Positions 1 through 39,881 of a DNA stretch of 39,881 bases are shown here, in pieces. Every line of letters begins with the position of its first letter. Within the stretch, counting starts at the first letter, position 1. Position numbers and translations under genes: made by a program. The notes under the pieces are model-generated. The model did no database searches. It was not told the DNA's origin and saw only the letters and a list, made by a program, of their open reading frames with translations. The DNA lies in the IMG/VR virus record IMGVR_UViG_3300044678_001288, positions 1 through 39,881 of that record; one strand, 5' to 3'. Source of the DNA: a virus.

Positions 1-106
1 TGGTACTGGCATCAATTCGCCGCGGATTGCGCGGTATTCGCCATGGCGGTGGCGGCTAAGTTCTTCCATGACCGACCGGAGGCTGCAATCCTCCCGGCTA
101 TCGGCT
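1..106. repeat. Terminal direct repeat, left copy
   Basis: Bases 1-106 are identical to 39776-39881. An open reading frame continues in register across the join, so the molecule is circular or terminally redundant with a unit of 39,775 bp. The repeat lies wholly inside a coding sequence. It may be the overlap left by an assembler when it closes a circle, or a true short terminal repeat; the sequence alone cannot decide. Confidence 0.97.
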
Positions 107-180
107 ATCGCAACGGCAAACTGACCATCTTCAAGAAAGGCTCGATGCCGATCTACCGGGTGGCCTCCAAAATGATATGA
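1..180 (+). CDS. Hypothetical virion-region protein, 3' part (gene wraps from 39551)
   Basis: This is the C-terminal part of a gene that starts at 39551 and crosses the circular junction. Read in frame from base 1 it gives WYWHQFAADCAVFAMA and ends SKMI with TGA at 178-180. The joined protein is 134 residues. Its stop overlaps the ATG of the next gene at 177 (ATGA). It lies between fibre-like genes and the ejection proteins. Its size, place and aromatic-rich core resemble the small GNAT-like proteins upstream of internal virion proteins in T7-like phages (gp13 position), but I see no diagnostic motif, so the function stays unassigned. Confidence 0.9.
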   Translation, partial: WYWHQFAADCAVFAMAVAAKFFHDRPEAAILPAIGYRNGKLTIFKKGSMPIYRVASKMI

Positions 181-1028
181 CAGTCGAAGCACCTCCAGCA
201 CGCAACTACGCCCAGGAAACCCGGGAAACACTCCGAAACCAAATTGATTTGGCACCGGAGAAGTATGCCGCGGAGGCACAGTTCGCGCCCAAGTATCAGG
301 CGCTGACCATTGATATGCTCAAGCAGGCAACTCCTGAGTTGCTGCGTCTGTACGAAGAGCAGATTGCGCCAGCAATGGGGCGCACCGAGGCTGCCAGCCG
401 TGCATCTTCCCGGGCTGGCGACATTGCTGATATTGCCAAGCTCGGGCCTCAAGCCCGTGCTGCCATCCAAGGCTTTGCCCCGGAGCAGACCCGCATTGCC
501 GACATCCTTGCCCAGAACGCGACCTCCAATCTCCTTGCCGGCTCCCGGCTAACCCCGGAGCAGCAGCGCATGGCGCAGCAGCAGGCCCGCGTAGCCTCTT
601 CGGCCCGTGGCATGGCCCAGGGACCCAATGCCGCGCTGCAAGAAGCCCTGCGCTCCCAGATGATCGGTGCCGGCCTCCAACAGCAGCGCCAGCAGCAGGC
701 CATGGGCGCACTGCAGGCCGGCCAAGGCGTGTATGGAGACGTGTTCCAGCAGGTCTTGGGACGGCCTTCTCAAGCCTTTGCAGGATCTCAGGGATTCGTA
801 GGCCAGGCCTCGGGCTTCAACCCCGGACAGCTCTTCAACCCAGAGAGCGCCTACGCATCCAACATCTACGCAGGCAACCAGCAGGCCATTGGCGCTGCTC
901 GGGCTGCCGGTGCATCCGCTACATCCGGCTTGATCGGTGGCGGCCTCGGTGCTTTAGGAAGCATCGGTGGTGGATTGTTCAGTGGTGCTGGCTCTGCTGG
1001 CGGTTTCGGCAAACTCTTCGGAGGCTAA
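177..1028 (+). CDS. Probable internal virion (ejection) protein A
   Basis: A 283-residue protein rich in Ala, Gln and Gly. Residues 1-200 look helical, with Gln clusters such as QQQRQQQAMGALQAG. The last 40 residues or so are a glycine-rich hydrophobic tail (GLIGGGLGALGSIGGGLF) that could insert in a membrane. It is the first of three consecutive genes of rising size (283, 607, 1643 aa) after the tail genes, the same order as the internal virion genes 14-15-16 of T7-like phages. Such proteins leave the capsid with the DNA and build a channel across the envelope. The assignment rests on position and composition, not on a recognised domain. The start overlaps the upstream stop (ATGA) and has no clear Shine-Dalgarno. 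Confidence 0.8.
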   Translation: MTVEAPPARNYAQETRETLRNQIDLAPEKYAAEAQFAPKYQALTIDMLKQATPELLRLYEEQIAPAMGRTEAASRASSRAGDIADIAKLGPQARAAIQGFAPEQTRIADILAQNATSNLLAGSRLTPEQQRMAQQQARVASSARGMAQGPNAALQEALRSQMIGAGLQQQRQQQAMGALQAGQGVYGDVFQQVLGRPSQAFAGSQGFVGQASGFNPGQLFNPESAYASNIYAGNQQAIGAARAAGASATSGLIGGGLGALGSIGGGLFSGAGSAGGFGKLFGG

Positions 1029-1031
1029 TCT

Positions 1032-2855
1032 ATGGCGACTTACAGCTACTCAGCAGGCTACCAGGGCGGCGGACCTTCCGCAGTGCCTTCCGGCTACATC
1101 GAGGCCTACTCGCAGGCCGGGCGCAACATCGGCCAGGGCATCCAGCAGATCGGCAATGCCATCGGCGAGTCGCTGCAGCGCTATGGGCAGAACAAGGCTG
1201 AGAGTGAGTTTGTGCAGGCTAGATACGAGCAGTTGAGGCCGTATATTGATACCGTTGCTAGGACCGGCAATGTGATGGACGAGCGTAGTCCCGAGTCAAA
1301 ACTCTTGGCCGACGTTGGCAAGTTCTCGACGATGAGCCTTCCGCAAAAGAAGGCGGCGCTGATGAATGCCGAGTTCTTCTTGGATCGGGCCGACAAGCAG
1401 CGTGCGAGGGAGCTTTCCGACGAGGCGACTCGTCAGCAGTTACAGCTCGGTGCGTTGCAGTTGGGTAAGGCCCAGCGCGAGGCAGAGGGTGCCCCAATGT
1501 TGTCTGAGGCAATTGGTGCTGTTGCGGCTATGCAGCCGGGACAGGCTCCGACCATGCCTTTCGCCAATGTCACGCAGGAGATGATTGCGAGATACGGCGG
1601 CAGGCTTACTCCGGAACAGATGATCACGTTCAGGGCTGCGTTGCGTGATCAAGAAACCGAATCTCGACGTCGGTTGAATGAGCAGGCAATGGCGCAGGTT
1701 GCCCAGCTTCCGGCCACGCAGGAAGTCACGGTGCCCGCACCTCCGGCAATCATCAGCAGCAGCCTGAACATTCCCGCAGAGCAGCAGCCCTACACCCCGT
1801 TCTACCAGGTGCAGCAAGTGATGGGAGGCCAACAGCAACAGCCTGATGTTGCTGCTTTTGCGCAGGGCCTTGGACGACCAGTTACCAGGATTCCTCAACG
1901 GATTCCGATTACCGATCAACCTCTAACGGCTGCGCCGGCTCCAGTTCCTCAACCTCTAGTCAGCACACAGCGTGTTCCTTTGCGTGACAGGCAGGTTTTG
2001 CAACAGCAGCAAGCTGCTCGTCCTGTTGGCATTGCCCCCATCCCGCAGCGTGAGGTCCCGGCTTTCGAGTCGCAGCCCATTCAGCGCACGGTTACCGAGA
2101 CCCAGCCGGTCAACTACCAGGACCGCTTCAAACAGGCTGTCGACGTGTTCCAGCGTTTGGGTGCTCCGATCAACCCGGAGGCCATCAGGAGCGTGATGGA
2201 GGCCACCGGAACGTTTCAACCTACCACTGTCGAGCAGGTGCGTGACCTGGGATCTGTGGTTCGTTTCGGAGGCAAGGAGCAGTTCGTTCCAAGAAAGGAA
2301 ACGAACATTGACGATATGCTTAAGATCAAGGGACTCACCATCGACTTCCCTGAGTTTCAAGGTACTGCGCCTTCTGCTGAAGAAGCCAAACTTTTCCGCG
2401 AGCAGTATAAAACCGTGCTTGATTCGCGCCGTGATATTACACGGCTGTTTGAGATTGCCGGCATGGGCAAGGCCATGCAGCAAAGTCCAAAAATCAAGGC
2501 CGAAGCCGACCAGCTTGCTCGCAGCGTTCAGGGCGCACTGCGATTGGATATCTTAGGTGCTGGCACGGTCTCAGAACCGGATCGCAAGCTGCTGGAGAGC
2601 ATTGTCCGCAACCCGACCGATATTTTCAGCCTACCATCGTCGAACATGAAATCGCTGGAAGGCCTGCTGTCGCGTGCGACCAATGGTATCACAACCCGCG
2701 CACAGAGCCTCGGACTGCAGGCTTTAACTCCTCAAGCTGCACAATCACGCTCTTCGCTCGCTTCTGATCCCCGTGCTGCTTCAATTCGCGCTCGGATGAA
2801 CTCTGGCGCGATCACCCGCCAACAAGCCGCTCAAGAACTTAAATCTCTCCAATGA
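1032..2855 (+). CDS. Probable internal virion (ejection) protein B
   Basis: A 607-residue protein. The N-terminus is Gly/Ala/Ser-rich with a helical stretch (SQAGRNIGQGIQQIGNAIGES). Residues about 60-230 are helical, 230-370 form a Gln/Pro-rich linker, and the C-terminal 200 residues look helical (SPKIKAEADQLARSVQGALRL). It starts after a good Shine-Dalgarno (GGAGG at 1019-1023), one of few in this genome. The stop overlaps the next start (ATGA at 2852). Its position in the 283-607-1643 series suggests the middle ejectosome component, like T7 gp15. I recognise no catalytic domain, and the role is inferred from context. Confidence 0.8.
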   Translation: MATYSYSAGYQGGGPSAVPSGYIEAYSQAGRNIGQGIQQIGNAIGESLQRYGQNKAESEFVQARYEQLRPYIDTVARTGNVMDERSPESKLLADVGKFSTMSLPQKKAALMNAEFFLDRADKQRARELSDEATRQQLQLGALQLGKAQREAEGAPMLSEAIGAVAAMQPGQAPTMPFANVTQEMIARYGGRLTPEQMITFRAALRDQETESRRRLNEQAMAQVAQLPATQEVTVPAPPAIISSSLNIPAEQQPYTPFYQVQQVMGGQQQQPDVAAFAQGLGRPVTRIPQRIPITDQPLTAAPAPVPQPLVSTQRVPLRDRQVLQQQQAARPVGIAPIPQREVPAFESQPIQRTVTETQPVNYQDRFKQAVDVFQRLGAPINPEAIRSVMEATGTFQPTTVEQVRDLGSVVRFGGKEQFVPRKETNIDDMLKIKGLTIDFPEFQGTAPSAEEAKLFREQYKTVLDSRRDITRLFEIAGMGKAMQQSPKIKAEADQLARSVQGALRLDILGAGTVSEPDRKLLESIVRNPTDIFSLPSSNMKSLEGLLSRATNGITTRAQSLGLQALTPQAAQSRSSLASDPRAASIRARMNSGAITRQQAAQELKSLQ

Positions 2856-5800
2856 CCCTATCCCAAGCGGACATCGACTCGTTGCTCGGGCCTGAACCAG
2901 CAGACAGCGTCGAGAGCCTGCTGGATGCGCCATTGACCGGCGAGGATATCTCGCTGGCAATGCAGGACCCTGCCTTTACGCCAACGCAGGCAGACTACCT
3001 GAAGTACGAGGAGTACGCCAAGTCCAAGCAGACCGACTGGATCAACACCATCGCGCAGTCGGTGGATGCTGCCGCCGGCCTGATCGGTGGCGCGATCTCC
3101 GAGGGAGCCCAAGGTGCCGTAATCAACCCGCTCAACTACATTGAAGGCGCGGCACAAGGCACTCGGCAGCTCTACGGCCTGATCGCACAGTCTCAAGACC
3201 CGTCGTCGCCACTCTTCAAGTTCAAGGACCTTGTTGCAGGTAGTGGCACCGTGCAGTCACGGTACGAACAGTTCCTCGAGGCGCGAGACTTTGCCAATAG
3301 ATCCGCACGACTTGAAAGCGGTCAGGACTTTCTGGCAATCCAACCTGAGTTCACCAACCCGGAGTTTGTCCAGGGCGTGTCCATGATCCTTGATCCGACT
3401 CTGGCGTTGCCAGGCATCGGCGAGGTACTCGGTGCCGGCAAGTTAGCCACCCGTGCAGTCGGTAAAGGCGCTCAGCTAACCGGGCGTGCTGTTGCTGGCG
3501 TTGCAAGGCCCCTAGAGCGTGTTGCAGGCGCTGCCGAGCGCATGACAGCGGAAGCCATTGGAATGACGCCAGAAGCGCTTCGAACCGCTGCTTCAACAGC
3601 CGGTGTTGCCGGAGCCTTGGGCATTGCCCCGGAGCTGGCCACCGCGGCTGCCATTCCTGCCGGTATCCGTACCGCACGCGAGGTCGGAGAGGCCATTACG
3701 GCTGCTGGCGAGAACCTGATGACCCAGCCTTCGCGCATCGGCCCTCTGGAAGCCATCGGTGCTGCCCCGGGTGCCAACCTTCGCCAGCGTATGCTGGGTG
3801 TGATCGGGCAGTACGGTGGTGATGCCGCGGTGGACGCTGCTCTGCGAGGCACTGCTGGCGGACTAGAGGGTGCCGTGTTGGGAACCGGCCTCGGCTACCT
3901 TTCCGGTGGCGAGGAAGGCGCTGCTGCTGGACTCGGATCTGGTGCTGCTCAAGGTGCTCTTGGTGCCCTCGGTGCGCGTGGATTTCAGAAGCTCACCGGC
4001 AAGGCTGCCGCGGAAGCCCGTGCTGGCGACCTCGGGCGCTTCATCGACGCCCAGCAGGATCCGACGACCAAGGCGCTGTTTGAGCGTGTCAGAGACCAAC
4101 ACGGCGTCGATACCGCATCGGCGCTGATGGATGTTGAAGGACTGGTCAAAGGCCGGTTCGGCGATGTTGACGTAAAGTACCTTTCAGACACTGACTTTGT
4201 TGATCAGTACAAGGGCCGTGCCCGTGGTGTTCAGGTTGAGATTGGAGACCGACCGACCATCGTCATCAATGCCGACATCCTCGGCAAAGGCAAAGGCGAC
4301 AGCCCCCTCTACACGCTGGGCCATGAGCTGTTCCATGCTCTCGAAAAGAGCGAGCAGCTCGCAGGCGGTGCAACTGAGATCAAGAACGCTCTTGTCGGAC
4401 GCTGGATTCAGGAAGGCGACGTCATCCGTAAGCTGGCCGATGGCGCTTTCAATGACGCTGAGATTGAGGCTCGGTTCAACGAGTACCGAGACAAGCTGTC
4501 CGCAGGCAGTCCGCAGCGTGCAGCAGAACTTGCTCAGTTCGACACGATCAACAAGAAGGCCGACTACATTGCCTCGGAGCTGGCCGCTGAACACTTTGCA
4601 GCACTGATTGCTGGTCAGAAGCCGGACGCAATGCTGAAAGGCTTCTCAGGCCTCACCAGACAGCTTCTGGATGCCGCACTGACGCAGAACGCCAGCAAGG
4701 CAATTGCAAACGCTGCTGCGTCGATTGAGCGCACGTTTGGCGTGAAGCCGACTGACTCAGTCCTGTTTCCGGACCTGAAGCAGGCATCGCCTCAAGTTAA
4801 CGCCATGCTGCGCGACTTGGTGCGTGCCCGTCGCAAGCTGGACGAGAAGATCATGCTCGATGACAGCCGCGGTGGCCGCGTGCTGAAGCCGGAAGACGTT
4901 TCAAACCCGTTGGCGGCTAAGGAGCTGGTTGACCTCGGATTGGCCGAGCAGATGCCCGATGGCAGCATCAGGAACCTTTCCAGCGAAGAGATCCGAGCAC
5001 GCGACGACAAGGATCTGACCTCGTTGCGATCCATCACCGAGAAGATCCCTGGAGCCAGACTTGTCGACGGTGAAATCACTGGTCGATTCAGCCCCGAGCA
5101 GCTCAGTGCCATCGAGCAATCGCAGACGATCAGCTCCCGGATGAAGGACAAGATCCGGGCCGTCAATCTGGCAATGGAGAATGGAAACAGCCTGTTCGTC
5201 ACCTACTTCGCCGCACTTCGCCGAGTGAGGAATAGGCTCACTGGTAAGGATTCGCCCAAATACAGCAGCGGAATCAAAGTTAGCGAACGAGAGTTCTCTC
5301 CGTACAGTTTCTGGATCACAAAGGCTGACAATCCGGTGGTCAGGGCCATCGACATCACCAAGGTCCGAAACGAACTCAGCAAGTTGCTGAAGAAGGATGG
5401 CAGCATTGGAGGCCTGTGGAGCAACACCGATGGGTTTATGACCGATCTGGCGAGGTACTTTACCAACCTCGACCAAAAAGAAGGTGCCCGTCGTTCCGCT
5501 GAGATATTCGGAGTCGAGAAGGCAAAGTTCCTTGGCGACTTTGTTGGTGCTGGCGAAAAGACTGGAAGCAAGTTCGTTCGCAGCTTCCGGCTGGATCGCG
5601 TTGGCTCGATGTCTCCAATGGACTTCAAAGCGAAGTTCTCCGAGGAAGCCTACCAGCTCTCAAAGAATCGCTGGATGCCCGCCGAGACCATCGGCGACAA
5701 GTCGATCATCAACTCCGATGAGGGCTACCGCATTATCAGCGGTGCCAAGCACAAGCTCTACGGTCCCGATGGAAAGCTCATCGGAATCTACGACACACAA

Positions 5801-7783
5801 ACCCAAGCAGAAAGGAAAGCAGATGCCACTCAAGCAAGGCTACAGCCAGAAGTCGATCAGCAGCAACGTGTCCCGGGAGATGAAGGCCGGCAAACCGCAG
5901 AAGCAGGCCGTGGCAATCGCGCTCTCGGTGGCGCGGAAGGCGGCCAAGAAGGCCGGCAAGCCGACCGGACGGTTCGACAAGCGGGGGATGTAAGGTTCAT
6001 GCCGGACGGCACAAGTGATGGGCTTGCCGTTCTGGATGATGTGCTGAAGCTAGAGCTTCCGCGTAGACCCAAGGTCATCGACATTGCCAACGCATTCCAG
6101 AATATGTTCGGGAAGGCGATTGAGTACCGCAAATCGAACCCGCAAGACAACGCTCGGTTGGTCAACCTGTTGGTTCAAGAGATCGACCGTGCCGTCAAGC
6201 TGCACCCCGAGGCCAAGGGTTGGTACGACGAGAACGTCAAGCTGACCATGGACGTGATGCGGGATCTGGACCCGGATCTGGCCAAGCCCGAGAACGACTT
6301 CATCTTCAAGGCCATCCTGGCGGCTACGTCGGATGGCAACAAGGTAGGCCCACAGTTTCAACAGACTTGGAAGGAGTACAGCAACTGGAAGAACACCGGG
6401 GAGATCTCTGGTGAGTTCGTGTCCGGTGATCGCATTGAGAACATCCAGACCAACCTGGAAATGCTCAACGAGTTCATCAAGGACATCGGCTGGGAGAAGA
6501 CCAAGGACTTCATGGTGCAGAAAGGCACCGTCAAGGATTTGCGCCAGGCCTTGGTCGACGTCTTCGGTTGGACCAAAAAGCAGGCCAACTCAATCGGATC
6601 TTCTGAGCGTGTCGACGAGGTGGTTCCGTTTGCGGTAGTGCTCGGTCCCAAGCTGGGTTCGTTCTTCAACAACCTGTACGGCGACTTCTCATCGGTGACC
6701 ATGGACCGCTGGTTCATGCGCACACTGGGACGCCTGACGGGCACCCAGGTGGCACCGCTCTCAAAGGCTAAGCTGCGCGAGATGCGCAACAACCTGCGCG
6801 ATGCAGTCGCCAGGCTGACCCCGTCTGAGTTTGGGATGCTTGGAGTCAAGCGTGGCGATCTTAAGGGCACGTCCATCGACGGTGCTGCCACAACCATCTC
6901 CGGCAGGTTCTCCAAGAAAGCCCTGCGTGAGACGGCTAAAAAATCCTCTGAGGCCGGTCAATCTGCGCTCGAGGAAACAAGAAAGTTTGCAAACGCTCTA
7001 AAAAAGGGCTTGAATCCCCTGGTCGAGGCTCCGGTCGATGGCACCCATCGGCGCTGGATTCGTGAGCGTATCGCAGAGGTTCAGTCGGAACTGCGTTCCC
7101 GCGGCATTGAGCTGGAGAACGCGGACCTGCAGGCCGTGCTGTGGTATCTCGAAAAAGAACTCTATGAAAAACTCAACTACCGCAGCAAATCAGGAGAGTC
7201 AGACTATGCTTCCGCAGCCTCCTCCCTCTATCAGTCAGTGGCTGGACGACCGTCTGACGTCTATGCAGGAGGAACAGGACGAGTACGCGCAATCGGGAGC
7301 ACTGGAGGCAGCGAAGGAATGGGCGCAGGCCAAGCGAGCCAAGCGGCTGGGCCTGAAGTAGGCGCTCAGCGCTTCATGCCTGCCGGTGACATGGCTACTG
7401 GACGCGGCGTCAAGGACCACCGCGAGGCCATGGACCTGTTTGAAAAGGGCTACAGGCTCTATGGTGCGCTCTACGACGGCATGGAGGATCCCATCCGGCT
7501 GAAGAAGGCTTCCGAGATTGAGCGGTTCGATCCTGAGAACCTGTGGGCGGTGCCATCCAAGAAGATCGCCGCGGCAATCAGCGTGCGGAATATGCCGGCT
7601 GATTTGATGCCCTCCCCCGACTCCGCCATGCCCGGTGCCTACTCGTTCCCGGGCGGCTACCGAGCCATCCCAGGCAAGGCCAAGGGCTCCCTCCGCCTCT
7701 ACGGCCCTGCCGGCAGCCTGATCGGCATCGCGGCCAGCCTTGACGAGGCGCAACGCATCATCCGAAAGAAGTCCAAGCAATGA
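2852..7783 (+). CDS. Giant ejection/polyvalent protein with HExxH metallopeptidase-like motif
   Basis: A 1643-residue protein and the largest gene here. The N-terminal 350 residues are Ala/Gly-rich helices with possible membrane segments. Residues 487-500 read TLGHELFHALE: a zinc-peptidase HExxH (H491, E492, H495), with E576 or E580 in a helix as a possible third ligand. A sequence near 970-1000 (GYRIISG..KLYGPDGKLIG) recurs at the extreme C-terminus (GYRAIPG..RLYGPAGSLIG), showing a duplicated module. Residues 991-1047 and 1452-1503 are low-complexity Arg/Gly/Gln or Gly/Ser/Ala linkers, each overlapping a small ORF in the +1 frame and each followed by RFMP (F1049, F1508). By position it is the largest ejection protein. 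The peptidase could open a path in the envelope or process virion proteins; no activity is shown. Confidence 0.85.
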   Translation: MTLSQADIDSLLGPEPADSVESLLDAPLTGEDISLAMQDPAFTPTQADYLKYEEYAKSKQTDWINTIAQSVDAAAGLIGGAISEGAQGAVINPLNYIEGAAQGTRQLYGLIAQSQDPSSPLFKFKDLVAGSGTVQSRYEQFLEARDFANRSARLESGQDFLAIQPEFTNPEFVQGVSMILDPTLALPGIGEVLGAGKLATRAVGKGAQLTGRAVAGVARPLERVAGAAERMTAEAIGMTPEALRTAASTAGVAGALGIAPELATAAAIPAGIRTAREVGEAITAAGENLMTQPSRIGPLEAIGAAPGANLRQRMLGVIGQYGGDAAVDAALRGTAGGLEGAVLGTGLGYLSGGEEGAAAGLGSGAAQGALGALGARGFQKLTGKAAAEARAGDLGRFIDAQQDPTTKALFERVRDQHGVDTASALMDVEGLVKGRFGDVDVKYLSDTDFVDQYKGRARGVQVEIGDRPTIVINADILGKGKGDSPLYTLGHELFHALEKSEQLAGGATEIKNALVGRWIQEGDVIRKLADGAFNDAEIEARFNEYRDKLSAGSPQRAAELAQFDTINKKADYIASELAAEHFAALIAGQKPDAMLKGFSGLTRQLLDAALTQNASKAIANAAASIERTFGVKPTDSVLFPDLKQASPQVNAMLRDLVRARRKLDEKIMLDDSRGGRVLKPEDVSNPLAAKELVDLGLAEQMPDGSIRNLSSEEIRARDDKDLTSLRSITEKIPGARLVDGEITGRFSPEQLSAIEQSQTISSRMKDKIRAVNLAMENGNSLFVTYFAALRRVRNRLTGKDSPKYSSGIKVSEREFSPYSFWITKADNPVVRAIDITKVRNELSKLLKKDGSIGGLWSNTDGFMTDLARYFTNLDQKEGARRSAEIFGVEKAKFLGDFVGAGEKTGSKFVRSFRLDRVGSMSPMDFKAKFSEEAYQLSKNRWMPAETIGDKSIINSDEGYRIISGAKHKLYGPDGKLIGIYDTQTQAERKADATQARLQPEVDQQQRVPGDEGRQTAEAGRGNRALGGAEGGQEGRQADRTVRQAGDVRFMPDGTSDGLAVLDDVLKLELPRRPKVIDIANAFQNMFGKAIEYRKSNPQDNARLVNLLVQEIDRAVKLHPEAKGWYDENVKLTMDVMRDLDPDLAKPENDFIFKAILAATSDGNKVGPQFQQTWKEYSNWKNTGEISGEFVSGDRIENIQTNLEMLNEFIKDIGWEKTKDFMVQKGTVKDLRQALVDVFGWTKKQANSIGSSERVDEVVPFAVVLGPKLGSFFNNLYGDFSSVTMDRWFMRTLGRLTGTQVAPLSKAKLREMRNNLRDAVARLTPSEFGMLGVKRGDLKGTSIDGAATTISGRFSKKALRETAKKSSEAGQSALEETRKFANALKKGLNPLVEAPVDGTHRRWIRERIAEVQSELRSRGIELENADLQAVLWYLEKELYEKLNYRSKSGESDYASAASSLYQSVAGRPSDVYAGGTGRVRAIGSTGGSEGMGAGQASQAAGPEVGAQRFMPAGDMATGRGVKDHREAMDLFEKGYRLYGALYDGMEDPIRLKKASEIERFDPENLWAVPSKKIAAAISVRNMPADLMPSPDSAMPGAYSFPGGYRAIPGKAKGSLRLYGPAGSLIGIAASLDEAQRIIRKKSKQ
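5823..5993 (+). CDS. Nested small basic protein in +1 frame of the 1643-aa gene
   Basis: A 56-residue ORF lying wholly inside the giant gene. It starts MPLKQGYSQKSISSNV and contains EMKAGKPQKQAVAIAL followed by a Lys/Arg/Ala-rich tail. This pattern (SQK..S.N....M..GKPQKQAVAIAL..AR) is, from memory, that of a widespread family of small phage and bacterial proteins, so it is probably a real gene of unknown function. AAAGGA lies 6 bases upstream of the ATG. In the host frame the same DNA encodes a featureless Arg/Gly/Gln linker, as expected if that frame is unconstrained. An open frame extends upstream to 5484, but only the part from 5823 looks protein-like. Confidence 0.75.
   Translation: MPLKQGYSQKSISSNVSREMKAGKPQKQAVAIALSVARKAAKKAGKPTGRFDKRGM
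7206..7361 (+). CDS. Second nested small protein in +1 frame of the 1643-aa gene
   Basis: A 51-residue ORF starting MLPQPPPSISQWLDDRL and ending KRAKRLGLK. It has a Pro-rich start followed by an amphipathic, charged helix (EEQDEYAQSGALEAAKEWAQ). AGGAGAG stands 7 bases before the ATG, a better ribosome site than most genes here have. In the host frame the DNA encodes a Ser/Gly/Ala-rich linker. It shares frame and context with the nested gene at 5823, and both end a few codons before an RFMP motif of the host protein. I do not recognise the family. Confidence 0.6.
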   Translation: MLPQPPPSISQWLDDRLTSMQEEQDEYAQSGALEAAKEWAQAKRAKRLGLK

Positions 7784-10500
7784 GCTACGATTCACAGACC
7801 AGCACGATCCTGATCAACAAGCTGCGCAAGGACGTCGACTCGTTGACGCTCAAGGTCGCGCTCATTGAGGACCGCAAGGCCTCGGGCACACCGGGCGGCA
7901 ATGGCGTGGCAACGACGTGGACGACACGCGACCTGAACACCGTAGCCAGCGATCCGAGCGGCCTGATCCTCGACCTGGCCAATAGCGAGTTCAAGTTGGC
8001 TGCCGGTGCCTACCAGATCCGGGTGATCAGCCCGTTCCACCATACCCGGGAGACCCGAATGCGGGTGTATGACGTCACCAACAGCGTGGTGATCGGATAC
8101 AGCGCCTCGGACGACGTCACCAACCAGGAGAGCCAGTACCTGCACACCAACGTGCGCATCACGCCGCACAAGGACACGGTGTACCGGCTGGAGTATTACA
8201 TCACCAGCAGCGGCGCATCGCACCTTGGCACCGACTCCTCGATCACCGGGGTTGATGAGATTTACACGGTCTGCGAGATCACCCGGCTCGACACCGGAGC
8301 CACCAAGCCACTCGGTGCCGGCGGTCTGCAGGGTCCGCAAGGGCCTGCTGGCCCCACCGGCCCTGCCGGCCCCCCGGGACCTACGGGCGGCGGCGTCACA
8401 AGCGTCAACGTCTCCGGCGGTCTGACAGGCCTTACGACCTCGGGCGGCCCGATTACCAGTAGCGGCACAATCACGCTGGGAGGGGTTTTAGCCGTGTCGG
8501 CAGGCGGAACCGGTGCAACCACCGAGGCGGCTGCCTTGACGAGCCTGGGGGCCTATCCTGCGTCGAATCCGAATGGCTACACGTCGAACACCGGCACGGT
8601 GACGTCCTTCGGGTTCACCAATGCCAACGGCGTGAGCGGTACGGTCACCAATCCGACCAGCACGCCCAACCTGACCGTATCCCTGGGTGCCATCACCCCG
8701 ACCTCGGTGGCTGCCTCGGGCACGGTTACCGGCAGCAACCTGTCGGGCAGCAACACCGGCGACCAGACCATCACGCTGACCGGGGATGTCACCGGGTCTG
8801 GCACGGGGTCCTTCGCTGCGACCATCGCCAACAACGCGGTGACCTTCGCCAAGGTGCAGCAGATTGCGACCGACAGGCTGATCGGGCGCGACAGTGCCGG
8901 CACGGGCAACGTTGAGGAGCTTACTGTCGGAGGCGGCGTAGAGTTTACGGGTTCCGGCATCCAGACCAGTGCCTTCACCGGGGACGTCACCAAGGCTGCC
9001 GGTGGTACGGCCCAGACAATCGCCACCAGCGCGGTGACCTACGCCAAGATCCAGGACATCTCGGCCGCCTCGAGACTGCTGGGCCGCGGTGCCGGTGCCG
9101 GTGCTGGGGTCGCCCAGGAGATCAGCCTAGGCACCGGCCTGTCGATGTCTGGCACCACGCTGTCGTCGACTACTGCCGGCTCTGTGACGTCGGTCGACGC
9201 TTCGGGCGGCACGACAGGCCTGACCTTCTCGGGCGGCCCTGTGACGACCACAGGAACGCTGACGCTGGCCGGCACGCTGGATGTGGCCAACGGTGGCACC
9301 GGAGCGACCACGGCTGCCGGAGCCCTGACCAGCCTCGGGGCCTACCCCAACAGCAACCCGGCCGGATACACCGCCAATGCCGGCACCGTGACCAACGTGT
9401 CGGCCTCGGGCGGTGCCAATATCTCGGTGGCTACCGGCAGCACCACCCCGGTGATCAGCCAGGTGGCGGCTACGACCACGCAGAACGGCTACATGACCTC
9501 GGCACAGGCCACCAAGCTCGACGGCATTGCCGCAGGGGCTTCGGTGACGTCTGTGGGCGTGGACGGTGGCACGACAGGCCTAACCACCACCGGCGGCCCG
9601 ATCACGTCGTCGGGGACCATTACGCTGGCCGGGACACTGGCTGTGGCCAATGGCGGTACCGGAGCCACCAGCGCAGCCAATGCGCTCACCAACCTCGGAG
9701 CCTACCCGGCGAGCAATCCCAGCGGCTACACCAACAATGCGGGCACGGTGACCAGCGTCAATGTGTCGGGAGGCAGCACCGGGCTCACGACTTCAGGAGG
9801 CCCGGTGACGGCCTCCGGCACCATCACCATCGACGGTGTTCTGAGTGTGGCCAATGGCGGCACCAGTAGCACCTCGGCATCCTCGGCCATCTCCTTCCTG
9901 GCCGGCGCAACGACCAACGGGCAGTATCTCCGAGGCAACGGCACCGTGGTGCAGATGTCAGCCATCCAGGCCGTCGACCTGCCGCAGATTGCCCTGGGCG
10001 GCTCTGCAGTCAGCGGCACGCTCGGCGTGATCAACGGCGGCACAGGCCAGTCCAACGTCTACAGCGACGGCGACCTGCTCATTGGAAAGAGCATCGGGAG
10101 CACGCTCGCCCGGGCAAAGCTCACCGCGGGCACAAACATCACCATCACCAACGGCTCCGGCACGATCACCATCGCAGCCACAGGCACTGGCACCGGCGAC
10201 GTGGTGGGACCCGGCAGCGCGACGGATGGCGACTTCGTTCTGTTCGATGGTGCCACCGGCAAGTTGATCAAAGGGGCGAGCTACCGCCAGTCGGGCGGCG
10301 ACTTTATTGGGCCGATTGGCGGCAGCTCGATGATTGACGGGTTTGTCTACATCCCGGCCGGCTCCGGGGCTCCGACAGGCACTCCGACCAATGTTTCCGG
10401 CACCAATGTCCCGATGTTTTTCCACACCAACAACTCGACCAACACCAACGTGTTGTACATCCACAACGGATTCGCTTGGAAATCGGTTGCTCTAACCTAA
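7780..10500 (+). CDS. Tail fibre with jelly-roll-like N-terminus, collagen-like segment and repeats
   Basis: A 906-residue fibre. Residues about 1-45 are a short coiled coil. Residues 45-175 (GAYQIRVISPFHHTRETRMRVYD...) resemble a C1q/TNF-type beta sandwich. Residues 185-202 are six Gly-Pro-X triplets (GPQGPAGPTGPAGPPGPT), a collagen-like rod. Residues 206 to about 700 hold four copies of a 40-63 residue repeat (VTSV..SGG.TGLT..GGP.T..GT) separated by fibre sequence such as AGTGNVEELTVGGG. The C-terminus (from about 790) is unrelated and could bind the receptor. Jelly roll before collagen is the reverse of the usual eukaryotic C1q order. The start overlaps the upstream stop (ATGA). A trimeric fibre is likely. 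Confidence 0.88.
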   Translation: MSYDSQTSTILINKLRKDVDSLTLKVALIEDRKASGTPGGNGVATTWTTRDLNTVASDPSGLILDLANSEFKLAAGAYQIRVISPFHHTRETRMRVYDVTNSVVIGYSASDDVTNQESQYLHTNVRITPHKDTVYRLEYYITSSGASHLGTDSSITGVDEIYTVCEITRLDTGATKPLGAGGLQGPQGPAGPTGPAGPPGPTGGGVTSVNVSGGLTGLTTSGGPITSSGTITLGGVLAVSAGGTGATTEAAALTSLGAYPASNPNGYTSNTGTVTSFGFTNANGVSGTVTNPTSTPNLTVSLGAITPTSVAASGTVTGSNLSGSNTGDQTITLTGDVTGSGTGSFAATIANNAVTFAKVQQIATDRLIGRDSAGTGNVEELTVGGGVEFTGSGIQTSAFTGDVTKAAGGTAQTIATSAVTYAKIQDISAASRLLGRGAGAGAGVAQEISLGTGLSMSGTTLSSTTAGSVTSVDASGGTTGLTFSGGPVTTTGTLTLAGTLDVANGGTGATTAAGALTSLGAYPNSNPAGYTANAGTVTNVSASGGANISVATGSTTPVISQVAATTTQNGYMTSAQATKLDGIAAGASVTSVGVDGGTTGLTTTGGPITSSGTITLAGTLAVANGGTGATSAANALTNLGAYPASNPSGYTNNAGTVTSVNVSGGSTGLTTSGGPVTASGTITIDGVLSVANGGTSSTSASSAISFLAGATTNGQYLRGNGTVVQMSAIQAVDLPQIALGGSAVSGTLGVINGGTGQSNVYSDGDLLIGKSIGSTLARAKLTAGTNITITNGSGTITIAATGTGTGDVVGPGSATDGDFVLFDGATGKLIKGASYRQSGGDFIGPIGGSSMIDGFVYIPAGSGAPTGTPTNVSGTNVPMFFHTNNSTNTNVLYIHNGFAWKSVALT
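8395..9870 (+). repeat. Four in-frame repeats in the tail fibre gene
   Basis: Copies begin at 8395, 9184, 9544 and 9748. The first three run about 190 bases, from VTSV to GAYP.SNP.GYT; the fourth diverges after about 40 codons. Copies 3 and 4 are adjacent, while copies 1 and 2 are separated by unrelated fibre sequence. They could recombine to change fibre length. Confidence 0.85.
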
Positions 10501-10512
10501 CCTGAAGGCCCC

Positions 10513-10773
10513 ATGAAACACTCCTTCCCCTGCGTCGAATCAATGCGGCGCGTGAACCTCTCCAACGGTCGAGTGGTGCGCGTCTGGCGCGACCGCACCA
10601 AGGAGAACCTGTCGGCCTCCTACGACGACGCGGACATCGTGTCGACCTGCATCGCCAATGCCACCAACGACACGCAGCTCCTGGCCGCACTGGCCAAATT
10701 GAAGGGCGTGAACGCTGTCGAGCTGGTCGACGCCAACGGCCAGGGCACCGTGGTCTACACCGCCTGGCCGTGA
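10513..10773 (+). CDS. Hypothetical protein
   Basis: An 86-residue acidic protein beginning MKHSFPCVESMRRVNL. It looks like a small alpha/beta domain: strands (VNLSNGRVVRVWRD), a helical centre (TNDTQLLAALAKLKG) and a last strand (GTVVYTAWP). GAAGG lies 5 bases upstream. It follows the fibre gene closely and its stop overlaps the next start (GTGA). It could be a fibre-associated or chaperone protein by position only. Confidence 0.75.
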   Translation: MKHSFPCVESMRRVNLSNGRVVRVWRDRTKENLSASYDDADIVSTCIANATNDTQLLAALAKLKGVNAVELVDANGQGTVVYTAWP

Positions 10774-10943
10774 CCTACCGCAACCGTGCAAACCGGGCGA
10801 TAGTGGTCGAAATACTGGCCGATACAGCGGAGCTGCGTTTGGGCGAGCTGCGGTGGCCCGTGGTGGTCTACCGCCGGCTCGACAACGGCACGATCTACGT
10901 GCGCTCGAGGGCCGAGTTCGAGGCCAAGTTCTGCCCTGAGTGA
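10770..10943 (+). CDS. Small hypothetical protein, GTG start
   Basis: A 57-residue ORF starting with GTG that overlaps the upstream stop (GTGA), the junction style common in this genome. It is basic with beta-rich C-terminal sequence (WPVVVYRRLDNGTIYVRS, then RAEFEAKF). It is the last gene of the late run before a gap of about 130 bases. Family unknown. Confidence 0.65.
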   Translation: MTYRNRANRAIVVEILADTAELRLGELRWPVVVYRRLDNGTIYVRSRAEFEAKFCPE

Positions 10944-11075
10944 CCCCTGTTTGACCCCTGCAAACATTGGGTTTTCTTCAAAATCTACAGAAAAACAGTT
11001 TTCTCTGTAGACGGGAAGCGTGGTCTAGGGCATCTTGATCACGTCGAAGGCAACAACAGCAAACCAAAGCAAAAC
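10941..11075 (+). promoter_or_regulatory. Late/early boundary gap: direct repeats, hairpin and A-rich leader
   Basis: TGACCCCTG occurs twice, 11 bases apart (10941 and 10952). The second copy continues into ACCCCTGCAAACATTG (10954-10969), which recurs exactly at 25060-25075. A hairpin at 10984-11011 pairs TCTACAGAAAA with TTTTC-TC-TGTAGA around loop ACAG, with a two-base bulge. No T run follows, so it is not a standard terminator. The gap ends in an A/C-rich leader before the gene at 11076. I see no convincing -35/-10 pair. The place suggests a transcription signal separating late from early genes. Confidence 0.55.
10954..10969 (+). repeat. 16-base direct repeat, copy 1
   Basis: ACCCCTGCAAACATTG is found exactly here and at 25060-25075, in the two clearest module-boundary gaps of the genome. 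It may be a shared binding site or promoter element. Confidence 0.6.
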
Positions 11076-11076
11076 A
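11062..11076 (+). repeat. Repeated A-rich leader sequence, copy 1
   Basis: AACCAAAGCAAAACA lies directly before (and includes the A of) the ATG at 11076. The same 15 bases occur at 12405-12419 before the ATG at 12422. The leader is A/C-rich, unstructured and has no Shine-Dalgarno, so it may serve SD-independent initiation. Confidence 0.6.
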
Positions 11077-11276
11077 TGAGCAACACCCACCATCCTATCG
11101 CCTGCTCCAAGTTCTCCACTTCAACCCTTCGCCGTCTGGCTAAGAAGAATCTTTTCTTGGTCAGCGCGACATGGATCACAGGTACAGATGGCAGCTACGC
11201 CAACGGAGAGACCGCCTTCCTTGTTAGCGACGGACGGATGCTAACTTTGCTTCAAGTTCTCAAGGCAGCAAACTGA
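11076..11276 (+). CDS. Small hypothetical early protein
   Basis: A 66-residue basic protein (MSNTHHPIACSKFSTS...). A short helix (TSTLRRLAKKNLF) is followed by beta-like sequence (LVSATWITGTDGSYANGETAFLVSDG). It is the first gene after the late/early boundary and is less GC-rich than its neighbours. It has an A-rich leader. Function unknown; early host-interaction proteins often look like this. Confidence 0.7.
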   Translation: MSNTHHPIACSKFSTSTLRRLAKKNLFLVSATWITGTDGSYANGETAFLVSDGRMLTLLQVLKAAN

Positions 11277-11351
11277 CAACTTTAGGCCCGGGTGGGGCCA
11301 ATACCACCCAACCAGGGGCGCGACTGGCCAACGCGCGGAACTATCTACACC
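11274..11351 (+). promoter_or_regulatory. Degenerate copy of the GG-pentad/hairpin element
   Basis: This gap opens with TGACAACTTT, then GG at 11285, 11290 and 11295 (5-base spacing), then GCCAATACC, matching the array end of the copy at 12286 (GCCAATAAAC). A perfect hairpin at about 11317-11336 pairs GCGCG with CGCGC around ACTGGCCAA. GGAACTATCTACACC then leads to the ATG at 11352, resembling GGCAACTTTCACAAC before the ATG at 13343. A competing stem GGGTGG/CCACCC overlaps the array. The conserved RCGGTA loop is absent. Confidence 0.5.
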
Positions 11352-11951
11352 ATGAAACCATTTAATCAACTGACCGATTCCGAGGTTCTCAACCTCTCTA
11401 ACGAAGACCTTAACGATTCCATCCTATTGGAGGCAATCGATCGAGGTATCCAACCTCCAATCACACTTTCAGAAGCGCTTCGCCGCAGCGAGTGGCGCGG
11501 TTACACAAAACCCGCTGAGTCCATCAAGGTGTTTACGTTCAAGATTGGATACCACAGCTCCAACTTTGGTTTCCTTGACGAGAAGTTAGCCGAGAAAGCT
11601 CTTGAGGGAATGGTCTGCGTTGAGGAGAACAGCTACAGCCATCCCAAAATCAAAATTACCAGCGACACTCCTCAGATTGTTGTAAAGTACATCGGTGTCG
11701 AAGCTGGTTCGCAGAAGGCTTCAAAATTCGAGGAGTTCACACAGGACGACACTGAGTTTAACAAGGTGCGCGACGAGTGCCTTGAGAAACACAGCGAGGT
11801 GCGCCAACAAGCGTACAACGCGAAGGTTAGGCAGGAGAAGCGCACCGAGTACCTGCGCCTTGCCCGTGGCGACGAAGCGATTGCAAGAGCCTTCTGGTCT
11901 AAGGTGGAAGCCGGTGAGTGGCCTGCCGATATCAACGGAGGGGCCCAGTGA
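11352..11951 (+). CDS. Hypothetical early protein
   Basis: A 199-residue protein from ATG 11352 (MKPFNQLTDSEVLNL). The frame opens at GTG 11292, but that lies in hairpin sequence, so the ATG is preferred. The N-terminus is helical (EVLNLSNEDLNDSILLEAIDR), the middle beta-like, and the C-terminus a charged helix (RQQAYNAKVRQEKRTEYLRLA). It is relatively AT-rich. The stop overlaps the GTG of the lysozyme-like gene. I do not recognise it. Confidence 0.75.
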   Translation: MKPFNQLTDSEVLNLSNEDLNDSILLEAIDRGIQPPITLSEALRRSEWRGYTKPAESIKVFTFKIGYHSSNFGFLDEKLAEKALEGMVCVEENSYSHPKIKITSDTPQIVVKYIGVEAGSQKASKFEEFTQDDTEFNKVRDECLEKHSEVRQQAYNAKVRQEKRTEYLRLARGDEAIARAFWSKVEAGEWPADINGGAQ

Positions 11952-12280
11952 GCACGATTTCCAACCTAATCACCGCCCTGATCATCGTCGAGTCCTCGGG
12001 CAACGATCAGGCCATCGGCGACAACGGACGCGCCCTAGGCCCCCTCCAGATCCACCGCGGGGTGGTTCTGGATGTAAACCGGATCACTGGGAGCCACTAC
12101 CGGCACCAAGACATGACCAACAGGGTGGCGGCCCGTGCGGTGTGTGAGGCTTACCTGAAGCACTACGGCCGCGGAGCCACCACCGAGCAGTTGGCCCGCA
12201 TTTGGAATGGGGGCCCGACTGGGGACCGTAAGACGGCCACGCTGTCCTACTGGCGCCGGATACAGAAGGCGATCAAATGA
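11948..12280 (+). CDS. Lysozyme-like peptidoglycan hydrolase
   Basis: A 110-residue protein from GTG 11948, chosen because it overlaps the upstream stop and follows GGAGGGG. It carries LIIVESSGNDQAIGD (E15 the likely catalytic acid), RALGPLQIH and a late LARIWNGGP motif. This is the compact lysozyme/transglycosylase fold in which the Glu of ESSG cleaves the glycan backbone. It has no signal peptide, so it would need a holin; holin candidates lie at 33.8-34.1 kb. It is the only cell-wall glycosidase I can find, hence the endolysin candidate, yet it sits in the early module away from the lysis-like genes. Confidence 0.75.
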   Translation: MSTISNLITALIIVESSGNDQAIGDNGRALGPLQIHRGVVLDVNRITGSHYRHQDMTNRVAARAVCEAYLKHYGRGATTEQLARIWNGGPTGDRKTATLSYWRRIQKAIK

Positions 12281-12285
12281 TTTTA

Positions 12286-12386
12286 CGAGGCCTGGCGATG
12301 CCGGGCTGGGTGTGGCCAGGCGAGTCGTTGTCTGGCTCGGCAAGCCAATAAACGCCTGCCGGTGGGCGGTATCACCGGACACTTTC
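12286..12386 (+). promoter_or_regulatory. GG-pentad array plus RCGGTA hairpin, copy 1
   Basis: GG stands at the end of successive 5-base units from 12286 to 12340 (11 units, 8 exact). The array ends in CAAGCCAATAAACG. A hairpin at 12359-12378 pairs CCGGTG with CACCGG around GGCGGTAT; a G.U pair can close this to loop GCGGTA. ACACTTTC follows. The element fills the gap before the gene at 12422. It matches the three copies at 13016-13337 in layout, while the stem sequence differs. Confidence 0.75.
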
Positions 12387-12404
12387 GGTAAACAAAAACA
12401 AGGC

Positions 12405-12419
12405 AACCAAAGCAAAACA
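12405..12419 (+). repeat. Repeated A-rich leader sequence, copy 2
   Basis: AACCAAAGCAAAACA, identical to 11062-11076, ends two bases before the ATG at 12422. There is no Shine-Dalgarno. Confidence 0.6.
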
Positions 12420-12421
12420 AC

Positions 12422-13006
12422 ATGAAGCAGATCAAAGTCAAACTCACCGGGCTGCGGCCCCTCATCATGCACAACGGCCTGATGGCGGATCCCACCAACC
12501 CATACACCGTGGCCATCAAAAAGATCACCTCCAAGGGATCCAAGAAGATGACCATACACGATCACCAAGAGCGCGACCGCTTGGAGTGGGAGGCTGGCCT
12601 TTACTGGTCCGAGGCAGAGGGCGGCATGGTCATGCCTTCCGACAACATCGAGCGCTGCATCCAGGAGGGCGCCAAGAAGAGCCGCCTGGGCAAGGACTTT
12701 GCAGCCGCGGTGTTTGTCTCGGAGCCCGAGCTAGTTGTCCACCACCGGAAGATCGGCCAGTCGAAGGAGCAGATCTACCAAGACCCGGCCTACACCATCC
12801 GAAAAGGTGTCAAGGTTCAGCTCGCCAGGATCATTCGGATCCGGCCGCTGATTCCAACCGGCTGGTGGCTGGCTTGCACCATCGAGTTCGATGAAAGCAT
12901 CGTCAACCAGGCGCAGGTGATCGACTCCACACGGGAGGCCGGCGCCATCATTGGCCTGGGCGACTGGCGGCCAAAGTTCGGCCGGTTCACTGTCGAGGTG
13001 GTTTAA
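12422..13006 (+). CDS. Conserved phage protein with MHNG and GLGDWRP motifs
   Basis: A 194-residue protein. It begins with a strand and turn (KVKLTGLRPLIMHNG), has a helical middle with a GGMVMPSDNIERCI motif, and ends AIIGLGDWRPKFGRFTVEVV. I recall this start/end pair from many phage proteins of similar length annotated as hypothetical. The layout (strand, LIMHN, late glycine-rich loop and final strand) is reminiscent of RAMP/Cas7-like ferredoxin folds, which would suggest RNA binding; this is speculation. It is flanked on both sides by the GG-pentad/hairpin elements, so it is a candidate partner for them. Confidence 0.8.
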   Translation: MKQIKVKLTGLRPLIMHNGLMADPTNPYTVAIKKITSKGSKKMTIHDHQERDRLEWEAGLYWSEAEGGMVMPSDNIERCIQEGAKKSRLGKDFAAAVFVSEPELVVHHRKIGQSKEQIYQDPAYTIRKGVKVQLARIIRIRPLIPTGWWLACTIEFDESIVNQAQVIDSTREAGAIIGLGDWRPKFGRFTVEVV

Positions 13007-13015
13007 TTTTCTCAG

Positions 13016-13115
13016 GGCGCGTCATGGCGAGGCTAGACGGGGCACGGCCCGGCGGGGCCTGGCGCGGCTAGGCAAGGCAACACGCGACCCGGCGCGGTAT
13101 CCGGGACAATTTTTC
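13016..13115 (+). promoter_or_regulatory. GG-pentad array plus RCGGTA hairpin, copy 2
   Basis: Thirteen 5-base units from 13016 to 13080; 11 begin GGC, and the others GTC and GAC. The array ends GGCAAGGCAACACG. A hairpin at 13088-13105 pairs CCCGG with CCGGG around CGCGGTAT. ACAATTTTTC follows (13106-13115). A short stem with a T run resembles an intrinsic terminator and could stop transcription from the upstream gene, but this does not explain the phased array. Confidence 0.8.
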
Positions 13116-13117
13116 GG

Positions 13118-13207
13118 GGTCGGGCTCGGCGCGGCAGGGAGCGGCAAGGCAGGGCACGGCCAGGCAAGGCAACACGTCACTGGGTACGGTAACCCAGACA
13201 ATTTTTC
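13118..13207 (+). promoter_or_regulatory. GG-pentad array plus RCGGTA hairpin, copy 3
   Basis: Eleven uninterrupted GG dinucleotides at exact 5-base spacing (13118 to 13168). The array end, GGCAAGGCAACACG, is identical to copy 2. A hairpin at 13180-13197 pairs CTGGGT with ACCCAG around ACGGTA, followed by ACAATTTTTC. The stem shares almost no sequence with copies 2 and 4, yet pairing is perfect, which is covariation within one genome. Confidence 0.82.
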
Positions 13208-13209
13208 AG

Positions 13210-13337
13210 GGATAGGTATGGCACGGCGGTGCGAGGCCGGGCGAGGCACGGTCCGGCTTGGATCGGCTCGGCGTGGACGGGCCTGGCAAGGCTTGGCAAC
13301 AACGCTTTCCGGTGTGCGGTAACACCGGGCAACTTTC
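13210..13337 (+). promoter_or_regulatory. GG-pentad array plus RCGGTA hairpin, copy 4
   Basis: Eighteen units from 13210 to 13296, 17 with GG in phase. The array ends GGCAACAACG. A hairpin at 13309-13328 pairs CCGGTGT with ACACCGG around GCGGTA. GCAACTTTC follows and the next gene's ATG is at 13343, so this copy is part of that gene's 5' leader. Together copies 2-4 fill the 336-base gap between genes; I see no other feature in it. Confidence 0.82.
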
Positions 13338-13342
13338 ACAAC

Positions 13343-13816
13343 ATGGAAACACAAGACATGATCAACGAAGAAGAGGTCCGGCGCCTTCCGCTCTGGAAGG
13401 ACTGGATCGAACGCAACGAGCACCGGCTGGCCTATGGCCTGACCGTGACCACCGAGGAGCTGGAGGCAGCCCTTGAAGAAAAAGCCGCCACAATGGCCTT
13501 CCAGATGGCAACACACAGCATTCGCGTGGTGCTGCGGCACCGAGGGATGAACTTTAGCCAGCGGGGACTTCGCGGGGCTGGCTTCCAGATTCTGCCACCC
13601 AACACAAACGCCGACGAAATGGAGCACCTGAACCGGGTGGCCATGAACAGTCTCAAGGCCTCGGTGATCCTGGGCACCAGGACAAATCTGAACCTTCTCT
13701 CCGACTGCGAGCGCAAACGCCATGAGTCGGTCACCGAAAAGATGGCGCACAGGCTGGCCCTACTGGGCCGGTCAAACACCAGCCTCGGCCAGGAGATCTC
13801 GAAACAGCTCGCTTAA
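13343..13816 (+). CDS. Hypothetical phage protein, probable regulator or replication accessory
   Basis: A 157-residue protein from ATG 13343 (METQDMINEEEVRRL). An open frame reaches back to 13229, but that part is GG-array sequence and is excluded. A helix (TTEELEAALEEKAATMAFQ) precedes a basic segment (VVLRHRGMNFSQRGLRGAGF), and the C-terminus is helical and basic (RKRHESVTEKMAHRLALLGR). From memory, phage proteins with RGMNF...RG.GF and similar C-termini occur beside replication genes and may bind nucleic acid. The stop overlaps the next start (TAATG). Confidence 0.75.
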   Translation: METQDMINEEEVRRLPLWKDWIERNEHRLAYGLTVTTEELEAALEEKAATMAFQMATHSIRVVLRHRGMNFSQRGLRGAGFQILPPNTNADEMEHLNRVAMNSLKASVILGTRTNLNLLSDCERKRHESVTEKMAHRLALLGRSNTSLGQEISKQLA

Positions 13817-13953
13817 TGACCAAACCGAAAACCATCAACGTGACACCCACCACCCACAAGGCCCTGCGAGAGTACTGCCTCGCCGCCGGCCTCAAACTGC
13901 AGGCCGTGGCCGACAAGGCGATTCAGGCCTGGCTCCGAAAGGCATCGAAGTGA
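13816..13953 (+). CDS. Ribbon-helix-helix-like small DNA-binding protein A
   Basis: A 45-residue protein: MTKPKTINVTPTTHKAL, then REYCLAAGLKLQAVAD and a final basic helix. A beta strand followed by two helices with ..HK.L.EY....G.KLQ.VAD.A is the ribbon-helix-helix (Arc/CopG-like) pattern; such proteins dimerise and bind operators. The protein at 14626 is a clear paralogue. It overlaps the upstream stop, and its own stop overlaps the GTG of the next gene. Confidence 0.75.
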   Translation: MTKPKTINVTPTTHKALREYCLAAGLKLQAVADKAIQAWLRKASK

Positions 13954-14405
13954 AGCGCATCCTAGCAATTGACCCGGGCCTGTCCGGCGGCCTGGCGCAC
14001 TACGGCCCCAGCGGTGTGACGCTGGATGCCATGCCTGCCACCGACGCCGATGTGCGCGACCTGGTGCTCGACAGGCTGGGTGTGTCCGACGTGGTCTACA
14101 TCGAGAAGGTGGGCGGTTACGTCGGCGGCAAGGGCGCTCCCGGGTCGGCCATGTTCAACTTCGGGCGCAATGTGGGCTTCCTGCACGGACTGATCGCAAG
14201 CACTAAGACCCGGGTGATCGAGGTGCCGCCGCAGACCTGGCAGAAGACCATTCAGGCAGGCACCAAGGCCACGCACGGCGACCGGTGGAAGGCTCACCTA
14301 AAGCAGATCGCGCAGCAGCGGCAGCCGAGGCTGACGATTACGCTGAAGACCGCGGACGCTGTGCTGATCCTCGAGCACGCTATGATTGCGGAGGGCCTCA
14401 AGTGA
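13950..14405 (+). CDS. RuvC-like Holliday-junction resolvase/nuclease
   Basis: A 151-residue protein from GTG 13950 (GTGA overlap). RILAIDPGLSGGLA is the first RuvC strand with D8; YIEKVGG supplies E52; TADAVLILEHA supplies D136. These three acidic residues match the two-metal active site of the RNase H-like RuvC family. VPPQTWQKTIQAG is the usual phage-resolvase segment before the final helix. Phage versions debranch replication intermediates before packaging and may degrade host DNA. It lies in the early operon upstream of the replication genes. Confidence 0.88.
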   Translation: MKRILAIDPGLSGGLAHYGPSGVTLDAMPATDADVRDLVLDRLGVSDVVYIEKVGGYVGGKGAPGSAMFNFGRNVGFLHGLIASTKTRVIEVPPQTWQKTIQAGTKATHGDRWKAHLKQIAQQRQPRLTITLKTADAVLILEHAMIAEGLK

Positions 14406-14629
14406 TCACCAAGAAGACCATCACCAGCGCCGTGGCCGCGGGCTGGATCTCATTCCCGGAGCCCAAGGCCAGGGAACTGTCGAGGAACTGGGCGCAGCCG
14501 GTCGAGGCCTTCGACAGCGAGCTGGCCTACCGGCTGTGGGATAACGGTGCCGACACCGACACCGTGGCCCGGGCCATCGGATGCAAGCGCCGGTTCGTGG
14601 CCCAGATCATCAAGGAGCACAAGCGATGA
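14402..14629 (+). CDS. Small helix-turn-helix protein
   Basis: A 75-residue protein from GTG 14402, overlapping the resolvase stop (GTGA). The C-terminal 30 residues (AYRLWDNGADTDTVARAIG then RRFVAQIIKEHK) fit a helix-turn-helix. Its stop overlaps the ATG of the next gene. Likely a regulator or DNA-binding accessory; target unknown. Confidence 0.75.
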   Translation: MITKKTITSAVAAGWISFPEPKARELSRNWAQPVEAFDSELAYRLWDNGADTDTVARAIGCKRRFVAQIIKEHKR

Positions 14630-14784
14630 AACCAAAACCCAAACGTCCCGTTGCTAAGATGTTTGTCGTGTCAGACGACACGCACAAGCGACTCAAAGAA
14701 TACGCAAAGCGCAAAGGCTATAAGCTGCAATACGTCGCGGACGAAGCGGTGAGTGAGTACTTGGAAGGAAAGGAAACCAAATGA
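14626..14784 (+). CDS. Ribbon-helix-helix-like small DNA-binding protein B
   Basis: A 52-residue protein: MKPKPKRPVAKMFVV, then SDDTHKRLKEYAKRKGYKLQ and YVADEAVSEYLEG. It matches the protein at 13816 at THK.L.EY...G.KLQ.VAD.A, so the two are diverged paralogues. It is more AT-rich than its neighbours and starts a run of smaller, less GC-rich genes. An operator-binding dimer, or a heterodimer with the paralogue, is plausible. Confidence 0.75.
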   Translation: MKPKPKRPVAKMFVVSDDTHKRLKEYAKRKGYKLQYVADEAVSEYLEGKETK

Positions 14785-15131
14785 ACATCGAACAAACCAA
14801 AGAAGCCATCAAAGTAATGCAGGCATTTGTGGATGGGAAGGAAGTGCAAGCCCGTGATGTGGGACTTGAAAGATGGAACGCTGTAATCATACCCAGGTGG
14901 AATTTGGAGGATTTCGAATACCGCATCAAACCCACCCCAACACTCCGCCCGTGGACTACGGATGAGGTGCCGCTGGGTTCAATAATGAGGACCAAAGGAT
15001 TGGAAGGACGATGCATTATCATAGACACAGAAACTTCAGACGATAGATCCTATTGGTTGAACGCCAGAGAACATAGCACCGACGGCGGTAAAACATGGCA
15101 CCCGTGCGGGGTGATGGAGGAAGCGAAATGA
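14781..15131 (+). CDS. Conserved phage protein with WNLEDFEYRIKP motif
   Basis: A 116-residue protein. The first half (EAIKVMQAFVDGKEVQ, then WNLEDFEYRIKP) matches a short domain I know from many phage proteins, where a helix precedes W...W..E.FEYRIKP. The second half (RPWTTDEVPLGSIM, then RSYWLNAREHSTDGGKTW) also recurs in phage proteins. Function is not established. It overlaps both neighbours by ATGA. Confidence 0.78.
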   Translation: MNIEQTKEAIKVMQAFVDGKEVQARDVGLERWNAVIIPRWNLEDFEYRIKPTPTLRPWTTDEVPLGSIMRTKGLEGRCIIIDTETSDDRSYWLNAREHSTDGGKTWHPCGVMEEAK

Positions 15132-15427
15132 GCGACACCCCAATATCAGACAGTACACCTCACAACGTGGCCGAACTCGGTATGCTGTGCAGGAGTCTCG
15201 AACGCGAACTCACCGCGTCCAACGCAATCATTCGGCAGCAGCAATTGTTGGATGAACAAAACCTACGGCTTCAAGACCGCATCAAGCGGCTGGAGGAGGC
15301 GCTTAACGGAACCGTTAAATGGATAGTGGATCTGGCTGACAGCGGAGACGCTGGATTCTGGAATCCTGAAGAGCAGTCTGTGATAATCGCAGCAAGAGCA
15401 GCACTTAACAAGGAGGCCAAGCCGTGA
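15128..15427 (+). CDS. Small coiled-coil protein with RIKRLEEAL motif
   Basis: A 99-residue protein from ATG 15128 (MSDTPISDSTPHNVAEL), after GGAGGAAG. Residues about 20-60 form a coiled coil (LERELTASNAIIRQQQ then RLQDRIKRLEEAL). The C-terminus is helical (EEQSVIIAARAALNKEA). Bases 15277-15296 match 15768-15787 in the next gene with one difference, suggesting duplicated sequence. Function unknown. Confidence 0.7.
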   Translation: MSDTPISDSTPHNVAELGMLCRSLERELTASNAIIRQQQLLDEQNLRLQDRIKRLEEALNGTVKWIVDLADSGDAGFWNPEEQSVIIAARAALNKEAKP

Positions 15428-15870
15428 GCGAATACATGAATCCAATAAAATCAGTCAGCATTCAATTGTGTGACGAGCCATTGCTTACAATCCATTGCGA
15501 TGGACGCGTCACGGCCAGCGACAAACTCAAGCCCGAAGAGACAGCCAGACTTGCGCTTGATGAATTAAGGAAGCAATGGCTGAACGACGCGCAGGCAGTA
15601 AAGATTCGTGAGCTTAAAGTTCAGATCGAACGTCTGGATAAATGGAAGCAGTCGGCCTTAGAGATAGAGCGCGAATGGGACGCAAACGCCATAGCGACAA
15701 TGCTTGGAGGAAGGCTGGGAGAGTCTCATCGAAAGGTAATTCAGCGGGAAGTCCCCAAGCTACTGATCCGCATCAAACGGCTGGAGGCAGCGGGGGATGA
15801 AGCAATCTACCCCTTTGAATATGCGGCCAGAGTGAGAATTTGGACAGAAGCCAAGGAGGACAAGCCATGA
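15424..15870 (+). CDS. Hypothetical coiled-coil protein, GTG start
   Basis: A 148-residue protein from GTG 15424 (GTGA overlap). A short beta domain (VSIQLCDEPLLTIHCDGRVTAS) precedes helices (ELKVQIERLDKWKQS and LLIRIKRLEAAGDEA). The RIKRLE motif recurs in its neighbours. It may be a composite of an unrelated N-terminus with the shared coiled-coil segment. Confidence 0.7.
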   Translation: MSEYMNPIKSVSIQLCDEPLLTIHCDGRVTASDKLKPEETARLALDELRKQWLNDAQAVKIRELKVQIERLDKWKQSALEIEREWDANAIATMLGGRLGESHRKVIQREVPKLLIRIKRLEAAGDEAIYPFEYAARVRIWTEAKEDKP

Positions 15871-16046
15871 GTGAATACGAACACAATGAGCATTTGCTCG
15901 ACGAAATTCAGAGACTCCGTGAATCCAACTTCCACCTTCGCAAAGACTGCGAGGAGCAGAAGCAGCGCATCAAACAACTGGAGCAGGAGAACGACGCTCT
16001 CCGTGCCGATCTGCTGCTGTGGAATGAGAAGGAGGAGAAGCTGTGA
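15867..16046 (+). CDS. Small coiled-coil protein with RIKQLEQE motif
   Basis: A 59-residue, nearly all-helical protein (MSEYEHNEHLLDEIQRL, then EEQKQRIKQLEQENDAL). Hydrophobic residues at heptad spacing indicate a coiled coil over most of its length. It belongs to the run of genes sharing RIKxLE. Function unknown. Confidence 0.65.
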   Translation: MSEYEHNEHLLDEIQRLRESNFHLRKDCEEQKQRIKQLEQENDALRADLLLWNEKEEKL

Positions 16047-16258
16047 GCCATCTTGTTAACGCCAACAAAAAGGTCGTCAGCAAAACACCGCGCACAGACC
16101 GACAGCCGATTGTCACCGTGGCGTTCCAGCACTTCGTGAAGGCTGGCTTCGCCCGTCAGCTAGAGAGGCAACTGGCTGGAGCGAATAAACGCATCAAAGA
16201 ACTCGAAGCCAAGATCGCTGAACTCCACGACTTGGAGAAATGGTTGGAGGGAAGATGA
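16043..16258 (+). CDS. Small coiled-coil protein with RIKELEAKI motif, GTG start
   Basis: A 71-residue protein from GTG 16043. It contains SKTPRTDRQPIVTV, then FARQLERQLAGANKRIKELE, a pattern I recall from small phage proteins (TPRTD....FARQLERE). The C-terminal half is a coiled coil. Function unknown. Confidence 0.68.
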   Translation: MSHLVNANKKVVSKTPRTDRQPIVTVAFQHFVKAGFARQLERQLAGANKRIKELEAKIAELHDLEKWLEGR

Positions 16259-16539
16259 AACTCACCAAAAGACAAGAGCAGATGCTGATTAACGCAATCA
16301 GACCACTGATAAAAGCTGATTCAGTTTGTCAGTTCTGCAATCACAATATGTTTGGAATTGGACCAGTCGTGGATACTAGGGAGTACAACGATGGGATAGG
16401 ATCAGAATTGATTCAAGGTGCAGCACATATTCCGTTCGCGTCTGTTGCCTGTATCAAATGCGGACATACTTACCTGTTCAATGCCATTGCACTTGGACTT
16501 GTTGATCCAAGCAATGGAAAGCTAAAGGACGGAGAATGA
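16255..16539 (+). CDS. Zinc-ribbon hypothetical protein
   Basis: A 94-residue protein. After a charged N-terminal helix (MKLTKRQEQMLINAI), VCQFCNH and VACIKCGHTYLF provide two CxxC knuckles about 50 residues apart, the pattern of a zinc ribbon. The insert between them is long. Locally AT-rich. Such proteins bind DNA, RNA or protein; no target is visible. Confidence 0.72.
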   Translation: MKLTKRQEQMLINAIRPLIKADSVCQFCNHNMFGIGPVVDTREYNDGIGSELIQGAAHIPFASVACIKCGHTYLFNAIALGLVDPSNGKLKDGE

Positions 16540-16757
16540 ATGTACCCATCGGCCCTGCCGCATTCGTGTTCCGTCACAATCGAACCGGCCAGATTGTCGT
16601 CGCACCCAGCGAGCGGTGGCATGAGTTCTACGACAACAAAGAGGACTGGGAACACACTGCGAGCGTGAATGCTTGCGGAGCTTTACAGTACATCATCGAC
16701 GCCAAACCGGCTGAGAGGAACCGATACATCAAGTCACTTACTACCGAGAAACCATGA
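16536..16757 (+). CDS. Small hypothetical protein
   Basis: A 73-residue protein (MNVPIGPAAFVFRHN, then RTGQIVVAPSERWHEFYDN). It looks like a single alpha/beta domain and overlaps both neighbours by four bases. No family recognised. Confidence 0.65.
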   Translation: MNVPIGPAAFVFRHNRTGQIVVAPSERWHEFYDNKEDWEHTASVNACGALQYIIDAKPAERNRYIKSLTTEKP

Positions 16758-17020
16758 CCATCGAAGAAATGAGAACCATCGACGCCGCCAAAACGTACAA
16801 GGAGTTGGAGGAGGCCCGTGCCAGGATCGCGCACCTGGACAACCGCATCGACCTGCTCATGTCCGCAAACGCTGACGTTGCTCGCATTGCCGGCGAGCGC
16901 GACAAGGCTGAGAAGCGTGTCCTTTACCTGGAGGCTGCGCTCCGCAGGATCGCGAACACCGACTACCGAGGAAACCGCTCGACCGAATCTCAGATCGCCG
17001 CAGAGGCGTTGAAACCATGA
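16754..17020 (+). CDS. Small coiled-coil protein
   Basis: An 88-residue protein. Residues 10-65 are a coiled coil (KTYKELEEARARIAHLDNRI, then ERDKAEKRVLYLEAAL), followed by ALRRIANTDYRGN, a C-terminal segment common in small phage coiled-coil proteins. It is related in style, less clearly in sequence, to the RIKxLE genes upstream. Confidence 0.68.
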   Translation: MTIEEMRTIDAAKTYKELEEARARIAHLDNRIDLLMSANADVARIAGERDKAEKRVLYLEAALRRIANTDYRGNRSTESQIAAEALKP

Positions 17021-17217
17021 TCACCAAACTCCACGAACTCCCCAGCGATCACCCGTTGCGGAACACGGCCATCCAGCACATCGACGTAAGGATTAAATGC
17101 AGGCACAGCGGGACCACCCGGGACCCGCGGACCTGGCGCATCAAGAACGACACCTACAACAGGCTGTGCGACACCTGGCAGAACAACTTCGACTTCATCA
17201 TCCAACCAGCAGCATGA
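17017..17217 (+). CDS. Small hypothetical protein
   Basis: A 66-residue protein (MITKLHELPSDHPLRN). The central segment is basic (DVRIKCRHSGTTRDPRTWR) and the C-terminus aromatic (YNRLCDTWQNNFDF). It may bind nucleic acid, but no motif settles this. ATGA overlaps on both sides. Confidence 0.65.
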   Translation: MITKLHELPSDHPLRNTAIQHIDVRIKCRHSGTTRDPRTWRIKNDTYNRLCDTWQNNFDFIIQPAA

Positions 17218-17369
17218 GCGAGAACACAGTGGCCAAGAAACTCAAGCAGGGCGACGGCGTCTACTGCATCAGCAAGCAGGAGGCCGGCGCGATCTACAAG
17301 GCGGCCCGGGACTACAAGGTTGACGACGTCAGCTACTGGCGGCGCAAGCGCGGGAAAGGCTCCAAGTGA
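17214..17369 (+). CDS. Small basic hypothetical protein
   Basis: A 51-residue protein (MSENTVAKKLKQGDGVY). It contains SKQEAGAIYKAARDYK and ends in a Lys/Arg-rich tail (YWRRKRGKGSK). The layout is like a minimal DNA-binding domain. Its stop overlaps the GTG of the next gene. Unrecognised. Confidence 0.62.
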   Translation: MSENTVAKKLKQGDGVYCISKQEAGAIYKAARDYKVDDVSYWRRKRGKGSK

Positions 17370-17584
17370 GAGACTTCGACGTGGCCAGGACGATGATCGA
17401 ATACGGCGGGTCATTCGTTCGCAAGCTGGGTGCCGCGGTGATGGTGGCCGACCCAGAGAACCTGGCGAAGATCAAGACGACGTGGCCCGACTACTGGGCG
17501 CAGTACCAGCGCATGGCCCAGCAAATTTCCGAGGTCGAAAAGCAGGCCTCGATTCAACACAACAACAACAACAACACAAAGTAA
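17366..17584 (+). CDS. Small hypothetical protein with Asn-rich tail, GTG start
   Basis: A 72-residue protein from GTG 17366 (GTGA overlap). A helix (DVARTMIEYGGSFVRKLG) and WPDYWAQYQRMAQQI precede the C-terminal tail QHNNNNNTK, encoded by a CAA/AAC microsatellite at about 17557-17580. The microsatellite may double as an unstructured leader for the SSB-like gene, whose ATG is 5 bases after this stop. Confidence 0.65.
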   Translation: MRDFDVARTMIEYGGSFVRKLGAAVMVADPENLAKIKTTWPDYWAQYQRMAQQISEVEKQASIQHNNNNNTK

Positions 17585-17589
17585 GACGT

Positions 17590-18372
17590 ATGATAATCAG
17601 TGCAACAGGCGGTAAGAAGGACTTCGCGCCGTGCCCCGAGTTCTCGGGCAGAGCGGTGTGCGTGGACGTGACTCCGTTGAAGGAGTACGAGACCGAGTAC
17701 GGCGTGAAGCAGAAGTTCAAGTTCGCGTTCGAGATCGAGTTGATCGACGACAGCAGGGACCCGGTGCAGCCCTGGGTGGTGTTCACCAAGCCCATGGTGC
17801 CGAGCCTGCATGAGAAGGCGGCGCTGACCAAGTTCCTCAAGGACTGGTTCGGCCGGAAGTTGACCGACCAGGAGAACAAGAGTCTGGATCTGGAGAGCCT
17901 CATCGGGCGGCCGGCCAGCCTGGTCATCGGGCATGAGCAGAGCGCGGACGGGAGCAAGACCTACGCGAACATCAAGTTGATCATGGCGCACAAGGCAGGC
18001 GAGCCGCTGCCAGCGAGCGGGCTGTGGGTGCGGCTGCAGGACCGGCCTGCGAAGGATGGAGCCGAGGGCAAGGCAGCGCCGGCAACAGGCGACTCGAGCT
18101 TCCGCAAGACCTCGGGCGGTGGACAGCCTCCGGCGGACGATGCGTCCAAGGTCAAGGTTCACGTCGGGAAGCACAAAGGCATTGAGCTCCGGGAGCTGAC
18201 CGAGGAGAGCATCACGAGCCTGATTGAGCACTGGCTGCCCAAGGCCCGGGCCGAGGTCAAGCAGAGCGCGGACGACAAGCGCCTGATCAACGGCCTGATG
18301 TGGTACCAGGCCAAGTTCAAGGCTGACGAGGAAGCCCAGGTCAAAGAGGAGCAGGACAGCCTGCCCTACTGA
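17590..18372 (+). CDS. Probable single-stranded DNA-binding protein
   Basis: A 260-residue protein from ATG 17590. The N-terminal 140 residues are beta-rich and OB-fold-like (SGRAVCVDVTPLKEYET, then KFKFAFEIELIDD and VVFTKPMVPSLHEKAAL). A Gly/Ala/Pro-rich linker (about 155-190) follows, then a helical domain (KVKVHVGKHKGIELREL). The protein ends in an acidic tip, EEQDSLPY, resembling the DxxPF tail by which SSB proteins recruit partners. From memory, the PMVPSLHEKAAL segment is common in a family of phage proteins near replication genes. It heads the block of exonuclease, helicase and primase. SSB is inferred from these features, not from a canonical signature. Confidence 0.7.
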   Translation: MIISATGGKKDFAPCPEFSGRAVCVDVTPLKEYETEYGVKQKFKFAFEIELIDDSRDPVQPWVVFTKPMVPSLHEKAALTKFLKDWFGRKLTDQENKSLDLESLIGRPASLVIGHEQSADGSKTYANIKLIMAHKAGEPLPASGLWVRLQDRPAKDGAEGKAAPATGDSSFRKTSGGGQPPADDASKVKVHVGKHKGIELRELTEESITSLIEHWLPKARAEVKQSADDKRLINGLMWYQAKFKADEEAQVKEEQDSLPY

Positions 18373-18375
18373 GCC

Positions 18376-18777
18376 ATGAACCCGACCAAGAAGAAGTACA
18401 CCAAGGTGGCCCACCTCATCCCCGAGGTCATGCAGTTGAGGGCCGAGGGTAAGAGTATCACACAGATCGGCGAGGTCATGGGCCTGACTAAGCAGCGCAT
18501 CAGCCAGATCTCGCAGGCGGCCAAGATCAAGGCCGAAATCCAGGCGCAGTGGGGCTGGCCCTTCACCACGCGCACCTTCAATATCCTGGACCGCATGGCG
18601 GTGAAGGACAAGAGCGAGGCCCTGAGCCTGTACACGTCCGGGCACCTGCATCCCAATGCCGTCACAGGCTTCGGATGGAAGTCCTACTCCGAGATCTGCG
18701 AGTGGCTGGCCGTGCCGGTGCTCCTGAAGAGGCCCAAAGAACCCAAGCTGTGCCCGCACTGCGGGAAGCAGATCTGA
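18376..18777 (+). CDS. Helix-turn-helix protein with C-terminal CxxC
   Basis: A 133-residue protein. Residues 14-50 (IPEVMQLRAEGKSITQIGEV, then GLTKQRISQISQAA) are a clear helix-turn-helix. The C-terminus, LCPHCGKQI, is half a zinc ribbon and could bind metal as a dimer. It lies between the SSB-like gene and a structured gap, and could regulate the replication block. Its stop is followed directly by CAACTTT, echoing the motif in the early gaps. Confidence 0.75.
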   Translation: MNPTKKKYTKVAHLIPEVMQLRAEGKSITQIGEVMGLTKQRISQISQAAKIKAEIQAQWGWPFTTRTFNILDRMAVKDKSEALSLYTSGHLHPNAVTGFGWKSYSEICEWLAVPVLLKRPKEPKLCPHCGKQI

Positions 18778-18879
18778 CAACTTTCCCGGCAGCCCGTTGC
18801 TGCTGGGGACTCATGGACAAGCGGGGGGTGCGCATCCGCTGACAAACGCACAACTACCAATCCAAACCGTTTTAGTATT
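18778..18879 (+). promoter_or_regulatory. Structured gap before the exonuclease gene
   Basis: The gap opens with (TGA)CAACTTT, as at 11274. A hairpin at about 18784-18806 pairs CCCGGCAGC with GCTGCTGGG (one G.U) around CCGTT. A second pairs AGCGG (from 18820) with CCGCT (ending 18841) across an 11-base loop, followed by GACAAAC. An A/T-rich stretch, TTTTAGTATTATG, leads into the ATG at 18880. No T run follows either stem, so termination is doubtful. The GG-pentad array and the RCGGTA loop are absent. Confidence 0.5.
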
Positions 18880-19542
18880 ATGCCAGCAAACCCACGTATT
18901 TACTTCGACATCGAGACAGGACCGCTCCCTATTGCGGAGCTGGTCATCCCACCGTTTGACCCCGCTGCGGTCAAGCTGGGCAACATCAAGAACCCGGACA
19001 TCATCGCGGAGAAGATCCAACGGGCCGAGGAGAACCACGTCAGCGACTACATCAAGAACGCGGCACTGGATGCCTTGAGCGGCCAGGTGCTGGCCATCGG
19101 ATACCGTGTCGAGCATGAGCAGCCCGCGGTGCTCTGCGCCGATACGGATGGCGAGAAGGCCATGCTGCTGCAGTTCTGGTCGCTGCTCGACAGTTTCGAG
19201 CGCAAGCCGCAGTTGATCGGATTCAATACCAAGCCGTTCGACCTGCCGTTCCTGTTCAAGCGGTCCTGGAAGCACCGGATCACCGTGCCCTATTGGATGC
19301 GCAATGGCAGGTATTGGACCGACCTGATCGTGGACCTGCGCGAGGTGTGGCAGCTAGGCGACAGCCGGGCGCACGGCAGCCTGGCCGCGATCTCGAGGCA
19401 CCTCGGGCTGGGCGACAAGGCCGGCAACGGGGCGCACTTCCACGAGCTCTTCAAGACCGACCGCGAGGCTGCCATTGCCTACTGCCTGCGCGACGTGGAA
19501 CTCACTCAGAAGGTCTCCGACATCCTTATCCCGACCTACTGA
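18880..19542 (+). CDS. DnaQ-like 3'-5' exonuclease
   Basis: A 220-residue protein with the three exonuclease motifs of the DEDD/RNase H-like family: YFDIETGP (D10, E12; Exo I), LIGFNTKPFDLPFL (N116, D121; Exo II) and YCLRDVELTQ (Y201, D205; Exo III, YxxxD type). It resembles the stand-alone proofreading-type domains of B-family polymerases and phage exonucleases. No polymerase is encoded nearby, so it may trim DNA ends, work in recombination, or act with the host polymerase. Confidence 0.88.
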   Translation: MPANPRIYFDIETGPLPIAELVIPPFDPAAVKLGNIKNPDIIAEKIQRAEENHVSDYIKNAALDALSGQVLAIGYRVEHEQPAVLCADTDGEKAMLLQFWSLLDSFERKPQLIGFNTKPFDLPFLFKRSWKHRITVPYWMRNGRYWTDLIVDLREVWQLGDSRAHGSLAAISRHLGLGDKAGNGAHFHELFKTDREAAIAYCLRDVELTQKVSDILIPTY

Positions 19543-19546
19543 TCCG

Positions 19547-20815
19547 ATGACTACAAGCCCGTCTGTCCATGTGATCGAGGACGACTTCGATCCGACGCCC
19601 GAGGACCGCTTCATGGTCTGGGCAAAATCCTTCGGGAACGTCTTCCTCACAGGGCAGGCGGGCACCGGCAAGTCCACGCTGCTGCGGGAGTTCCTGAGCA
19701 GGGTGGAAGGAGTCCGGGACGTGGCTATCACGGCCCCGACAGGCATTGCCGCGTTGAACGTGGGCGGGACCACCGTGCACAGATGGTGCGGGATGCAGTT
19801 GGGGCCGCAGGATGGCGAGGACTTCCTGCAGGCTGCCGAGCGGCTGGAGGAGCAGCCTTCGATTCATGGAGCCCGCAAGCGGGTGCGGAGCACCGAGGTG
19901 CTGGTGGTCGACGAGATCAGTATGATGGCCGGCAGGCACCTCGACTTCCTGAACTACTGGGTGAAGCGGATCAGAGAAGACAGCAGGCCCTTCGGCGGGT
20001 TACAGGTTATCTTCCTGGGCGACTTCCTGCAGTTGCCGCCGGTCAGGACCGACCAGAGCAAGGCCTACGACTGGGCTTTCCTGAGTCAGGCTTGGGAGGA
20101 GGCCGACTTCAAGACGATCAAGCTCGAGAAGGTGCGGAGGCAGAATGACCTGCCGTTCATCGAGATGCTGAGCGGGTTCCGGGTGGGCAGGATGAAGCCG
20201 CGGGACAACCAACTGCTGCGGAGTGCGCTCAGGATGAACCCGCCGGAGCACATTACCCGGCTGATGACGCACAACGTGCAGGTGGATAAGTGGAATAACT
20301 ATCGACTGAGTTCGATTGATGGCCCGATTGCTGTGTTTGACTCCGAGGTTAGGGGCGTGGATCAGGCGGTGGAGTTCGCCACCAAGAACATGAGCACGCC
20401 GCGGGTGCTGCAGTTGAAGCCCGGGGCTGCGGTCATGTTCACCGCGAACGATGCGGAGCAGGGCTTCTACAATGGGCAGGTGGGCCGGGTGGTGGAGTTT
20501 CGGGGTGGGGATATCGTGGTCGAGAGCCGCGGTGAGAAGATTTGCTTGGGTCGGCGCAAATGGTTCTTTGAGAGTCTGGGGGTGACCGTCCAACAATACC
20601 CGCTCCGATTGGCCTACGCGATGACCATACACCGGGCGCAGGGACTGACCCTGGATGCCGCGAGGATTGATATACGGGCGGCCCGGGAGCCCGGGCAGGC
20701 CTACGTGGCACTGAGCCGGGTGCGGACACTGGGCGGGATCTACCTGACCGAGTGGCCGAAGGGCTGGTTTATCAGCGAGGAGGCGTTGCGGTTTGAAAGG
20801 CGTGAAGAGGTATGA
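19547..20815 (+). CDS. Pif1/RecD-like SF1 DNA helicase
   Basis: A 422-residue protein from ATG 19547. Motif I is FLTGQAGTGKST (K42), motif II VLVVDEISMM (D122, E123), motif III VIFLGDFLQLPPV; later motifs are TIHRAQGLTLDAA and YVALSRVRT. These define a superfamily 1B (5'-3') helicase of the Pif1/Dda type. Its length is close to minimal phage versions. It lies between the exonuclease and the primase-helicase and probably helps fork progress or recombination. The stop overlaps the next ATG. Confidence 0.92.
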   Translation: MTTSPSVHVIEDDFDPTPEDRFMVWAKSFGNVFLTGQAGTGKSTLLREFLSRVEGVRDVAITAPTGIAALNVGGTTVHRWCGMQLGPQDGEDFLQAAERLEEQPSIHGARKRVRSTEVLVVDEISMMAGRHLDFLNYWVKRIREDSRPFGGLQVIFLGDFLQLPPVRTDQSKAYDWAFLSQAWEEADFKTIKLEKVRRQNDLPFIEMLSGFRVGRMKPRDNQLLRSALRMNPPEHITRLMTHNVQVDKWNNYRLSSIDGPIAVFDSEVRGVDQAVEFATKNMSTPRVLQLKPGAAVMFTANDAEQGFYNGQVGRVVEFRGGDIVVESRGEKICLGRRKWFFESLGVTVQQYPLRLAYAMTIHRAQGLTLDAARIDIRAAREPGQAYVALSRVRTLGGIYLTEWPKGWFISEEALRFERREEV

Positions 20816-22782
20816 TGACTGTGCAAGAGATTGAGGGCTGGCTGGGGACGCCGCTGTTCCTAGTGCCGCAGAGCCCGGGGACCAAGATTCCGATGGTCAA
20901 GTACACCCAGGAGACCATGGAGAGTACCAAGAGGGATGTTTACCGGGTCATGCTCGAGCACGGGAACGTGGCAGTAAGGCTCGGGGAGTTCTCCGGCGGG
21001 CTGTGCGCGATAGACTTCGACGATGAGGGGAGTTTGGAGGCGTTCCTGAGGGTCAACCCAGTGCTGCAGGGGTCGGCAAGGTGGAAGGGGAAAAGGGGCG
21101 CACAGATTGGCGTGAGGATCACGGGCAAGTACCCGGGGCCGTGCGCGGAGCGCAGCACGACCGAGATGGTCCAGGTGGGTGATCGGTTGCTGGGCAAGCC
21201 ATTGTATGAGTGGCGGAGTACGGGGAACCTGAGCACGGTGAAGGGCGTGCACCCCAGCGGGTGCGAGTACAGCGTGCTGGTGGACAGGCCGCCGGTGGCG
21301 CTGGAGTTCAGCCAGATCCGGTGGCCCGAGGGCTGGCCGGCTCCGGGCAGTCGGGATGAGATCGCGCAGTTGATCCGGCAGCATGGCGTGCCCTGGACGT
21401 TCGGCCGGAGCGGCACGGGCAATCTGCAGGCTCCCTTCTTCGCGGCCTACATGGCGCACAAGGAAAGGTTCCTCTTCGATGCGGTGACCGGGATGCACTA
21501 CTGGTACAAGGAGGACCGGGGGATCTGGATGAGCATGAGCCGCGAGGAGATGGCGCAGAAGGCCCTGGAGACCGCCAGGCGCGTTCTATTGGATCAGGTG
21601 GCCTCGACGGAGGACCCGCGGCTGCCGGCGCTGCTGACAAGGCTGACAGCGAGCTTTGCGGACCAGGTGGTGGATCTCATCGGAAGGCTGCAGGTGGAGC
21701 GCAATCCGTTTTCTCGGCCGGACAGCGTGGTGCACTGCTCCAATGTCATGGTGGATTTACGGGCAGCGCCCTACGAGATGCATGGCTTCGGGCCGGAGTG
21801 GATGTCGAGGAATCAGACGCCGGTGCGGTATGTCCAGGGGGCAAGCAGCGAGATGTGGCAGGCCTTCCTGGATCATGCCCTGCCCGAGGAGGATGACCAG
21901 ATGCTGCTGCAGAGATGGGGCGGCCTGGCGCTGCTCCAGAGGAACAGGCCGCAGGTGATTCTGTTGCTGACGGGGACCGGCGGCGGCGGGAAGAGCACGG
22001 TGGCCGGGCTGGTGCGGAGGTTGGTGGGCGACGAGAACTGCAGCGAGCTGAGGACTGCGCACCTAGGCAGCAGGTTCGAGCTGGCCAACTTCCACGATAG
22101 GACACTGCTGATCGGCAGCGACGTGCCGCCGGACTTCCTGTCCTGCGAGGAGAGCCAGCAGCTCAAGGCTCTGACGGGCGGAGATAGGTTGAGCGTGGAG
22201 TTCAAGGGCAAGAGCGGGGCCAAGGCCGTGGTCGGCGACTGGAACGTCATTGTGACGGCCAATAGCCGGCTGAAGGTCAACGTACAGGGAGATTTGGGAG
22301 CGTGGTCGAGACGGTTGCTGCTGCTGGACTTCAGCCAGCCCAAGCCGGAGAAGGTGATCCCCAACTATCACGACGTGATGATTGAGCGGGAAGGCAGCGG
22401 GATATTGAACTGGTTCCTGGAGGGCGCGGAGGATCTGTGCCGGGTCATGCAGGCCGGTAGGCCGTTCCCGGTAACCGAGAGGCAGCGCGGGATGATTGAT
22501 AATCTGTTGAGCGAAAGCGACAGTGTTAGATACTTTGTTGTTAACCATGTCCGGGGTAGCAGTATGTCGTCGGATTGTATCACAACCGAGGAACTGTATA
22601 GTGCTTACATGACGATGTGTAACAACAAGGAATGGGGGCCTGAACCGGAGAAGCGTTTCCAGAAACGTGCCGCTGAACTGATGCTGGAGATACACCAGGC
22701 CATCCCGTCGAACCACATTCACCGTAGCGACGGTCAGCAACAACAGTCCCGAGGCTACATGAAAGTAACCTTGACCGCATGA
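20812..22782 (+). CDS. Primase-helicase (prim-pol plus D5/P4-type SF3-like helicase)
   Basis: A 656-residue protein. The N-terminal 200 residues carry GLCAIDFDDEGSL (D68, D70), the metal-binding DxD of an archaeo-eukaryotic-type primase (prim-pol). Residues 385-400 hold LLTGTGGGGKST (K394), a Walker A; LIGSDVPPDF, NVIVTANSRLKV and WSRRLLLLDF are the following ATPase motifs, the last with likely arginine fingers. This layout matches phage/plasmid primases of the P4 alpha/D5 class, which can recognise their own origin, unwind it and prime. It would be the key initiator here. The start is either of two adjacent ATGs. The last 60 codons are more AT-rich than the rest. Confidence 0.9.
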   Translation: MMTVQEIEGWLGTPLFLVPQSPGTKIPMVKYTQETMESTKRDVYRVMLEHGNVAVRLGEFSGGLCAIDFDDEGSLEAFLRVNPVLQGSARWKGKRGAQIGVRITGKYPGPCAERSTTEMVQVGDRLLGKPLYEWRSTGNLSTVKGVHPSGCEYSVLVDRPPVALEFSQIRWPEGWPAPGSRDEIAQLIRQHGVPWTFGRSGTGNLQAPFFAAYMAHKERFLFDAVTGMHYWYKEDRGIWMSMSREEMAQKALETARRVLLDQVASTEDPRLPALLTRLTASFADQVVDLIGRLQVERNPFSRPDSVVHCSNVMVDLRAAPYEMHGFGPEWMSRNQTPVRYVQGASSEMWQAFLDHALPEEDDQMLLQRWGGLALLQRNRPQVILLLTGTGGGGKSTVAGLVRRLVGDENCSELRTAHLGSRFELANFHDRTLLIGSDVPPDFLSCEESQQLKALTGGDRLSVEFKGKSGAKAVVGDWNVIVTANSRLKVNVQGDLGAWSRRLLLLDFSQPKPEKVIPNYHDVMIEREGSGILNWFLEGAEDLCRVMQAGRPFPVTERQRGMIDNLLSESDSVRYFVVNHVRGSSMSSDCITTEELYSAYMTMCNNKEWGPEPEKRFQKRAAELMLEIHQAIPSNHIHRSDGQQQQSRGYMKVTLTA

Positions 22783-23186
22783 AAAGCACTGGATCTGTCA
22801 AGTGTTGTCAAGCGGTTGGGACGGGGGACGGCACTTCTCAACTCGGTGCTAGAAGTGTAAAATGGGGTATAGGCTGCTCCAGGGTAGGAATGGAGTTGGG
22901 AAATGCCGTCCCTCCCGTCCCAAACACTAGACACCGCTTGACAGTGGTAGGCCTACGCAAAATTGGCTCGAAATTGGTCGGGCAATGCCCAGCCTGTGCC
23001 GAGGTAGGTGGGGACAAGCAGCGCAATCACCTCGTTGTCCAGGCAGACGGGAGGTTTGGTTGCGTTATCCACCCCGGTTCCAGTGGCAAGGCACATAGAC
23101 AACGCATATTTCAGCTTATAGGAGATAAAAGCGGCAAGGGTAGGCAGCACTTGCCCGCAACACCATTAGACATATCACTGTTATGA
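22779..23186 (+). CDS. CHC2-type primase zinc-finger protein (start uncertain)
   Basis: A 135-residue frame. The C-terminal 75 residues carry LVGQCPACAEVGGD, then GRFGCVIHPG: Cys-x2-Cys and Cys-x2-His, the zinc knuckles of CHC2-type primase fingers. HRQRIFQLIG follows. The gene lies directly after the primase-helicase, so it probably supplies its missing template-sensing zinc module. The frame opens at ATG 22779 (ATGA overlap), but residues 1-55 coincide with a large inverted repeat and look non-protein-like. ATG 22890 or TTG 22938 could be the real start. It ends with an ATGA overlap at 23183. Confidence 0.75.
   Translation: MKSTGSVKCCQAVGTGDGTSQLGARSVKWGIGCSRVGMELGNAVPPVPNTRHRLTVVGLRKIGSKLVGQCPACAEVGGDKQRNHLVVQADGRFGCVIHPGSSGKAHRQRIFQLIGDKSGKGRQHLPATPLDISLL
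22796..22943. repeat. Long imperfect inverted repeat with decamer repeats (candidate origin)
   Basis: The left arm (22796-22844) and right arm (22893-22943) match, as reverse complements, at about 42 of 49 positions with one 2-base bulge, around a 48-base spacer. Each arm's outer end holds two 10-base units: TGTCAAGTGT and TGTCAAGCGG on the left; read on the other strand of the right arm, TGTCAAGCGG and TGTCTAGTGT. So four similar decamers stand in two inverted pairs with their order swapped. The spacer is A/T-richer (AGTGTAAAATGGGGTATAGG). It lies 13 bases after the primase-helicase stop. Iteron-like repeats beside an initiator gene suggest an origin; an RNA attenuator or operator is also possible. 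Confidence 0.7.
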
Positions 23187-23509
23187 TAGTAACAAACACA
23201 ACGAAACTATTGATGGAGGCACCGCACCTTGTGAAGGTAGGTGTGCAGCGTGGCTGGCTGTCGTACCCCAAGGACATGGCGTTCAAGGAGGACGGCACGC
23301 CAGCCCCGGTCATGCAGGATGAGCCGGAAGTCACCGAGCAGCGCCACACACCAGACATGGCACGCAAGGCCTACGACCTGCGTGACCGCGGCCTGTCGCT
23401 GAACGATGTCGCCACGGCCTGCCAGGTGCCCCGAGGCAGCGTGGTCTACCTCATCACCAAGGGCCACGAACTCTACCTCGCAAGCCAACGGAAGGACATT
23501 GAACCATGA
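23183..23509 (+). CDS. Helix-turn-helix protein
   Basis: A 108-residue protein. Residues about 65-100 (ARKAYDLRDRGLSLNDVATA, then PRGSVVYLITKGHE) form a helix-turn-helix. The start at ATG 23183 overlaps the upstream stop; an in-frame ATG at 23213 is an alternative. It could be a regulator or a small-terminase-like DNA binder; its place two genes before the packaging genes allows either. Confidence 0.72.
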   Translation: MIVTNTTKLLMEAPHLVKVGVQRGWLSYPKDMAFKEDGTPAPVMQDEPEVTEQRHTPDMARKAYDLRDRGLSLNDVATACQVPRGSVVYLITKGHELYLASQRKDIEP

Positions 23510-24324
23510 CCACAACAAAGGCAGAATCCCCGCAGATGGAAGATCCATTCATTTACGCACCGCAGCCGACCAGCAAGGTCCAAGCAGTAACCCAGGCAGG
23601 CACCAGGCCGTCTATCCATGTCTCGCTGTACGCCTACGGTGGCATCAGCGCAGCCTGCATGATGTCCTGGGTAGACCTGACGGCCACGTTCGCCCGTTCA
23701 GACAGGCAGACCGATCTGCGCACGATCCGGGAGGATGCCCTGATATCCCGCAGCCGTTGCCGTGCGACCAAGTGGTTCCTCGACAGCGGCAAGGACGTCT
23801 GGATTCAACTGGACCACGACATTGAGTTCACCGCGGCCGATGTCATCCGCATGGCCGAGCTGGCCCATGAACACCAGGCAACCGTCTGCATCCCCTACTC
23901 GTGCCGCTCACTGCCCGCCAGGCCGGCCCTGCGTCCCAAGGCGGAGCACCTGCAGGCCCTCAAGCATCAGGTGAATGACGCTGAGTGCGCAGCGGAGCTG
24001 GTGCCCATCACCATGTTCGCATCGGGATGCCTCGCAATCCCCCGTAAATGCCTTCTGGCGACACTTGATGCGCTGGAAGGGTCAGGAGTGCAGAGCCCGT
24101 ACAGGATCGACTGGTGCGATGATGTGCGCGTCGAACGCTTCCCGACCCTGTGGATGCCACTGGCCATGGAATCCATGCCGGGCAAACTCGAGTATCTCAG
24201 TGAGGATTACGCTGCCGCAGTCAGGATGACCCTGGCCGGAGTGAAGCACCTCTCGATGAAGCCCCGTAAGCAACTCAACCACTGGGGAGAGTTTCCCTTT
24301 AGCTTTGCGCCTTATGCCGGGTGA
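23506..24324 (+). CDS. Glycosyltransferase-like protein (GT-A fold)
   Basis: A 272-residue protein. IREDALISRSRCRATKWFL precedes WIQLDHDIEF (D103, D105), the DxD metal/nucleotide-sugar site of GT-A glycosyltransferases; the order 'R(N/S)R...WID.DIEF' is, from memory, usual in phage family-2-like enzymes. YLSEDYAAAVRMTLAGVKH near the C-terminus fits the catalytic SEDY motif. It may modify phage DNA, virion proteins or host surface glycans. Its 3' end overlaps the next gene by 11 bases. Confidence 0.75.
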   Translation: MTTTKAESPQMEDPFIYAPQPTSKVQAVTQAGTRPSIHVSLYAYGGISAACMMSWVDLTATFARSDRQTDLRTIREDALISRSRCRATKWFLDSGKDVWIQLDHDIEFTAADVIRMAELAHEHQATVCIPYSCRSLPARPALRPKAEHLQALKHQVNDAECAAELVPITMFASGCLAIPRKCLLATLDALEGSGVQSPYRIDWCDDVRVERFPTLWMPLAMESMPGKLEYLSEDYAAAVRMTLAGVKHLSMKPRKQLNHWGEFPFSFAPYAG

Positions 24325-24934
24325 GAAACCAAAGAAGAGGCCGAGTCTTAAAGATGTTGGGACTGCTGCTGGAGTTAATCACCAGTATGCGCAAAGAGTA
24401 CTTTCCGGGAAAACCAACGTCCCAGCAGGAGTCAAAGACAAGGTCCTGAAGGCCGCTCAAGAGCTTGGATACATGAAATCCGAGCATCCAGGTCAGCATT
24501 TCAACTCTAAGCTCACCCAAGAGCGTGCTGATGCAGTCGTTGAAGGTATCATTGAGAACAAGTCATTGGAGAAGATCGCGGAAGCCACTGGGTTGTCTCC
24601 GCATACAGCGTTTAAACTGATCCGTGGGGTCAAGGTGCCGGTGGATTACCCCGAAACTGAAGAGGAATGGCGCAAGGATGTGACCGGATTCCTGGAGGTC
24701 GCGATCTGGAAAGGCACCAAGCGACTGGCTGAATCCTCTATTATGTTGATCGATGATCGCACCTTACCCATCAGCGTGGGTGTGCTAACGGACAAATTGG
24801 CGGTAATTCGAGGCCAACCCACCAGTATTCACCTAGCCATGACGGCCTCTGTGAGCCATCGGGACCTGATGAAGGACCTAAAAGAGCGCAATGTGACCCC
24901 CGTGAACGACGAGCAGACGCCCGACCTGGTTTAG
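24314..24934 (+). CDS. Probable terminase small subunit with LacI-type HTH
   Basis: A 206-residue protein from ATG 24314. Residues 10-55 (PSLKDVGTAAGVNHQYAQRV, then SGKTNVPAGVKDKVLKAAQE and LGYM) match the LacI-family DNA-binding domain: HTH plus hinge-like helix. A second HTH follows (VEGIIENKSLEKIAEATGLS, then HTAFKLIRG). The C-terminal half is helical (FLEVAIWKGTKRLAESSIM) and may oligomerise. There is no sugar-binding domain, so it is not a LacI repressor. It lies just before the gap and large terminase, where a DNA-recognising small subunit is expected. A regulator of late genes is the alternative. Confidence 0.6.
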   Translation: MPGEKPKKRPSLKDVGTAAGVNHQYAQRVLSGKTNVPAGVKDKVLKAAQELGYMKSEHPGQHFNSKLTQERADAVVEGIIENKSLEKIAEATGLSPHTAFKLIRGVKVPVDYPETEEEWRKDVTGFLEVAIWKGTKRLAESSIMLIDDRTLPISVGVLTDKLAVIRGQPTSIHLAMTASVSHRDLMKDLKERNVTPVNDEQTPDLV

Positions 24935-25230
24935 GTAGTGGCCCGAAATGTCCTACCCCTACCGCAGAATCGTCATCGAAAACCACGACTTCAGGCCTGT
25001 TTCAGCGTTTTCTTGCACAATAGCAGTTATATTCACTTCGCAACGCAAACACGCAGCAAACCCCTGCAAACATTGATCGAAACGCACTTTTGCCCCACTC
25101 GGCAGACCCAGTGTCCTACCCCGTTACACAAGGCAGACACCAGGCCGCCCGGGTCCCCGGGGGAGGGGGTCGGGCAATCCGCGGCGACGGTAAAAGTCGA
25201 CGGGTTCTCTAAAACGAAAAATATTGATAA
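24935..25230 (+). promoter_or_regulatory. 296-base gap between TerS-like gene and terL
   Basis: The second-longest gap in a very compact genome. It contains the exact 16-base repeat shared with 10954-10969 (at 25060), an A/T patch TATATT at 25028 with no convincing -35, and a GC-rich self-complementary stretch at about 25147-25178 (CCCGGGTCCCCGGG followed by GGAGGGGG). It ends in an A-rich SD-less leader (AAACGAAAAATATTGATAA) before the ATG at 25231. An open frame crosses most of it but codes for nothing recognisable. Likely roles are a late promoter and/or packaging (pac/cos) recognition site. Confidence 0.55.
25060..25075 (+). repeat. 16-base direct repeat, copy 2
   Basis: ACCCCTGCAAACATTG, identical to 10954-10969. 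Both copies are in intergenic DNA at module boundaries and have the same orientation relative to the downstream genes. Confidence 0.6.
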
Positions 25231-26937
25231 ATGAGCCAACCACTCTGCCTCACCTGCTCCAAGCCCTTCGAGATCATCAAGCAGCGCGAAGGCCCCAAGC
25301 AGAAACGCTTCTGCACCGAGGCCTGCAACACCGCCTGGTGGAACGAGCAACCGCAGCACCCCGTCATCCCCAAAGTCGACGCCTCGCACCCCCGCGCCCT
25401 CGAGCTCAAGCAGAAGCGCACACAGCTCGTGCTGCTCGAGAAGGCCGACCCCTACACCTACGGCTACATCCCCGACCACTGGGAGATCGCCAACACCGAG
25501 TATTTGCTCACCCAGGAGCTCTTAATCTCCGGCGGCAACCGCGCCGGTAAAACCCTCTGGGCCGCCCGCCGCGTGGTTCAAACCCTCCTCGAGAAAGAGA
25601 ACGCATCGGTTCTCTGCTGCCACACCTCCCACGCCACCTCGGTCACCGTGCAGCAGCCCGCAATCTACAACTACCTGCCCGTCGCACTCCGGGCCACCAA
25701 GAAGGGCCGCATCCACTACCTGAACTACAGCCGCAAAAATGGATTCACCGACGGCTCATTCATCCTACCCAACGGCTCCCGCTGCGACTTCCTGAACTAC
25801 ACGCAGAGCGAGAACACCATCGAGGGCCGCGAGGCCGACATGATCTGGTGCGATGAGCTCGTGCCCCAATCCTGGGTGGACACACTGCGCTACCGCCTGA
25901 TCACCCGCCGCGGCAAGCTCCTGGTCACCCAAACACCCCTTGAAGGCGTTGCCAGTGTCTACAAGGAGTTCACCGCCGGCTCCGCAATCACCCGCTTTGA
26001 CGACGCCGAGCTCATCAAAGGCAAGCAGGCCCTGCCCACCTGGCCCATGGGTAAGTCCGCCCGCACCATGGTGCAGCCCCAGACCAACCGGCGCACCGTG
26101 TTCTTCTTCTCGGAAGACAACCCGTACAACCCCTTCGACGAGATGAAGTCCAAGCTGGTCACCTCGCCCATGGGCCAGATCCTGACCCGAGCCTACGGCT
26201 GGGCCTCGGACAACATCGGCAAGGCCTTCGCCCGTTTCCGCCCCGATATCCACTGCATCCCGGCCTCCAAGGTGCCACCCGGCGGCACGCTGTACATGGT
26301 CTGCGACCCTGCCGGAGCCCGCAACTGGTTCTGCCTGTGGCTCCTAGTGTACGAAGACGGCAAGCGCATCGTGGTCCGTGAGTTCCCCGACTTCTCCAAC
26401 TACGGCGAGTGGGCGCTGCCCTCCGAAAAGCCCGACGGCAAGTTCGGTCCCGCCCAAACCCTAGACGCCGGCCGTTCCATCTCCGAGTACCGCAAGCTCT
26501 TCCGCCAGATCGAGTCCGACCTCGGCTACGGCGAGCCCGTTATGCGCCTGATCGACCCCAAGGCCGGAGGTTCTCCAGCGCTCTCCGAGGCCGGCGGCAC
26601 GACCCTCATCGACCTCCTGGCCGAATCCGACGACCCCACCGACGATGGCATGGCCTTCATTCCCGCACCCGGCGTGCCCGTCGACCAGCGCACATCCGCC
26701 ATCAATAGTCTCCTCTCCTACGACGCCACCCAGCCCCTCACCGCGCTTAACGAACCCTCCCTCTACATCACCGACACCTGCACCAACCTTACCTACGCAC
26801 TCTCCGAGCACACCGGCCGCGACGGGCAGAAGGGCTGCACCAAAGATCCCATCGACTGCCTGGGGATGCTTTTGGTCTCAAGTCTTGCGTTCGTAGGCCG
26901 CGGGGGCTTTGATTGTCGCGGCGGCGGCGGATACTAA
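25231..26937 (+). CDS. terL: Terminase large subunit with N-terminal zinc knuckle
   Basis: A 568-residue packaging motor. The ATPase has LISGGNRAGKTL (Walker A, K107) and MIWCDELV (Walker B, D208, E209). The nuclease has MVCDPAG (D359), RLIDPKAGG (D442) and TKDPIDCLG (D539 or D542), fitting an RNase H-like terminase nuclease that cuts concatemers. Before the ATPase there is an extra domain with C6, C9, C28 and C32 (LCLTCSKPF, then RFCTEACNTAWW), a zinc-knuckle pattern not usual in large terminases; it could bind DNA or the small subunit. It is followed closely by the portal gene. Confidence 0.93.
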   Translation: MSQPLCLTCSKPFEIIKQREGPKQKRFCTEACNTAWWNEQPQHPVIPKVDASHPRALELKQKRTQLVLLEKADPYTYGYIPDHWEIANTEYLLTQELLISGGNRAGKTLWAARRVVQTLLEKENASVLCCHTSHATSVTVQQPAIYNYLPVALRATKKGRIHYLNYSRKNGFTDGSFILPNGSRCDFLNYTQSENTIEGREADMIWCDELVPQSWVDTLRYRLITRRGKLLVTQTPLEGVASVYKEFTAGSAITRFDDAELIKGKQALPTWPMGKSARTMVQPQTNRRTVFFFSEDNPYNPFDEMKSKLVTSPMGQILTRAYGWASDNIGKAFARFRPDIHCIPASKVPPGGTLYMVCDPAGARNWFCLWLLVYEDGKRIVVREFPDFSNYGEWALPSEKPDGKFGPAQTLDAGRSISEYRKLFRQIESDLGYGEPVMRLIDPKAGGSPALSEAGGTTLIDLLAESDDPTDDGMAFIPAPGVPVDQRTSAINSLLSYDATQPLTALNEPSLYITDTCTNLTYALSEHTGRDGQKGCTKDPIDCLGMLLVSSLAFVGRGGFDCRGGGGY

Positions 26938-26948
26938 ACCATTTGACT

Positions 26949-29036
26949 ATGCAAGGAGATTCCTACAAGCAAGCAACCGACGTGATGGCACGGGTCGGCG
27001 ACGAGCCCAATGTACCGGCATTGACCGAGGAGCTGCGGCGCTCGGCCACCGACTACGGCGTCTTCGCCCGGGTCGAGAATGCCGAGAACGTGCGCTACTG
27101 CCGCTGGCCTGGGCAGACCGACGACGGCAAGAAGAACAACGATGCCAACCGCAACAAGCCGGCCTTCCCCTGGGACGGTGCCTCCGACACGCGAATCCCA
27201 TTGGCCGACGAGGTTATCAACGGCCTCGTCGACCTCTGTTCCACGTCCTTCTGGCGCTCGATGCTCCGCGTGTCGCCCACCAACATCAGCCAGCTCGACC
27301 AGGCGGTCACCGCGCACAACCTGATGGACTGGACGGTCAACTCCCGGATGTACAACGACCTGACCCGTGAGGTCGAACTACTCTCGCAGTACCTCTGGAC
27401 CTACGGCTGGGCCAGCGTCCACGTCACCTGGCAGCAGGAGATGGGGCAGAAAGAGCAGTACCTGACCATGGACCAGATCATGGCCTTGGCAGCCCAGTCG
27501 CCCGAGGGCTCCATCCTGGCCGACCTGCCCAATCTCATCGCCAACCCCGAGGCCGACGACCAATCCGCGGAGCTCCTGCTCGCCGCCTTCCCAAACCTGC
27601 GCAAGCGCCGGGCGCTCAAGGCCATCCGCGACCTTCGCACCGAGGGCGAGTGCGACTTCCCCATCCCCACCATGGTCAGCAATAAGCCCATGGTCGCTGC
27701 CCTAGCACCCTACGACGAGCTGGTCTTCCCGCCCGAGACCACCGATATCCAGTCCGCCCGGGTTGTCTTCCGCCGCTACTACATGACCGAGGCCCAGCTT
27801 CTGAACAAGGTCGAGACCGAGGACTGGGACGCCGAGTGGGCGCAGGAAGCCATCAACACGATGGGCCGTTTCTCGGATTACTCCGCCTACACCTACGCAG
27901 CCGTCGGCCTTGCCGAGAACTCCATCCTCGACCGCGAAAACCTGATCGAAGTGGTCTACGCCTACCAAAAGTCAATCGACTCCGACGGTATCCCGGGCGT
28001 GTTCTACACCGTCTTCAGCCCCCAGGTCGGCGACAAGTGGGGCTACTTCGACCTACTGGACTACACGCACGGCCAGTATCCATTCGTTATCTGGCGCTCC
28101 GAGCTCATCCACCGCCAGATCACCGAGAGCCGCGGCGTGCCCGAGGTCTGTTCCACCTGGCAGCACGAGGTCAAGGCCCAGCGCGACTCCATTTTCGACT
28201 ACACGTCCCTCGCCACGCTCCCGCCCATCGAGGTCCCCAAAACCCGCGGCGGCAACCTGAAGATCGGTCCCGCCATCCAGATCCCGGTGCTGCGCCGCGG
28301 CGAGATCGGCTTCCTGGCACCGCCCGCCCGCGAGCCCGGTGTTGCCTTCCAACTGATCGCGGCCATCGAGGCCCAGACCGACCGCTACTTCGGCCGCCCG
28401 ACCGAGAAGGTCCCGCCGGTCATCACCCAGATGCGCCAGCAGCGCCTGATCAACAACTGGCTGCACGGCTGGACCGAGGCCTTCCGCCAGGTCCTGTCCC
28501 TCACACTCCAATACGTCGGCCCCGCCGAGATCCAGCGCATCACGGCCTCTGCCACACCGCTGCCTCCCGACATTCAGGACTTCGACGTGATGCTCAAATT
28601 CGACATCCGCGAGCTGTCCACCGACCTCGTGACCGAGAAGCTCAAGGCCATCAGTACCCTCGTCCTGCCCCTCGACACCGCCGGCGTCATCGACCGGGCC
28701 AAGCTCATCAGTGTCGCCCTCCGGGCCATCGACCCCAACCTCGCCAGCGAGCTGGTCATGCAGCAGGGACCGGCCGCGCAGAAGATGTTCAACGAGACCA
28801 ACGACGAGATCGCGCTCATGTCGCTCGGCAATCCTCCCCAGCTCCGGGAGAACGACCCCACCGCGCCCATGCGCCTGCAATTCAGCCAACAGGTCCTGCA
28901 ATCCAACCCGAAATATCAGGCCCAGCTCCAGCAGGACCCGCTCTTTCAGGCCAACCTGCAGAAGTACATTGAGAACCTGCAGTTCAGCGTCCAACAGCAG
29001 CAGAACGCCATCACCGGCCGCCTTGGAGTCCAATGA
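26949..29036 (+). CDS. Portal protein
   Basis: A 695-residue protein from ATG 26949 (MQGDSYKQATDVMARV); an upstream TTG at 26913 is less likely because it lies inside terL. Features include FPWDGASDTRIPLADEVING near the N-terminus, a long mixed core, and a helical Gln-rich C-terminus (QFSQQVLQSNPKYQAQ, then NLQFSVQQQQNAI) that may form the barrel or project into the capsid. Size and the position between terL and scaffold identify it as the dodecameric portal through which DNA is pumped. No Shine-Dalgarno is visible; translation may be coupled to terL. Confidence 0.87.
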   Translation: MQGDSYKQATDVMARVGDEPNVPALTEELRRSATDYGVFARVENAENVRYCRWPGQTDDGKKNNDANRNKPAFPWDGASDTRIPLADEVINGLVDLCSTSFWRSMLRVSPTNISQLDQAVTAHNLMDWTVNSRMYNDLTREVELLSQYLWTYGWASVHVTWQQEMGQKEQYLTMDQIMALAAQSPEGSILADLPNLIANPEADDQSAELLLAAFPNLRKRRALKAIRDLRTEGECDFPIPTMVSNKPMVAALAPYDELVFPPETTDIQSARVVFRRYYMTEAQLLNKVETEDWDAEWAQEAINTMGRFSDYSAYTYAAVGLAENSILDRENLIEVVYAYQKSIDSDGIPGVFYTVFSPQVGDKWGYFDLLDYTHGQYPFVIWRSELIHRQITESRGVPEVCSTWQHEVKAQRDSIFDYTSLATLPPIEVPKTRGGNLKIGPAIQIPVLRRGEIGFLAPPAREPGVAFQLIAAIEAQTDRYFGRPTEKVPPVITQMRQQRLINNWLHGWTEAFRQVLSLTLQYVGPAEIQRITASATPLPPDIQDFDVMLKFDIRELSTDLVTEKLKAISTLVLPLDTAGVIDRAKLISVALRAIDPNLASELVMQQGPAAQKMFNETNDEIALMSLGNPPQLRENDPTAPMRLQFSQQVLQSNPKYQAQLQQDPLFQANLQKYIENLQFSVQQQQNAITGRLGVQ

Positions 29037-29275
29037 AACTGACCGACGAACAACTCTCGGAGGCCCTCTCCGTATCCGAGGAGCACCCGGTGCTCAAGGC
29101 TATGGGCCAACTCATCGACGACACGCTGCGGGACGAGGTGCTCAACGCCCTCCTCCCATCACTTTCCGCGGAGGACCGTGCCTACAACTCAGGCCGGGCA
29201 GCCGCGATCAAGGATCTCATCGCACAAATCAGTGCGTTAAGAAATGGGAGGGGATTGACTTCCGGTCAATTCTAG
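29033..29275 (+). CDS. Small hypothetical head-module protein
   Basis: An 80-residue acidic helical protein (MKLTDEQLSEALSVSEE, then AEDRAYNSGRAAAIKDLIAQ). It overlaps the portal stop (ATGA). Small proteins of this type between portal and scaffold recur in podoviruses and have no fixed role. Confidence 0.72.
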   Translation: MKLTDEQLSEALSVSEEHPVLKAMGQLIDDTLRDEVLNALLPSLSAEDRAYNSGRAAAIKDLIAQISALRNGRGLTSGQF

Positions 29276-29354
29276 GCTCTCACTCAAACAACGGCTTCTT
29301 GGTTGGCCTTAAACAACCCTGGCGCAGCATACCCGGCTTGCAGGGTCAAAAAGC
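29276..29354 (+). other. Short gap before the scaffold gene
   Basis: A weak hairpin pairs ATTGAC with GTCAAT around TTCCG at about 29254-29270, within the end of the preceding gene. Another pairs ACCCTG with CAGGGT at 29316-29346 across a 19-base loop, just before the ATG at 29355. No T run and no promoter are clear. Confidence 0.35.
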
Positions 29355-30365
29355 ATGGACATCCCGACGAATACACAGGAAGCGAAACCTGCCCAAAACA
29401 CGGCACAGCCCCCAATCAACCCGATGCAGTTCGACGAATCGGCGTTGGCGAAGCTACTGAAGACACGATTCAGCGGGGAGGAAGAGAAGGCATCAGCCGT
29501 CGAGCGACAAGTGCCGGAGCCGGAAGCCACTTCCGTGGACGATCAGGCCGAGGATGCGGAGCCGACCGCAGAACAAACGGACGCCCAGGCCGAGTCGCCT
29601 GAGCAGGAGGTTCTTTCCGAGACCGAAGAGAACAGCGACGAGGAATCGCTGGGCTACCGCAAACGCATCGACAAGCTCACGCGCCAGAAGAAAGAGGCGC
29701 TGGAGAAGGCCGAGGCTCTCGAGCGGGAGCTCAACGACGCCAAGACCAAGCTGGAGCAGACCAACGACAGGCCGACCGCGGTGCAGTCCGCTGCAGACCC
29801 GTTTGCCGATGTCTGGGAAGTGTCGAAGCTCAACGATGAGTGGAGCAAGGCCCGGAATCTGAAACGGTGGTGCGAGGACAACATCGACGGCTGCGAAGTA
29901 GAGGGCAAGGAGTACAGCGCGGAGGACGTGAAGCAGATCAAACGGCGTGTAGAAGACGCCATCGACCTGCACATACCGACCCGCGCCCGCTTCCTGCAGA
30001 ACTACCAGCAGATCAAGCCCATCGCCGAGACGCTCTACCCATGGTGGAAAGACCGTTCAGCTACCGAGTACACCGAGGCGCAGGCCGTCCTGCGGCAACT
30101 GCCGCAGATTGCCTCACTGCCGGAGTACCAGGTGTTGGTCGGTGACTTCATTGCCGGGCGCAAGCTGCGCCTGGAGAAGGAGTCCGCCAAGGGCAAGCCG
30201 TCTGCCACCCGCCCACTGGCCAAGGCACCCAGTCAGCCCGGTCGACCCACCGCAATCCCTGCAAAGAAGGATGCGGCCAAGGTCGGCCTGGACAACGCCA
30301 AGTTGCAGTTCCGAAAGTCCGGGACGACCACCGAATTAGCCCAAGTACTCAAAAGGATGCTCTAA
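29355..30365 (+). CDS. Capsid scaffolding protein
   Basis: A 336-residue protein directly before the capsid gene. Residues 50-100 are strongly acidic (EQTDAQAESPEQEVLSETEE), residues 100-140 form a coiled coil (KEALEKAEALERELNDAKTK), and the C-terminus is basic (RPTAIPAKKDAAKVG). Acidic, helical proteins here act as internal scaffolds, with the basic C-terminal helix binding coat protein. No protease gene is next to it, so the scaffold may leave intact. Confidence 0.85.
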   Translation: MDIPTNTQEAKPAQNTAQPPINPMQFDESALAKLLKTRFSGEEEKASAVERQVPEPEATSVDDQAEDAEPTAEQTDAQAESPEQEVLSETEENSDEESLGYRKRIDKLTRQKKEALEKAEALERELNDAKTKLEQTNDRPTAVQSAADPFADVWEVSKLNDEWSKARNLKRWCEDNIDGCEVEGKEYSAEDVKQIKRRVEDAIDLHIPTRARFLQNYQQIKPIAETLYPWWKDRSATEYTEAQAVLRQLPQIASLPEYQVLVGDFIAGRKLRLEKESAKGKPSATRPLAKAPSQPGRPTAIPAKKDAAKVGLDNAKLQFRKSGTTTELAQVLKRML

Positions 30366-30368
30366 ACC

Positions 30369-31430
30369 ATGCCCCTACTTCAGCCCAACCAAGGCGGCTC
30401 TGTGCCGCTCGCTTCCACCTCGTCCGCTCGTGAAGATCTGGCGGACTACATCGCCATCGTCGACGCCAAGTCGACCCCGTTCGTGTCCATGGCCCCCAAG
30501 GGCCGTGACATCGGCAATATGCAGTTCAGTTGGCAGGTCGACAATTACGGTGCTCCCGTGCTTGCCGGCGTTGTCGACGGTACTGATGTGACCGTTGCCA
30601 GTGCCTCCAACCCGGTGGTCAACCGGACCCGTCTGAACAACTACGGCCAGGCCTTCCGCCGCGACCTGCGCATCGGTTTCATCGCCGAAACTCAGGACGT
30701 TGCCGGTGTGACCGACGAGCTTGCCAACGGCATTGCCAAGAAGCTTGTTGAGATCAAGCGCGACATGGAGTCGACCTTCATGTGCACCAACCAGGCCGCC
30801 CAGGCCGACAACGGTTCGACCAATGCCTACCTGACCGGCTCCCTCGGCAACTGGTTGACCAGCACCAACGCTTCCAACATCGGCGCGTGCGCTTCGGGTT
30901 CGCCCTTCCTGCCGGCCTCCGGCGCTGTCGACACCACGGCCTCCGCTTCATTCACCGAGGCGACTGCCCAGAACGTGCTGACCGCTATCTACAGCGCCAC
31001 CGGCACCTTCCGCGACTACGACTGTATCCTGGGCACCACGCTGAAGCGTGCGTTCACCAACCTCACGGCCTCGGGTGCCATTCAGGTTGCCAATGCCAAC
31101 AGCATTGCCGCCACCAGTGTTCGCACCTTCAACCAAGATTTGTCGGCCGACACTTTCAAGGCGTCCATCGACATCTTCGAGGGCGACTTCGGTCGCTTGA
31201 TCCTGCACCCGTCGACCTTTGTCGGTGGCAAGAACAGCACCTCGCTGTCCGCCCAGGCCTTCAAGGGCTACGTGATCCCGATGGACATGGTCGAGGTCCG
31301 CTACGCCAAGCTGCCGCAGGTCAAGGATCTGCCCGACGCCGGCGGCGGCCCTGCCCGCCTCGTCGAGGCCATTGCCGGTCTCGTGGTGAAGAACCCGAGC
31401 GGCTTTGGTATGTTCAACGGCGCGAGCTAG
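30369..31430 (+). CDS. Major capsid protein, SU10-like family
   Basis: A 353-residue protein. STPFVSMAPKGRDIGNMQFS followed by WQVDNYGAP, the helix KKLVEIKRDMESTFM, and the C-terminal RLILHPSTFV and GYVIPMDMVEVRYAKL segments match, from memory, the SU10-type major capsid family (HK97 fold), which has an N-terminal arm, spine helix and P-domain. The gene follows the scaffold and is followed by a strong terminator, as expected for the most highly expressed virion gene. Confidence 0.87.
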   Translation: MPLLQPNQGGSVPLASTSSAREDLADYIAIVDAKSTPFVSMAPKGRDIGNMQFSWQVDNYGAPVLAGVVDGTDVTVASASNPVVNRTRLNNYGQAFRRDLRIGFIAETQDVAGVTDELANGIAKKLVEIKRDMESTFMCTNQAAQADNGSTNAYLTGSLGNWLTSTNASNIGACASGSPFLPASGAVDTTASASFTEATAQNVLTAIYSATGTFRDYDCILGTTLKRAFTNLTASGAIQVANANSIAATSVRTFNQDLSADTFKASIDIFEGDFGRLILHPSTFVGGKNSTSLSAQAFKGYVIPMDMVEVRYAKLPQVKDLPDAGGGPARLVEAIAGLVVKNPSGFGMFNGAS

Positions 31431-31443
31431 TCTTAGTTTCAAC

Positions 31444-31483
31444 GGGGGAGGTCCATCCAGGGCCTCCCCCTCTTTCCTTTTCT
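31444..31483 (+). terminator. Rho-independent terminator after the capsid gene
   Basis: GGGGGAGGTCC (31444-31454) pairs with GGGCCTCCCCC (31460-31470) through 11 pairs, one of them G.U, around loop ATCCA. TCTTTCCTTTTCTC follows. The next gene begins at 31485, so partial termination would lower its expression relative to capsid protein. Confidence 0.88.
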
Positions 31484-31484
31484 C

Positions 31485-31868
31485 ATGGCCCACAATTCCG
31501 CATCCTCCGTCATCGCCAACGCTCTCGACGATATGCCCGGCGAACTGCGCCGCGCCGTTATCAAGGAGTTCCAATCCGGCATCCAGAAGGACTGGGTCAA
31601 GGCCGGCATTGAACAGAAGCGCATCGCCCAGGACTCGCAGCGCGAGGTCCGCGCCGTCGACGGCATCGGTCGCCTGCGAATGCGGATCGACCCCACTCTC
31701 TACCATGCCTGGGGCACCAAGTATGGGTACGACTGCTGGAAAGATTCCCAGTTTTTGAAAGAGGTTGAGCGGGATAACCCCGAGGTGCGAGTGCGCTGCG
31801 GGGCTACACGCTTGCAGGTTGGATGGAGCGGTGGCACAAAACGCAGTAGTCAGAAGTTCACCCTATGA
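31485..31868 (+). CDS. Hypothetical head protein
   Basis: A 127-residue basic protein from ATG 31485, only 14 bases after the terminator stem and with no Shine-Dalgarno. The N-terminus is helical (SSVIANALDDMPGELRRAVI). LRMRIDPTLYHAWGTKYGYD is followed by a helix (QFLKEVERDNPEVRVR) and short strands. I recall this pattern (MRIDP..YH.WG...GYECW.D..F) from phage proteins after the capsid gene. Possibly a head completion protein. Confidence 0.75.
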   Translation: MAHNSASSVIANALDDMPGELRRAVIKEFQSGIQKDWVKAGIEQKRIAQDSQREVRAVDGIGRLRMRIDPTLYHAWGTKYGYDCWKDSQFLKEVERDNPEVRVRCGATRLQVGWSGGTKRSSQKFTL

Positions 31869-32119
31869 ATGTCGGATCAAACCGCCAACTGGCCGGCGAA
31901 TTCGGTGGCCGGTACATCGACGCCTCCGCGGGCACTGTGACCGGCAACTACATGGAGATCCATGCCGTCGCCACGTCCATCCTCGGTGCCGTCACTTCCA
32001 ACATCACCAACTTCCCCTCCGGCGTGACGATTCAGGCCGGCGACTCGATCTCGGGCGTCTTCACCTCGGTGGCTGTATCCTCCGGGGCGATCATCGCCTA
32101 CAACCGCAAGTGGGTCTAA
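31865..32119 (+). CDS. Small head protein, possible decoration protein
   Basis: An 84-residue beta-rich protein (GGRYIDASAGTVTGNYMEIH, then FPSGVTIQAGDSISGVFTSV). Proteins with this pattern are common just after capsid genes and may decorate or stabilise the shell. ATGA overlap upstream. Confidence 0.7.
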   Translation: MNVGSNRQLAGEFGGRYIDASAGTVTGNYMEIHAVATSILGAVTSNITNFPSGVTIQAGDSISGVFTSVAVSSGAIIAYNRKWV

Positions 32120-32120
32120 A

Positions 32121-32357
32121 ATGCGTCTCGGACTAGGCCTAGGACTCGGCGTGCAGCAAGCCCTCGGTGGGGCTGGCGGCGGCGCTGACCTGCCTATCAT
32201 CCGGCGCGACCTGCTCCAAGAGGACGACTTCTTTGTCTTCCTTGAGGATGGCGACAAGATCGTCATCACCTTCGGCACCTTCGACTCTTTAGACTTGGAG
32301 AACGGGGACTTCCTGCTCCAAGAGGACACAGGCAAACTCATCATCCAAGCAAACTAA
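32121..32357 (+). CDS. Small hypothetical protein with LGLGLGLG start
   Basis: A 78-residue protein. MRLGLGLGLGVQQALGG is followed by an acidic two-part repeat in which LLQEDDFFVFLEDGDKI resembles FLLQEDTGKLIIQ. The repeat may form a small beta structure. Such proteins recur in the head-fibre region of related phages, with no known role. Confidence 0.65.
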   Translation: MRLGLGLGLGVQQALGGAGGGADLPIIRRDLLQEDDFFVFLEDGDKIVITFGTFDSLDLENGDFLLQEDTGKLIIQAN

Positions 32358-32360
32358 CTT

Positions 32361-33233
32361 ATGGCAGACACGAAAATCACGGCCTTGGCGGCCATCACTA
32401 CGGTTGATCCGGCAGCGGACGTGCTGCCGATTGTGGACATCTCGGATACGTCCATGGCTGCATCGGGCACCACGAAGAAGATCACCAGCAACCAGATCCT
32501 CGGGGCCGGCGGCACCGCCACCCTCGCCTCCGCCACCATCACCGGCGATCTGACGGTGGATACGAACGTGTTGAAGGTGGACACGACGAACAATCGGGTT
32601 TCAATCAACACGACGACTTTTGCGACTGATTCCGTGTTTGCGGTTAAAACAACTGCTGGAAAATTTGATGTCCGTGCGGCTGGTTCGTTGTCAGTAAAAC
32701 TCAACTCGGATCAGTCGATGCTGTACAATGTTCCGACTGCAAACTCCCACGTATTCCAAATAAACGATGCGGACGCCATGACCCTCAACTCTACAGGGTT
32801 GGGCGTGGGGGGAAGTCCGATTAACAAGCTGACGGTAACTGTTGCTCCCGCCACTTCAACGACCGATGGCCTTCGTGTTACCGATTCCACTCGGACAATT
32901 ATCGCCGGCCAAACTGGAGCGACTTACAGCTACATTGGAATCGGTGGAAACCAGAACCTGATTTACACCTCCGGTGGACGGCTTGATATCGCTGCCGATG
33001 GTCAGTCGTTGTTCCTGAGAACCGGAACTGCCAACTATCTCAATCTCGACACCTCCGGCAACGTCGGCGTGGGGGTTAGCACGTTCGGAACCTCTGCCGC
33101 TAAGGTCATTGGTCTTGCAAACGCTACCGCTCCAAGCACTTCTCCCGCTGGCATGGGCCAACTCTACGTCGAGTCCGGTGCGCTGAAGTTCCGTGGAAGC
33201 TCTGGCACTATCACCACAATCGCAGCAGCCTAA
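32361..33233 (+). CDS. Tail-fibre/appendage protein
   Basis: A 290-residue protein. Residues 1-50 (MADTKITALAAITTVDPAAD, then VLPIVDISD...TKKITSNQIL) are the head or tail attachment segment of many phage fibres. The rest is Thr/Ser/Gly-rich and beta-like (NVGVGVSTFGTSAAKV, MGQLYVESGALKFRGSSGTI). The middle third is more AT-rich than the surrounding genes, which fits exchange of receptor-binding parts. Probably trimeric. Confidence 0.75.
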   Translation: MADTKITALAAITTVDPAADVLPIVDISDTSMAASGTTKKITSNQILGAGGTATLASATITGDLTVDTNVLKVDTTNNRVSINTTTFATDSVFAVKTTAGKFDVRAAGSLSVKLNSDQSMLYNVPTANSHVFQINDADAMTLNSTGLGVGGSPINKLTVTVAPATSTTDGLRVTDSTRTIIAGQTGATYSYIGIGGNQNLIYTSGGRLDIAADGQSLFLRTGTANYLNLDTSGNVGVGVSTFGTSAAKVIGLANATAPSTSPAGMGQLYVESGALKFRGSSGTITTIAAA

Positions 33234-33244
33234 TTTAAACGACC

Positions 33245-33610
33245 ATGATTACCCTCTCTTGGATCATCGAACGCCTTCTCGTTAAGCCCACCGAAGGCTC
33301 CCTCACCGATGTCGTGATTACCGCCGATTGGCGATGCAACGGCACCGACGAAACCTACAGCGGCACCTGCTACGGCTCATGCTCGTTCGCTCCGCCCACT
33401 GATTCGTTCACTCCTTACGAGGATCTGACGCAGGATCAGGTGCTTGGTTGGTGCTACAGCAATGGCGTCGATCAGAAGGCCATCGAAGCGAACGTCACCG
33501 CGCAGATCGAGAACCAGATCAACCCTCCGGTCATCGCTCCTCCGCTGCCGTGGGTGACGCCGGTTGTTGTTGCGCCCGAAGCTCCCGTTGTCGAAGCTCC
33601 TGCCGCATGA
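33245..33610 (+). CDS. Conserved phage protein of a fibre-associated type
   Basis: A 121-residue protein. ITLSWIIERLLVKPTEGSLT, VVITADWRCNGTDETYSGT and FTPYEDLTQDQVLGWC follow the order of a small domain I know from many phage proteins next to fibres; function is not known. The last 30 residues are a Pro/Val/Ala linker (PVVVAPEAPVVEAPAA). It overlaps the next gene by ATGA. Confidence 0.75.
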   Translation: MITLSWIIERLLVKPTEGSLTDVVITADWRCNGTDETYSGTCYGSCSFAPPTDSFTPYEDLTQDQVLGWCYSNGVDQKAIEANVTAQIENQINPPVIAPPLPWVTPVVVAPEAPVVEAPAA

Positions 33611-33765
33611 TCAAGATCGAACTCACACCGCAGCAGTTCAACCAACTCTATGAGCTGCTTGTCATTGGAATGAAGGCCGGCAACGTGACCAACATGAAGG
33701 TCGGCCTTCCTCTGGTGGAACTCCTTGAAGCAGCGGCCGCATATTCACAATCCAAGCCCGAGTAA
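33607..33765 (+). CDS. Small hypothetical protein
   Basis: A 52-residue helical protein (MIKIELTPQQFNQLYELLVI, then GLPLVELLEAAAAY). It sits between the fibre-associated protein and the membrane proteins. Similar small proteins with a TPQQ...L motif occur in phages near lysis genes. Confidence 0.65.
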   Translation: MIKIELTPQQFNQLYELLVIGMKAGNVTNMKVGLPLVELLEAAAAYSQSKPE

Positions 33766-33766
33766 C

Positions 33767-33943
33767 ATGGACGCAACCAACCACGGCGGCGGAACAAACG
33801 GCCTAGCGGTCTCACTGGCCACATCGGCTGCAGCTACGGGAGCCTCGATGCTCCCCCAGCTCACTGACCAGATTCGTTTCGCGTCCGCCGTGGTTGGCCT
33901 CCTGGCCGCCTGCGTTGCCCTGTACAAAGCCCTGAAGAAATGA
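33767..33943 (+). CDS. Small membrane protein, holin candidate 1
   Basis: A 58-residue protein from ATG 33767. A polar, Ala/Ser-rich N-terminus precedes one predicted membrane helix (residues about 37-54, RFASAVVGLLAACVALY), and it ends in a basic tail (KALKK). It overlaps the next membrane-protein gene by ATGA, as paired holin or holin/antiholin genes often do. The role is inferred. Confidence 0.65.
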   Translation: MDATNHGGGTNGLAVSLATSAAATGASMLPQLTDQIRFASAVVGLLAACVALYKALKK

Positions 33944-34122
33944 AAAACACCAAGACCACACTGGCCGGCATCGGTGCCATCCTGGTCGCTGTTGGCGGCG
34001 CTCTCAAGGCCATGTTCGACGGTGACCCGACCACCCATCTGGACATCACCACGACCATCGCCGCGGTGACCGCTGGCATCGGCCTCATCTGGGCCAAGGA
34101 CGCCGAGAAAAAGTCCGAGTGA
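33940..34122 (+). CDS. Small membrane protein, holin candidate 2
   Basis: A 60-residue protein with two hydrophobic segments (TLAGIGAILVAVGGALKAM and TIAAVTAGIGLIWA) and a charged C-terminus (KDAEKKSE). Size, two helices and charged tail fit a class II-like holin. It precedes a lipoprotein-like gene. The lysozyme-like gene lies over 20 kb away, so the lysis functions are split. Confidence 0.7.
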   Translation: MKNTKTTLAGIGAILVAVGGALKAMFDGDPTTHLDITTTIAAVTAGIGLIWAKDAEKKSE

Positions 34123-34292
34123 ACTGGATCTACCAGATCCTCAAGGCCCTGCTCGACTGGTTCCGAGAAACACCACCCACCGATGTGCAACATGGTAAAG
34201 CTCCCGAGGCCCTCAAGAGCGATCTGGCTGATCGGATTGCTGACCTGCCTGGGCTGCCAGGTAACGAAGGTGGTCCTGGTCCCTTCCGGTGA
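34119..34292 (+). CDS. Small lysis-cassette ORF, GTG start, overlapping the lipoprotein gene
   Basis: A 57-residue ORF from GTG 34119 (GTGA overlap with the holin candidate). It begins with an amphipathic aromatic helix (NWIYQILKALLDWFRE), followed by a charged helix (EALKSDLADRIADL) and a Gly/Pro tail. From memory, small proteins with ...LLKALLDWLRE occur next to short lipoproteins in several phages. Its last 110 bases overlap the gene at 34183 in another frame, recalling Rz/Rz1 spanin nesting. A spanin-like role is only a hypothesis; no membrane anchor is obvious. Confidence 0.6.
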   Translation: MNWIYQILKALLDWFRETPPTDVQHGKAPEALKSDLADRIADLPGLPGNEGGPGPFR

Positions 34293-34410
34293 TCCGGTGA
34301 TGCTGGCCAAGCCGGTGAAGGCCAGCGTGTACGGATTCGATTCAAACAAGAAGCTGGTGGGGCCGTCCACGGTGACGCTGCCTGCCGGCTGGTACGCACT
34401 GCCAAAATGA
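34183..34410 (+). CDS. Probable phage lipoprotein (spanin-like)
   Basis: A 75-residue protein. A basic start (MCNMVKLPRPSR) is followed by a hydrophobic signal (AIWLIGLLTCLGC) with a non-ideal lipobox, then VTKVVLVPSGDPVMLAKPVK and a final TLPAGWYALPK. The core pattern (VP.GDPV.L...VKA.V, then S.V.(I/L)P.GWYALP) is, from memory, typical of small phage lipoproteins beside holins. It would be anchored by C25 in a membrane after signal cleavage. ATG 34192 is an alternative start. Confidence 0.7.
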   Translation: MCNMVKLPRPSRAIWLIGLLTCLGCQVTKVVLVPSGDPVMLAKPVKASVYGFDSNKKLVGPSTVTLPAGWYALPK

Positions 34411-34652
34411 TCAACTACAAGGGCAACAAGTTCTCGGGCTACAACAAGCCCAAGCGCACGCCGGGCGAGAACAAGAAGTTCGCTGTCCTGGCCAAGGAAG
34501 GCGACAAGGTTGCTCTCGTGCGTTTCGGAGACCCGGACATGAGCATCAAGAAGCACATCCCGGAGCGGCGTGCATCCTTCCGCGCCCGTCATGGTTGTGA
34601 CGAGCCCGGCACCAAACTCTCCGCCAAGTATTGGGCGTGTAAATCCTGGTAG
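34407..34652 (+). CDS. Conserved small basic phage protein
   Basis: An 81-residue, strongly basic protein. KFSGYNKPKRTPG, KFAVLAKEGDKVALVRFGD, RRASFRARHGCDEP and LSAKYWACKSW follow the order of a well-conserved phage protein family (GYNKPK.TP......VLAKEGDKVKLIRFGQ...KSFKARH...MSAAYWANKVKW, from memory). Its function is not established. Confidence 0.8.
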   Translation: MINYKGNKFSGYNKPKRTPGENKKFAVLAKEGDKVALVRFGDPDMSIKKHIPERRASFRARHGCDEPGTKLSAKYWACKSW

Positions 34653-34655
34653 CCA

Positions 34656-35585
34656 ATGAGAACCGTCACCTACGACTACGTCCTGCAACGCGCCTGTGAG
34701 CTCACTGGGCGCGTTTTCTCAACGCTGACGACCGAGGAGTCCAACTTCTTCCGCACGTTCATCTCCATGTCACTGCGGAGCGCCTGGGAGTGCTTCGATT
34801 GGCCCGAGCAGACGGTGTATCAGCAGGAGTTCTTTGCGCCCACTTACTCCTACCAAAACACCTACAACGCCGGGGACGTGGTCTACTTCCCGGTCGAGGA
34901 GAAGTATTACCAGTGGGTCAACATCACGCCGGGTGCCGGCCAGAGCCCGACCACTAGCGGCCCCAACGGCACGCTCAACTCAATCTACTGGTCCGAGGCA
35001 CAGCCTTCCTACGGTAACAATGACGGCGACTGGGACAGCACCACCTCCTACACCATCGGTCAGATCGTGTTGTATCCGGTGACGCAGGAGCACTATCAGC
35101 TCTATGCCATTGCACCGTCCGGCACCGTCCCGACCAACACAGCCTACTGGGGAATCCTGAACAAGTTCCTGCGCAATATCTCGCAGACCAACAACCCCGA
35201 CGGCACAACCCGGGCTGTCCCCATCGGTGAGACCTTCTCGGTCTGGCCAGCCGACCCTCGTGTCACCTGGCGTCAGCAGGAGGTCACGTACACGTTCACC
35301 GATGACGGTGTGCTGGTTGGGAACGACCTCCCCTACGTCTGGCTGGAATTCCGCAAGACCCCACCGCTCCTGTCCAGCTCCGCCGAGGCCACCGCCTATG
35401 CCTTCCCCTACCGTTTCTGCGAGATCTGCGCACTCAAGGCAGCCGGCCAGATGCTCCGGGTCGACGGCAAGATCGACCTGGGCAACCAGTTCCTTGAGTT
35501 AGGAGAGGTTGAACTGACCAAGGAGATCGACAAGGTGGCGCTCCAGGAGAAATATGTCCGGCAGATAATCGTGCCGTCCCGGTGA
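34656..35585 (+). CDS. Head-tail connector (tail tubular A-like) with inserted chitin-binding-like modules
   Basis: A 309-residue protein. The N-terminal helices (VLQRACELTGRVFSTLTTEE, then SLRSAWECFDWPE) and the C-terminal part (FPYRFCEICALKAAGQML) resemble adaptor proteins that bind beneath the portal. Between them are two tandem modules at residues about 62-112 and 126-165, each with Y..GDVVYF or Y.IGQIVLY, aromatic pairs (YYQW, HYQLY) and a closing YW. This is the pattern of short carbohydrate-binding modules of the CBM5/12 type. They would decorate the neck. The following tail protein supports the connector role. Confidence 0.72.
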   Translation: MRTVTYDYVLQRACELTGRVFSTLTTEESNFFRTFISMSLRSAWECFDWPEQTVYQQEFFAPTYSYQNTYNAGDVVYFPVEEKYYQWVNITPGAGQSPTTSGPNGTLNSIYWSEAQPSYGNNDGDWDSTTSYTIGQIVLYPVTQEHYQLYAIAPSGTVPTNTAYWGILNKFLRNISQTNNPDGTTRAVPIGETFSVWPADPRVTWRQQEVTYTFTDDGVLVGNDLPYVWLEFRKTPPLLSSSAEATAYAFPYRFCEICALKAAGQMLRVDGKIDLGNQFLELGEVELTKEIDKVALQEKYVRQIIVPSR

Positions 35586-35586
35586 T

Positions 35587-38412
35587 ATGCCTGACCTGCC
35601 TCAAATCGGTGCAATCGACGATGGATTCGTTGGAGTGGTATCGCGCATTGACCCGGCGCTGATCCCGGCCTCCTACGTTTCCAACGCCGTCAACCGACGC
35701 TTCGAGGATCAGGTCATTAAGAACCGCTGGGGCATTGTGCAGCCCAAGTGGGGCGGCCGCTGGTCGAGCGGATCACGCGTCGTCACGCTCACATCTGGAT
35801 CATCGGTCGGTGTTCCTGTCTCCGGCACTCAGATCCCGGCAAACTCGCAGGTGGTTTGCGACGTGGACGCCAACACCCAGATCTTTTCCAACGGCACGCT
35901 CTGTACGCTGGACGACAACACCAACGCGACCTTCAGTACTGCGGCATTTAGCTTCGCGCCGTCGCCTGCAAACAAGACGGTGCAGTTCTACGCCTCAACC
36001 GCTCCCTTCGAGGACATCCTCGGCGTCCTGCCCTACCGCGACCCGGACACCGGGGCCAATGCACTTCTGGTAGCAGTCAACGAGGCCCGGACCTCTGACG
36101 GTGGCCAGGGCAAGGTCTGGTGCATCCGGCCCAACCAGTCGCCCGTGGAAGTGTCCATGAACGGGCACGACATCTACCTGCCGGTGCGCCTCATCCAGGC
36201 CACCAACGGCGTGGTCATGCTGCGCCCGGGCAACGCCCGATACTACTTCGACAGCGTTACCGGCATCGTCTACGACTCAATCGACACCGAGGGCAACGAT
36301 GCAATCCTGTGTGAAAACAGTTTCCTTCTCTCCCAAGAGGCATCCACCGAGATCACACTGAACGTGGTGCCCGATCTGGCCACCGGAGACATCGTGAATG
36401 TCGGCCAAGTTGGCAATGCTGCTCCACTCTGGAATGCGTCACCCGGGTCTGGTCAAGGCTTCCAGCTCTACGTCAATGTGGTCAATCAGGAGGTCTCGCT
36501 GCACCTGACTCTTGCTGATGCTCGGGCCAAGACCAACTCGTTGCCACTGAACCCAGAGAACAACGCCCGCTACTACATTGAGCTGGCCAGCAACACGACC
36601 GGCTACGACCTGGCTCAAGACATCGTCAACAACCTGAACGACGGGATGCCGATCCTGATGCAGAGCACGGCAACCAACCCGTCTGCGCTCGACGCTGGTT
36701 TCAACCGCATCCCCTCCACGCTGTCGATCAACAGTTCCGACGCTACTGCGGACACTATTGCGGTCTTTAACCACAACTTCATCCCGGGCGATCAGGTCAC
36801 GCTGACCAACATTGAAAACGGTGGGGCCAACGTCACCAACAAGATCTACTACACCTATCCGGTCGACAACAACACGCTGCGCCTGTTCTCAGGTACGACC
36901 GAGGAGACCGACTCGCTAAACGACGCCAACCGAGCAATCATTCAGATCACGACCACCGGCACGTCGCCCAATATCTCCATTACCGACGTTGTCATCCTCA
37001 ATCAGGGTTCCGGCTACCTCTCGGCCCCGGTGATCACGGTCTCTGGAACATCCAGTGTGGCCGCAAGCCTGACTGCAACAGTCACCAACGGAATCGTCAG
37101 CGCAGTCACCATCGTCAATGCGGGCGTCTATTCAACGACCCCCACTGCCACGGTGGCCATGCCTTCGACCCTGGTGGACATTACCACTTCCAACATCACC
37201 GGCAGTATCAAGCGCTCGAGCGCTTCCGGTTCCTCGGTGCCCCCGGGTCGCGAGGGCCTGTACTTTCAGAACCGCCTGCTGCTGCTCTACGGCAACGACT
37301 ACCTGGCCGTCTCCGACGTGCTGGACCCGCTGCACTACTCGCCTATCCTGAACGAGTTCAAGCTCAACACCGGCAGCAATGACCGGGTGGTGGCCCTGTA
37401 CCCGTTCAACATGACCACGCTATTGGTCTTCAAGGAACGCTCGGTGCTGGCCGTGGAGAACCTCTACGGCGACCTGTCGACCACCCGCCTGACCGAGATC
37501 ACCCGGGAGTTCGGCTGCGTGTCTCAGGCCTCTATCGCAGGCACAGGCTCCGACGTCATCTTCCTGTCCCAGCGCGGCATCATCAGCCTGCGCCAGACCG
37601 AGTTCGGTATCAGCCAGTCGGTGGTGGTGCCATTGTCCGACCAGATCCAGAACATCGTCGACGACATCGACCAGGCCTTCTGGAGCAACGCCTGCGGGAC
37701 CTACTTCTCGAACCGATACATCCTAAGCGTGCCGGTCGAGGGCGGTGACGGCACCAACCAACGCACGCTGGTCTACAACTTCCTGAACAAGGCCTGGGAA
37801 GGCTACTGGGAGGGCTCTCTACTCGTTCCGAAGTACTGGTCCAGAGTCATCGTAGCAGGCACCGACACGCTGTGCTGGGCCGATGAGAGCGGATTAATCC
37901 ACCAGTTCGACACGCTCGGTCTTGTGGACGCCGACCGCACTGGCGTGCTGACCCAGATCAGCACTGAGGTTCGCTTCCGCGGCTACACCGGGGAGGACAA
38001 CGTCGACCACAAGCAGTGGACCGACATCCAGTTCGAGCTGGGCAACTGGAACACCCGCTATTCCATCACTGCGCAGTTCGACGGTGTGAATGAGTTCTAC
38101 ACGGTTGCCACCGACCAGACCAAAGATCGCACGGCCTACTACACCTACGGCAGCGGCACCTACAACACCAACAACACCGCCGACAACTTCCTGGCCCCGT
38201 ACCGCGAGGACTACTCGGTGACCACCCAGTTCCGCTGCGGCAACAACGGCTGGAAGGCCGGCCTGCACCAGTTCTTCAGCCACAAGGCCCGCCTGCGTAA
38301 GCACTCGGCTTCTGTGCAGCCCCTGATCACCACCGACCAGGGCTCCCTCGACATCTACAGCGCCAAGGTCATCGGCATTGCATTCCGACTCTACGGCAAG
38401 AACGACGTCTAA
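35587..38412 (+). CDS. Large tail tube/nozzle-region protein
   Basis: A 941-residue, mainly beta protein. The N-terminus (IDDGFVGVVSRIDPALIPAS, then YVSNAVNRRFEDQ) and the C-terminal 400 residues (DRVVALYPFNMTTLLVFKER, SVLAVENLY, VIFLSQRGIISLRQT, RTLVYNFLNKAWEGYW) resemble, from memory, the long tail proteins that follow the adaptor in podoviruses. Repeated strand-turn units suggest a beta propeller or nozzle. A Thr/Ser-rich middle (about 460-540: GSGYLSAPVITVSGTS) looks like an inserted Ig- or fibre-like module. Confidence 0.75.
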   Translation: MPDLPQIGAIDDGFVGVVSRIDPALIPASYVSNAVNRRFEDQVIKNRWGIVQPKWGGRWSSGSRVVTLTSGSSVGVPVSGTQIPANSQVVCDVDANTQIFSNGTLCTLDDNTNATFSTAAFSFAPSPANKTVQFYASTAPFEDILGVLPYRDPDTGANALLVAVNEARTSDGGQGKVWCIRPNQSPVEVSMNGHDIYLPVRLIQATNGVVMLRPGNARYYFDSVTGIVYDSIDTEGNDAILCENSFLLSQEASTEITLNVVPDLATGDIVNVGQVGNAAPLWNASPGSGQGFQLYVNVVNQEVSLHLTLADARAKTNSLPLNPENNARYYIELASNTTGYDLAQDIVNNLNDGMPILMQSTATNPSALDAGFNRIPSTLSINSSDATADTIAVFNHNFIPGDQVTLTNIENGGANVTNKIYYTYPVDNNTLRLFSGTTEETDSLNDANRAIIQITTTGTSPNISITDVVILNQGSGYLSAPVITVSGTSSVAASLTATVTNGIVSAVTIVNAGVYSTTPTATVAMPSTLVDITTSNITGSIKRSSASGSSVPPGREGLYFQNRLLLLYGNDYLAVSDVLDPLHYSPILNEFKLNTGSNDRVVALYPFNMTTLLVFKERSVLAVENLYGDLSTTRLTEITREFGCVSQASIAGTGSDVIFLSQRGIISLRQTEFGISQSVVVPLSDQIQNIVDDIDQAFWSNACGTYFSNRYILSVPVEGGDGTNQRTLVYNFLNKAWEGYWEGSLLVPKYWSRVIVAGTDTLCWADESGLIHQFDTLGLVDADRTGVLTQISTEVRFRGYTGEDNVDHKQWTDIQFELGNWNTRYSITAQFDGVNEFYTVATDQTKDRTAYYTYGSGTYNTNNTADNFLAPYREDYSVTTQFRCGNNGWKAGLHQFFSHKARLRKHSASVQPLITTDQGSLDIYSAKVIGIAFRLYGKNDV

Positions 38413-38418
38413 ACCACC

Positions 38419-39147
38419 ATGCCACTCTTCGTAAACGTCACCCCAGGCACCACGATCAGCCCGACAACCACACTGTCGGCCTCGACGCTCAACCTCCTTG
38501 GCACGCCCACCGTAAACATCACGGGCACCATCGACGGCGGCACGCTGACCATCGGTGCCAACTCAGTGAATTCTGATGCCATTCAGAATCTGGCGGTGAT
38601 CACCTCCAAACTGGCCGACAACGCTGTCACCAACGCCAAGCTGGCGACGATGGCTGCCAACAGCATCAAGGGCAACAACACCGGAAGCAGCGCGACTCCG
38701 GTCGACCTGACGGTAGCTCAGACCAAGACTCTGCTTTCGTTGGTGCCTGACGAGACCACGATTGAGACCAGCGGCACCACGATCCGCCTGAAGGACAACT
38801 CGGTCACCTCGGCCAAGCTCTCAACCGCACCACAGACCAGTAGCTCGACCACGCCGACCGTCAATGTCGGTACAAGCCTGACTTGGGATCTGACGCCTAC
38901 CGGCAACGTGGCTGTCACGCTGACCTTCGGAGCCAACGACGAGGGCAAGACCGTGCTGGTGAAAGTGAAGCAGAACGCCGGCGGCACACTGACCGCAACC
39001 TTCTCGGCTTCGGGCGGTAAGACGATGCAGTTTCAGGCCGGCAGCACCCCGACACTGACGACTGGAGCAAACAAGGCCGACCTGTTTGTCTTCACCTGCA
39101 TCGGGTCCAACGTCTACGGCAAGCAAATCGCCAACTTCAACGCCTGA
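38419..39147 (+). CDS. Tail-fibre protein
   Basis: A 242-residue protein. [20 protein letters not shown], then NAVTNAKLA and [20 protein letters not shown] are standard repeats of phage fibre shafts. The C-terminus ([20 protein letters not shown], then [12 protein letters not shown]) is a small beta domain. It shares shaft style with the 906-residue fibre. Its stop overlaps the next start (TGATG). Confidence 0.78.
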
Positions 39148-39554
39148 TGCACGCTGCCTGGTTCAATGAAGGAGCGCCGGTTCCATCAGGGACTGTGCAA
39201 TGCTATCTGATGGTGCCTCCAAACACGCAGTCGCAGGATGGAAACTACATCATCAATCCCAGCACAACTTTATTCACCGCAGTCGACATCTACAGTAGGC
39301 CAATTCCTGCCACCACAACTGTCAAAATAGACATCAAGACTTCTTCGGCAAATATCGTAAATCCGATTCAAAACACCTCGGCTTTCTACACATACACCGC
39401 TCCGTTCACGTTGTTGCAAGCATTGCCAACTGCTACGGTCGGGCCTGTGTATTACTTCGGTTTGAGGGCTTTTGACACGGTTACAGGGCCGGGAATACAA
39501 ACGCCAGAGCCTAACGCATTCCAGACAGTTAAAAACAATTCTGGCTCTCAATGA
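39147..39554 (+). CDS. Hypothetical tail-region protein
   Basis: A 135-residue, beta-rich protein ([18 protein letters not shown], then TTVKIDIKTSSANIV and GPVYYFGLRAFDTVTGPG). It is clearly more AT-rich than the genes on both sides, which suggests recent transfer. Its position between fibre and ejection genes suggests a fibre tip or attachment part. It overlaps the next gene by ATGA. Confidence 0.7.
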   Translation: MHAAWFNEGAPVPSGTVQCYLMVPPNTQSQDGNYIINPSTTLFTAVDIYSRPIPATTTVKIDIKTSSANIVNPIQNTSAFYTYTAPFTLLQALPTATVGPVYYFGLRAFDTVTGPGIQTPEPNAFQTVKNNSGSQ

Positions 39555-39881
39555 TCCCCCAGATCACAGACTATTTGCTGCACAAGCTCCCGGACAGCTT
39601 CAAGGGCTGGACCCGTGAGGCCGTCGAGGACTACGTCATGTTCCACGCGGAGCAGGGTACGCTCAAGATTGCCACTCAGGACGAGCAGGTGGTTGCCGTG
39701 CTTGTAGGCTGGCGTCAGACGGGTCCAGAGCCCAAGGCCTGGGAGTGGCAGCATTCCGACCCCAATGGCGACCACTGGTACTGGCATCAATTCGCCGCGG
39801 ATTGCGCGGTATTCGCCATGGCGGTGGCGGCTAAGTTCTTCCATGACCGACCGGAGGCTGCAATCCTCCCGGCTATCGGCT
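39551..39881 (+). CDS. Hypothetical virion-region protein, 5' part (continues at base 1)
   Basis: Starts at ATG 39551 (ATGA overlap) and runs off the end of the window, continuing through the 106-base repeat to a stop at 178-180 for a total of 134 residues. The N-terminus reads MIPQITDYLLHKLPDSFKGW. The centre (ATQDEQVVAVLVGWRQ) looks like a small alpha/beta fold. See the 3' part at 1-180 for the functional discussion. Confidence 0.9.
   Translation, partial: MIPQITDYLLHKLPDSFKGWTREAVEDYVMFHAEQGTLKIATQDEQVVAVLVGWRQTGPEPKAWEWQHSDPNGDHWYWHQFAADCAVFAMAVAAKFFHDRPEAAILPAIG
39776..39881. repeat. Terminal direct repeat, right copy
   Basis: Second copy of the exact 106-base repeat found at 1-106. 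It lies inside the gene that begins at 39551. Joining the copies gives an uninterrupted 134-residue frame. Confidence 0.97.

Follow-up and report, generated by a model that had tools for sequence, protein, structure and literature searches.

The phage locus described here is almost certainly a VIPR (Viral Interference Programmable Repeat) system, comprised of vipr, vap1 and four vrRNAs in a type II-like arrangement on a complete phage genome and sharing the general mode of action of VIPR. The window, meaning the whole 39,881-nt stretch of viral DNA that was analyzed (IMG/VR record IMGVR_UViG_3300044678_001288), constitutes that complete genome, with a 106-bp direct terminal repeat at 1-106 and 39776-39881. 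The locus fits the features of VIPR, namely a Vipr protein, YNNGG repeats with fixed GGY and hypervariable NN, a structured tail and a vap gene.

As reported in a preprint of April 2026, VIPR vrRNAs consist of 9-16 YNNGG repeats and a tail and bind Vipr, with the NN pairs recognizing DNA as NNxNNxNN (a 1-nt skip); the natural targets known are satellites and prophages (PMC13142463). RNP formation, 1-nt-skip DNA binding and repression have been shown for the SUSP1 system, and VIPR, a new RNA-guided DNA-recognition code, has been proposed to predate CRISPR (PMC13142463). An initial sequence-only reading of the window had stated that no described phage element has this layout, which held until April 2026 and was then overtaken by the VIPR preprint (PMC13142463).

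Architecture of the locus

The features of the locus are as follows:

12286 to 12345, plus strand: vrRNA1 guide, 12 YNNGG units, some with decayed GG (NN = GA CT GA CG TG GT CA GA GT CT TC AA)
12346 to 12386, plus strand: vrRNA1 3' tail, type A, hairpin with RCGGTA loop, kept in relatives
12422 to 13006, plus strand: vipr gene, encoding the 194-aa Vipr protein with predicted RAMP/Cas7 fold (phrog_4652; PDB, profile, and AF2 with Foldseek matches)
13013 to 13077, plus strand: vrRNA2 guide, 13 units (NN = AG GC AT GA TA GG AC CC GG CT GC TA AA)
13078 to 13115, plus strand: vrRNA2 tail, type B, CAACACG followed by a hairpin and ACAATTTTTC
13116 to 13169, plus strand: vrRNA3 guide, 11 units (NN = GG CG TC GC AG GC AA AG AC CA AA)
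13170 to 13207, plus strand: vrRNA3 tail, type C
13208 to 13296, plus strand: vrRNA4 guide, 18 units (NN = AG TA AT AC GG GA CG GA AC CC TT TC TC GT CG CT AA TT)
13297 to 13337, plus strand: vrRNA4 tail, type D, hairpin CCGGTGT-GCGGTA-ACACCGG
13343 to 13816, plus strand: vap1 homologue, encoding a 157-aa VIPR accessory protein (Vap1 profile match)

The whole vrRNAs therefore span 12286-12386, 13013-13115, 13116-13207 and 13208-13337, respectively, and in the downstream cluster each following array begins immediately after the end of the preceding tail. All four arrays end at the 3' side in GGCAACACG or a variant, then a hairpin and a T-rich end. With 12, 13, 11 and 18 units per guide, the longest exceeds the published range of 9-16.

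Four arrays with GG in strict 5-base phase had been noted from the sequence, and all four were found where they had been placed, with bases between the GGs that differ among units in each. The phasing was far above that of shuffled sequence: 36 lag-5 GG pairs were counted in 13016-13300 against 12.0 ± 3.0 in 500 dinucleotide shuffles (maximum 22), and 6 pairs in 12281-12345 against 1.2 ± 1.0 in dinucleotide shuffles (maximum 4). No equally high lag-5 GG score was seen elsewhere in the window on either strand, and a scan of the window found no comparable array at other periods. An Rfam scan at gathering thresholds and an ARAGORN search returned no match in the window.

The covarying hairpin that had been proposed after each array was borne out. 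Across six tail variants from the window phage and related phages, 97.2% of the cells of the stem pair and three pairs have changed on both sides; the covariation score was 0.61 compared with 0.25 for shuffled tails (0 of 500 shuffles), and slid registers collapsed. Folding of single tails by minimum free energy was not unusual against shuffles for two of the four copies, and the hairpin claim therefore rests on covariation. The tail structure seen is a hairpin only, from a fold tool that leaves out pseudoknots; a tail pseudoknot has been reported for the SUSP1 clade (PMC13142463). Tails are identical or covarying across relatives, which fits the VIPR feature of an invariable structured 3' tail.

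A separate observation concerns the vrRNA tails of three other phages, in which a tRNA-like T-arm (GGTTCGANTCC) is closed by an acceptor-like stem. These tails occur in L131 (Mycobacterium phage LittleE; 2300-2486 and 3649-4010), L134 (Gordonia phage MakoManhole; 1641-1772 and 2885-3235) and L046, with the T-arm present in eight arrays, compared with a background rate of 0.002 per 90 nt. ARAGORN made no tRNA call in the T-arm-bearing tails, and the main text of the VIPR preprint makes no mention of tRNA (PMC13142463). Such tails may recruit host tRNA-processing enzymes.

The Vipr protein and its accessory protein

The sequence-only reading had pointed to the adjacent 194- and 157-residue proteins, and both belong to the system. 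In a single-sequence phmmer search, residues 1-193 of the 194-aa protein matched SUSP1 Vipr (PDB 36pp_D, E=3.7e-28), and a search of the PDB with a family profile matched a single solved structure ('SUSP1 Vipr protein', PDB 36pp; E=1.3e-42). The AF2 model reached a pLDDT of 95.4 with an alignment of 53 diverse sequences (11 close sequences gave 71). Compared by Foldseek with known structures, the model matched Csm3/Cas7 (E 8e-7, probability 1.0), and all listed top PDB matches were CRISPR RAMP complexes, mostly Csm3/Cas7.

All 65 Vipr relatives match phrog_4652 and no other PHROG; this family, annotated as function unknown, is found in named phages including Felixounavirus, SUSP1, mycobacterial, gordonial and Pseudomonas phages. 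The 194-aa protein has no Pfam match, and no NCBIfam or PADLOC Cas family was matched at a convincing score in the set of 65 Vipr-family proteins. With the two patterns used, no Vipr relatives were found in genome contigs, and hence no host.

The 157-aa protein was detected by a profile of known Vap1 proteins from which it had been left out (E=1.6e-5 to 6.8e-7). As judged from this match, it is a distant homologue of Vap1, the accessory protein of SUSP1, which is predicted to bind DNA in type II VIPR systems (PMC13142463).

Comparison with known systems

The closest described counterpart is the type II VIPR of Escherichia phage SUSP1 (PMC13142463; KT454805; PDB 36pp), which is likewise phage-borne and encodes a Vipr RAMP protein and Vap1. 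In both loci one vrRNA precedes vipr and three follow it, the NN of the YNNGG repeats is hypervariable, the 3' tail is structured and the guides have 1-nt-skip matches to other phages. The window locus differs in several respects: its Vipr shares approximately 33% identity with those of E. coli phages, its downstream vrRNAs lie between vipr and vap1 whereas those of SUSP1 follow both genes, its tail hairpin carries an RCGGTA loop and one of its guides has 18 units. Additionally, its predicted targets are a terminase gene and the genome end of sibling phages, whereas the target of SUSP1 VIPR is a satellite. Class 1 CRISPR-Cas RAMP complexes (Csm3/Cas7) resemble it in the predicted RAMP fold, in recognition guided by RNA and in periodically unpaired bases; however, these systems have identical repeats with spacers and cas genes, neither of which is present at the window locus, where the period is 5 nt, two bases are readable per unit and a single backbone protein is encoded. 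No array of identical repeats lies beside the vipr gene.

Distribution of the arrays and guide turnover

The combination of array and hairpin is not confined to this phage, and relatives were clearly found. When IMG/VR was scanned blindly for a run of ten GGs in phase, (GGNNN)x10, at least 120 stretches were returned, almost all of which, where inspected, resemble intergenic GG-pyrimidine-NN arrays. Among the listed loci, 82 of 120 encode a Vipr relative by an iterative search from the window 194-aa protein; the arrays lie on the Vipr strand in 255 of 256 cases (255:1), at a median nearest distance of 17.5 bp. SUSP1 and its relatives display the anatomy seen at the window locus.

Two further loci attracted attention in their own right. 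In LittleE, an Omegavirus, the VIPR locus (L131 2486-3648, gp34-gp33) is an inverted insertion between the tape measure and tail genes and resembles a mobile cassette. Phased-GG arrays of 700-800 bp, far exceeding a single vrRNA, occur at L029 6311-7015 and L080 8059-8863 and are possibly of an overlapping 'staggered' type.

A Vipr with 57-100% identity to that of the window is encoded at 27 loci, and relatives with 95-100% identical Vipr keep the tails while their guides differ. The positional entropy, calculated from 547 units in 47 guide sequences, was 0.84 bits at Y, 1.96 and 1.98 bits at the two N positions and 0.35 and 0.40 bits at the two G positions. Near-maximal entropy at NN combined with near-fixed GG is the pattern of a guide repertoire, a pattern that neither a regulatory site nor a quadruplex needs. 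In relatives, variant vrRNA4 guides are constant in their core and differ in the units on either side of it, in parallel with the flanks of the genome-end site that the core matches (see below). An identical guide was seen with two different tails (L144, tail C; L143, tail B), indicating that guides shift between vrRNA positions, probably through recombination in shared repeats.

Predicted targets in sibling phages

The targets of vrRNA1 and vrRNA4 are likely the terminase gene and cos of sibling phages, as judged from sequence matches. The cos/terminase target is what is new here, VIPR itself being already known; the main text of the VIPR preprint mentions neither terminase nor cos (PMC13142463). 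Forty-three distinct guides of the clade were scanned against contigs from that clade totaling 307 kb. At a skip of 1, three of the 43 guides gave E<1e-3 and seven E<1e-2, although independent target events are fewer than these counts because two of the top three guides have a common core and hit a single site, and the other four, at E values from 1e-3 to 1e-2, represent a single guide in variant forms. Skips of 0, 2 and 3 gave none below 1e-3, and neither did any of 172 shuffled guides.

The best match was that of vrRNA1 units 1-9 (12286-12330), with 18 of 18 bases in the small-terminase gene (phrog_57) of a sibling VIPR phage, at the peptide ELDRWVQEV, on the sense strand and with the skip on the wobble base; units 10-12 are mismatched. 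The same 18-base match occurs in at least 119 further IMG/VR stretches, and in 118 of 118 tested ORFs the gene encodes the small terminase. This count is not independent evidence, the motif being conserved, and instead shows the reach of one guide: at least 47 distinct DNA versions of the site match, differing only at the skipped positions.

A vrRNA1 seed match in DNA polymerase genes (20 of 24) was set aside, one or two such matches being expected. A tail-E guide of a different phage (L158) has another tail and additional units at its 5' end; it has eight NN units in common with vrRNA1 and hits its terminase site, reflecting either re-acquisition of a favored target or old common descent. For the tail-B guide of relative L146, 16 of 16 bases match within the gene for a DnaB-like helicase in another sibling phage (contig G010, L235; reverse strand, approximately 18437), in the sense orientation and wobble frame.

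For vrRNA4, units 3-11 (13217-13261) match the genome-end or probable cos sequence of sibling phages, with mismatches at units 12-18; in five contigs the core AC GG GA CG GA AC CC finds its match in ACAGGTGAACGCGAGACCCC, which lies 287-296 bp upstream of the small-terminase gene that also holds the vrRNA1 match. Related contigs often start exactly at this site (GGTGAACGCG.. or GGTGATCGCG..), with 43 occurrences at most 3 nt from a stretch end, and the site is therefore read as a genome end, probably cos. Most of the skipped bases are also conserved and most copies contain no long ORF, pointing to a DNA site and not a codon-based one. Four of the vrRNA4 matches in IMG/VR gained meaning, and did so only through their proximity to the vrRNA1 target, and the match to cos is significant mainly because it adjoins that target. 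Exact and seed scans of IMG/VR with vrRNA2, vrRNA3 and vrRNA4 gave chance-level extensions, and no convincing target was found for vrRNA2 or vrRNA3.

Alternative explanations

The sequence-only reading had considered a multivalent RNA-protein site analogous to that of TRAP and a chain of two-layer G-quadruplexes. Under the first explanation, a ring-forming or filamentous protein on the phased GG triplets would regulate transcription or translation of their own operon; under the second, the quadruplexes would act in DNA or RNA. TRAP sites, with 11 phased (G/U)AG triplets, also have G-containing triplets in five-base phase, and the arrays do lie in the 5' and intergenic regions of the operon. 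However, the linked protein has a predicted RAMP fold unrelated to that of TRAP (no TRAP-like Pfam match was found among the scanned neighbor proteins), the intervening bases carry information and change between near-identical phages where a regulatory site needs no such change, the arrays are repeated as separate modules with their own tails and without regulatory leader logic, and the guides match sibling-phage genes. A TRAP-like regulatory leader or decoy is thus very improbable; what stands of the earlier proposal is that RNA units would each be read by a protein subunit, as in SUSP1 VIPR. Repeats of GGN3 can in principle form two-layer quadruplexes, but quadruplexes tolerate varied loop lengths, so that a strict phase over up to 18 units would go unexplained, as would the position-3 pyrimidine and the close linkage of the arrays to a RAMP-fold protein. 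There is no reason for a quadruplex chain, and its probability is negligible, with GGY instead read as a scaffold held by the RAMP-fold protein.

Granting a VIPR system, its vrRNAs might act on the phage's own genome or on host genes and not on competitors, or the terminase and cos matches might be coincidental with the true targets elsewhere. In one relative (G004), the vrRNA1 guide occurs together with the terminase gene it would target, the position of the site falling beyond the contig end. Against self-regulation, the complete window genome contains no vrRNA1 site, vrRNA4 site or homologue of the targeted terminase, no contig holds both a guide and its exact site, and a scan of 84,980 bacterial genomes with the vrRNA4 core gave chance-level matches only; self-regulation is accordingly improbable. 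The large terminase of the window had no match in the eight sibling contigs tested, some of them fragments, while other segments are shared. Coincidence is somewhat less improbable, though still unlikely. In its favor, the guides match only in part, roughly one chance match in IMG/VR is expected for a gapped pattern of 18 bases, and the guide seed scans gave mostly chance-level extensions. Against it, the vrRNA1 match first emerged from just 48 contigs, it is in the sense orientation with its skips at wobble positions, independent matches of vrRNA4 lie no more than 300 bp from the gene it hits, and shuffled guides and other skips lack such matches.

Proposed mechanism and implications

By analogy with SUSP1 VIPR, the GGY triplet is read as the scaffold gripped by the RAMP-fold protein and NN as a noncontiguous guide for DNA. 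Vipr subunits would coat the vrRNA, presumably one per 5 nt, gripping GGY and presenting NN, and the resulting RNP would pair with double-stranded DNA in the pattern NNxNNxNN. The complex would then block DNA functions of competitor phages, here sibling phages with a different packaging module, with vrRNA1 directed at the small-terminase gene and vrRNA4 at the probable cos approximately 290 bp upstream. For this phage we infer vrRNA transcription, RNP assembly, DNA binding and the stop of packaging alike. Only tentatively can it be proposed that VIPR attacks the start of packaging in a rival, with the RNP blocking terminase assembly or cos cutting beyond an effect on transcription alone.

The locus represents an independent and distant member of VIPR found from raw sequence, whose near relatives display guide turnover on a fixed scaffold. 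It offers concrete predicted targets, namely a genome end and a terminase motif in which positions 1-2 of each codon are read, and leads to two testable claims: that wobble-skipping defeats synonymous escape and that VIPR interferes with packaging besides transcription. If true, wobble-skipping would let one guide recognize the terminase motif in at least 47 DNA versions from a large group of phages.
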